Part shown: positions 1-38,188 of the stretch, one piece after another
How positions within the stretch are numbered: position 1 is the stretch's first letter
How the letters are laid out: the number at the start of each line of letters is the position of its first letter
Assembly (NCBI GenBank): GCA_005879535.1
Contig: VBKI01000090.1
Location: 1-38,188 of the forward strand
DNA: 38,188 bases
Reading direction: 5' to 3'
From: Deltaproteobacteria bacterium
GTDB taxonomy: Bacteria > Myxococcota > Myxococcia > Myxococcales > 40CM-4-68-19
Notes under the pieces: model-generated
What the model saw: the letters and a program-made list of their open reading frames with translations, nothing else
The model's database searches: none
What the model was told of the DNA's origin: nothing
Program-made: the position numbers and the translations under genes

Positions 1-600
1 GTCCGGCGTCCAGGCCGGATTGATCGCGTGATCGAACGGGCTGTAGTAGTAGCGCGGCATCGCGCTCCGGTGGTCGGCAACGACGGTGCGAATCTCCGCA
101 AGGCGGCCGTCGCGGACGAAAGCCGTGTGCAAGAGGAAGTGGCCGGTGCCCGCCGTGGAGACCCAGGCGAGGCGCGTTCCGTCCGGCGACCAGCGCGGAT
201 CGACGTTCACCGCGCCGCCCGAGGTGAGCGGCGTCACTGCGCCGGTCGCAACTTCCAGCAGCATCAGCTCCATCGCGCTGCCGTCGTAGCGGACGAAAGC
301 GATCCGGGCGCCGTCGGGGGACCAGTCGGGCTGGTGGTCGGTGCCATCGGAGTCGGTGAGCTGCTCCGCAACCGGACCATTCACGCGCTGCCGCCAGAGA
401 AAGCCCTGCATGGCGTAGACCAGCCACTGCCCGTCGGGCGACCACGCCACCGCGGCAGGCCCGGAGGTCAGCTGCGGAAGATAGAGCTCTCGGTGGTAGT
501 ACGAATGCGGCAGGTCGATCTGGGGCAAGACCGGCTTGCGCTGCCCCAGCGCGAGCGCGGACACCGGGAGCAGGACGGCGCAGACCAGAAGCCGGAGCAC
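1..600 (-). CDS. PD40/TolB-like beta-propeller protein, 5' part only (cut by the left edge)
   Basis: The reading frame is open from a GTG at 600 to the window edge (200 codons), so the C-terminus is missing. The first about 20 residues (VLRLLVCAVLLPVSALA) look like a signal peptide. Three WD40-like PD40 motifs follow, each with a W-S-P-D-G core (AWSPDGQWL, DWSPDGARIAF, RWSPDGTRLAW), plus a final AINPAWTPD at the edge, which suggests a fourth. Such N-terminal propellers occur in TolB-like proteins, in S9 peptidases and in exported amidohydrolases that carry PD40 repeats. The PRYYYSPFDHAINP stretch resembles the amidohydrolase-linked type, but the catalytic half is outside the window, so this is a guess. 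Start choice: GTG at 600 directly begins the hydrophobic segment; no strong ribosome binding site is visible. Confidence 0.75.
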   Translation of the reverse strand, partial: MLRLLVCAVLLPVSALALGQRKPVLPQIDLPHSYYHRELYLPQLTSGPAAVAWSPDGQWLVYAMQGFLWRQRVNGPVAEQLTDSDGTDHQPDWSPDGARIAFVRYDGSAMELMLLEVATGAVTPLTSGGAVNVDPRWSPDGTRLAWVSTAGTGHFLLHTAFVRDGRLAEIRTVVADHRSAMPRYYYSPFDHAINPAWTPD

Positions 601-694
601 CGCCGCCAGTCTACGCCAGGGGGCAATTGACCGGCCGGTTGCCGCAGTCAAGGTCCGTAAGCGTGCGTACCTTCCTGCACCGGAGGAGTCGCTC

Positions 695-1084
695 ATGCTC
701 AAGAACAGCAAGGCGTTCAGCAGTTTCGCGGTACGCGATCTCGAAGCGGCGCGGAAATTCTACACGCAGACCTTGGGAGTCGATGTCTCCGACGTGCCGG
801 GGATGAAGGGCCTCATGCAGTTGAACCTCGCCGGCGGCCTGAACGTCATGGTCTATCCGAAGCCTGACCACGCTCCGGCCACCTTCACCGTGCTCAACTT
901 CCCCGTCGAGAACGTGGAACGCGCGGTCGATGGGCTGGTGGAGCGCGGGGTGCGGTTCGAGATCTACAAGGAGGGCCCGATCAACACGAACGCGAAGGGC
1001 ATCGCCGACGACGGGTCGGGGCCGCGAATCGCCTGGTTCAGGGATCCCTCGGGGAACATCCTCTCGGTGCTCGAACAGCGGTAG
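695..1084 (+). CDS. VOC-superfamily (glyoxalase/bleomycin-resistance fold) protein
   Basis: A 129-residue protein with a typical single-module VOC layout: an opening strand (FAVRDLEAARKFYTQTLG), a central beta-rich part (LNVMVYPKPDH, FTVLNFPVENVERAVDGL) and the closing signature IAWFRDPSGNILSVLEQ. The family includes glyoxalase I, dioxygenases and antibiotic-binding proteins, so the substrate cannot be told. The start is ATG 695, because a GGAGG at 682-686 sits 8 nt before it; the frame is open further upstream but that part is not protein-like. It is followed after 11 nt by a convergent gene. Probably a monocistronic housekeeping enzyme. Confidence 0.88.
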   Translation: MLKNSKAFSSFAVRDLEAARKFYTQTLGVDVSDVPGMKGLMQLNLAGGLNVMVYPKPDHAPATFTVLNFPVENVERAVDGLVERGVRFEIYKEGPINTNAKGIADDGSGPRIAWFRDPSGNILSVLEQR

Positions 1085-1095
1085 CTCGCCGGGGC

Positions 1096-1740
1096 TCACC
1101 GCCTGGCGAACTTGAGATGTGTCACCTTGGGAGCGGCGACGGTCCGCACGAGCTCGAGCCCGTGCAGGTCGTCGCCGAGCCCTTCGAACAGCCGCTCCCC
1201 GCTCCCGAGCAGCACCGGTACAAGGTTGATCTCCATCTCGTCCACCACGCCCGCCGCCAGGTAGCGGTTGGCCACGTTTGCTCCGCCGGCGAGCGACACA
1301 TCCTTGCCCGCCGCAGCGCGCCGCGCCTGTTCCAGCGCCGATTGGATGCCGCCGGTGACGAAGTTGAACGTCGTCCCACCCTCCAGCCTGAGCGGCTCGC
1401 GGGCATGATGCGTGAGCACGAACACCGGGTGATGGAATGGCGGGTTCACTCCCCACCAGCCGTTCCATGGCTCCTTGGTCTTCCAGGGACCCGGATGGCC
1501 GCCGAACATGTTCCGTCCCATCACCGTGGCGCCGATGTTCGCAAGCGACTCCTCGACCAATGCGCTGCTCGCGTTGACCTCGCCGCCTTCGAGGCCGTGC
1601 ATCGCCCGCCAGACGGCGAGCGGAAAGACCCACTCGTGCAGGCGCATACCGCCAATTCCAAGGGGATTGTCCACGCTCTGGCTGGGACCGGCGGCGAAAC
1701 CATCGAGCGACATCGAGATCCTGAAGCGCAGCTTTGACAC
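1096..1740 (-). CDS. RibD_C/dihydrofolate-reductase-like reductase
   Basis: A 214-residue protein of the RibD C-terminal (DHFR-like fold) family. It opens with the family signature SKLRFRISMSLDGFAAG, has the mid-protein TVMGRNMFGG loop, the VTGGIQSALEQARRAAAGKDVSLAGGANVANRYLAAGVVDEM segment that binds the NAD(P)H pyrophosphate, and LVPVLLGSGERLFEGL near the end. Members reduce pterin- or flavin-like substrates with NADPH; the small stand-alone ones mostly have no known substrate. GTG 1740 was chosen as start because a perfect GGAGG lies at 1747-1751; a longer frame reaching 1803 adds only an Arg-rich, non-homologous stretch. It is convergent with the VOC gene. Confidence 0.88.
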   Translation of the reverse strand: MSKLRFRISMSLDGFAAGPSQSVDNPLGIGGMRLHEWVFPLAVWRAMHGLEGGEVNASSALVEESLANIGATVMGRNMFGGHPGPWKTKEPWNGWWGVNPPFHHPVFVLTHHAREPLRLEGGTTFNFVTGGIQSALEQARRAAAGKDVSLAGGANVANRYLAAGVVDEMEINLVPVLLGSGERLFEGLGDDLHGLELVRTVAAPKVTHLKFARR

Positions 1741-1746
1741 GTCCGG

Positions 1747-1751
1747 CCTCC
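1747..1751 (-). promoter_or_regulatory. Ribosome binding site that fixes the GTG start of the RibD_C gene
   Basis: CCTCC on the plus strand reads GGAGG on the minus strand, 6 nt before the GTG at 1740. It decides against the longer frame starting at 1803. Confidence 0.75.
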
Positions 1752-1807
1752 GTGGCGCAGGGTTTAGCACGACTCGGTGGCGGCCTCGGGTTCGAAGGAA
1801 CACGACG

Positions 1808-2146
1808 ATGGATCAGCAAATGTCACCGCACGATCTTCAGACCATCCTGCAAGGACTGTCCGCAGACGACATCGCCCTCAAGCACGGGGATCCTTCGAAG
1901 ATCTTCGCGAAGCTCAACAACTGCGCAGCGTCTACGCTTGCCCAAGGCCGTAACGTCCAGGAATCGCTACGGCTGCACGCACGAATGCGTTCCACAGAGG
2001 CCGAAGACCGAGCAGACGTCGATCGAGACTTGGCACACGGCGACGTCGAACGGGTGCGTGTAAGCCTGGCCATTTTCGAAATGCACATCCATCGAACCGC
2101 TGACATTCGATGCGGTCACGGTCGAGACGGCAATGCTTCCGCCTGA
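1808..2146 (+). CDS. Small hypothetical protein, 3' part doubtful
   Basis: An open frame of 112 residues starting at ATG 1808 (MDQQMSPHDLQTILQGL), with an AAGGA about 8 nt upstream. The first about 55 codons look coding (balanced amino acids, helical, GC-ending codons). The last about 60 codons lie antisense to the 3' end of the lipoprotein gene 1967-2566 and look like a shadow. Either a short protein has lost its natural stop, or the frame is a gene fragment. No family recognised. Confidence 0.35.
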   Translation: MDQQMSPHDLQTILQGLSADDIALKHGDPSKIFAKLNNCAASTLAQGRNVQESLRLHARMRSTEAEDRADVDRDLAHGDVERVRVSLAIFEMHIHRTADIRCGHGRDGNASA

Positions 2147-2566
2147 CATCTGCGTCGGGGAGCCAGAAGCGGACGTGCAGACCGCATCGACCTGCGCCGC
2201 TGAGGTGATCGATGCCTTGAACGCGCCGCTCGGCGGGTTCGCAAGCCACGGATAGGTGCCCGGACCTGCAGCGTCGACGGTGCTCCCTCCGGGGATGCCG
2301 GAAAACGCACCCGCAAGAAGCGTGGTCGATCCCGCGCCGGTGCCGCACTGCTTGACCTGCGTCAGGACGTTGCAGGCGTCGGAGCCGCTCGAGAGCTCGA
2401 GGAGGATGCCGGAGATCGCGGTGGGACCCAGGAACGCAATGTTGTTGCAGGTCGCGGGCGCGAGGATGACTGCCGCGCCGTTGGTCGGCATGAAGCCGCC
2501 GAACAGTGGGGGCGGCGATCCACAAGCGGCGAGCGCAATGAAGAGAATTGCTGGAACGCGGCGCAT
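1967..2566 (-). CDS. Hypothetical lipoprotein, Cys-containing
   Basis: A 199-residue protein that starts with a clear lipoprotein signal: two Arg, a hydrophobic run and LAAC with Cys15 as the lipidation site. ATG 2566 is preceded by GGGAGGA about 5 nt upstream, which decides the start against a longer frame to 2656. The mature part is Gly/Ser/Ala/Thr-rich, with paired cysteines (TCNN, DACNV, QCGTG, VCTS, VCQVSIDVCSVFGLCGTHSCVQP), so disulphides outside the cytoplasm are likely. No family recognised. The gene stands alone: the next minus-strand gene upstream, GT87-like, ends 86 nt away. Confidence 0.75.
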   Translation of the reverse strand: MRRVPAILFIALAACGSPPPLFGGFMPTNGAAVILAPATCNNIAFLGPTAISGILLELSSGSDACNVLTQVKQCGTGAGSTTLLAGAFSGIPGGSTVDAAGPGTYPWLANPPSGAFKASITSAAQVDAVCTSASGSPTQMSGGSIAVSTVTASNVSGSMDVHFENGQAYTHPFDVAVCQVSIDVCSVFGLCGTHSCVQP

Positions 2567-2652
2567 CGTCCTCCCCTTTTTCGTTGATCTCGATGAACCT
2601 AGCAGAGCGTAGGCGCCCGCCAACTTCTCGGAGTTCCCCACCCGCGTGCACG

Positions 2653-4083
2653 TCACGGCGATCGCCGTTTGTCCACATCCGCGCTGCTGTGGTCCGCGGG
2701 CGGCAGCATGACGGATGCTGCTTCATCTGATGTCGCGGTCTCCGTCGTGCCGGCTTCGGCGCCCGCCGCCAGGCAGGAGAGCGCACCGCACAGCCACCAG
2801 AAATTGGCGCTCGATTGCTTGTACGAAACCAGCACGAGCGCGAACGACGCAGCGGCGATGCTGCACGCTTGCGCGATACGGATGCCCGGACGCAGCAGGG
2901 CGACCAGCCCCACCACACCCGCGACCGGACCGACCCACGCCGGGATGTGTGCCCAGCCGAGGCGCGTAGCAAGGCTCGCGACCGACAGCGAGTCAGGCCG
3001 GAACGGCTGCCAGATCTGCATCTGGATCACGCCCCGGAAGAAGCCGCGCCAATCCCAGAGGACGAACGGCAGCATCATGGCGGCCGCCACCATGGCCGCG
3101 ACGACCAAAGAACGGAGCCGGTCGCGAGCGGGCAAGGCGAACGCGAGCGGCACCGCGAGATACGGCGAGTACTGCTTGCTCACCAGGAGAAGCCCCAGCC
3201 CGAGCCCTGCGACCAGTGGCCGGCGGAGCGCGAAGAGCACCAGTGCGAACGACGCGAGCATCACGGGCTCCACCCACGCCTGCTCGAGTACGAAGAAGGT
3301 CCGCGGCTGGAACAGCACGAACAGGCCCGCCAGTTCCGCAGTGCTGCTCGTCGGGAAAGCGCGGGCGAGCATCCAGCTGGCAAGCGCCATCAGCGCGAGC
3401 ATCGAGTAGCGCGCATCACCGAGCAGCGCCACCCCCGGCAGCGCGGCGAGAATTGCCAGCGGAGGGTACGGGTACCCGAGCAGCCGATTCCCCGCGACCA
3501 CCTGCGGCGCATAGAATTGCTGCGACAGATTGCCGTAGATGTTCGGGTAGCTGACCGAGTATGGGTTGGCGCCGCGCAGCAGCGCGGCCGGCGCTTTTTG
3601 CTGCACGATCCAGACGTCCATCCATGGCTGGGGGCTTGCGCGGATTACTGCAATGCCCATGAGGACGAAGCACGCGAGCAGCAGGAAGAAGCGCGCTCGG
3701 ATTAGCGATGGGCGGAGGTGCACGCAGAGGTACGCCGACAGGATCACCAGCGACATTACGGCCAGCCAGCGAAACCCGAGCAATTTGCTCTGGTCGCCGT
3801 AGAACGTCGGGTTGGCGACCAGGTGCGTGGCGAGTCCCGCGGCAGCGCCAGCGCCGAGGATCGCCTGCGCCGGGAGCGGACTCCCGGAAGCTGCTCCGCG
3901 CTTTCGCCAGACCGCTGCGATCACCGCGGCTGCGACGCCCAGACCCGCGAGCGCCAGCGCGCGATCGTCGTACATCCCGCTGGAGATGTGCAGTGCTAGC
4001 GCGATCGCGAGTGCAGCGAGGGCGTTCAGCGCCGCGGGTCCCCCGGCGGAGATCGCTTCCTGAGACCCGGGGGACGATTGCAT
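2653..4083 (-). CDS. Polytopic membrane glycosyltransferase-like protein (GT87/DUF2029 type)
   Basis: About 476 residues with some 11-12 hydrophobic helices spread over the whole length. The first large periplasmic loop reads MDVWIVQQKAPAALLRGANPYS, followed by a G-Y-P-Y-P-P-L motif. This combination is typical of the DUF2029/GT87 family of GT-C fold polyprenyl-phosphate-dependent mannosyl- or arabinosyl-transferases, in which an Asp in the first loop is catalytic. The donor and acceptor here are unknown. The frame is open back to 4236; ATG 4083 was taken because the protein-like, membrane-type composition starts there, but no strong ribosome binding site supports it. The C-terminal tail is hydrophilic. 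Confidence 0.72.
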   Translation of the reverse strand: MQSSPGSQEAISAGGPAALNALAALAIALALHISSGMYDDRALALAGLGVAAAVIAAVWRKRGAASGSPLPAQAILGAGAAAGLATHLVANPTFYGDQSKLLGFRWLAVMSLVILSAYLCVHLRPSLIRARFFLLLACFVLMGIAVIRASPQPWMDVWIVQQKAPAALLRGANPYSVSYPNIYGNLSQQFYAPQVVAGNRLLGYPYPPLAILAALPGVALLGDARYSMLALMALASWMLARAFPTSSTAELAGLFVLFQPRTFFVLEQAWVEPVMLASFALVLFALRRPLVAGLGLGLLLVSKQYSPYLAVPLAFALPARDRLRSLVVAAMVAAAMMLPFVLWDWRGFFRGVIQMQIWQPFRPDSLSVASLATRLGWAHIPAWVGPVAGVVGLVALLRPGIRIAQACSIAAASFALVLVSYKQSSANFWWLCGALSCLAAGAEAGTTETATSDEAASVMLPPADHSSADVDKRRSP

Positions 4084-4334
4084 CGCACTCACCAGCCAAA
4101 CACGATAGCGCGCAGCCGCAAGAGCGCACCAGCGCGGCAGAGCGGTGGCGAGCTCATCGGCGAATCCCGAAATTACCGCCGACTTCTCGCATACTTCGCT
4201 CCTCCTCGTGGCGGCGGCGCCCGGAGGAACCCGCAATGGAATCGCAGAACCGCCTTATTGATGCGATGCCAGTCGACTTGCCTGCCGCGGCGGATCGCGG
4301 CAGCATCTCCTACCGCTTGCGGGGAGATGCGCTC

Positions 4335-5003
4335 ATGCGCCGCCTTTCGATCGTCTCGATAGCAACGCTCGCGCTCGCCTGCAGCGGCGATGGCAAGGCG
4401 CCGCCGCGTGACAATTTCGCGGCTATCGACCAGGCGATCGCCGAGTTCGCCGCGATGGGGATTCGATGTGTCCATCGTGAGCCGCCGCCATTCCACGCTT
4501 GCGACGGACTTGCCAATGGAGCGGCGTGCGTCGTTTCGGATGAAGGTGAATCCGGCGTCTGCAAGCTGCTGCGCGATGGGCGCCTCGTCTGCGCCGAGGT
4601 CGAGAACGACAAGTGCGCGCACGACGATAATGATGAAGGCGAAGATCACGGAGGCAAGCGGTGCGACGGCGGCGTACCACTGCCGACCGACGGCGGGGTG
4701 CCGACCGACGGTGGGTTGCCGACGGATGGGGGGCTACCTGCTGACGGTGGATTGCCTACTGACGGCGGGTTGCCGACGGATGGTGGACTTGCAATAGACG
4801 GCGGCCCCGCCAGCGATGCGGGACTCTCGATCAGCGGCGGCGACCCTCTTTCGCCGTTCGAGGCTGCCGTGGACGCGTGTGCAAACCACGGCGCAAATGA
4901 CGCCTGCTCGTTCGGCTTCCACGAACAACAGATCGAGGGCAATTGCCGAAACGTGCCCGGCCTAGGGGTACTGGTGTGCGCGCCGGCGTGCTCGCACCAC
5001 TGA
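4335..5003 (+). CDS. Cys-rich lipoprotein with two similar four-Cys modules around a P-T-D-G-G repeat
   Basis: A 222-residue protein. LALAC places the lipidated Cys at residue 16. Residues 56-86 form a module with Cys at 56, 65, 76 and 86. Residues 116-157 are seven copies of a six-residue unit, (L/V)P(T/A)DGG in most copies. Residues 182-215 form a second module with Cys at 182, 191, 204 and 215. Both modules share C-x8-C, a Gly two residues before the third Cys and an L-V-C-A end, so they look like a duplicated disulphide-bonded domain held apart by a flexible acidic spacer. ATG 4335 follows GGGGAG at 4321-4326. Function unknown; surface-exposed in the cell envelope by inference. Confidence 0.8.
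   Translation: MRRLSIVSIATLALACSGDGKAPPRDNFAAIDQAIAEFAAMGIRCVHREPPPFHACDGLANGAACVVSDEGESGVCKLLRDGRLVCAEVENDKCAHDDNDEGEDHGGKRCDGGVPLPTDGGVPTDGGLPTDGGLPADGGLPTDGGLPTDGGLAIDGGPASDAGLSISGGDPLSPFEAAVDACANHGANDACSFGFHEQQIEGNCRNVPGLGVLVCAPACSHH
4680..4805 (+). repeat. Seven tandem 18-bp units coding for (L/V)P(T/A)DGG
   Basis: Units start at 4680, 4698, 4716, 4734, 4752, 4770 and 4788. The last one has drifted to LAIDGG. Synonymous codons differ between copies (ccg/cct, gac/gat, ggt/ggg/ggc), so the repeat is old enough to have diverged but keeps the peptide unit, which points to selection for the spacer. Confidence 0.9.
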
Positions 5004-5081
5004 CTTCGCGAGCCAAACTACCGCTTGTGGGTTACACTCTGTGCCGACCAGCCGCGGTGTTCCTGCGGTGGAAGGAACACC

Positions 5082-5459
5082 ATGAGCGAAAACGAGTCGG
5101 GCACAACGCGGACCAAGTGGAGCCGCTCGCAGCGCTTCCGGCTGACGCCGGCAGGCCGGGACGCCGGACACAGCTACCGCCAGGATATCGTCGCCTCGCG
5201 GGTCGAGGCGGGCCGCAAATCCTTCGACGACGCCCGGGCTGAGTGGGCTGCGCGGCTGGCGCTGGAGCCGACCGATGGCCTCTACCTCGGTGAGTTGCTC
5301 GAGGCGCCTCGGACCATCCCGGAGATCGCTGCTTCGCTGGACGGCTGCGGGCCTCAACGCAGCGACGTGCGCGCAGCCATCGAGCGCTTGGTACATGTGC
5401 GGATGATGGAGCTGGTCGCGCCGCCACCGCCGCCGCCTGCTCCACCACGGCGATGGTAA
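5082..5459 (+). CDS. Hypothetical protein, possible winged-helix-like C-terminal half
   Basis: A 125-residue protein starting at ATG 5082 after GGAAGGAA at 5070-5077. The N-terminal half is basic and polar (KWSRSQRFRLTPAGRDAG). Residues about 65-115 (YLGELLEAPRTIPEIAASLDGCG, VRAAIERLVHVRMMELV) have the spacing of a small winged-helix unit with a strand-like end, which would fit a regulator, but this is only an impression. It ends in a Pro-rich tail (APPPPPPAPPRRW). The stop is 4 nt from the convergent helicase stop. Confidence 0.65.
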   Translation: MSENESGTTRTKWSRSQRFRLTPAGRDAGHSYRQDIVASRVEAGRKSFDDARAEWAARLALEPTDGLYLGELLEAPRTIPEIAASLDGCGPQRSDVRAAIERLVHVRMMELVAPPPPPPAPPRRW

Positions 5460-5463
5460 GGCG

Positions 5464-6762
5464 TTAGCGGCGCCGCCGCGGCTTCCAGGAGCCGAGCTTT
5501 TGCGGGGGTTGCGCCGCGGCTTCCGTTCGGTGTCGCGGCGCGTGAGCACGGCCACTGGCCTGGTGCGGACGCCCATCTCGCCGCTGGTGCCGCTGCACTT
5601 CCCGGCGGGGAGGCGGCATCTCCGCTCGCCGCTTCAACTCGTCCCGGAACGCATCGTGCTCCCGCGGCACCGCGGCGCGCTCCACCGTCTTGCGGGTGAA
5701 CTTCTCGATGCCGCGCAAGAGGTCGTGTTCCTCCGGCGAGGCGAAGCTGGAAGCTCGCCCACTCGCTTCCATGCGCGCGGTGCGGCCGATGCGATGGACG
5801 TAGTCCTCCGGAATGTGGGGCATGTCGAAATTCACCACGTGTCCGATCTCGGCCACGTCGATGCCCCTCGCCGCGATGTCGGTGGCCACGAGCACCCGGT
5901 GCTCTCCTGAACGAAACCCTTCCAGCGCCGCACGTCGTTGCCCTTGCGAGCGGTCGGCGTGGATCACCGCTACCTTGTGCCCGGCGCGCAGGAGCGATCG
6001 GGCCACCCGGTCGGCGCGTCTCTTGGTGCGGGTGAACACCAGCGTGGACAGCTGGTCCTGCTCGAGCAGTGCGAGCAAGAGCGCCGTCTTCTCCTCCTGG
6101 CCGACGAGGAAGACTTGCTGGTACGCGCGTTGCGAGGTGGTCCCGATGCGCGCCACCTCCACCCGCACCGGCTCGCGCAGGTGCTCGCGGGCGAAGTCGG
6201 CCACCTCGCCGGCCATGGTCGCCGAAAAGAGTAGCGACTGCCGCTTGGGCGGCACGTGCTTGAGGATGCGCCGCAGCTGCGGCAAGAAGCCCATGTCCAG
6301 CATGCGGTCCGCCTCGTCGAGCACCAGGATCTCGATCTGATCGAGCCGCGCAGTCCCTGAATCCAGGTGATCGTTCAGCCGGCCGGGCGTGGCCACCACG
6401 ATCTCGACTCCTTTCGCGAACGCCTGCCTCTGCGGCGCCATCCCCACACCGCCGATCACCGCGGCGCTGCGGAGATGGTGTCCGTGGCGGAAGCGCTCGA
6501 CCTGCTCGTGGATCTGCAGCGCCAATTCCCGGGTCGGTGCCAGCACCAGCGCGCGGGTGCCGTGCTTTCCCTCCAGGCGTTCGAGGATGGGGAGCACGAA
6601 TGCCAGCGTCTTGCCGGTGCCGGTCGCCGCCGAACCGACCACGTCCTTGCCCTGCAGCGCAGGAGGGATGGCCTGTGCCTGGATGGGCGTCGGCGCCTCG
6701 AAGCCTTCCCGCTCGAGGGCGACGAGACACTTCTTCGACAAGCCCAGAGCGGCAAACGTCAT
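5464..6762 (-). CDS. rhlE: DEAD-box ATP-dependent RNA helicase, RhlE type
   Basis: A 432-residue protein with all core motifs: Q motif (GFEAPTPIQ, residues 20-28), motif I ATGTGKT (46-52), Ia PTRELALQ (77-84), Ib TPGR (125-128), II DEAD (149-152), III SAT (180-182), V-like VATDIAARGID (292-302) and VI HRIGRT (323-328). The Arg/Lys-rich tail after about residue 370, ending KPRRRR, is the extra RNA-binding tail typical of RhlE proteins. The family remodels RNA duplexes in ribosome assembly or RNA decay and is often cold-induced. The gene is solitary. The symbol rests on family resemblance; other DEAD subfamilies are possible. Confidence 0.93.
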   Translation of the reverse strand: MTFAALGLSKKCLVALEREGFEAPTPIQAQAIPPALQGKDVVGSAATGTGKTLAFVLPILERLEGKHGTRALVLAPTRELALQIHEQVERFRHGHHLRSAAVIGGVGMAPQRQAFAKGVEIVVATPGRLNDHLDSGTARLDQIEILVLDEADRMLDMGFLPQLRRILKHVPPKRQSLLFSATMAGEVADFAREHLREPVRVEVARIGTTSQRAYQQVFLVGQEEKTALLLALLEQDQLSTLVFTRTKRRADRVARSLLRAGHKVAVIHADRSQGQRRAALEGFRSGEHRVLVATDIAARGIDVAEIGHVVNFDMPHIPEDYVHRIGRTARMEASGRASSFASPEEHDLLRGIEKFTRKTVERAAVPREHDAFRDELKRRAEMPPPRREVQRHQRRDGRPHQASGRAHAPRHRTEAAAQPPQKLGSWKPRRRR

Positions 6763-6904
6763 CTCCGACCCACTGCGCCGGCCGCATCTGCTCGTCGCAT
6801 GATGGAGACTTCTAGCACCGATCGCTTGCTGACCAGGTCTGCTGCGTCATGGACCGCGGCGTGGCGCACGACGGACTGGAGTGGGAGCTTGGGTCGCGCC
6901 TACC

Positions 6905-8317
6905 TCATTCGAACAGCGCCGCCGCGGATTGCGGAAAGCCACCGGCGTCCTGGCCGCCGAAGATGAGGACCTTGCCGTTGCTCAGCATCGTCACCGTGGC
7001 GGCGTAGAAGGCCGCACCGAGCATGGGACCCGCGCTCCATCGCGCTGTCGCCGGGTCGAAGATCTCGGTGGCAGGAACGCCGACGCCGACCCTTCCCGCG
7101 AGGTCGGGAGGACGTTCTCCGCCGATCACCAGGACGCGCCCGTCCGTCAAACTGACCGCCGAATGCGAATCCCGGGGCGCCTGCAGATCGCCGCTCGCGC
7201 TGAATTGTCCGGTGGCTGGATCGAAGATCTCCGTGCCCAAGGGAAACGGCGCCGGATCGTTTCCGTCTCCTCCCGAGATCAAGACACGCCCATCGGGCAG
7301 CAGCGCAGCGGCGTGGAGACCTCGTCCGGCGATCATGGACCCGGTCGCGGTGAACGCGTCCGTGGCGGGATCGTAGATTTCGGCCGTGCTCGCCCAGAAC
7401 TCCGGTGAAGGGTTCGGTTCCTGGCAGCAAGTGAGCCCTCCGGCGATGAGCATGCGTCCATCGCGGAGCAGCGTCGCCGTGTGCGCCACGCGGACGTGGA
7501 GCATCGAGCCAACGGTCCGCCATTGCGCAGCGTTCGCGTCGTAGCGCTCCGCCACATCGCTGAGCCCGGTCACAGTGCGTCCAAAACCACCGCTGAGGAG
7601 CACGCCGCCGTCGGACAGCGGCGTCGCGGTCCGGTGGGAGGTACCGCGCGTCGCCGCGTCTCCGACCCGGCTGAACGATGCCGCGGCGAAATCGAACACC
7701 TGCGTGATCACCGGATGAAGCTGGCCTCCGGCACCGTTGATGCCGGTCCCGACCAGCAAGAACCCGCCACTCCGCAGCGGCGCGATGGAGGTGAACTCCT
7801 GGGCCTCGGCGGAAAACAGCAGGTCGGGCCCGGACGTGAACGCTTCGCTCGCGGGATCGAAGATCTGGCTCCGGGTGCTGTCGGGAACCGAGAGCGCAGC
7901 CGAGGTATTGCCGCCCATGACGATCGCGTGCCCGTCGGGCAGCGCGGTGGCAACGTGATTGGTATGCGCGGTCGGCGCATTGGCGAGCGCCCGAATCCGG
8001 TTGCGGTAGCTCGCTTGTACCGTGGCTCGCGCCTCGAGGTGCTCGTCACCTCGGTCGACGCGCACCGTGAACGTCGTCGTGCGCGAGAGGGGCGGCGTCT
8101 CTACGGGGATACCGCTCTGGACCGGGCCGATTCCGTCAATGCTGGCGGATTCGCCGGCGAAGACCGCAGTGAGTTGAATACGTTCGCCGACGAAGACGGC
8201 GGCAGGCGCAGCGGTCAGAGCAAGCTCTGGACCCGAATCGCCGGCCTCGCGATGTCCCGACGAGCAAGCGACGAGCGTGCCCGCGACGAGGTGGAAGAGA
8301 ACTGAACGCTGTCTCAT
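6905..8317 (-). CDS. Exported kelch-repeat lipoprotein (galactose-oxidase-like propeller)
   Basis: A 470-residue protein. LVAC puts the lipidated Cys at residue 18. Residues about 30-115 are strand-rich and resemble an Ig-like domain (LTAAPAAVFVGERIQLTAVF; TTTFTVRVDRG). Seven kelch-type motifs follow, each with a D-G-x-hydrophobic3-x-G-G core: IVMGGN, LLVGTG, LLSGGF, LIAGGL, LISGGD, LVIGGE and LIFGGQ, alternating with ExFDPAT segments. That fits one seven-bladed propeller. No oxidase copper ligands were identified, so a binding or adhesion role is more likely than an enzyme. ATG 8317 was taken because it opens the signal peptide; upstream residues are not protein-like. Confidence 0.85.
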   Translation of the reverse strand: MRQRSVLFHLVAGTLVACSSGHREAGDSGPELALTAAPAAVFVGERIQLTAVFAGESASIDGIGPVQSGIPVETPPLSRTTTFTVRVDRGDEHLEARATVQASYRNRIRALANAPTAHTNHVATALPDGHAIVMGGNTSAALSVPDSTRSQIFDPASEAFTSGPDLLFSAEAQEFTSIAPLRSGGFLLVGTGINGAGGQLHPVITQVFDFAAASFSRVGDAATRGTSHRTATPLSDGGVLLSGGFGRTVTGLSDVAERYDANAAQWRTVGSMLHVRVAHTATLLRDGRMLIAGGLTCCQEPNPSPEFWASTAEIYDPATDAFTATGSMIAGRGLHAAALLPDGRVLISGGDGNDPAPFPLGTEIFDPATGQFSASGDLQAPRDSHSAVSLTDGRVLVIGGERPPDLAGRVGVGVPATEIFDPATARWSAGPMLGAAFYAATVTMLSNGKVLIFGGQDAGGFPQSAAALFE

Positions 8318-8636
8318 TTGACCTGACCTCAGGGGGCGGACTTCGCGCGGATCGCGCCGCCGCACCACTGAGGATGACGTGAGGCGCCGAAGTATTCCGT
8401 GCAGGCTCATGTCGATCCAGCTGCTCTCGATGATCGCGCCGTTCATCGACGCGCGCGCCCTGAGTCCTGGGAGTACGCGGCTCGATCGGCTACCTGTGTC
8501 GGTTTCTCTACGTACGCAGCCCGCCGCGCGCCGATCGCGACGCGGCATCTGTCGTCTTCTTGGCTGCCGTCGATTCCGCGATGCGCCGATACTGCGGCCC
8601 TGGGCGATATTGGAGAGCGATCGTTTCGAGGTTCCG
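8318..8636. other. Divergent intergenic region between the kelch lipoprotein and the hybrid kinase
   Basis: 319 bases. The plus-strand frame of the kinase is open through most of it (from 8379), but the encoded stretch is Arg/Ser/Pro-rich and has no domain character, so it was left out of the gene. The segment must carry the two divergent promoters. No clear -35/-10 pair or palindrome was recognised. Confidence 0.5.
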
Positions 8637-10250
8637 ATGCGGAAAAACGGTCGCGCTGCTCGATCGCCCACCCGCTCCAAGACACTGTACGCCTATCCTC
8701 GGAATGACGCAGAATCGTTTGCGAAGTCGTTGAGGAACCTCGCGGTCTGCCGCCTTGGCTGGTGGGCGCTGCGGACGACGGCGAGCGGGATGGCCCTGGT
8801 GCGAGACGGCGCGATCTCGTTCGGCAACGCACGGTGGCACGAGCTCGACCGGCCGGGAGATGGACTCGGCTGGGAGAGGCTGAAAACCAGCGCCGCCGCG
8901 CGCACCCAGCGGGGCTTGAGCGAGCTTGCGCTCGACCAGGCAAAACGGCTTCTGGCGCGCTCCCCGTCCAGGTGGAGTGTCATCCGATGCCGGTGTGCAG
9001 GCATCGATCAGGTCGTCGAGTTGCGCGCCGAGAAAATGGCTGGCGGGCACGGCATGGTCGTCGTTCTCGCGTACGACGTCACCGAACAGCTCCGGGCCGA
9101 GGCCAAGCTGCGCGTGGCGCAGGAGGCCCTCCATCGAAGCCACCGCATGGAGGCCGTTGGAGAGCTTGCCTCCGGGCTGGCGCACGATCTGAACAATGCG
9201 CTGAACGTCATGCGCATGCGGCTGGAGCTCTTCCGTCGCGAAGTGCCCGACGCGACCGGGAATGCCCATTTCGAGGCGTTTACCCGCATGGTCACCGACG
9301 CCGCAGCGCGCGTCCTGCGGATGCACGAGCTGTCGCGGAAACAGACCGACCCATCGTTCGAGGAGGTCGATCTGCGGCAGGTGATCGACGATGCCATCGC
9401 AATGGCTCGACCCGAGCTGGAGCAGCGCTCCGCTTCCGATGAAAGGCATTTCGACCTCCGCTCGAACGTCGGTGCGCTCCCGCCCGTGCGCGCGAATCCC
9501 ACGGAGCTCAAGCACCTGTTCGTCAACCTCCTCCTCAACGCGCGCGACGCGATGCCCGAGGGCGGCGCGATTTCAATCGAGGCCTCGCGCGAGGAGGATT
9601 TCGCGGTGGTCTGCGTCAACGACGAAGGAACCGGAATTCCCGAAGAACACCTGGAAACGATCTTCGAGTCGTTCTTCACCACCAAAGGCCCTCGCGGGAC
9701 GGGCCTGGGACTCTCCATGGCCCGGAGCGCGATGGCGCGCCTTGGCGGATCGATCGTTGCCCGCAACCGCAAAAGGAAAGGAGCGGAGTTCCTGCTCCGC
9801 TTTCCGCTCTGCACCCGGTCTGCCCTTGCGGAGCGCGCGAAGTCCGAGCAAGTCGTCCCGCACATCGAGAGATCGCTGCGCCTCCTCCTCGTCGACGACG
9901 ATCCGGATTGCCTGGAAGTGACCAAGGAAGTCCTGCGCGGCGAACCGCTCGAGATCGATACCGCGAGCAGCGGCACGGAAGCGTTGGCGAAGCTCGAGGA
10001 GAACGGCTACGACCTGCTGCTCTGCGACGTCGGAATGCCGGACATCAGCGGGTGGCAGGTGGCGCAAAAAGCGCGTGTGCGCCACCCAGCGATGCCGATC
10101 TTCATGGTCACCGGATGGGCGAACGAATTCGTCTCGGCGGAATCGCGGCCCGGTAGCGTCGACGGCGTCATCGCCAAGCCGGTCGAAATCGACGAGTTGC
10201 GCGCGATCATCGCGCGAACGGCGCTCCTGCCGGCGACACACCTCCACTAG
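8637..10250 (+). CDS. Hybrid sensor histidine kinase with C-terminal receiver domain
   Basis: A 537-residue soluble protein with no membrane segment. Residues about 45-150 look like a PAS-type sensor ([23 protein letters not shown]). HisKA carries [11 protein letters not shown] with phospho-acceptor His183. The HATPase domain has the N box ([10 protein letters not shown], Asn301), G1 (VNDEGTGIP), F box (FESFF) and G2 (GTGLGLS, 354-360). The receiver (415-530) has the acidic pocket at 420-422, phospho-acceptor Asp464 in [10 protein letters not shown] and Lys514 in IAKP. So it can pass phosphate from His183 to Asp464 and needs a separate phosphotransfer or regulator partner. None is encoded nearby. 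ATG 8637 has GAGG 5 nt upstream. It is divergent from the kelch lipoprotein gene. Confidence 0.92.
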
Positions 10251-10264
10251 CAGGAGTGGAACCC

Positions 10265-10819
10265 CTATCGCGCCGGTGACGCCCAGGGGGAGTTGGCGAC
10301 ATGAAGCAGCAGCACGACCCCGCACGCTGCGAGTGCCCGCCCACCGTAGGTCCGATCGCGGCGCGAACCGACGAAGTACACCGCGCCGCAGACAACGATG
10401 AACACGAGCTCGAACCACCACCAGCCGTGCGGCCATCGCACCCACAAGCCGAGCCCGAGGTGCGAGTGCGCATGCGGCCAAAGCGCGAGGTCCGGAGGGT
10501 GCATCACGAAGTCGAGAACGAAATGCGAGAACACGGCGATCCCTGCCGCGAACGCAACTGCGCGGCCTCGGCGCAGGAACAGGAGCCCGAACAGCACGGC
10601 CCAGAAGATCGACGCCGCGAACGAGTGCGACCAGTCGATGAAGTCGAGCGAGAACCCGGGCGACCGTCCCGGCGTCAGCGACGCTCGTTCGAAGCCGAGG
10701 AGGACGAAGATTCCGAACAGCACGTCCAGGAATCCGACTCCGAGGAGCAGGGCCCAGGTCGGCGCGCGCGGCTGCGCCGTCTTCAGGGCGAGCGCCGCGG
10801 CGAAGTGGCCCGCGTACAT
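10265..10819 (-). CDS. Polytopic membrane protein, possible YdjM/DUF457-like hydrolase
   Basis: A 184-residue protein with five to six hydrophobic helices (GHFAAALALK, LLLGVGFLDVLFGIFVLLG, FAASIFWAVLFGLLFL, AVAFAAGIAVFSHFVLDFVMH, FELVFIVVCGAVYFVG, LAACGVVLLLHVA). His and Asp residues cluster at the helix ends (SHFVLDFVMHPPD, WPHAHSHLG), as in membrane-bound metal-dependent hydrolases of the YdjM/DUF457 group; the match is weak. The start ATG 10819 overlaps the TGA of the upstream small gene (TGATG), so the two are translationally coupled. A longer frame to 10888 runs through that small gene and is rejected. It is the last gene of the minus-strand operon. Confidence 0.75.
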   Translation of the reverse strand: MYAGHFAAALALKTAQPRAPTWALLLGVGFLDVLFGIFVLLGFERASLTPGRSPGFSLDFIDWSHSFAASIFWAVLFGLLFLRRGRAVAFAAGIAVFSHFVLDFVMHPPDLALWPHAHSHLGLGLWVRWPHGWWWFELVFIVVCGAVYFVGSRRDRTYGGRALAACGVVLLLHVANSPWASPAR

Positions 10820-10914
10820 CAGGGCGCCGCGCGCGGGCGGTCGAGCCACGCCAGGATGGGCACGGGCAGGAGGAACCCGACGAGGCAAAAGATGGCGAAC
10901 CCGGCCGGGGTCAT
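10819..10914 (-). CDS. 31-residue single-helix membrane peptide
   Basis: This short gene reads MTPAGFAIFCLVGFLLPVP, then ILAWLDRPRAAP and TGA. One transmembrane helix (about residues 5-24) is followed by a short basic tail. It has a strong ribosome binding site (GGAGG at 10920-10924, 5 nt before ATG 10914), and its stop overlaps the next start as TGATG. Both signs say it is translated and coupled to the membrane protein downstream. It probably serves as a small subunit or stabiliser of that protein, by inference from coupling only. No family recognised. Confidence 0.7.
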   Translation of the reverse strand: MTPAGFAIFCLVGFLLPVPILAWLDRPRAAP

Positions 10915-10919
10915 CTGCG

Positions 10920-10924
10920 CCTCC
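10920..10924 (-). promoter_or_regulatory. Ribosome binding site of the 31-residue membrane peptide
   Basis: Minus-strand GGAGG, 5 nt before ATG 10914. It is the main argument that the tiny frame is a real gene. Confidence 0.75.
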
Positions 10925-10951
10925 ACACCGGTTGCGAATTCGGGGACAGTA

Positions 10952-11281
10952 TCACCGCCCGAACAGCTTGCGTAGCTCGCGCTTGGCGGCGTCCAGCTTG
11001 CGGCGCTGCGCGGCGGAGAGCTTCCTGCCCGCGCGGTTCTGGTAGAAGACGAGCATCGACATCGCCGAGCGGAAAGGCGCGCTCTTGCGGCGTTTGCTCC
11101 GTTCCGCGCTCCGCTTCAGCGACGAAGCGATGGCCCGCGCGCTTCCTCGCCGGAAGACGCCCTTCTCCAGGTCGAGCGCGTCGCTGGTCTCCATCACCCG
11201 CCTCGACCAGTACTTCCCACGCCGCGCCCGCGTCTTCGGGGCCGGCTTGCGCCGTGCAGCCATGCCTCGCAATTTGCGCAT
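10952..11281 (-). CDS. DUF3175 family protein
   Basis: A 109-residue, very basic protein. After an Arg/Lys-rich start it shows the DUF3175 signature: YWSRRVMETSDALDLE, GVFRRGSARAIASSLKRSAE, SKRRKSAPFRSAMSMLVFYQNRAGR and a final KRELRKLFG. Members are small, predicted cytoplasmic and of unknown function; the charge suggests nucleic-acid contact. ATG 11281 was chosen over ATG 11263 because AAGGA lies 5 nt upstream. It begins 23 nt after the ROK stop, so it belongs to the same transcript. Confidence 0.85.
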   Translation of the reverse strand: MRKLRGMAARRKPAPKTRARRGKYWSRRVMETSDALDLEKGVFRRGSARAIASSLKRSAERSKRRKSAPFRSAMSMLVFYQNRAGRKLSAAQRRKLDAAKRELRKLFGR

Positions 11282-11304
11282 CCGCGTCCTTGGCGGCAGT
11301 TGCC

Positions 11305-12222
11305 TCAAGCGGGTGCCGTCGTCTCCGCCAACGCTCGCTCGACCGTCGTGCGCGACGCCTGGATCGCGCCCCACAACGCGCCATAGAGCTGCGCATCGCT
11401 GCGGAGCTTTGCCGGCATCAGGGGCGGCGGCATCTCCAGATATGCGCGGACTTCCTTGCGCACTCTGGACAGCAGCGCCGCGCCCGCGTCGCTCGTCCCG
11501 CCGCCGAAGATGATCGCCTGCGGATCGAGCAGCGCGCCGATGGCGACGACGGCAGCCGTGAGCTGCTCGATCACTGGCTGCGTGGCTCGCGCGAACCGGC
11601 GCTTGCTGACCGCCCGCGCCAGAGCCTCCGCGGCGTTGAGCTTCTTGCCGGTGGCGCGGCTGACGCGCTTCCTGATTGCGTTCTTGCCCACGATCGCGGA
11701 GAGATTCTTGCGCGTCCCTCCGCAAAAGAACGTCAACTCCCCTGCCTCGCCGCTGGCGAAATGCGCCCCTCGATAGAGCTGGCCGTCGAGAAACAGACCG
11801 GCGCCGACGCCGGTGCCGAGGGCGAGGAAGACAAAGGTGCCCATTCTCGTGGCGGCGCCGCACCACTTCTCGCCCAGGGCGCCGCAGTTCGAGTCGCGCT
11901 CGACGAAAACCGGAACGCCGTAGCGTTTCTCGAGGAGCGCCTTCAGCGGGACGTCGACCCAGCCTTCCAGATTGCCCGCGCGCAGTACTTTTCCTCGCGA
12001 GTCCACCGGTCCGGGCACCGCGACACCTAGCGCTCTCATCCCACCGCGTCCGCCCGGGATCGCGTCGATCTGCTCGTCGAGGACGGCGAGGATCGCTTCG
12101 ACGCCATCGTCCGCCGGCGTCTTGATCTTGTCGGCATACACGTCCAGGCCGCTCTCCGCTTCGCGGGCGAGGAAGGACATCTTGCTCCCCCCGATGTCGA
12201 CGGCCACCAGATGCGTCTTCAT
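11305..12222 (-). CDS. ROK-family sugar kinase-like protein with altered zinc motif
   Basis: A 305-residue protein of the ROK family (glucokinase, fructokinase, N-acetylhexosamine kinases). Seen: phosphate-1 loop DIGGSK (9-14), GVAVPGPVD (66-74), the sugar-site region ERDSNCGALGEKW with likely catalytic Asp110, and the phosphate-2 loop LGTGVGAGLFLDG. In standard ROK kinases this is followed by an E-x-G-H motif and a C-x-C-G-x2-G-C-x-E zinc site. Here the segment reads GEAGELTFFCGG: the His is replaced by Glu162 and only one Cys remains. Sugar specificity and zinc binding are therefore in doubt. It starts 2 nt after the PAP2 stop, so the two are coupled. A non-sugar substrate or a sensor role is possible. 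Confidence 0.85.
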   Translation of the reverse strand: MKTHLVAVDIGGSKMSFLAREAESGLDVYADKIKTPADDGVEAILAVLDEQIDAIPGGRGGMRALGVAVPGPVDSRGKVLRAGNLEGWVDVPLKALLEKRYGVPVFVERDSNCGALGEKWCGAATRMGTFVFLALGTGVGAGLFLDGQLYRGAHFASGEAGELTFFCGGTRKNLSAIVGKNAIRKRVSRATGKKLNAAEALARAVSKRRFARATQPVIEQLTAAVVAIGALLDPQAIIFGGGTSDAGAALLSRVRKEVRAYLEMPPPLMPAKLRSDAQLYGALWGAIQASRTTVERALAETTAPA

Positions 12223-12224
12223 GG

Positions 12225-12719
12225 CTATAGCCGCCCGAGCGCGGCACCAATGAATACGCCGAGCACCGTTCCCGCCGCGATGTCGGACGGCCAATGCGCC
12301 GCGGCGCGCAGGCGTTCGACGCCGATGGCGGCAACCACCGCACCGAGCGCGACCGCAACGACGATGCGGGCGCGCGGCGGCGAATCAATCCAGACGGCAG
12401 TCAGGAGCGCCGCGGGACCGGCGACATGACTGCTCGGAAAAGAGCGATGACCGTCGCGGCTGAACCGCTTCCATCCCGGCCGCGGCCGGTGCGTCGCGCC
12501 CTTGATCAGTCTGGCGCAGGCGTCGGCAGCAACGGGAGCAATCGCGACCCCGGCAGCCGGCCGCCCGGCTGCTCGCAGCACGACGGCAGCGGCGATGCCT
12601 TGCGCGGCCGTGGCCCAAGGCGAGCAGAGTTTCGCCATGAGTCGCGCGGTCTTTCCGGCCGGATGGCGACGGGCCCTCCAGGAGATGACGCGATCGAATC
12701 TGCTGATGGCGAGGTGCAT
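12225..12719 (-). CDS. PAP2-superfamily membrane phosphatase
   Basis: A 164-residue protein with the three phosphatidic-acid-phosphatase motifs: K73-x6-R80-P81 (KGATHRPRP), P-S-S-H at 95-98 with the acid/base His98, and R136-x5-H142-x3-D146 holding the nucleophilic His142. The usual Ser before that Arg is Glu135. The intervening helices make it an integral membrane enzyme. Relatives dephosphorylate undecaprenyl pyrophosphate, phosphatidic acid or phosphatidylglycerol phosphate outside the membrane; the substrate cannot be chosen from sequence. It is the first gene of the five-gene minus-strand operon and is divergent from the triple-RidA gene across 158 bp. Confidence 0.88.
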   Translation of the reverse strand: MHLAISRFDRVISWRARRHPAGKTARLMAKLCSPWATAAQGIAAAVVLRAAGRPAAGVAIAPVAADACARLIKGATHRPRPGWKRFSRDGHRSFPSSHVAGPAALLTAVWIDSPPRARIVVAVALGAVVAAIGVERLRAAAHWPSDIAAGTVLGVFIGAALGRL

Positions 12720-12877
12720 GAATGAAGTGTGGCCACCACCGAGCGTCCGGCAATCGGTAAAGCAACGCCTACAACGGCGGTTCGCGGCGCATCTCGACCC
12801 ACGTTTCGAAAAGTGGCGGGCGGCGAGATCTTCCTTCAGATGGTGGAGGCCGTCTGACGAAATCGGAGACCCGACCC

Positions 12878-14260
12878 ATGCGAATTGTTGCCCTTGCGAT
12901 GCTGGCGCTCCTGGCGTGCGCTCATGAGACTGTCAACGCTCCCGAAGCCGTGGCGCCCCCGGTTGTCGAATCCCTGCCCGCTCCCGCGCCTGCGCCGGCT
13001 GCTCCTGCCGTTCCTGAGACGGTCGCCGTGGCGACGCCTCCGCCCGCCGCTCCGCCTCCGGCCAGCATCCCCGTGGAACGCCGGGCAGTGCAGAGCGCCG
13101 ACGCGCCGAAGGCGGCCGGGCCGTACAGCGCCGCGATCCAGGCGCCTGCGGGTCGCGTCCTCTTTGTCTCGGGTCAGATCGCGGTGGACCCCGCGAAGGA
13201 TCGTCTCGTCAATGGAGATGCCGCCAAGCAGACCGCGCGCGCAATGGAGAATGTGAAGGCGGTGCTCGAAGCCGCCGGGTCCAGCGTCGACGACGTGGTG
13301 AAGACGACCATCTTCCTCACCGACCTTGCCGACTTTCCGAAGGTCAACGACGCATACGGCCGTTACTTCCAGAAGACGCCGCCCGCCCGCGCTATGGTAC
13401 AGGTGTCCGCGCTGTCCCGCGGAGCGCGCGTGGCCGTCGAGGCCGTCGCCATCAGCCGCGCGGGCGATTCCGGAGCGGCCGGTGGTCCCGTCACGGTGTC
13501 GACCGCTGGGGCGCCGAAAGCGATTGGTCCCTACAGCCAGGCAGTGGAGACCCGGGGAGGGTCGCTCCTGTTCGTCTCGGGCCAGATCCCGGTCGACCCC
13601 GCTACGGGCGAGCTCGTCCAGGGCGACATCGCCGCGCAGACAGAGCGGGTGATGGAGAACCTGAAAGCGGTCCTCGCCAGCGCCGGGGCCAGCTTCAGCG
13701 ACGTGGTGAAGACGAACGTCTACATGGTCGACCTGGTGGGAGACGGCACCAAGATGAACGAGACGTACGGCCGTTACTTCCAGAAGTCGTTCCCCGCGCG
13801 CGCGACGGTGCAGATGGCGGCGTTGCCGAAGAGCGCACGCATCGAGATCGAGTGCGTGGCTGTCACTCGCGGCGGCGCTGCCGGCGCCGTGGAGAGCCCG
13901 CAGGCTCCGAAGGCGCTCGGCGCCTACAGCCAGGGAATGGGCGTCAACCCCGGCTCCTTCCTCTTCGTCTCCGGCCAGATCCCGATCGACCCGGCCACGG
14001 GCCATACCATCCTCGGCGACGCCGGCGCTCAGACTGAGCGCGTGATGAAGAACTTGAAGGCGGTGCTCGAAGCCGCCGGCGCGGGCTTCGACAAGGTGGT
14101 GAAGACGACCATCTTCGTCGCCGACATGGCGGACTACGCCAAGGTCAACGAGGCGTACGGCCGGTACTTCAGCAAGTCGCTGCCGGCGCGCGCTACGGTC
14201 CAGGTGGCCGCGCTCCCGAGAGGGGCGCGCGTCGCGATCGATTGCCTGGCAGGGCTCTAA
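12878..14260 (+). CDS. Exported lipoprotein with three tandem RidA (YjgF/YER057c/UK114) domains
   Basis: A 460-residue protein, against about 128 for ordinary RidA. LLAC marks the lipidated Cys14, then a Pro/Ala linker to about residue 68. RidA domains span about 71-194, 207-331 and 341-460. Each has (A/G)-x-Y-S near its start, FVSGQI, a V-V-K-T-(T/N) strand, VN/MN-x-x-Y-G-R-Y-F and P-A-R-A. The Arg that binds the substrate carboxylate in RidA (Arg105 in E. coli) is kept in all three: 171, 308 and 438. The Glu120 equivalent is kept only in domain 2 (Glu323); domains 1 and 3 have Ala186 and Ala453. RidA is a cytoplasmic homotrimer that deaminates reactive 2-aminoacrylate-type imines at subunit interfaces, so three domains on one chain could form one pseudo-trimer, here outside the cytoplasm. 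GGAG precedes ATG 12878 by 9 nt. Confidence 0.93.
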   Translation: MRIVALAMLALLACAHETVNAPEAVAPPVVESLPAPAPAPAAPAVPETVAVATPPPAAPPPASIPVERRAVQSADAPKAAGPYSAAIQAPAGRVLFVSGQIAVDPAKDRLVNGDAAKQTARAMENVKAVLEAAGSSVDDVVKTTIFLTDLADFPKVNDAYGRYFQKTPPARAMVQVSALSRGARVAVEAVAISRAGDSGAAGGPVTVSTAGAPKAIGPYSQAVETRGGSLLFVSGQIPVDPATGELVQGDIAAQTERVMENLKAVLASAGASFSDVVKTNVYMVDLVGDGTKMNETYGRYFQKSFPARATVQMAALPKSARIEIECVAVTRGGAAGAVESPQAPKALGAYSQGMGVNPGSFLFVSGQIPIDPATGHTILGDAGAQTERVMKNLKAVLEAAGAGFDKVVKTTIFVADMADYAKVNEAYGRYFSKSLPARATVQVAALPRGARVAIDCLAGL

Positions 14261-14286
14261 GAAGCGACGACAGCACGACGACTTTC

Positions 14287-14310
14287 ATCGGGCGCCTTGG
14301 GGCGCCCGAT
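14287..14310 (+). terminator. Terminator-like hairpin after the triple-RidA gene
   Basis: A perfect 10-bp G+C-rich stem (14287-14296 with 14301-14310) closes a TTGG loop 26 nt after the RidA stop. No T-run follows, so termination strength is uncertain. Confidence 0.6.
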
Positions 14311-14394
14311 CGAAATGAATGACGCTCACCTCCGGGGACTACGCGTCGCTGCGCTTCTGATGGATCTTGAAACGCAGCGTCCACTCCTTCGCGG

Positions 14395-14604
14395 CTACCA
14401 GGTGACGTAGCGATAGTCGTAGAGGCTCGGCCGAAGTTCCCACGGCCCTCCCCAAGCGGCGAGGGCCTCCCTGGACCACCTTGGAGGGGGCGCTGACAGC
14501 GGGTGGGCCTGAACGGCCTCCGGAAGCGCACCGGGCGGGATCAGGGGAGTCGGCGCTGTGGAAGCGAAGAGAAGCAGCAATGGGACGATGGTCATGTAGC
14601 TCAT
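14395..14604 (-). CDS. Small exported hypothetical protein
   Basis: A 69-residue frame starting MSYMTIVPLLLLFASTAP, which is a good signal peptide, followed by a Pro-rich mature part with several Trp and aromatic residues and the end SLYDYRYVTW. A GGAG lies about 15 nt before the ATG, which is far; a second in-frame ATG at 14595 is also possible. No family recognised. It stands downstream of the MFS gene on the same strand, 94 nt from its stop. Confidence 0.45.
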   Translation of the reverse strand: MSYMTIVPLLLLFASTAPTPLIPPGALPEAVQAHPLSAPPPRWSREALAAWGGPWELRPSLYDYRYVTW

Positions 14605-14698
14605 GGCATGAGTTTGATGCTCCAGCGCGCCAAATCGACTCTGTCCGATGAGCGGCGACCGTCCGCGGACGAAACGACCCGAAATCATGAACGTCCTG

Positions 14699-15907
14699 CT
14701 ACTGCCCCTGCGCGTCACCGGAACCTTCCGAGCGCATCTTCTCGCGCGAACGTGCGGTCACGGCGATGAAGGGAATCGCCGCAATCTCGAGAATGACGGC
14801 AGCGAGAACGACCCAGACCAGGGAAACATCGTAGAGCCAGCCGAGCAGCGCGCTGCCCAACAGCCAGAATGTCCCATACCCGGCGGTGAAGATGCCGTAC
14901 GCGGACCCGCGATGGCTCGCCGGCACCATGGTCGCCACCGCCGCCGCGACGATGGATTCGTGGACGCCCATTCCCAGCCCCCACAGCGCGGTGCCGATGA
15001 GGGCCACCCACGTGCCTCCAAAGAATGCGAAGGGTGCGTACGTCGCGGTCAGCAACGTCAGCGGAACCAGAATCCAGAGGCCGAATCGATCGAACAGCTT
15101 GCCGAAGACGAGTGAGCCCGCGCCGCTGACGCCCATGGCGACCGCGTAGAACACCGCGGTCATGCTTCCGGGGAGAATCTTCGCCTTCTCGAAGTGGTAG
15201 GCGATCAGCGGGTAGTCGGCGAAGCCCGCCGCGACGAGCCCCGCGCCGGCGAGATAGATCCAGAAGCGGCGCGGCAAGCCCTTGCCTTCGAGAGGTTCGG
15301 CCTCGTGGCTCGGTTCGAGGTCCTCGGGCCTCGGATAGAGGACGCGCGCCACCACCAGAAGCGCGAGAGTGATTGCCGCCGGGATGGCAAGCACCGCGAA
15401 CGCCAGGCGATAGTCATGGCGCAGCGCCAGGATACCGGCCATCGCGAGCGGGCCGAGGAGCGCTCCGAACTGATCGAGCGCCTCGTGCAACCCGAACGCC
15501 CAGCCGTAGCCGCCCATCTCCTTGCCTGCGTGCGAGAGCATCACGTCACGCGGCGGATTGCGCGTGGCCTTTCCGATCCGCTCGAGAATGAGCAGGCCTA
15601 CGGCGAGCGGCCAATTCCCCGCCAGCGCCAGCAGCGGGACCGCGCACATCTGGACGACGTAGCCGGCAATGGTGATGGGCCAGAACTGCCGCGTCTTGTC
15701 CGCGAGCCTGCCGGAGACGACGCGGAGCGCGTAGCCGAGAAATTCACCGAGGCCGCTGGCGATGCCGACGACCGCGCCGCTCGCGCCGAGCGCAGCAAGG
15801 AACGGGCCGGCGATCCCGCGTGCGCCCTCGTAGGTGAAGTCGGCGAAGAGGCTCATCACGCCGACCAGCACCACGAACCGGAGCGCGCGCTTCCTCCTTT
15901 CGGTCAT
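14699..15907 (-). CDS. Major facilitator superfamily transporter
   Basis: A 402-residue protein with about 12 hydrophobic helices. The helix 2-3 loop has the MFS motif A form G-R-L-A-D-K-T-R, and the equivalent in the second half is G-K-L-F-D-R-F-G. The hydrophilic centre (LYPRPEDLEPSHEAEPLEGKGLPRR) is the cytoplasmic loop between the two six-helix halves. Substrate unknown; the layout is drug- or metabolite-exporter-like. It starts 16 nt after the hemerythrin-like gene and is surely cotranscribed with it. Confidence 0.9.
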   Translation of the reverse strand: MTERRKRALRFVVLVGVMSLFADFTYEGARGIAGPFLAALGASGAVVGIASGLGEFLGYALRVVSGRLADKTRQFWPITIAGYVVQMCAVPLLALAGNWPLAVGLLILERIGKATRNPPRDVMLSHAGKEMGGYGWAFGLHEALDQFGALLGPLAMAGILALRHDYRLAFAVLAIPAAITLALLVVARVLYPRPEDLEPSHEAEPLEGKGLPRRFWIYLAGAGLVAAGFADYPLIAYHFEKAKILPGSMTAVFYAVAMGVSGAGSLVFGKLFDRFGLWILVPLTLLTATYAPFAFFGGTWVALIGTALWGLGMGVHESIVAAAVATMVPASHRGSAYGIFTAGYGTFWLLGSALLGWLYDVSLVWVVLAAVILEIAAIPFIAVTARSREKMRSEGSGDAQGQ

Positions 15908-15923
15908 GGAAGAAGAAGCGCTC

Positions 15924-16592
15924 TCATCGAGGCGTGAACTGGTCGAGGTCCGACAGCCCGAACTGCTCCTCCAGTTTCGCCACCTGCGCCACCGCGCCTT
16001 CGAAGCCCTCGTTGCCGAGCTGCTTCTTCTCTTCCGCCTCGAACTGATCGCCCAGCTCGTCGTACGCCTTTTCGCCCATCAGATCGTGGAACGCCGGAAA
16101 GAGCACGGTGTCCTCGCGCGCCGCGTGCGGCCGGTACATGCGGTTGAAGACGCGGAGCAGCTCCGCCAGCTTCTTGCCATCGCCGCCATCGCACAGCTTG
16201 ACGACGTTTGCGGTGACCGTGCGGCCCGCCTGGTGCTGGCGACGGAGCGTGGCGGTCAGGTCCGTCAACTTCTCCGCCTTCTCCATGCGCGGGAAGATGA
16301 AGTTCTCCTCCAGCTTCTCGTGGTAATCCTCGATCACCTTGCGCACGATGCCGGCGCTTGCCGCAAGGGCATCGAGCGGCGGTTTGTCGCCGCTCTCCAG
16401 CCGGCGAGCCGCGTCGTCATAGATGAACATCACGCGCCGCAGGACGCCATGCTCGCGCATGAGGTCCTCGCCGGGTCCGACCTCCGCTTCTTTCTTCCGG
16501 GCCTTCTTCGCGGCTGCACCAGCAGGAAACGCGGCGACCAGATAACCCGCCCCCAGTCCGAACAGCACGTCCCGCCGATTCCGCTCGTCCAC
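15924..16592 (-). CDS. Hemerythrin-domain protein with Tat signal
   Basis: A 222-residue protein. Residues 4-27 (RNRRDVLFGLGAGYLVAAFPAGAA) form a twin-arginine type signal, so it may be exported folded with its iron. The four-helix HHE cation-binding domain shows REHGVL (His48), YHEKLEENFIFP (His91, Glu95), RQHQAG (His120) and PHAAREDTVLFPAF (His156, Glu160/Asp161), which are the expected di-iron ligands. Such proteins bind or sense O2 or NO or handle iron. The start is GTG 16592: AGGAGG sits 6 nt upstream, and the ATG two bases before it is out of frame. It leads a two-gene operon with the MFS gene. Confidence 0.85.
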   Translation of the reverse strand: MDERNRRDVLFGLGAGYLVAAFPAGAAAKKARKKEAEVGPGEDLMREHGVLRRVMFIYDDAARRLESGDKPPLDALAASAGIVRKVIEDYHEKLEENFIFPRMEKAEKLTDLTATLRRQHQAGRTVTANVVKLCDGGDGKKLAELLRVFNRMYRPHAAREDTVLFPAFHDLMGEKAYDELGDQFEAEEKKQLGNEGFEGAVAQVAKLEEQFGLSDLDQFTPR

Positions 16593-16598
16593 ATGACA

Positions 16599-16604
16599 CC
16601 TCCT
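16599..16604 (-). promoter_or_regulatory. Ribosome binding site of the hemerythrin-like gene
   Basis: Minus-strand AGGAGG, 6 nt before GTG 16592. It sets the start in front of the twin-arginine signal instead of a longer frame to 16661. Confidence 0.8.
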
Positions 16605-16658
16605 CACTCCTCGAACATAGCGATCTCCGACTGGCAACTCGTCGATGGCAGCCGCTAG

Positions 16659-17030
16659 CACGGCTTCGAGTTGCTTGCCCAGCGCGCCATCCCAGCGCCT
16701 GTACCGCCCGCGGACTCATATGACGGCGCGGCCGCCCAGCGGGGCAAGGCGCTCTTCGAGGGCAAGGCGCGGTGCGCGACCTGCCACGTGCCGCCGCTCT
16801 ACACCGAGCCCGGCTGGCAGATGCATACCGGCGCCGAGATCGGAATCGACGATTTCCAGTCGCAGCGCTCACCGGACGGGCGCTACCGGACCACGCCTCT
16901 CAAGGGACTTTTCGCGCGCAAGAAGGGCGGGTTCTACCATGACGGCCGCTTCGCTGATTACGCCGCGGTGATCAGACACTACGATGGCTTTCTTCGCCTC
17001 GGGCTCGAAGATCGCGAGAAGGCGGACCTG
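16659..17030 (+). pseudogene. C-terminal remnant of a di-haem cytochrome c peroxidase/MauG-like gene
   Basis: About 124 codons match the last third of exported di-haem peroxidases: the linker APVPPADSYDGAAAQRGKALF, a haem site CATCH, LYTEPGWQMH, IGIDDFQ, SPDGRYRTTPLKGL, GGFYHDGRF and HYDGFL. The first haem domain and signal peptide are absent (a stop lies at 16656-16658), and the usual ending after EKADL (a short EYLKSL-type tail) is replaced by unrelated sequence. The frame stays open and runs on into alkB. It abuts the 5' end of the hemerythrin gene, so a deletion probably removed the front. It is not expected to make a working enzyme. Confidence 0.75.
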
Positions 17031-17126
17031 GCCTCAAGTCGTTGTGACAGAATCACCTGGGGCGCCGGCGAGCTTGCGGGCGCACCTGGGACCTCACAAT
17101 TCGGGTACCGTCTGCGTTGTCCACGC

Positions 17127-17894
17127 ATGACACCGAACGCTCCATCGTCGCGCGGCAGGATGGGCCGCAGCCGCCTGGGTGGCGTCGCCACCGCGCTCGC
17201 GCCTGCGCATGAGTGCGCGCCGCAGCAGCTCGCCCTCGGAATCTCCTCTCCGGCCGCGGCGCTTGTCCCCGAAGTCCTTTTGCCGGGCGCCGTCAAGATC
17301 GCGGGCTGGCTCAGCCGTGATGTGCAGCGATCGCTCGCCGCCGGGTTCCGCCAGTGGGCATTGCCGCCGGCCGGGCTCCGGCACCCGCGGGTCCCGAGCG
17401 GACATCTGATGAGCGTCCAGTCGGTGTGCCTGGGGTGGCACTGGGAGCCGTACGCCTATTCCAAGACGGCTGACGACACCGACGGCGCACCGGTCAAGCC
17501 GTTGCCTCTCGAGCTCGCCGAACTGGCCCGGGCTGCCGTCGCGGAAGCTTACGGGCCGGACAGAGCAGCCTCCTACGCACCGGACGCGGCGATCGTGAAC
17601 CTCTACGCGTCGGGTGCGCAGCTCGGACTGCATCTCGACGGCGAGGAGCCCAGCGACGCTCCGGTCGTCACCCTGAGCCTCGGCGACAGCTGCGTGTTCC
17701 GGTTTGCGGGCGTCGGCCGTCGCAATGGCCCGTTCAAAGACGTCGAGCTCCACTCCGGCGATCTGCTGGTCTTCGGCGGGCCGAGCCGGCGCATCTATCA
17801 CGGCGTCCCCAAGGTGCTCGAGGGGACGGCGCCTGCGAGCCTCGGCCTTCCCCCGGGCAGGGTGAGCATCACCCTGCGGGAGACTGGACTGTGA
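17127..17894 (+). CDS. alkB: AlkB-type 2-oxoglutarate/Fe(II) DNA dealkylase
   Basis: A 255-residue protein; the AlkB core starts around residue 50 (LLPGAVKIAGWL). Fe(II) ligands are His169-x-Asp171 (LHLDGEEP) and His225 (RIYHGVPK); the 2-oxoglutarate site is Arg245/Arg251 in R-V-S-I-T-L-R. MSVQSVCLGWHWEPYAYS and APDAAIVNLYASGAQL match the E. coli AlkB lid and strand regions. It removes methyl groups from 1-methyladenine and 3-methylcytosine oxidatively. The first about 45 residues are not conserved; ATG 17127 is the first ATG after the cytochrome remnant, though a later start is possible. It is followed after 31 nt by the sigma factor and then ogt, forming a repair cluster. Confidence 0.9.
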   Translation: MTPNAPSSRGRMGRSRLGGVATALAPAHECAPQQLALGISSPAAALVPEVLLPGAVKIAGWLSRDVQRSLAAGFRQWALPPAGLRHPRVPSGHLMSVQSVCLGWHWEPYAYSKTADDTDGAPVKPLPLELAELARAAVAEAYGPDRAASYAPDAAIVNLYASGAQLGLHLDGEEPSDAPVVTLSLGDSCVFRFAGVGRRNGPFKDVELHSGDLLVFGGPSRRIYHGVPKVLEGTAPASLGLPPGRVSITLRETGL

Positions 17895-17925
17895 ACGGCC
17901 CGCTCTTGCTCTTCCATGACGCCCG

Positions 17926-18420
17926 ATGACCGCACCGCGGCAGCGGGCGGCGCGACCGTTCGAGGAGATCGTCGCCGAGCACGGCGCTCTGGTGATGCGC
18001 GTGTGCCGGGCGCTGGTGGGGCCGGTGGACGCCGCCGACGCCTGGTCGGAGACGTTCTTGTCCGCGCTGCAGGCGTATCCAAGGCTGCGAGCGGGCAGCA
18101 ACATCCGCGGGTGGCTCGTGACCATTGCCCATCGGAAGGCGATCGATCAGCTCCGGGGCGCCGCGCGAAGGCCCGAACCGGCACGCGACGTGCCCGAGCT
18201 GGCCGTCCCCGAGCCGGCGTCGGCGGATGACGACGAGCTCCGCGCCGCTCTGGACGCCCTGCCGCTCAAGCAGCGCGGCGCGGTGATCTACCGGTATCTC
18301 GCCGAGCTCTCGTACGCCGAGGTCGGCGAGCTCCTGGGTTCCAACGCCACCGCTGCGCGGCGAAGCGCGGCGGATGGCATCGCAAGCCTTCGCAAGCGTC
18401 TTTCGAAAGGAACGTCATGA
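17926..18420 (+). CDS. ECF-like sigma-70 factor linked to DNA alkylation repair
   Basis: A 164-residue protein with sigma region 2 (FEEIVAEHGALVMRVCRALVG, WSETFLSALQAYP, GWLVTIAHRKAIDQLRG) and region 4 (LDALPLKQRGAVIYRYLAELSYAEVGELLG, helix-turn-helix to about residue 155). No anti-sigma gene is beside it. It overlaps the Ogt start by ATGA. The pair resembles sigma/Ogt pairs I know from actinobacterial genomes, so transfer is possible. It likely directs RNA polymerase to its own cluster; target promoters cannot be seen from this window. Start ATG 17926 lacks a strong ribosome binding site, consistent with coupling to alkB. Confidence 0.88.
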   Translation: MTAPRQRAARPFEEIVAEHGALVMRVCRALVGPVDAADAWSETFLSALQAYPRLRAGSNIRGWLVTIAHRKAIDQLRGAARRPEPARDVPELAVPEPASADDDELRAALDALPLKQRGAVIYRYLAELSYAEVGELLGSNATAARRSAADGIASLRKRLSKGTS

Positions 18421-19040
18421 CCACCGACAAGCAGATCATCGATCGCGTCGAAGAGGGATTTGCCGGCTTCTCCGCCGCATTCGACATCGACGGCAGGCTG
18501 CACGCGCGGCTCGCCGTGCTGGCGGAGCGGCGGGGGCTCCTCGACGTGTCGTACCGCACCATCGACAGCCCGCTCGGGCCGCTGCTCCTGGCGGCGACCG
18601 GGAAGGGCCTCGTGCGGGTGGCGTTCAGCCGGGAAGATCATCAGTCCGTCCTTTCCAGCCTCGCGAGCGACATCAGTCCCCGCATCCTCCGCACGCCCCG
18701 GCGACTCGACAAGGCGGCGCGCGAGCTCGAGGAGTACTTCGCGGGCAAGCGACGCGCGTTCACCGTACCGGTCGATCTTCAGCTCGCCCACGGGTTCCGT
18801 CGCTCTGTGCTCCTGCACCTGCGCGACATTCCTTACGGCGAGACGCAGAGCTACACCGCCGTGGCGAAGGCTGCTGGCAATCCGTCCGCGGTCCGGGCGG
18901 CCGCCAGCGCGTGCTCCCACAATCCGCTGCCACTGGTCGTGCCCTGCCATCGCGTCGTGCGCAGCGATGGCACCTTGGGCAAGTACCTCGGCGGCCCCGA
19001 GGCCAAGCACGCCTTGCTCGCAATGGAGGCGGCGCGGTGA
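18417..19040 (+). CDS. ogt: Methylated-DNA--protein-cysteine methyltransferase (Ogt type)
   Basis: A 207-residue suicide repair protein that takes the alkyl group from O6-alkylguanine onto Cys177 in P-C-H-R (176-179). Also seen: IPYGETQSYTAVAKAAGNPSAVR, the DNA-binding helix-turn-helix with its Arg finger, and GGPEAKHALLAME at the end. The first about 45 residues are a helical extension absent from E. coli Ogt but, as far as I recall, present in actinobacterial relatives located after a sigma factor. No Ada zinc domain is present, so methyl-phosphotriester sensing as in E. coli Ada is not possible from this protein. The start overlaps the sigma stop (ATGA, 18417-18420) and has AAGGA upstream. 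Confidence 0.92.
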   Translation: MTTDKQIIDRVEEGFAGFSAAFDIDGRLHARLAVLAERRGLLDVSYRTIDSPLGPLLLAATGKGLVRVAFSREDHQSVLSSLASDISPRILRTPRRLDKAARELEEYFAGKRRAFTVPVDLQLAHGFRRSVLLHLRDIPYGETQSYTAVAKAAGNPSAVRAAASACSHNPLPLVVPCHRVVRSDGTLGKYLGGPEAKHALLAMEAAR

Positions 19041-19107
19041 TCTCTTGCCTGCGCGACAGTATCTCGCCGCCGCCCCGGCGGAGAGGCGGGCGCCGTAGAT
19101 TCTCGAG

Positions 19108-19410
19108 TTAGTGGCAGCGCTCGACCGCCGAGAGCCGATAGCGGCGCAAGCGACTCTCGCCGGCGCGGCCGGTCAGGTCGTCCGCCACCAGGCACTTGGC
19201 ACCGAGCTCACGCCCCGAGAGCAGGGTCGGCATCGTCGCATATACGAGTCGCTGGCCGCCGCAGGTGAAATAGTGCCCGAGCGAGTTTGCGTCGACCGAT
19301 ACGCCGCCGGTCTTCCAGTCCAGGTCATGCGGAATGTCCAAGGTGAGGGTGTTGCCTCTCCGCTCCTGGATGCACCCAGTGCTCAGGTCCACGACTGCGA
19401 TCGTCTTCAT
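19108..19410 (-). CDS. Hypothetical protein
   Basis: A 100-residue frame with strongly GC-ending codons and balanced composition (starts MKTIAVVDLSTGC; contains HYFTCGGQRLVYATMP). Four Cys are spread along it. No ribosome binding site is clear before ATG 19410, so the true N-terminus might differ. No family recognised. Convergent with ogt across 67 bp. Confidence 0.55.
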   Translation of the reverse strand: MKTIAVVDLSTGCIQERRGNTLTLDIPHDLDWKTGGVSVDANSLGHYFTCGGQRLVYATMPTLLSGRELGAKCLVADDLTGRAGESRLRRYRLSAVERCH

Positions 19411-19691
19411 GGCAGCTCGCTGGGTGTTCGGTGCAGCGGCGTTTCGGACGAAAGGACTCGAAGTTCAGCCCGAAGTATACGCTGCCGAGGGGAACGACGC
19501 GAGGTACGAGCGACTCGTCGCGCGTGCATCATCCCCGCACCGGTTCGATCGCCGTCAGTCGAAGTACTTCTACGCGTTTTGTTCTCGGCGCTTGACAAGG
19601 CTTCTGATGAAGCGCAACACGATGTATCGAGACGCGCGGAGTCCAATTCGACTCGATCGCGCGCGCTTTCGACCACATTGGTTTAGCTCCC

Positions 19692-20054
19692 ATGCGTCCG
19701 GCACCAAGCCAGGAACCGAGCCATGATCCGATCTCGCCGAGTGACATCGCCGAGAAGATCAAGGGGCTCGGGCGTGACGCCGCCGACTTCGGTTTCGAGC
19801 TTCTTCTCGTCGGCACACGGGAGCGCATCGCGCGACTCGAGTCGGACCTGGCGGCGTGCGACAGGAACGCGGGGCAGCGGGAAGCGGCATTCAGATCTAC
19901 CTCCGCGACGTGGGACACCAAGCGCGTGGCGATGGAGACGGAGCTCGGCGCGTACCGCACAGTCGTTCGGGACGCGCTCAGGATCATCGAGCATCACGCT
20001 GGCGGCACGATGGCCGACGTGAGAAATCTCCTGCGCGGGATCCATCGCTTGTGA
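19692..20054 (+). CDS. Hypothetical protein, coiled-coil-like
   Basis: A 120-residue frame with high GC at third codon positions. After a polar start (MRPAPSQEPSHDPISPSD) it is almost all helical, with heptad-like Leu/Ala spacing (FELLLVGTRERIARLESDL, METELGAYRTVVRDALRII). No family recognised; the start has only a weak upstream signal. The 281 bp before it (19411-19691) hold nothing recognisable. Confidence 0.55.
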   Translation: MRPAPSQEPSHDPISPSDIAEKIKGLGRDAADFGFELLLVGTRERIARLESDLAACDRNAGQREAAFRSTSATWDTKRVAMETELGAYRTVVRDALRIIEHHAGGTMADVRNLLRGIHRL

Positions 20055-20112
20055 CCACGACGTTTCACGCTTCTGTCGCTATTCCCTGGATCAGCTGTTA
20101 CACCTGCTGTGC

Positions 20113-20346
20113 ATGGACGCGCGACACGAGCACTACCGGTGGTGGCTGCTGGATGGCGATCTCGAGATCGTCTCGGACGGCAGAATCGCCGGTGCGTCGC
20201 TGCTGGCGGCGCTCGCGGACCTGAACCGGCACATCAACCGGCTCGGTGACCGCGGCCAGCATCCGACCAACCAACCCTACAGGCTCATCGTCTACAAAGG
20301 CGCCGCCGTAGTCGCAGTGCGGCCGGCTACGCTCGGAATCTGCTGA
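20113..20346 (+). CDS. Small hypothetical protein
   Basis: A 77-residue frame with GC-ending codons (starts MDARHEHYRWWLLDGDLEIV, ends VVAVRPATLGIC). It is 58 nt after the coiled-coil gene on the same strand and could be cotranscribed. No family and no clear ribosome binding site. Confidence 0.5.
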   Translation: MDARHEHYRWWLLDGDLEIVSDGRIAGASLLAALADLNRHINRLGDRGQHPTNQPYRLIVYKGAAVVAVRPATLGIC

Positions 20347-20457
20347 AGGCAAAACGCGCAGACCCATCTGCGTTCACCTGCCGTTTCGCTGACGAGCACC
20401 GATGCGACAACTGCATGGGCTGGAGCTGCTGCTCACCGCGTTGATGCGAGCCTGATT

Positions 20458-22854
20458 TCATTCCGCTCGCAGCGATACCGCCGGGTCCACTCGTGTCGCC
20501 CGGCGGGCCGGAATCCAGCTCGCGAGCAGGGCCGATATGACGAGCACGGCGGCCGTCGATGCGAGTGTAAGCGGGTCAGTCGTGCTGACCCGGTACACGA
20601 GCGACGCCAGCACGCGCGTTCCCGCCAGAGCGCCGGCAAGACCGACCGCGACGCCCGCCAGCGCCAGGCGCAGACCCGATCCGACCACCATCCGCCGCAC
20701 CAGCGACGAATCCGCCCCGAGCGCCATCCGGATGCCGATCTCCCGCGTCCGCTGCGCCACCGAGTACGCTGTCACGCCGTAGATTCCGAGCGCCGCCAAG
20801 GCCAGCGCCAGAACGGCGAAGATGCTCAGAAGCGTCATCTGGAACCGCTGCTCGTTCACCGATTCGTTCACGATCTGCGCCAGCGGCCGCGCTGCCGAGA
20901 GCGGCAGGTCCGGATCCAGCGCCGCCACGTCCGCCCGCAGCGCCGCCAACAGCGACATCGGCTCGCCGCTCGCGGCCCGCATTGCTACCCGCAGCCCGGG
21001 AACCGTGTACTGCATCAGCGGCACGACGATCAGTGGCGCCGGCGCGCGATCGAGCCCTTTGGTGTGCACGTCCCCGATCACGCCGGCGATCGTCCACGGG
21101 TCGTTCCCGGGCCCCAGTATCTGGTTGATCCGCCGCCCGAGGGGCTCGCCCTTCGGGATCAGCCGGCGCACGAACGCCTCGTTGACCAGCACCACGTGCG
21201 GCGCCGCCTTCACGTCGGACCAGGCCAGGTCGCGCCCGGAAACCAGCGGAATGCCGATCGTCGCCAGGTACCCCGGCGTTGCCCAGAGAATCTCGGCTCT
21301 CGGGAACTGTCCGGGCGGGTACGGCTCGCCCCCCTCGAGCGTGAATCCGTACTCGCTTCGCGCCCGCGCGTCGAGCGGCACGCTGGTCATCAACGCGGCG
21401 CTGCGCGTTCCCGGCTCGGCCTGCAGCCGCTCCATGAGGTTCTGGGCCAGCGCGAAGATGCGCTCGGGCGGATAGCGCGAGGGGGGCAGATCGAGATCGG
21501 CCACCAGCACCCGCTCGGGCGCCGCGAGCCCGGAAGGCACCTCGAGCAGCCCCGACAACGTCCGGATCATCAGGCCCGCCCCGGCCGCGAGCACGAACGC
21601 CAGCGCCGTCTCGACGACGACCAGCGCCGTACGCGCCCGCCACCGTCCGGTGCCACCGGAGCCGTTCTTGAGCACCCCCATCAGCTGCGGCGACGTCAGT
21701 TGCAGCGCCGGAGCGAGTCCGGCGAGGAGCCCCGCGCCCATCGCAGCCAGTAGCGCGAACGCCAGCACCGCGGCGTCGATGTGCACTTCTTCCAGCCGCG
21801 GCATGTCCGGAGGCGCGAGCGAGAGAAGCGCGCCCAGGATCCACGGCGCGGCCAGCACCGCGAGCAATCCGCCGAGCGTCGCGAGCACCATCGCCTCGAC
21901 GAGCAGGTGGCGGACCAGCGCGCCGCGACCCGCGCCCAGCGCCGCGCGGATTGCCAGCTCGCGCTGCCGCGCCATTCCTCGGGCGAGAAGAAGCGAAGCC
22001 ACGTTGGCGCAGGCGATCAAGAGCGCCAGCAGGACCGCCCCGAACAGCGCGGTCAGCGCCGGCTTCACCGGCCCGACCAGATCGTCGAGCAGCGGCTGCG
22101 CCTCCATCGTCCATGCGGCGTGCTCCGCGATCTTCGCGTGGACGCGGGGAGCCGACACGTCCAGCTCGGCCTGCGCCTCGCGCACTCCCGCGCCTGGCTT
22201 GAGCCTCGCGACGGCCATCACCCAGTACATGCCGCGGAACTCGTTCTCCCTGCCTTCCATCGCCATCGGCAAGAGCACTTCGGCCTGCCGCAGGAGCGGG
22301 AAATGGAAGTCGGCCGGCATCACGCCGCCGATCTCGTACGTGCGCCCGTCGAGGACCAGCGTGTGGCCGGCGACCCCGCGATCGCCGCCGAACTCGCGGC
22401 GCCAGAACGAGTCGGTGAGCACGGCCGTCCGCGGACCGCCGGCGACGTCCTCGCTCTCCGCCGGACCGCGCCCGAAGGCCGGCTGGATCTGCAGCGTGGA
22501 GAAAAAGCTGGCGGTGATCCGCGCGACGCGGACTTGCACCGGCGGCCCCCGCCCCGTCAGCGTCTGCCGGGTCGCGCGCACGCCGGCGACGGATGCGAAG
22601 ACGCCGCCCTGGCGGGACACGTCGACATAGTCCGGCCCAGAAAACGGCCAGCGCGCATCGGTCCCGGCCGGACGCTCGTACAGCCGCACTAACTCCTCGG
22701 AATGCGGCAGCCCGAGCGGCCGCAAGACCACGCTGCGGATCACGCTGAAAACCGCCGTGCTTCCACCCACCCCGACGGCGAGCACCAGCACTGCCGCCGC
22801 GGTGAAGCCCGGCGCGCGCCAGAGGGTCCGCAGCGCGAGGCGGAGGTCATTCAT
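20458..22854 (-). CDS. ADOP/MacB-like FtsX-type permease, no ATPase partner
   Basis: A 798-residue protein. It starts NDLRLALRTLWRAPGFTAAAVLVLAVGVGGSTAVFSV, the signature of the acidobacterial duplicated orphan permease (ADOP) group. Layout: one N-terminal helix, a large periplasmic MacB-PCD domain (about 45-250), three helices (FGAVLLALLIACANVASLLLARG ... MRQRELAIRAALGAGR), a second periplasmic domain (about 430-670), then the second FtsX unit with REIGIRMALGADSSLVRRMV and three more helices. MacB-type complexes use an ATPase on the inner face for mechanotransmission. ADOP genes are typically orphan, often beside a PadR regulator; neither an ATPase nor PadR is here. Usual full length for the family. 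Confidence 0.9.
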   Translation of the reverse strand: MNDLRLALRTLWRAPGFTAAAVLVLAVGVGGSTAVFSVIRSVVLRPLGLPHSEELVRLYERPAGTDARWPFSGPDYVDVSRQGGVFASVAGVRATRQTLTGRGPPVQVRVARITASFFSTLQIQPAFGRGPAESEDVAGGPRTAVLTDSFWRREFGGDRGVAGHTLVLDGRTYEIGGVMPADFHFPLLRQAEVLLPMAMEGRENEFRGMYWVMAVARLKPGAGVREAQAELDVSAPRVHAKIAEHAAWTMEAQPLLDDLVGPVKPALTALFGAVLLALLIACANVASLLLARGMARQRELAIRAALGAGRGALVRHLLVEAMVLATLGGLLAVLAAPWILGALLSLAPPDMPRLEEVHIDAAVLAFALLAAMGAGLLAGLAPALQLTSPQLMGVLKNGSGGTGRWRARTALVVVETALAFVLAAGAGLMIRTLSGLLEVPSGLAAPERVLVADLDLPPSRYPPERIFALAQNLMERLQAEPGTRSAALMTSVPLDARARSEYGFTLEGGEPYPPGQFPRAEILWATPGYLATIGIPLVSGRDLAWSDVKAAPHVVLVNEAFVRRLIPKGEPLGRRINQILGPGNDPWTIAGVIGDVHTKGLDRAPAPLIVVPLMQYTVPGLRVAMRAASGEPMSLLAALRADVAALDPDLPLSAARPLAQIVNESVNEQRFQMTLLSIFAVLALALAALGIYGVTAYSVAQRTREIGIRMALGADSSLVRRMVVGSGLRLALAGVAVGLAGALAGTRVLASLVYRVSTTDPLTLASTAAVLVISALLASWIPARRATRVDPAVSLRAE

Positions 22855-23044
22855 GCGTACACTGAACGCAAGCCTGATGCCATTTGCGCGACCCCGAAAT
22901 CACGGCAGTTGCCGAGAGCGGTGTGCGATTGCGGGATCCTCTGTCCCAAATGCGCGCATCCCATTTTGTGGTCCTCGACCTCGACCAGCAGCAGATCCGG
23001 ATGCTCGCGCAGGACAACGCACAAAGACCACCGCACTGCGTTTT

Positions 23045-24907
23045 TCACGGCAGCGTCCGGGCCACCCGGAAGCCCATCATGATGTCCCGATAGGCGGCGG
23101 GGTTCCGCTCGCGCGTCGCTGATCGGAGCATCCAGGGAGGATAGAACCACGAGCCGCCGCGATCGACGCGCATGCAGGAATTCGCCGGCTCCGCTGCGCT
23201 GCCGTCTGACGGCGCACTGGCGTAGGTTTCGGCATAACAATCCTGCGTCCATTGCCAGACGTTGCCGGCCATGTCGTAGAGGCCGAAGGCGTTCGCCGGT
23301 TTCGATCCCACAGGGTGGGTGCGCCCGCCGGAATTGCCCTTGAACCAGGCATTGCGGTCCGTGTCGGCGTCGTCGTCTCCCCAGAAGAAGCGCGTTGTGG
23401 TCCCGGCGCGCGCTGCGTATTCCCACTCCGCCTCGCTCGGCAGGCGATAAGCGGACTCGTGCAGCTGCCCGTTGAGCCAGGCAACGTATGCTTGCGCGTC
23501 CTGCCAGTCGACGCAGACAACCGGATCGCGATCGGTCTGATCGAATCCCGGGGCCTGCCAGCTCACGCTCGGCCGCTTCTCCCATTTCGCGCCGTCGTGG
23601 CCGCAGCCATCGCCAGCGGAACGCCCGGTGGCGCGAACAAACGCGGCGTACTCGGCCCGGGTCACGTCGTACTTGCCCAACGCGAACGGCCGCAGCGAGA
23701 CCGCGTGCTGCGGCGCCTCATCCGCGACCGCGATCATCAGCGCGCCGTGGCTCACCGCCCAAGCCTTCTCTTCCATGGGCGAGCCTCTCGTGAACCGGCC
23801 TGCGGGGATCACGACCATCTCCGGGCAGTCCGGGCAGTCGCGAAACCCGGCTCCGGGCGCGCGATCGGACTTTCTGCTCTGCTCATGCACTTCGCGGACG
23901 GCGTCCACCACGGCGTCCGGCTCGTCGAACTGCACGTATTCCGAGCTGTGTCGCGTAAAGATCTGCCGGGCATTCGAAGAGAGGTCGAGCCAGCGCGCCT
24001 GCGCCTGCGCGATCTGATGCTGGTAATCCAGACGCTTGGGATCCGTTTCCGGCACTGCGGGCAGATGCCCGACGCCATGGTTGCCCGTGGTCAGCACGCG
24101 GACGGGCCGGGAACCGAGGGAGAGTCGGTGCTTCATGAGGTAATCTTCGTCCCAGGGCATCTGTTCCATTTCCGAGAGATACGCGTCGTACATCGCGACC
24201 TTCGTTTGCGCGATCTGGAGCAACTTCGCGTTTAATTCCGCCGACCATGCCGGCTCGGGTAATCCGCGAAAGAACTGCTGGGCGCAATTGCGAGGCGGCT
24301 GGCCCGGACGCGAGGGCAACGGAGGCAACGGCTTGCCCAGGGCGATCGCGTCACGGCACTCGCGCAGGCGCTGGATGATTTTGGCCTCCCCGCGGTGATC
24401 CTCTTCCCGCATCTGTTCCGGCTCGAGATCCTGGGCATCCGCCTCGACCATCACGAGCCCTGCCACCTCCGGCAGGTAGCGCTCCGCAAAGGTGCGCACG
24501 CAGTCGCCGCCGAACGCATTACCGACCAGGATATACGGCCCAGCGATGCCGGCGTTGTGAAGCGCGGTATGCAACTCGTCCGCGATGCGCACGCTCGTGC
24601 GTGGCATGGGACCGGGATCGCTGAACCCGGCCCCGGCGCGATCGTAGCTGCATGCACGGGTCCATTGCGCGATGCGTGGCTGGACCGTCGCCCACGCCGG
24701 GGCCCAGTCTTCCCAGCCGGATTCGAAGACGACGGTGGGCGAGCCGTTGCCCGTGCAGTACAGGTTCAATCGCGCTCCGTCGCCGGCTGGAACGATTTGT
24801 CCGGGGCGTGTGTACAGCGCGTCTGCAGGCGCGGCGGCGGCCCGGTGTTGCAGCGCCCATGCCGCAAGCGCGGCGAGGAAGAGGACCGCGCGTTCCGGCC
24901 GGACCAT
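23045..24907 (-). CDS. Exported fusion of a nucleophile-less alpha/beta-hydrolase and a SUMF1 (FGE-sulfatase-fold) domain
   Basis: A 620-residue protein with a signal peptide (1-26). Residues about 35-345 are an alpha/beta hydrolase: FESGWEDW, WTRACSYDRAGAGFSDPG, LHNAGIAGPYILVGN. The nucleophile elbow, normally G-x-S-x-G, reads G-N-A-F-G with Ala131 in place of Ser. The late His (TRHSSEYVQFDEP, His320) is kept. After a short C-P-D-C-P-E-M link, residues about 360-618 are a SUMF1 domain: VVIPAGRFTRGS, LGKYDVTRAEYAAFV, YRLPSEAEWEYAARAGT, GLYDMAGNVWQWTQD and RGGSWFYPPWMLRSATRERN. The two catalytic Cys of real formylglycine-generating enzymes are absent at that last motif. Both halves may therefore be binding domains. 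ATG 24907 follows AAAGGGGGCAG. Divergent from the SGNH gene. Confidence 0.9.
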   Translation of the reverse strand: MVRPERAVLFLAALAAWALQHRAAAAPADALYTRPGQIVPAGDGARLNLYCTGNGSPTVVFESGWEDWAPAWATVQPRIAQWTRACSYDRAGAGFSDPGPMPRTSVRIADELHTALHNAGIAGPYILVGNAFGGDCVRTFAERYLPEVAGLVMVEADAQDLEPEQMREEDHRGEAKIIQRLRECRDAIALGKPLPPLPSRPGQPPRNCAQQFFRGLPEPAWSAELNAKLLQIAQTKVAMYDAYLSEMEQMPWDEDYLMKHRLSLGSRPVRVLTTGNHGVGHLPAVPETDPKRLDYQHQIAQAQARWLDLSSNARQIFTRHSSEYVQFDEPDAVVDAVREVHEQSRKSDRAPGAGFRDCPDCPEMVVIPAGRFTRGSPMEEKAWAVSHGALMIAVADEAPQHAVSLRPFALGKYDVTRAEYAAFVRATGRSAGDGCGHDGAKWEKRPSVSWQAPGFDQTDRDPVVCVDWQDAQAYVAWLNGQLHESAYRLPSEAEWEYAARAGTTTRFFWGDDDADTDRNAWFKGNSGGRTHPVGSKPANAFGLYDMAGNVWQWTQDCYAETYASAPSDGSAAEPANSCMRVDRGGSWFYPPWMLRSATRERNPAAYRDIMMGFRVARTLP

Positions 24908-25133
24908 GCCTGCCCCCTTTGCTCGACAACAGTTCTGAACACCGCCTGGCGCGGTTCATTCCACGCCTTTGCGCCATGTCGCTCACATGCAAAGGCCCGC
25001 TGCATTATCCGTCCTACGACCCAACGATGACGCGGAGCGGAACGACCTACCGCGTTGACATTACGACGGAAAAGGGGGTATCCGCCTCGCGGAGATCGAG
25101 CGGATCGGCGCTCCTTTTCTCCGGGAGGCGATC

Positions 25134-26372
25134 ATGATCGTGAAGTGGTTTCGAGGGGCTCGTGTCTCGTTCGTTCTGATCCTCGCGCTCGCTCTCGGCG
25201 TCGGGGGCGGCCTCGCCCGCGACGCCGCGGCGAAGCAGGCCCAGTGGGTCGCGGCGTGGGGCTTCTCCATCCAGGGGCGCTCCCCGACGCTGCTGAACAA
25301 CCAGACCGTCCGCATGATCGCGCGCCCGACGGTGTCGGGATCGGCCGTGCGCGTGTTGATCGACAACTTCTTCGGCACGAGCCCGCTCGTCGTCGGATCG
25401 GCCTCGTTCGCGGTGCGCAACAACGGCGCGCAGCTCGTGCCCGCAACCGTCCAGCCGCTCACCTTCAACGGGTCCGCCTCCGTCATCATCCCCATCGGAG
25501 GGTCGATGTACACGGACGCGCTGGCCTTCGAGATCGACGCCTGGGCGGACGTGGCCGTCAGCGTGTACTTGCCCGGAGCGGGGGTCCAGGCCAGCCGGCA
25601 CAACAATGCGCGCACGACGTCGTTCCTCACGGCGAGCGGTAGCGGCGATCATACGCGCGACGAGGCGTCGACGGCGTTCACCACCACGACGACGGAAATG
25701 CTGTTCACCTCCGCCATCGACGTCTCCTCCGACGCGAGGAGCGCCGTCGTCTTCCTCGGCGACTCGATCACCGACGGCACCGCCACCACGACGGACGGCC
25801 ACGATCGCTGGCATGACATCCTCTACCTGCGCCGGCTCCTCGATCCCGGTCCGGGCGCCGGCCCGAAGGCCGATCAGGATCTCGGGTTCGTCAACGAAGG
25901 CATCGGCGGCAACCGCGTCACCGTCACCGTGGGGCAGGGCAGCCCCGCGGCGGTCCAGCGCCTCGATCGCGACGTGCTCGAGCGCACGGGGATCGGCAAG
26001 GTGGTCTTCTTCGAAGGCACGAACGACCTCGCGAGCGGGCAGGTCAATGCCGACCAGCTCATCGCCGGCATGATGGAGATCATCGACCGCGTCCACGCGC
26101 GGAAGCTCCACATCGTCGGCGCGACGATCATCCCGCGCTCGAACGCGACCTGGACGGCGCAGATGACCGCGTACCGGCACCAGGTGAACGACTGGATCCT
26201 GCACCGCGCGCGCTTCGACGGAGTCATCGACTTCGACAAGGTGATGCGCGACGCGACGAACCCCGACATCATGGCGCCGAGGCTCGAGTTCGGCGACCAC
26301 ATCCACCCGAACCCGTTCGGCTACCTGCAGATGGGCCAGTCGATCAACATGTCCCTGATCGACAGGCGCTGA
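25134..26372 (+). CDS. Secreted SGNH/GDSL hydrolase
   Basis: A 412-residue protein with a signal peptide (VSFVLILALALGVGGGLARDAAA). Block I is FLGDSITDG with nucleophile Ser211; the G block is NEGIGGNRV; the N block is FEGTNDLAS with Asn297; block V is D388-H-I-H391. The region between about 35 and 200 is beta-rich (WVAAWGFSIQG, VRVLIDNFFGT) and is commonly found before SGNH domains in secreted esterases; it is probably a carbohydrate-binding-type jelly roll. Expected activity is esterase or deacetylase on a polysaccharide or lipid. ATG 25134 follows GGGAGGCG. Monocistronic. Confidence 0.9.
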   Translation: MIVKWFRGARVSFVLILALALGVGGGLARDAAAKQAQWVAAWGFSIQGRSPTLLNNQTVRMIARPTVSGSAVRVLIDNFFGTSPLVVGSASFAVRNNGAQLVPATVQPLTFNGSASVIIPIGGSMYTDALAFEIDAWADVAVSVYLPGAGVQASRHNNARTTSFLTASGSGDHTRDEASTAFTTTTTEMLFTSAIDVSSDARSAVVFLGDSITDGTATTTDGHDRWHDILYLRRLLDPGPGAGPKADQDLGFVNEGIGGNRVTVTVGQGSPAAVQRLDRDVLERTGIGKVVFFEGTNDLASGQVNADQLIAGMMEIIDRVHARKLHIVGATIIPRSNATWTAQMTAYRHQVNDWILHRARFDGVIDFDKVMRDATNPDIMAPRLEFGDHIHPNPFGYLQMGQSINMSLIDRR

Positions 26373-26541
26373 AGAGCACGCGTCCGTCGACGAGCCGCGC
26401 CCCGCGCCGGGGCGCGGCTTCTAGCGCGCGGCCGAGGAGGCCGGGCCGCCGGCCCGCGCGGTTGAACGTCTCCTCGATAAGCTTGCGCGCCACGATCGTC
26501 GCAGCCGTCGCGCCGAGCGCGCCGAGGATCTTCTCCGGCAC
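26344..26541 (-). CDS. Small membrane protein, weakly DUF4235-like, doubtful
   Basis: A 65-residue frame from GTG 26541, with AGGAGG at 26552-26557 (10 nt upstream). It reads PEKILGALGATAATIVARKL, then IEETFNRAGRRPG, like the helix-ARK-W region of small DUF4235 proteins. The tail overlaps the 3' end of the SGNH gene by 29 bp in opposite orientation. Upstream, in another minus frame up to 26690, a hydrophobic stretch (GVVVLGLLGDVAYAIYAAPQ) followed by an Arg-rich part suggests a second small gene or one gene broken by a frameshift. The stretch 26542-26867 holds nothing more certain. Confidence 0.35.
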   Translation of the reverse strand: MPEKILGALGATAATIVARKLIEETFNRAGRRPGLLGRALEAAPRRGARLVDGRVLFSACRSGTC

Positions 26542-26867
26542 GGTCGGGTCACCTCCTCCGGCGGATCGATCAGCCGCGCGAGCGCGCGCCGCAGCCGGCG
26601 CGCCTTCGAGACCGGCTTGTTGCGCTGCGGCGCGGCATAGATCGCGTACGCGACGTCGCCGAGCAGCCCGAGCACGACCACGCCCGCCACCGCGGGCGGC
26701 CGGATGCCGGCGCTGGAATTCCTCTTCGTGGTCTCGCTCGGCGAGCTGGTGCTGCTCGTCTGGCTGATCGGCTGGGGAACGCGGCTGCGCGACTAGCGCT
26801 GCGTCGAGAGCAGCTCCTTGGCGAAAGGACCTGGGTGCCCGCCGCGCAAGGCCGGTTCTCTCTCCGG

Positions 26868-27599
26868 TCACATCGTATCGCTGCCCAGCAGCAGCGGGTC
26901 CAACGCGATGTGGACGGCGTTCTCGTTGCGGTCGCCGTCAGCGAAGAGTTCGCTGCGCGGGCGACGATCGAAGTCGCCCCCGACGGTCACGTTTCCCAGC
27001 ACTTGGATCCCGCCGCCCTTCGCGTACAGCAGCTGGCCCTCGGGGTCGGCGACGACCACGACGAGAGAGAGGGCGCGAATGGATCCGGAGTGGGTCCTGA
27101 CGAGCGCCTTCCAGAAACCACCCTTGCCGGCCCCCTCGGTGACGCCGTCCCACCGCGCCTGGTCGTGGGACAGCGCGGCGTTCACCACGCGGATGCTCGG
27201 TGTGAGCAGCGCGTCGGCGTTGAACCGGGCCTTGAGCTCTCTCCCGATGGCGGCGTTGAGCGCTTTCACTTTCGCCTCGTCGGCCTTGCCGGTCGTGGGG
27301 TCGAAGACCCCGCCCGCCTCCTTGGTCTTCGCCTCGATGATGGGGCCGACGTCGCTGCCCGGTACCACGGCGATCCCCGAGTTCTTCAGCTTCGCCTCGA
27401 TGGCGCCCGCAAACAGCGCGCGCACCGGCTCCGGATCCTCCAGATCACCCGGCAAGCGGACCGGCGCGAGCGCGACCGTTTTCAGCGCCGGATAGAAAGA
27501 TTCTCGCGGGACTTTGAACGGATTGTATGGCTTCTGCGTCGAGCCGCAAGCGCAGGCTACGATGGCGATCGTCTGCAGAGCGAGGCGGAACCGCGCCAT
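26868..27599 (-). CDS. Hypothetical lipoprotein
   Basis: A 243-residue protein with a signal peptide ending IVACACG, so Cys16 (or Cys18) is lipidated. The mature part has an alternating alpha/beta look: TVALAPVRLPG, LFAGAIEAKLKNSGIAVVPGSDV, FNADALLTPSIRVV, LSLVVVVADPEGQLLYAKGGGIQ. Such folds occur in periplasmic GNA1162- or LpoB/CsgG-like lipoproteins that start with a VALxPV strand, but no certain family is claimed. A GGGGGT stretch about 5 nt before ATG 27599 supports the start. Confidence 0.75.
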   Translation of the reverse strand: MARFRLALQTIAIVACACGSTQKPYNPFKVPRESFYPALKTVALAPVRLPGDLEDPEPVRALFAGAIEAKLKNSGIAVVPGSDVGPIIEAKTKEAGGVFDPTTGKADEAKVKALNAAIGRELKARFNADALLTPSIRVVNAALSHDQARWDGVTEGAGKGGFWKALVRTHSGSIRALSLVVVVADPEGQLLYAKGGGIQVLGNVTVGGDFDRRPRSELFADGDRNENAVHIALDPLLLGSDTM

Positions 27600-27729
27600 G
27601 GCTACCCCCCGGCAATGAGTCTACCGCCGCCGGGACGGGGATCGTCAATCCCGGGTGATCTCCACGGTGTCGAATTCCTCCGCTTAATTGTTCTCCGTCC
27701 CGGCGCCATGGATCGGTGAGGCTCACTCC

Positions 27730-28221
27730 TCAGCTCACCGCTTTCTTCACGAGCGCGCCGATCCTTGCTTCTTCGGCGGTGGTCAACTCCTTCAGCGCGA
27801 ATGAGGTCGGCCACATGGCGCCTTCGTCGAGGTTCGCATTGTCGCTGAAGCCGAACGTCGCGTACCTCGTTTTGAACTTCTGGGCGCTTTGGAAGAAGCA
27901 GACGACATTGCCGTCCTTGGCATACGCGGGCATCCCGTACCAGGATCTCGGCAAGAGGGCTGGCGCGCTGGCCTTGATGATGGCATGGAGCCGCTCGGCC
28001 ATGGCGCGATCGCGTTCCGCCATCTCGGCGATCTTCGCGAGCACGTCGCTTTCGCCGTCCGCCCTGCCCGCGCGCGGGCCGCGGCGCGCAGCCGCCTTCA
28101 GCTCTTGGGCGCGCTCCCTCATCGCGGCGCGTTCCTCGTCCGTGAATCCCTTGGACGCCTTGGCAGTGGTTCTCTTGGAGAACGGCCGCGTGCCCTTCCT
28201 TGCAGGTTTCCTTTCAGCCAT
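27730..28221 (-). CDS. DUF1801 (YdhG-like) family protein
   Basis: A 163-residue protein. Residues 1-60 are highly charged and basic ([33 protein letters not shown]). Residues about 85-160 are a DUF1801 domain: [66 protein letters not shown]. The fold is known from small cytoplasmic proteins of unclear, possibly iron-related, role. ATG 28221 follows GGGAGGAG 8 nt upstream, against a longer frame to 28299. Confidence 0.85.
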
Positions 28222-28374
28222 TGCGAAGCTCCTCCCTGCGCCGAAGCGGCGACGATCGCGAGCTCGACTCGTAAGCGTCAAGGCCCCTGTGTGGAACATT
28301 TCGCGCTTGCGGCGGAACGCAGCGGTGCCCGCCCCTTCGGGGCGCGACGGACAGGGGGCTTGAAGACACGCGAA

Positions 28375-28403
28375 GGCCCCATCGGCTAATGGCCGACAGG
28401 GCC
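28375..28403 (-). terminator. Imperfect hairpin, probable old tRNA terminator
   Basis: GGCCC (28375-28379) pairs with GGGCC (28399-28403) and TCGGC (28382-28386) with GCCGA (28392-28396), with a 2-nt mismatch on each side and a TAATG loop. It lies 10 nt beyond the CCA end of the tRNA relic on the minus strand, where a tRNA terminator would be. Confidence 0.5.
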
Positions 28404-28413
28404 CAGGTTGTCA

Positions 28414-28427
28414 TGGTTGCGGGGGCA
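28414..28427 (-). other. 3'-end relic of a tRNA gene (initiator-tRNA-like), possible attachment site
   Basis: The minus strand reads TGCCCCCGCAACCA, the acceptor 3' strand plus CCA of a typical initiator tRNA (13 of 14 positions as in E. coli tRNA-fMet). Nothing upstream on the minus strand (28428 onward) can form the rest of a tRNA. tRNA 3' ends are classic integration sites, so this may be an attL/attR left by a mobile element. No second copy was found in the window. Confidence 0.5.
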
Positions 28428-28606
28428 TGATGGATGAATCATCTACGACACCGAACCCTCGGTTTTTCAGCAGGTTACGTCGTCGGCACGTCATGGCTTC
28501 GCTGCAAACCGCCGAGTAAGCGTAGGGGCCCGTCGAGGACGGGTCGGCCACTACGAAGGGCTGTGTCAGGGGGTTCAGCGAGTATCCTCGTGTTCTCTCT
28601 GACTCG

Positions 28607-29542
28607 GTGGAGCCAACTGTGGCCGAGGTCGTTGAACGCGTCGAATGCCAGGACGGTGAAGAACTGCTCGCGGCTATTTCGCTTCGAGGGAAGTACTTCC
28701 GCGGGCGCCGTCGTGAGTCCAGAAGCGGGATGGAGCGATGGATCTTCCGCGGCCAAGCGCAAGAATGGCCGCTCCTCCCTTCCGCGCTGCGCGCGGGCGA
28801 GCACGGACCACTGATGTTCCACTCTCGTGAAGGTTGGGCTCGGGTTGCGCCGACCAACACGGTGCAAGGCCTCTCGCTTCCAAACGACAGCCAACTACTA
28901 CGTCGGCAACTGGCCCAGTTCGACATGATTGTGGATGACCACTTTGAAGAGAGGGCCGACGGGTTGCCAATGGCACTGTGGCCACCCGAAGTGTTGCTAT
29001 CAACATTCGCTCTTGCCCAGCACCACGGAATTCCGACGCGTCTGCTCGACTGGACGCGAAAGCCATTCGTTGCGGCGTACTTCGCCGCGCGGGACGCTGC
29101 AAGAGAGCGGTTCAAGAACGATGCAATTGAGCCCACGCGACTCGTGATCTACGCGTTTAAAGCGAGCGTTCTCGAGCTCGACTACGCAGAGCGTAGAGAG
29201 CGCTTTACTTCCATCGTCGCTGCGCCTCGTCACGGCAACCCGAACCTTCATGCACAGGCCGGGGTGTTCACGGTCGAGCGTCTCCGAAGGCTTTCCATCG
29301 GCGATCCGGTCGACCGAAGGCCTTTTGACGAGCAACTCGTTGCGGCGGCGAGAAACTATCCCGACGGCGAGTGGCCATTGCTCAGAGTCTTCACCTTGCC
29401 GAACCGGTTCTCAACTGAGCTTCTGTGGCTCCTGTACTTGGAGGGTCTCACCGCCAGCGCGGTGTTTCCGGGCTTCAATGGAGTGGCTGAAACACTCAAG
29501 GACGAGGAACTGTTCCAAGGACTCGGTCTGCCAGAGCGCTGA
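28607..29542 (+). CDS. FRG-domain protein
   Basis: A 311-residue protein of the FRG domain family, named for its F-R-G motif (WIFRGQ, Phe47-Arg48-Gly49; then WPLLPSALR). The second hallmark is LAQHHGIPTRLLDWTRKPFVAAYFA, followed by a beta-rich part (RLVIYAFKAS, AQAGVFTVERLRRLS). Its function is unknown; genes of this kind are common in mobile and defence-rich regions. GTG 28607 is the first start after an in-frame stop at 28523 and suits the N-terminal helix (VAEVVERVECQDGEELLAAI). G+C is visibly lower than in the left part of the window. No partner gene follows directly. Confidence 0.85.
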   Translation: MEPTVAEVVERVECQDGEELLAAISLRGKYFRGRRRESRSGMERWIFRGQAQEWPLLPSALRAGEHGPLMFHSREGWARVAPTNTVQGLSLPNDSQLLRRQLAQFDMIVDDHFEERADGLPMALWPPEVLLSTFALAQHHGIPTRLLDWTRKPFVAAYFAARDAARERFKNDAIEPTRLVIYAFKASVLELDYAERRERFTSIVAAPRHGNPNLHAQAGVFTVERLRRLSIGDPVDRRPFDEQLVAAARNYPDGEWPLLRVFTLPNRFSTELLWLLYLEGLTASAVFPGFNGVAETLKDEELFQGLGLPER

Positions 29543-29893
29543 TTCAGCGTCGATTGTGGAGTATGCAGTGCCGGTCCCGCGATTCCGTCCAGCTCCTGCT
29601 TGCGCCCATCAACGCCGGCGCCGGTTGTTTCTTGACCGCGCCTTCCGCGTTTTTGTTCGCCATTGGCCGATCTCCGGCCTCGCGGGCTCTACAGGTAGCT
29701 GCTTTTTCAGCGAGACGGGTGCCGCGCGGATGCCGGGCAATGTCGTGACGCGGTCTGACCACTCGCCCGTCGCGGGTTCTTTCTGTGCATGATTACCACC
29801 GGGGAACAGCCTGGGCACATCTAAAGATTTTGACGTTTTTGGAAAAGCCATCGTGCGGTGTAGGCTCCGCTCCGGGAGGACAACCACTGCCTG
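29543..29893. other. Intergenic, nothing recognised
   Basis: 351 bases after the FRG gene. Several short frames exist on both strands but none has a ribosome binding site, domain or coding-like composition. A GGGAGGAC near 29875 is 11-13 nt before the next gene's ATG. Confidence 0.5.
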
Positions 29894-30253
29894 ATGCCAA
29901 ACCGCCGACTCGCTGCCGATGAGCTAATCGTCGCGCGCGCCGTCCTTAAACGCTTGCGCGCGCGCCTCGTAGCGCTCAGTGCAGGAGACGAGGACCTGCT
30001 CTGGGCGCTCCGGCGGAAGATTTTCAAGGAGTTGATCTACGACGAGCGCGGAAAGCCGATGCAGCGGAGGGCGCTCAAGCTTGTCAAGCGGATGCAGCAA
30101 GGCGGCAAGTGCGCGCTCTGTCGGAGAAGGTTGCCGAAGGCGTACTGCGTCCTTGACCGACTGGTCGCGATGAAGGGGTACACGGTCAAGAACACTCGCT
30201 TGCTCTGCCCGGCCTGCGATACTCGCGTACAGAAGGAGCGGCGTTACGTCTAA
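29894..30253 (+). CDS. HNH-fold zinc protein without the catalytic His
   Basis: A 119-residue protein. Residues 1-68 are helical and basic (ARAVLKRLRARLVAL, RKIFKELIYDERGKPM). Residues 70-117 have the treble-clef pattern of HNH endonucleases: C73-x2-C76, then YCVLDRLVA, N100-T-R-L-L-C105-x2-C108. In active HNH enzymes the metal/catalytic motif is D-H; here it is Asp88-Arg89. The final His/Asn position is Asp109. So it keeps the zinc knuckle and fold but probably does not cut DNA, and may only bind it. It is cytoplasmic. The ATG at 29894 is somewhat distant from the GGGAGGAC upstream. Confidence 0.75.
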   Translation: MPNRRLAADELIVARAVLKRLRARLVALSAGDEDLLWALRRKIFKELIYDERGKPMQRRALKLVKRMQQGGKCALCRRRLPKAYCVLDRLVAMKGYTVKNTRLLCPACDTRVQKERRYV

Positions 30254-30499
30254 CTACGGAACGACAGCCCCGCCCGATGCGTCCACCCAGCCCGAGTTGG
30301 CCGCGTTGCGCCAGAGCGGCTTGTTGAGGCCACGATGAAAGACCGGACCAAACCCTGGGGCGAGTCCCTGAGTCAGAAAGTCCGCGCTCTGAGCGGCAAG
30401 GACGTCGTCGCTTGCAACGGTCCATCCCTGAGCCAGAGCGGTCAAGACGCATTGGTCCGGAAGATCGACGCTGCCGTTTGGACCGACAGTAAACTGCAT
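30254..30499 (-). CDS. Hypothetical protein, uncertain strand
   Basis: An 81-residue frame starting MQFTVGPNGSVDLPDQC, with GGGGGAT about 8 nt before the ATG. Composition is protein-like (DDVLAAQSADFLTQGLAPGFGPVF). A stop lies 9 codons upstream, so it cannot be longer. It starts on the same GCATGC palindrome as the plus-strand frame 30498-30812; both can hardly begin there. Confidence 0.4.
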   Translation of the reverse strand: MQFTVGPNGSVDLPDQCVLTALAQGWTVASDDVLAAQSADFLTQGLAPGFGPVFHRGLNKPLWRNAANSGWVDASGGAVVP

Positions 30500-30812
30500 G
30501 CCGCCGATCCCCCATGCTTCTGGAATTTATGGACAGCCGGGTACCACACACACGAAGTGCGTTCAGCCCACTTTATTCACGTATGGACCCACGGTCGACG
30601 CATGCACGCCGGACGCTGCGCGAACGAACACCGTCCAAATCAATTATCTGAAGCAAGGCGCCTACCAAGGACTCTTTCAGCAGGGAACAACTGTTGTTTA
30701 CCACGACGCGATGACGCAGACCGGGTCGTGGCCATCACCGCAATCCTGCCTCTGTACCGACATCAGCGGAAACCATAGTGTCTGCGGCTCAACACCTTGC
30801 GCGTCCTTCTAG
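30498..30812 (+). CDS. Hypothetical Cys-containing protein, uncertain strand
   Basis: A 104-residue frame rich in Thr, Gln and Tyr (TNTVQINYLKQGAYQGLFQQ), with a Cys-rich end (CLCTD, SVCGSTPC). The frame is open 22 codons further upstream without a start codon, so it may be a fragment that lost its front. No signal peptide. It lies 72 nt before the HAF-repeat lipoprotein on the same strand. Confidence 0.4.
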   Translation: MPPIPHASGIYGQPGTTHTKCVQPTLFTYGPTVDACTPDAARTNTVQINYLKQGAYQGLFQQGTTVVYHDAMTQTGSWPSPQSCLCTDISGNHSVCGSTPCASF

Positions 30813-30884
30813 GTTGAGACAGCACCTTCTTCAGATGCGGGTTGTTGGAGTCGTTGCCACTGTCTGTCCGGATAGGAGCGGACC

Positions 30885-31967
30885 ATGCGGTTGGATGCGC
30901 GGCACGTCGCTTTCGTTCTTGCAGTCGTCGCGTTCGGCTGCGGATCGCGCGGACAGCCTTCCACTTCAACAGCGAACACCTCCGCCGCCGGACTCTGTTG
31001 CGAAAGCACGGGGGCTGCGGTTCCGGGTTCTTCCGGTAATACGCGGCCAGCGGCGACGCCTGCTTACGATATCACACGACTGATGTATGGCGTGCCCCTC
31101 GACTTAGACGAGGAGGGCAACATTCTGCTCCAGCCCGCCAGCGACCGTGGGGCCATCTTATTACACGCGGACGGCGTCCGAGTAGACAGATTGCCTCACG
31201 ACCTGACTATCGGCCGCCTCTCCGGCGGTGGCGAGGTAGCTGTCGGGTCCACGTCCGATTCCGCCGGGATAACTGCGGTTCTTTTTGACGGAGTATGGAC
31301 AGACCTCAACACGTTGCTTTGTGGAAGCAGCGAATGCTGGGCGAACAATGAGGCAATTGGAATCGACGCTGGAGGACGGATCGTTGGAAACCGGTACAGT
31401 CTTTCAACACGGCTAAGCGCTTATACAATATCGCCGAATGGCATCGTCTCGACGCTGGTGTTCCCGGGGGCGACCTCAACTGGGGTGTGCGACGTCAATT
31501 CCCGCGGCGAGATACTTGTCCACGCCGTCTTTAGCAACTCCGCGTACGAGCGCGCCGTCATCGTGTCGACTTCCGGGGCGCCGATCGGTATTACCATTCC
31601 CAATGGGCATGTATGGGCTAACTCGATCAACGAGCGGAGCCATGTGGCAGGTTGCACGCAGGCTGCTGGTGTCAGCCATCCGTTTATTTGGGCTGAGGGA
31701 AAGCTCACGGATCTAGGCTCCATTGGCCCCCGGTACGGTGAGAAGTTTTCTTGCGGAGTGAGCATATCCGACGAAGACGTGGTTGTCGGCGATTCGAGTG
31801 CGCCGACGATCAGAGGTTCCACGCATTTCGTGTACGCGAACGGGACGATGTTCGATCTCGATGCTATATCAGGAATCGAGCTCGATTACGTCGTCCGTAT
31901 AAATGCTAAAGGTCAAATCTTGGCGCGTGATAGTTTCGGCTACGTTGTGCTCTTGAAGCCCCGCTGA
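30885..31967 (+). CDS. HAF-repeat (extracellular repeat) lipoprotein
   Basis: A 360-residue protein with signal peptide and AFGC lipobox (Cys19), then a Ser/Thr/Ala linker with a Cys-Cys pair. The rest is a chain of short beta repeats typical of the HAF family: HPFIWAEGKLTDLGSIG and HFVYANGTMFDLDAISG are the clearest, between I-N/D-x-x-G-x-I-V/L segments (IDAGGRIVGN, VNSRGEILVH, INAKGQILAR). This suggests a propeller-like exported protein of unknown ligand. Codons are clearly less GC-rich than in the left part of the window. AGGAGC precedes ATG 30885 by about 7 nt. Confidence 0.82.
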   Translation: MRLDARHVAFVLAVVAFGCGSRGQPSTSTANTSAAGLCCESTGAAVPGSSGNTRPAATPAYDITRLMYGVPLDLDEEGNILLQPASDRGAILLHADGVRVDRLPHDLTIGRLSGGGEVAVGSTSDSAGITAVLFDGVWTDLNTLLCGSSECWANNEAIGIDAGGRIVGNRYSLSTRLSAYTISPNGIVSTLVFPGATSTGVCDVNSRGEILVHAVFSNSAYERAVIVSTSGAPIGITIPNGHVWANSINERSHVAGCTQAAGVSHPFIWAEGKLTDLGSIGPRYGEKFSCGVSISDEDVVVGDSSAPTIRGSTHFVYANGTMFDLDAISGIELDYVVRINAKGQILARDSFGYVVLLKPR

Positions 31968-31969
31968 CC

Positions 31970-32176
31970 TCACGCGCGGCTCTGGTTCAACGCGCTGATT
32001 GGAACAAATCGGGCGCTAGCCTTGACCGTTTCACGAACGACATCGACCAAGTGCATCACGAACGTGTCCGGATGCTGTGCTCGATCCCGATCGGCTTCAG
32101 AACCTCGGGTGGAAAGTCTTCCAAGTTGAACGTGACGATGGACCTCCGCACCGCACGCCATCGCCGCCGCCGCCAC
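31970..32176 (-). pseudogene. C-terminal piece of a VapC50-like PIN-domain toxin, two frameshifts
   Basis: Reading three successive frames on the minus strand gives AAAAMACGAEV, then IVTFNLEDFPPEVLKPIGIE, then QHPDTFVMHLVDVVRETVKA, the normal order of the end of VapC50-type PIN nucleases. One extra base near 32140 and one missing base near 32078 explain the breaks. The N-terminal half with the first PIN acidic residues is not present. It was probably an mRNA- or rRNA-cutting toxin; it is now dead. It is convergent with the HAF gene (3 bp apart). Confidence 0.75.
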
Positions 32177-32275
32177 TATTGGGACTGGAGGCCGTGAAGC
32201 GCATCGAGGCGGGGCGCGCGATCAGCGCCCCTGGTTCCGGACAAGATCTGATCAAAGTCTCCGGCACGTGGAGCA

Positions 32276-32602
32276 TCAGGCGGACACGACGTGAAGGTGC
32301 CCGACTCGCCTCGCGCGGTTCGGCGCCCGGATGATGTCGACGTCGCTGCCGAGCATCCGAAGGTACTTGAGAAGCCTCTCGGTCGAGAAACCGGAGATCC
32401 GCCCTCGAAGCAGCGCCGATACTTTTGGTTGATCGATGCGGAGGACCTTCGCTGCCGCAGCCTGCGTCAGCCGCCTCGACGAAATGATCCTGGCGACCTC
32501 TGCGGCAAGCTGCGCCTTCGCCAGGGCCTCGTCGGGCGCGGACACATCGAGATCGGCGAAGACGTTTCCGGTGCTGACGCTGAAATCGCGCTTACTCTTC
32601 AT
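32276..32602 (-). CDS. higA: HigA-type XRE antitoxin
   Basis: A 108-residue protein. The N-terminal part (KSKRDFSVSTGNVFADLDVSAPDEALAKAQ) is typical of HigA antitoxins of phage Gp49-like pairs. Residues 44-65 (LTQAAAAKVLRIDQPKVSALLRG) are the helix-turn-helix, followed by FSTERLLKYLRMLGSDVDI. It should bind HigB and repress the operon promoter. ATG 32602 overlaps the toxin stop by 11 nt and has GGGGAG 6 nt upstream. It is intact, while its toxin is frameshifted. Confidence 0.88.
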   Translation of the reverse strand: MKSKRDFSVSTGNVFADLDVSAPDEALAKAQLAAEVARIISSRRLTQAAAAKVLRIDQPKVSALLRGRISGFSTERLLKYLRMLGSDVDIIRAPNRARRVGHLHVVSA

Positions 32603-32974
32603 CGCTCGCTCCCCTGAAGTGCCTTGCTGCGTGAATCTCCTTCGCACGACCCAACCGTTGCCTCACGATGTCGATCTCGTGCTTCGGCGTCTTGATCCCC
32701 TTCCTGGACTTCTTCTGGAACGCATGCAGGACGTAGACCGCGTCTTCGAACCTGACGGTGTAGGCGGCGCGGTAGGCATTGCCGTCATAGTTGTCCACGA
32801 CCTCCAGCACTCCACCACCGCCCAGGCCCTTCAGGGGCTTCGCGTCGGGGTGCTTCCCGCCGGTTTGAGCGAGAAAGAGCGCGTACCCATCACTCGCCTC
32901 ACCTCTTCCGGGAAACTCTTCAAGTCCTCCTTCGCCCTTCCGACCCACACCAGTGGCTTCGGCGGAGCGAGCAC
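32592..32974 (-). pseudogene. higB: HigB (phage Gp49-like) toxin gene with a one-base frameshift
   Basis: The N-terminal part KPLVWVGRAKEDLKSFPEEVRRVMG and the C-terminal part YALFLAQTGGKHPDAKPLKG ... VLHAFQKKSRKGI lie in different minus frames. The switch is at about 32883-32889, where one base is missing between the Gly and Tyr codons. HigB is a RelE-fold ribosome-dependent mRNA endonuclease. The order toxin first, then overlapping antitoxin, is the normal higBA layout. As read, translation from GTG 32974 would end in unrelated residues. A sequencing error at this base is the main alternative. Confidence 0.8.
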
Positions 32975-33245
32975 GGACCAAGTATGCCAATTCTGGCATG
33001 AGGATGCAACGTCGAGGCCGACGGAGGTCTGTTCGGCGCGCTGGATGTGAGGTAGGCCAGCGCGAAGAGCGGCAACCCACCTGTCTGGCGGCGATTCGTC
33101 CCAGCGTCGCCAGCCGCCTGGTGCGCACGCACCGAATGCCGCGTATGAAGCGTGGCACGTGATCCGGTACAACTGCACGAGCAGAGCGATTCCCAGGCCT
33201 GCCTCGCAAGAGATAGGTCACGCCTATCGCCGCCAAAGGATCTCC

Positions 33246-34292
33246 ATGCTGAAGCCCTTCGTCACTACTGTAGCGCTCCTCTCCGTCGTCCAAGCTTCCT
33301 CCGCACAACAATCCACGCCCGCGCCTCGCGACGTCCCTGGGCGTTCCATTCCCGTCCCAACGACCGTCAGCCCGCAGATGCAGGCCGTCATCGGTGGGCC
33401 GTTGAACCCGCTCTATAACGAATCGCCGAAGAACGCAGATGAGTGGAAGGCGATCGTTCAGAGGACGGCGCAGGCCGCCGTGGCGCGTCTCCCGGAACTC
33501 CGAGAAGCGCTTGGCGTCACCGTTCAGCCAACCAAAATCGGCGGTGTGAGCGCCTTCATCGTTACTCCCAGGACCATTCCGCCTCGTAACCGCAACCGCG
33601 TGCTGCTGCACTTTCACGGTGGTTACCGGGTCCTCTACCCTGGCGAGTCGGGAACGAGCGAAGCGATCATGATGGCGGGACTCGCCGGGTACAAGGTCAT
33701 TTCGGTCGACTACCGAATGCCGCCCGACTTCCCGTTTCCTGCTGCGCTCGACGATGCCGTCGCTGTCTACCGCGAGCTGCTCAACACCAATAAGCCATTG
33801 AACGTCGGCATCTTCGGGACGTCAGCAGGCGGTAGCCTCACCATCGCGACCTTATTGCGAGCCAAGGCCGAACACGTGCCCATGCCTGGTGCCATAGCGC
33901 CCGGAACACCGACCGTTGATCTCAGCGGGGCTGGCGATACATTGTTTACCAATGCTTTCGTGGACAACGTTCTCGTCGCGCCTGAGCCCTTCATTCGCGC
34001 TACCGCGCTGCTCTACGCTAACGGACGCGACCTGAAGGACCCGCTGCTGTCGCCCATCTATGGCGACGTACATGGATTTCCACCAGCGATCCTCACCAGC
34101 GGCACGCGCGACCTGTACCTGTCCCACACCGTGCGCATGTACCGCAAGCTGCGCGCCGCCGGAGTGGAAGCGGTGCTGCAAGTCTGGGAAGGTCAGTCGC
34201 ATGGCCAATATCGCGCGGACCTCGACGCCCCAGAGACCAAGGAATACTTCGACGAAGTCGCCCACTTCTTCGACACACACTTGAGCAAGTAA
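33246..34292 (+). CDS. Secreted alpha/beta-hydrolase, HSL-type esterase/lipase
   Basis: A 348-residue protein with a signal peptide (LKPFVTTVALLSVVQASSAQQ). The oxyanion motif H-G-G is in LLHFHGGY; the nucleophile Ser193 is in G-T-S-A-G-G; VISVDYRMPPDFPFPAALDDAVAVYREL is the usual helix before it; the acid is in SGTRDLYLSHT and the His in WEGQSHGQY. This is the hormone-sensitive lipase family, which cleaves short acyl esters. ATG 33246 follows AAAGGA 5 nt upstream; the frame is open to 33159, but that part is not signal-like. It is divergent from the higBA remnant. Confidence 0.9.
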   Translation: MLKPFVTTVALLSVVQASSAQQSTPAPRDVPGRSIPVPTTVSPQMQAVIGGPLNPLYNESPKNADEWKAIVQRTAQAAVARLPELREALGVTVQPTKIGGVSAFIVTPRTIPPRNRNRVLLHFHGGYRVLYPGESGTSEAIMMAGLAGYKVISVDYRMPPDFPFPAALDDAVAVYRELLNTNKPLNVGIFGTSAGGSLTIATLLRAKAEHVPMPGAIAPGTPTVDLSGAGDTLFTNAFVDNVLVAPEPFIRATALLYANGRDLKDPLLSPIYGDVHGFPPAILTSGTRDLYLSHTVRMYRKLRAAGVEAVLQVWEGQSHGQYRADLDAPETKEYFDEVAHFFDTHLSK

Positions 34293-34487
34293 GGCGCGCA
34301 TTTCCGTCAATCGCGCGAGTCGGCACAAGAAGTCGCTGGCCGGTGCTCCCGATGAGCGGCCCCATCATCCGAGCCTCCTGCCTTCGGGCAGATCGCGCGG
34401 CACCTGATCGCGGATGCGAGAGTCAGGTCTGTTCCCAAGTCGTCATAGAGTGCCTGCGCACCCAAGCCATTACGACTGCGCCGCGTA

Positions 34488-34509
34488 GCGCCCGGCATCG
34501 GCCGGGCGC
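34488..34509 (+). terminator. Perfect hairpin downstream of the esterase gene
   Basis: GCGCCCGGC (34488-34496) pairs fully with GCCGGGCGC (34501-34509) around an ATCG loop. No T-run follows. It lies 195 nt after the esterase stop; the rest of 34293-34585 shows no gene. Confidence 0.5.
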
Positions 34510-34585
34510 AGGGCAGTTCTTGGACAAGATGCAGACACGATCGCGTAACCCCCTGTCGCATCGACTAGGCTAAATGAGCGCAGCG

Positions 34586-34753
34586 TCAAAGGTGGTCATG
34601 CGCTCGGCAACCCCGAACGACGGCGTGGGCTGTTACGCGCCAAACGGGATCGTCCAAGGAGGCCAGAGCGCCAAAAACGAGGAGCATCACGATCGTCGCA
34701 ATTGAGTGCAGGCCGAGGCGTTTTCCGAATGCCGTGACGTAGCCTTCAATTTG
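34586..34753 (-). pseudogene. Fragment of an integral membrane protein gene
   Basis: Directly after the TGA of the MDR gene, in the same frame, 55 codons read like the end of a membrane protein: GYVTAFGKRLGLHSIATIVM, LLVFGALASLD, then drift to a stop at 34586. It has no start codon of its own and no ribosome binding site. The parent family was not identified with confidence. It is probably a leftover from a deletion in this region. Confidence 0.5.
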
Positions 34754-35821
34754 TCACGCGGCTTCTGATTCAAGCGGCGACCTGTCGCGCACGAGCACGA
34801 TCTTGCCCGTCACGCCACCCTTCCCGAGCAGCTCGTGCGCCTGTCCTGCCTCTGCAAGAGAAAATCGTCGCGCGATGAGTGGCTTGATCTTCTGATGTTG
34901 AAGGAGGTCGAACAGAGCGGTCAAATCCTGTCGAAATTGTACCGGCCTCAGCCGTTTGCGCCACTGGATGCTGTAGGGGACCACCCGTTTCCGGCCAGGG
35001 AGAAGCCAGCCGCCGGCAATATACAGCCCGAAAATCGGGATTCCATGAAGGCGATTTCGACGACCTGAACGACCTGAAGCCAATCGGCCCGCCCGTAGGG
35101 AAGAAGTAAGACCATAGGCGACTACCGTCCCGCCTGGACGGAGAGCCTTGCGGGAACGCCAGATATGGGTGCCGCCGATGCTGTCAAGGACAACGTCTAC
35201 GCCCTCACCGGTGAGGCGGTGAATTTCATTCACGAAGTCGAGCTGTCGGTAATCGATTGGGGTACCGCCCAGGTCGGAAACGGCCGATGCTCCTCGCGAG
35301 GAACAGGTACCGTACATCTCCAACCCGGCGAGCCGCCCGAGCTGCAATAGTGCCGTGCCGACCCCGCCTGCTGCGCCGTGGATCAGCGCGCGCTGACCCT
35401 CTCTGACCTTAGCCGAACGGTGCAGCATCTGGTACGCCGTTACGTAGTTCAGCACGAGGCTGACAGCCTCGGCGGCGTCCAACCCAGATGGCACCGGAAC
35501 CAGTTCACGTTGCGGCAGGCAGACGAACTCCGCGTACGCGCCGCTGATCGGCAGTGCGGCAACTATCTGGCCTGGTTCGACTGCAGAGACGCCGTCGCCG
35601 AGCCGATCCACCACGCCGACCAGATCCCAGCCCGGCGTGAACGGCAGCGGGGGCGTCTCGGGATGAACGCCCTCGCGCGCCATCAGGTCGGGCAAGCAAA
35701 CACCCGCGGCAAGGACTCTCACCTGCACTTCGCCCCTCTTCGCCTCGGGGCGCTCTTCTTCGAGCACCTGAATTGCATCGGGCCCGCCGTAGTGAGTAAC
35801 GATGATGCGCCTGTGTTTCAC
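34754..35821 (-). CDS. Zinc-independent medium-chain dehydrogenase/quinone-oxidoreductase-like protein
   Basis: A 355-residue MDR-superfamily protein. The GroES-like part (1-125) has VRVLAAGVCLPDLMAREG, FTPGWDLVGVVDRLG and GAYAEFVCLP. The NAD(P)H site is GAAGGVGTALLQLG (149-162), later DVVLDSIGG and RPGGTVVAYG. The end LAEAGQAHELLGKGGVTGKIVL is the family signature. No structural-zinc Cys cluster is seen, so it is of the quinone oxidoreductase/enoyl reductase type: hydride transfer from NADPH to a quinone or enone. GTG 35821 was chosen because VKHRRIIVTHYGGPD matches the family start and GAGGAAG precedes it; a longer frame to 35878 is Arg-rich. Confidence 0.9.
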   Translation of the reverse strand: MKHRRIIVTHYGGPDAIQVLEEERPEAKRGEVQVRVLAAGVCLPDLMAREGVHPETPPLPFTPGWDLVGVVDRLGDGVSAVEPGQIVAALPISGAYAEFVCLPQRELVPVPSGLDAAEAVSLVLNYVTAYQMLHRSAKVREGQRALIHGAAGGVGTALLQLGRLAGLEMYGTCSSRGASAVSDLGGTPIDYRQLDFVNEIHRLTGEGVDVVLDSIGGTHIWRSRKALRPGGTVVAYGLTSSLRAGRLASGRSGRRNRLHGIPIFGLYIAGGWLLPGRKRVVPYSIQWRKRLRPVQFRQDLTALFDLLQHQKIKPLIARRFSLAEAGQAHELLGKGGVTGKIVLVRDRSPLESEAA

Positions 35822-35942
35822 GGACCGCTTCCTCGCTCGCGCACGCCGCCGCCGATGACGCCGAGGACCATGGGGCACCTCTGGCCTGGAGTCCTTGGAA
35901 TTGGCGTGCCAGTTCTACGGCGGTGATCCGGGCCTATCTGCG

Positions 35943-35955
35943 CGCAAGACTTGCG
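35943..35955. repeat. 13-bp perfect palindrome with a nearby direct copy of one part
   Basis: CGCAAG-A-CTTGCG is an inverted repeat of two 6-bp arms. AAGACTTGCG from it recurs at 35986-35995, 40 bp on. It may be an operator or a relic; no gene start is placed to be clearly controlled by it. The flanks from 35822 show no gene. Confidence 0.4.
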
Positions 35956-36049
35956 CAGAACCGAGCCTGATGCACTTTTGCCGGTAAGACTTGCGTTCGG
36001 ACTGCCAGGGATCTGGCCGCGAAGTCGCTAGGCCAGTTTGCCGAAGCGG

Positions 36050-36160
36050 AGTTGCGCTGTTCCTTGGGAAGCCCACGGTCGTGAATGAACATGGGCATCT
36101 CGAAATTGCCCTTCTTGAAAGCCCTCGCGATGTGATGGAAGTGGCGCTCGATGGCAGCGC
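36050..36160 (-). pseudogene. Short remnant of an exported protein gene with an FHHIA-F-K-G-N-F motif
   Basis: On the minus strand AAIERHFHHIARAFKKGNF, EMPMFIHDRGLP keeps the conserved core of a family often labelled aspartate carbamoyltransferase-like in proteobacterial genomes (I/L-R-x-H-F/L-x-x-I-A-x-x-F-x-x-G-D/N-F-x-x-P-x-x-I-H). Residues before and after the core are not protein-like, and no signal peptide or start is present. So this is a gene scrap; the assignment is from memory of the motif. Confidence 0.45.
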
Positions 36161-36322
36161 GGCTGAGTCCTCGGGCCGTCGATGGAGTCAGTCTGCCTGG
36201 ACGGCCAGGATGTTTCATCGCTCACTGCGGCGAAATCGCTCTGGAGCGATCGATTGCGGACAGCCACGAAGCGCATGCGACTTCTCCTAGCCTCACCAGG
36301 TTCGAGATCTCGCTCGAATAGC

Positions 36323-37262
36323 TCACTGCGAACGATTTACACCGTACTCGAGAACCCGAAGGGATCTGGCGCGGCGCCGTTGGCGCAACTGTTTCAGCGC
36401 TTCGAACCAGAGCACGCAAGCGAGGCCAGCGCCGAGACTGAACAAGAGATCTTCGGCGTGCAGCGGCGCGAAGTGGAAGAGCTGCTGTGCGAATGGCACG
36501 AACAACACGACAGCCAGCAGCGCCGCGGTGCCGCCGACGACCCAGCGAAACGCGGCATTGGGAACGCGCAGCATCGCGACGACCGATCGCGTCCCTGATC
36601 GGTTGACGAGGATGACCACCAGGAAAGCGACGACGAGCGTTGCGAACGTGAGAGCACGCGCAGCTTCCGGCGCATGCCCGATGCGGGCGAGCATGAACAC
36701 CGCCACGCAGGCAGCAAGAACGCTCAGGCCCTCTGCCACGGCGAGCGAGAGAGTCTGGCGGGAAAACAGGCGTTCATTCGGATGTCTTGGCGGCCGCCGC
36801 ATGATGTCCGCCTCTGCCCCCTCCGCTTCGAAGATCAGCGTGCACGACGGGTCGATGATCAGCTCGAGGAATGCAATGTGCACCGGCAACAGGAGGAGCG
36901 AACAGCCGGCGACGAACGCTGGCAGCAGCGACAGCCCGGCGATGGGTATGTGCACGGCAAGAACGAAGGCGATGGCCTTCTTGATGTTGTCGAAGATGCG
37001 GCGGCCCAGCCTCACGGCAGCGACGATTGATGAGAAGTCGTCGTCGAGCAGCACGAGCGACGCTGCCTCGCGTGCGACGTCCGTTCCACGGCCTCCCATG
37101 GCGATGCCGATGTGCGCCGCCGCTTGAGTGCGGGGGCGTCGTTGACTCCATCGCCCGTCATCGCGACCACCTCCCCGTTCGTTTTGAGTGCGGTAACGAG
37201 GCGGAGCTTCTGCTCTGGGATCACCCGGGCGAACACCTGCACGTCCTGGACGCGTCGTGCGA
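36323..37262 (-). pseudogene. C-terminal half of a cation-transporting P-type ATPase, frameshifted and truncated
   Basis: The end of the P domain is in one frame ([20 protein letters not shown], the hinge motif [12 protein letters not shown]), then about 37111-37123 the frame changes and goes on with [28 protein letters not shown] and about six membrane helices (PVHIAFLELIIDPSCTLIFE, then SLAVAEGLSVLAACVAVFML and more). One base is missing between APALK and the Ala-rich A-A-H that should follow. The actuator and nucleotide domains and the D-K-T-G phosphorylation site are absent; upstream of about 37262 only degenerate sequence remains. The parent was of the calcium/PMCA-like group. Confidence 0.85.
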
Positions 37263-37422
37263 AGAGGGGCCGCAGGCCTCTATGTGACCTGCGAGACGCT
37301 CCTGGGTCCTGAGCGAACACGGGAAATCGTCGAGCGGATGAGTGCAATGCCTGACGTACGTGTCGCTCCGTATCGCAAGCCCGCTGGCTGATTGCACACG
37401 CTGAATGTCGCGCATCGTCGGT

Positions 37423-38188
37423 CTAAACGGGCTGCGAAGTCGTCTTGACTGCCGCGACGGCGCGCTGTCGCCAGAAGTGAGCTGGGAGGAGACAGATGGC
37501 AATCAGCACCAGCTGGGAACCGATGAAGCCGGCGAGGGCGCGGAAAGCGCTGTCCATGAATCCGTACGAGTGGAGCCCCACTCCGAGCATGTTTACGCCG
37601 AACCACGACAAGCTGGTGATCACGTTTCCGAAGATCGCCATCGCCATGATGCCCTTTTCACGAACGTAGCCTCCCCAGCGAGCGTGGAGGATCACGGCGT
37701 TCCAGAGGACGATGAGAAGCGCGCCGTTCTCCTTCGGGTCCCAGCCCCAGAACCGTCCCCACGACTGATCCGCCCAGATGCCGCCCAGCACCGTTCCGAC
37801 GAAGCTGAAGAACAGTGAGAAGCAGATCACCCCGTAGGTCATCGAGACCAGCGTCCGGCTGTTGGTGGAATCAGGACGCCGGCTGAGATGCCGCCGCAGG
37901 GTGTACCCGATTGCGAGTGCGCCGGCCAGGAACGTCCCGCCGTACCCGATGGTGATGGTGATGACGTGCGTCGCAAGCCAGAAGTTCGAATCCAGCACTG
38001 CGCGCATCATCTCCATGGTGTCGCCGTCACCCATGAGGTGATGCGCGACGATCAGCGACGCAAAGCCGGAGGCGGCGGCGACAGCAGTGCCGAATCCCTT
38101 CCGGTAGATCCGTTCCAGCGCGATCCCGAGGACCACCGCGGTCCAGCCGACGAATACGGCGGAGGAGTAAAGGTTGGTCACCGGCGGC
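37423..38188 (-). CDS. ccsA: CcsA/CcmC-family haem-handling cytochrome c assembly protein (runs off the right edge)
   Basis: 255 codons to the edge, with about six to seven membrane helices. The periplasmic tryptophan-rich haem site reads WADQSWGRFWGWDPKENGALLI (WWD motif), and candidate haem His ligands lie in SLIVAHHLM, LATHVITITIGYG and LHARWGG. CcsA passes haem to apocytochrome c in the system II pathway, together with a ResB/CcsB protein. A GTG at 38181 could be called a start, but the bases before it continue in frame as P-P-V-T-N-L-Y-S-S, which is internal in this family, so the 5' end lies beyond the window. Confidence 0.9.
   Translation of the reverse strand, partial: PPVTNLYSSAVFVGWTAVVLGIALERIYRKGFGTAVAAASGFASLIVAHHLMGDGDTMEMMRAVLDSNFWLATHVITITIGYGGTFLAGALAIGYTLRRHLSRRPDSTNSRTLVSMTYGVICFSLFFSFVGTVLGGIWADQSWGRFWGWDPKENGALLIVLWNAVILHARWGGYVREKGIMAMAIFGNVITSLSWFGVNMLGVGLHSYGFMDSAFRALAGFIGSQLVLIAICLLPAHFWRQRAVAAVKTTSQPV

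Follow-up and report, generated by a model that had tools for sequence, protein, structure and literature searches.

A predicted myxobacterial lipoprotein carrying three tandem RidA domains on one chain

The window, which is the whole stretch of 38,188 nucleotides that was analysed (contig VBKI01000090.1 of a Myxococcales genome), contains a gene whose deduced product carries a lipoprotein-type signal, a Pro/Ala-rich tether and three RidA domains in tandem (Table 1). The open reading frame begins with the ATG at 12878; no ATG, GTG or TTG is found between the preceding in-frame stop and this codon, which is therefore the most upstream start possible. Its upstream neighbour is a divergent PAP2 gene, and a convergent MFS gene on the other strand lies downstream. 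The hairpin that follows the coding region folds with -25 kcal/mol over a 76-nt stretch (z -2.5) and is a possible transcript end. The terminator scan detected no intrinsic-terminator pattern at the gene, and the promoter scan there gave no result. Further downstream, positions 16671-17894 (+) hold a cytochrome c-like stretch with a CATCH motif and an AlkB-like 2OG-Fe(II) oxygenase domain in one frame, perhaps the remnant of a gene that is read through into the following one.

Table 1. Features of the triple-RidA locus in window coordinates.
Feature	Coordinates	Strand	Basis and remarks
Gene, 460-residue predicted lipoprotein with three RidA domains	12878..14260	+	ORF, Pfam, NCBIfam, selection versus ortholog
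Shine-Dalgarno-like GGAGA	12865..12869	+	8 nt before the ATG; same before the ATG of ortholog G010
Predicted type II signal peptide (residues 1-13) and lipobox Cys14	12878..12919	+	MRIVALAMLALLA followed by C; conserved in G010
Pro/Ala-rich tether, residues 15-67	12920..13078	+	fast-diverging between orthologs
RidA domain 1	13100..13453	+	PF01042, 132.6 bits; R171 kept, E120-equivalent A186, P114-equivalent S180
RidA domain 2	13508..13864	+	PF01042, 131.9 bits; seven family-invariant residues all kept (R308, E323)
RidA domain 3	13901..14251	+	PF01042, 130.8 bits; R438 kept, E120-equivalent A453
Strong GC hairpin right after the stop codon, no T-run	14283..14315	+	RNA fold

Residues 1-14 of the protein (MRIVALAMLALLAC) consist of Met-Arg, 11 hydrophobic residues ending in LLA, and Cys14, with a mean hydropathy of 2.85 ahead of the cysteine. 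The positive n-region, hydrophobic h-region and lipobox ending in [GAS]C that characterize lipoproteins are all present, and the protein is predicted from these features to be a lipoprotein. The classical PROSITE lipoprotein rule places the cysteine at position 15-35, and Cys14 falls one residue short of that range. In order to estimate how often such a start arises by chance, a written lipobox rule was applied to start codons, with Markov-randomised sequence as the control. The rule was passed by 12 of 2,779 start codons in the window, a count that includes several nested starts of the same gene, versus 3 of 17,331 in the randomised sequence (0.017%), which puts the probability of a chance lipobox at 12878 at about 2e-4. 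The same scan showed short signals to be common in the window, the other lipobox-like starts having their cysteine at position 15 or later. The tether contains 16 Pro and 14 Ala in residues 17-66, approximately 60% Pro plus Ala.

The full triple-RidA chain was sought in 84 genomes of the class. The only other holder was G010, from the same family and another genus, in which the protein (contig C246:5262-6632) is 71% identical over residues 1-458; the contig stops with the gene and the stop codon lies beyond its end. The gene was present in two of the 12 family genomes, several of which are incomplete assemblies, so that its absence from the others is soft. The protein of G010 starts with MRIFSLAAIAVVAC followed by AH, retaining the signal and Cys14, and the ribosome-binding site, the Pro/Ala tether and the three domains are retained as well. 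The tethers are 50% identical with indels, whereas the domains are 73-78% identical. The window protein has only three cysteines (14, 326 and 456), all at corresponding positions in G010. The lipobox and Pro/Ala linker that the original prediction had placed ahead of the domains were therefore confirmed in the sequence and found conserved, and a homologue with the same triple layout exists.

Pfam PF01042 (Ribonuc_L-PSP, RidA) matched the protein three times (E 4.6e-116, 382 bits; cut-off in the genome search 27.3 bits), and NCBIfam TIGR00004 (Rid family detoxifying hydrolase) matched it in three stretches with 446 bits against a cut-off of 106. The pocket of TdcF contains seven invariant residues, Y17, G31, N56, N88, R105, P114 and E120, of which Glu120 extends across the subunit interface (PMC1884159). 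All seven were found in domain 2, five in domain 1 (P114S, E120A) and six in domain 3 (E120A). The Tyr, the Gly and both Asn are kept in all three domains, as is Arg105 (R171, R308 and R438 in domains 1, 2 and 3), while the equivalents of Pro114 are S180, P317 and P447 and those of Glu120 are A186, E323 and A453. The claim that the three domains are complete consequently held for their full length on one chain and needs qualifying for the invariant residues, two of which are lost from domain 1 and one from domain 3. The interface Lys of Arabidopsis RidA is likewise kept in all three domains (K142, K278 and K409), with E188, E325 and D455 at the position of its acidic partner.

The partner Glu is left in domain 2 only, and the clefts are on that basis predicted to be unequal. 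In Arabidopsis RidA, R165A leaves 2.2% of the activity and E180A at least a quarter (PMC4960622). Since E180 is the Glu lost from two domains of the triple-RidA protein, that loss is compatible with activity; Tyr and Glu changes in Salmonella RidA are also cited as being of little effect (PMC4433059). Three arginine-competent, unequal clefts are thus expected from the residues retained, and deaminase activity is plausible. In G010 the Glu is lost from domain 1 only; probably, then, domain 1 lost it early and domain 3 more recently.

The relative arrangement of the domains was evaluated with an AlphaFold2 model of residues 66-460, computed from a ten-row alignment from which G010 was left out. 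The model had a pLDDT of 83.3 and a pTM of 0.87, and so high a pTM across three domains indicates that their relative placement is confident. On alignment of the whole model to the PDB with VIA-align, the top matches were the chorismatases 4bps (Z 28.6, 288 residues, 2.9 Å), 5ag3 (28.1) and 5a3k (28.0), and RidA chains of the PDB matched single domains with Z of about 22-24. Chorismatases are pseudo-trimers. The pTM combined with the match to single-chain chorismatases gives good support, at the level of the model, to a closed RidA-type pseudo-trimer, in which clefts would be expected between neighbouring domains. The covalent pseudo-trimer of the original prediction therefore closed in the model as proposed; no fold at odds with RidA-type interfaces was predicted, and no evidence was found in favour of a translation start 3' of the lipobox.

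In a maximum-likelihood tree, the same-numbered domains of the window protein and G010 paired with one another (branches 100/99, 98/92 and 98/95), from which it follows that the triplication predates the split of the orthologs. The six domains formed one group, modestly supported (89/85), next to other RidAs of Myxococcales. The dN/dS ratios versus G010 were 0.20, 0.28 and 0.31 for domains 1, 2 and 3 (Nei-Gojobori), indicating that all three domains are under purifying selection.

The same genome encodes a plain single-domain RidA (L001), and a cytoplasmic RidA role is thereby covered. Another single-domain RidA (L005; G000:C70:112907-113440, minus strand) has a GTG start with AAGGGG upstream and begins with a Sec-type signal, MKNPLGLLGSLALLVSSPAAKQ. 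Since this paralog also has the appearance of an exported protein, exported RidA may serve twice in the host organism. No conserved neighbourhood or operon partner of the triple-RidA gene was found on comparing the window with G010, where another divergent gene is present; by its sequence, that neighbour of G010 resembles a PKD-repeat lipoprotein. No gene beside the triple-RidA gene points to an imine source, and an export signal was found in none of the 11 FAD amine-oxidase/DAO-family (PF01593/PF01266) proteins examined in the genome.

Related arrangements were found in other phyla. A locus in a Bryobacterales metagenome-assembled genome (L009:5944-7161) encodes a signal peptide with no lipobox followed by three divergent PF01042 (Rid) domains, and its model closes alike (pTM 0.86; 4bps Z 24.9). 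The FBXO22 chains 8ua6, 8ua3 and 8s7e also matched this second model over all three domains, with Z of about 14. Three Bacteroidia loci (L015:824-1306, L016:5908-6390 and L017:729-1202) encode single-domain RidAs that start with a lipobox signal (FSC or SSC followed by Q); a further Met lies directly ahead of the domain, which makes the start of these proteins unsure and a second, cytoplasmic form possible. Among the matches listed in a plasmid search, RidAs were single-domain only, occurring up to three times, and viral contigs yielded one distant Rid-like locus and nothing else.

The best reading of the gene, its signal and lipobox, the three domains with their conserved residues, the ortholog and the selection acting on them is that of an envelope lipoprotein with a covalent RidA-type pseudo-trimer that handles small imino or oxo acids outside the cytoplasm, to which we assign about an even chance. 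In the mechanism envisioned, Sec would export the chain, cleavage and lipidation would occur at Cys14, and the Pro/Ala tether would hold the RidA domains off the membrane on its extracytoplasmic side. The domains would fold back on one another to create three ligand clefts between neighbours, each with its own catalytic Arg and probably unequal in that the cross-interface Glu is left in domain 2 only. Most probably the protein would hydrolyse small 2-imino acids or enamines, or else bind 2-oxo or imino acids. A further version is put forward tentatively, in which a Cys-anchored pseudo-trimer with one Arg/Glu cleft and two Arg-only clefts would be an extracytoplasmic catalyst or receptor for imino or oxo acids, a hitherto undescribed RidA function outside the cytoplasm that would have arisen more than once, in a Myxococcales family and in Bryobacterales.

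An envelope protein of this architecture might have no role in deamination and act instead as a binding protein or as a holdase chaperone activated by stress. E. coli RidA is described as an effective chaperone once N-chlorinated (PMC4284807), and a tethered covalent trimer would be suited to a holdase role in the periplasm. The lack of the partner Glu from two of the three clefts and of an imine source in the envelope, as far as the 11 FAD oxidase-family proteins go, is in agreement with such a role. However, both orthologs retain the catalytic Arg in every domain, a residue that a pure chaperone would not need, and no link to oxidative stress was seen in the genome, making this explanation unlikely, though still a serious competitor.

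By architecture the protein is a 3x-RidA, the name given to tandem triples that are presumed to be covalent trimers, with EF_0115 as an example (Niehaus et al. 2015, BMC Genomics 16:382, PMC4433059). It could be questioned whether this is an ordinary cytoplasmic 3x-RidA that stays inside, the apparent signal being unused. The main text of that paper describes 3x-RidA proteins with no occurrence of the word "signal", and the signal found here is short, with its cysteine at 14. Weighing against retention in the cytoplasm, no earlier start codon follows the in-frame stop, a ribosome-binding site precedes the ATG at 12878, the signal and Cys14 are conserved while the adjoining linker diverges, and the window has other short lipobox-like starts. 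Retention is thus also judged improbable.

Doubtful to a greater degree is a specialised enzyme for some other small acid, comparable to the chorismatases, which are single-chain RidA-like pseudo-trimers with another reaction. Chorismatase is the best whole-chain fold match, and unequal clefts would fit one specialised site within a pseudo-trimer. On the other hand, all three domains are ordinary RidA by sequence, no chorismatase was present among the best 60 PDB sequences down to E 0.065, and no chorismatase Pfam domain was detected at E up to 10. Chorismate, moreover, is cytoplasmic. Identity as a chorismatase was rejected, the fold being shared with no match in sequence. Finally, three similar copies lying head to tail might suggest a functionless recent tandem duplication or an assembly error, but the full-length ortholog in another genus, the positional pairing of domains, the dN/dS ratios and the rarity of a chance lipobox led to rejection of a chance or artefactual origin, which has only a very slight probability.

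The novelty of the envelope pseudo-trimer is narrower than was originally predicted. As a covalent triple it is not a new setting for RidA, 3x-RidA having been known since 2015 (PMC4433059), nor is its novelty as an exported RidA supported, considering the predicted lipoprotein or exported RidAs of Bacteroidia, of Bryobacterales and of the same genome (L005). The imine deamination or sensing that the original prediction placed in the envelope is still an inference, no genomic partner having been found. Since triple chains were already known, what is new lies mainly in the probable place outside the cytoplasm, and more exactly in a probably extracytoplasmic protein that combines a lipobox, a tether and three RidA domains all retaining their arginine, and that is conserved within a myxobacterial family. 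RidA is regarded as a protein of the cytoplasm that protects against reactive imines. If the lipid-anchored single-chain trimer is real, imine or oxo-acid chemistry, or a RidA chaperone function, would matter in the bacterial envelope. Covalent linkage of the domains also allows each cleft to change separately, so that the roles of single residues, E120 especially, become testable within one natural protein.

Among known systems, the chorismatases FkbO and Hyg5 (4bps, 5ag3, 5a3k), which contain a YjgF-like domain (PMC3949708), resemble the triple-RidA protein in spreading a RidA-like fold over three parts of a single chain (Z 28), and differ from it in another reaction, 16-18% identity and the lack of a match at the level of sequence. 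With the RidA/TdcF/UK114 homotrimers the protein shares the domain fold, a catalytic Arg per domain, the interface Lys and clefts expected between neighbours; it differs from them in having one chain rather than three, in its predicted export and in the loss of E120 from domains 1 and 3 and of P114 from domain 1. The Bacteroidia proteins L015-L017 also have RidA behind a predicted lipoprotein signal, in their case a single domain. The Bryobacterales triple is about 36% identical, belongs to another phylum and has lost the catalytic Arg from domain 3; its sequence is evidence that a predicted exported triple RidA exists there too, likely of separate origin or very old. Closest in layout is 3x-RidA itself, with three RidA-subfamily domains in tandem on one chain and a presumed covalently linked trimer, from which, going by its published description, the window protein is set apart by its lipobox signal, its Pro/Ala tether and its predicted asymmetric clefts.
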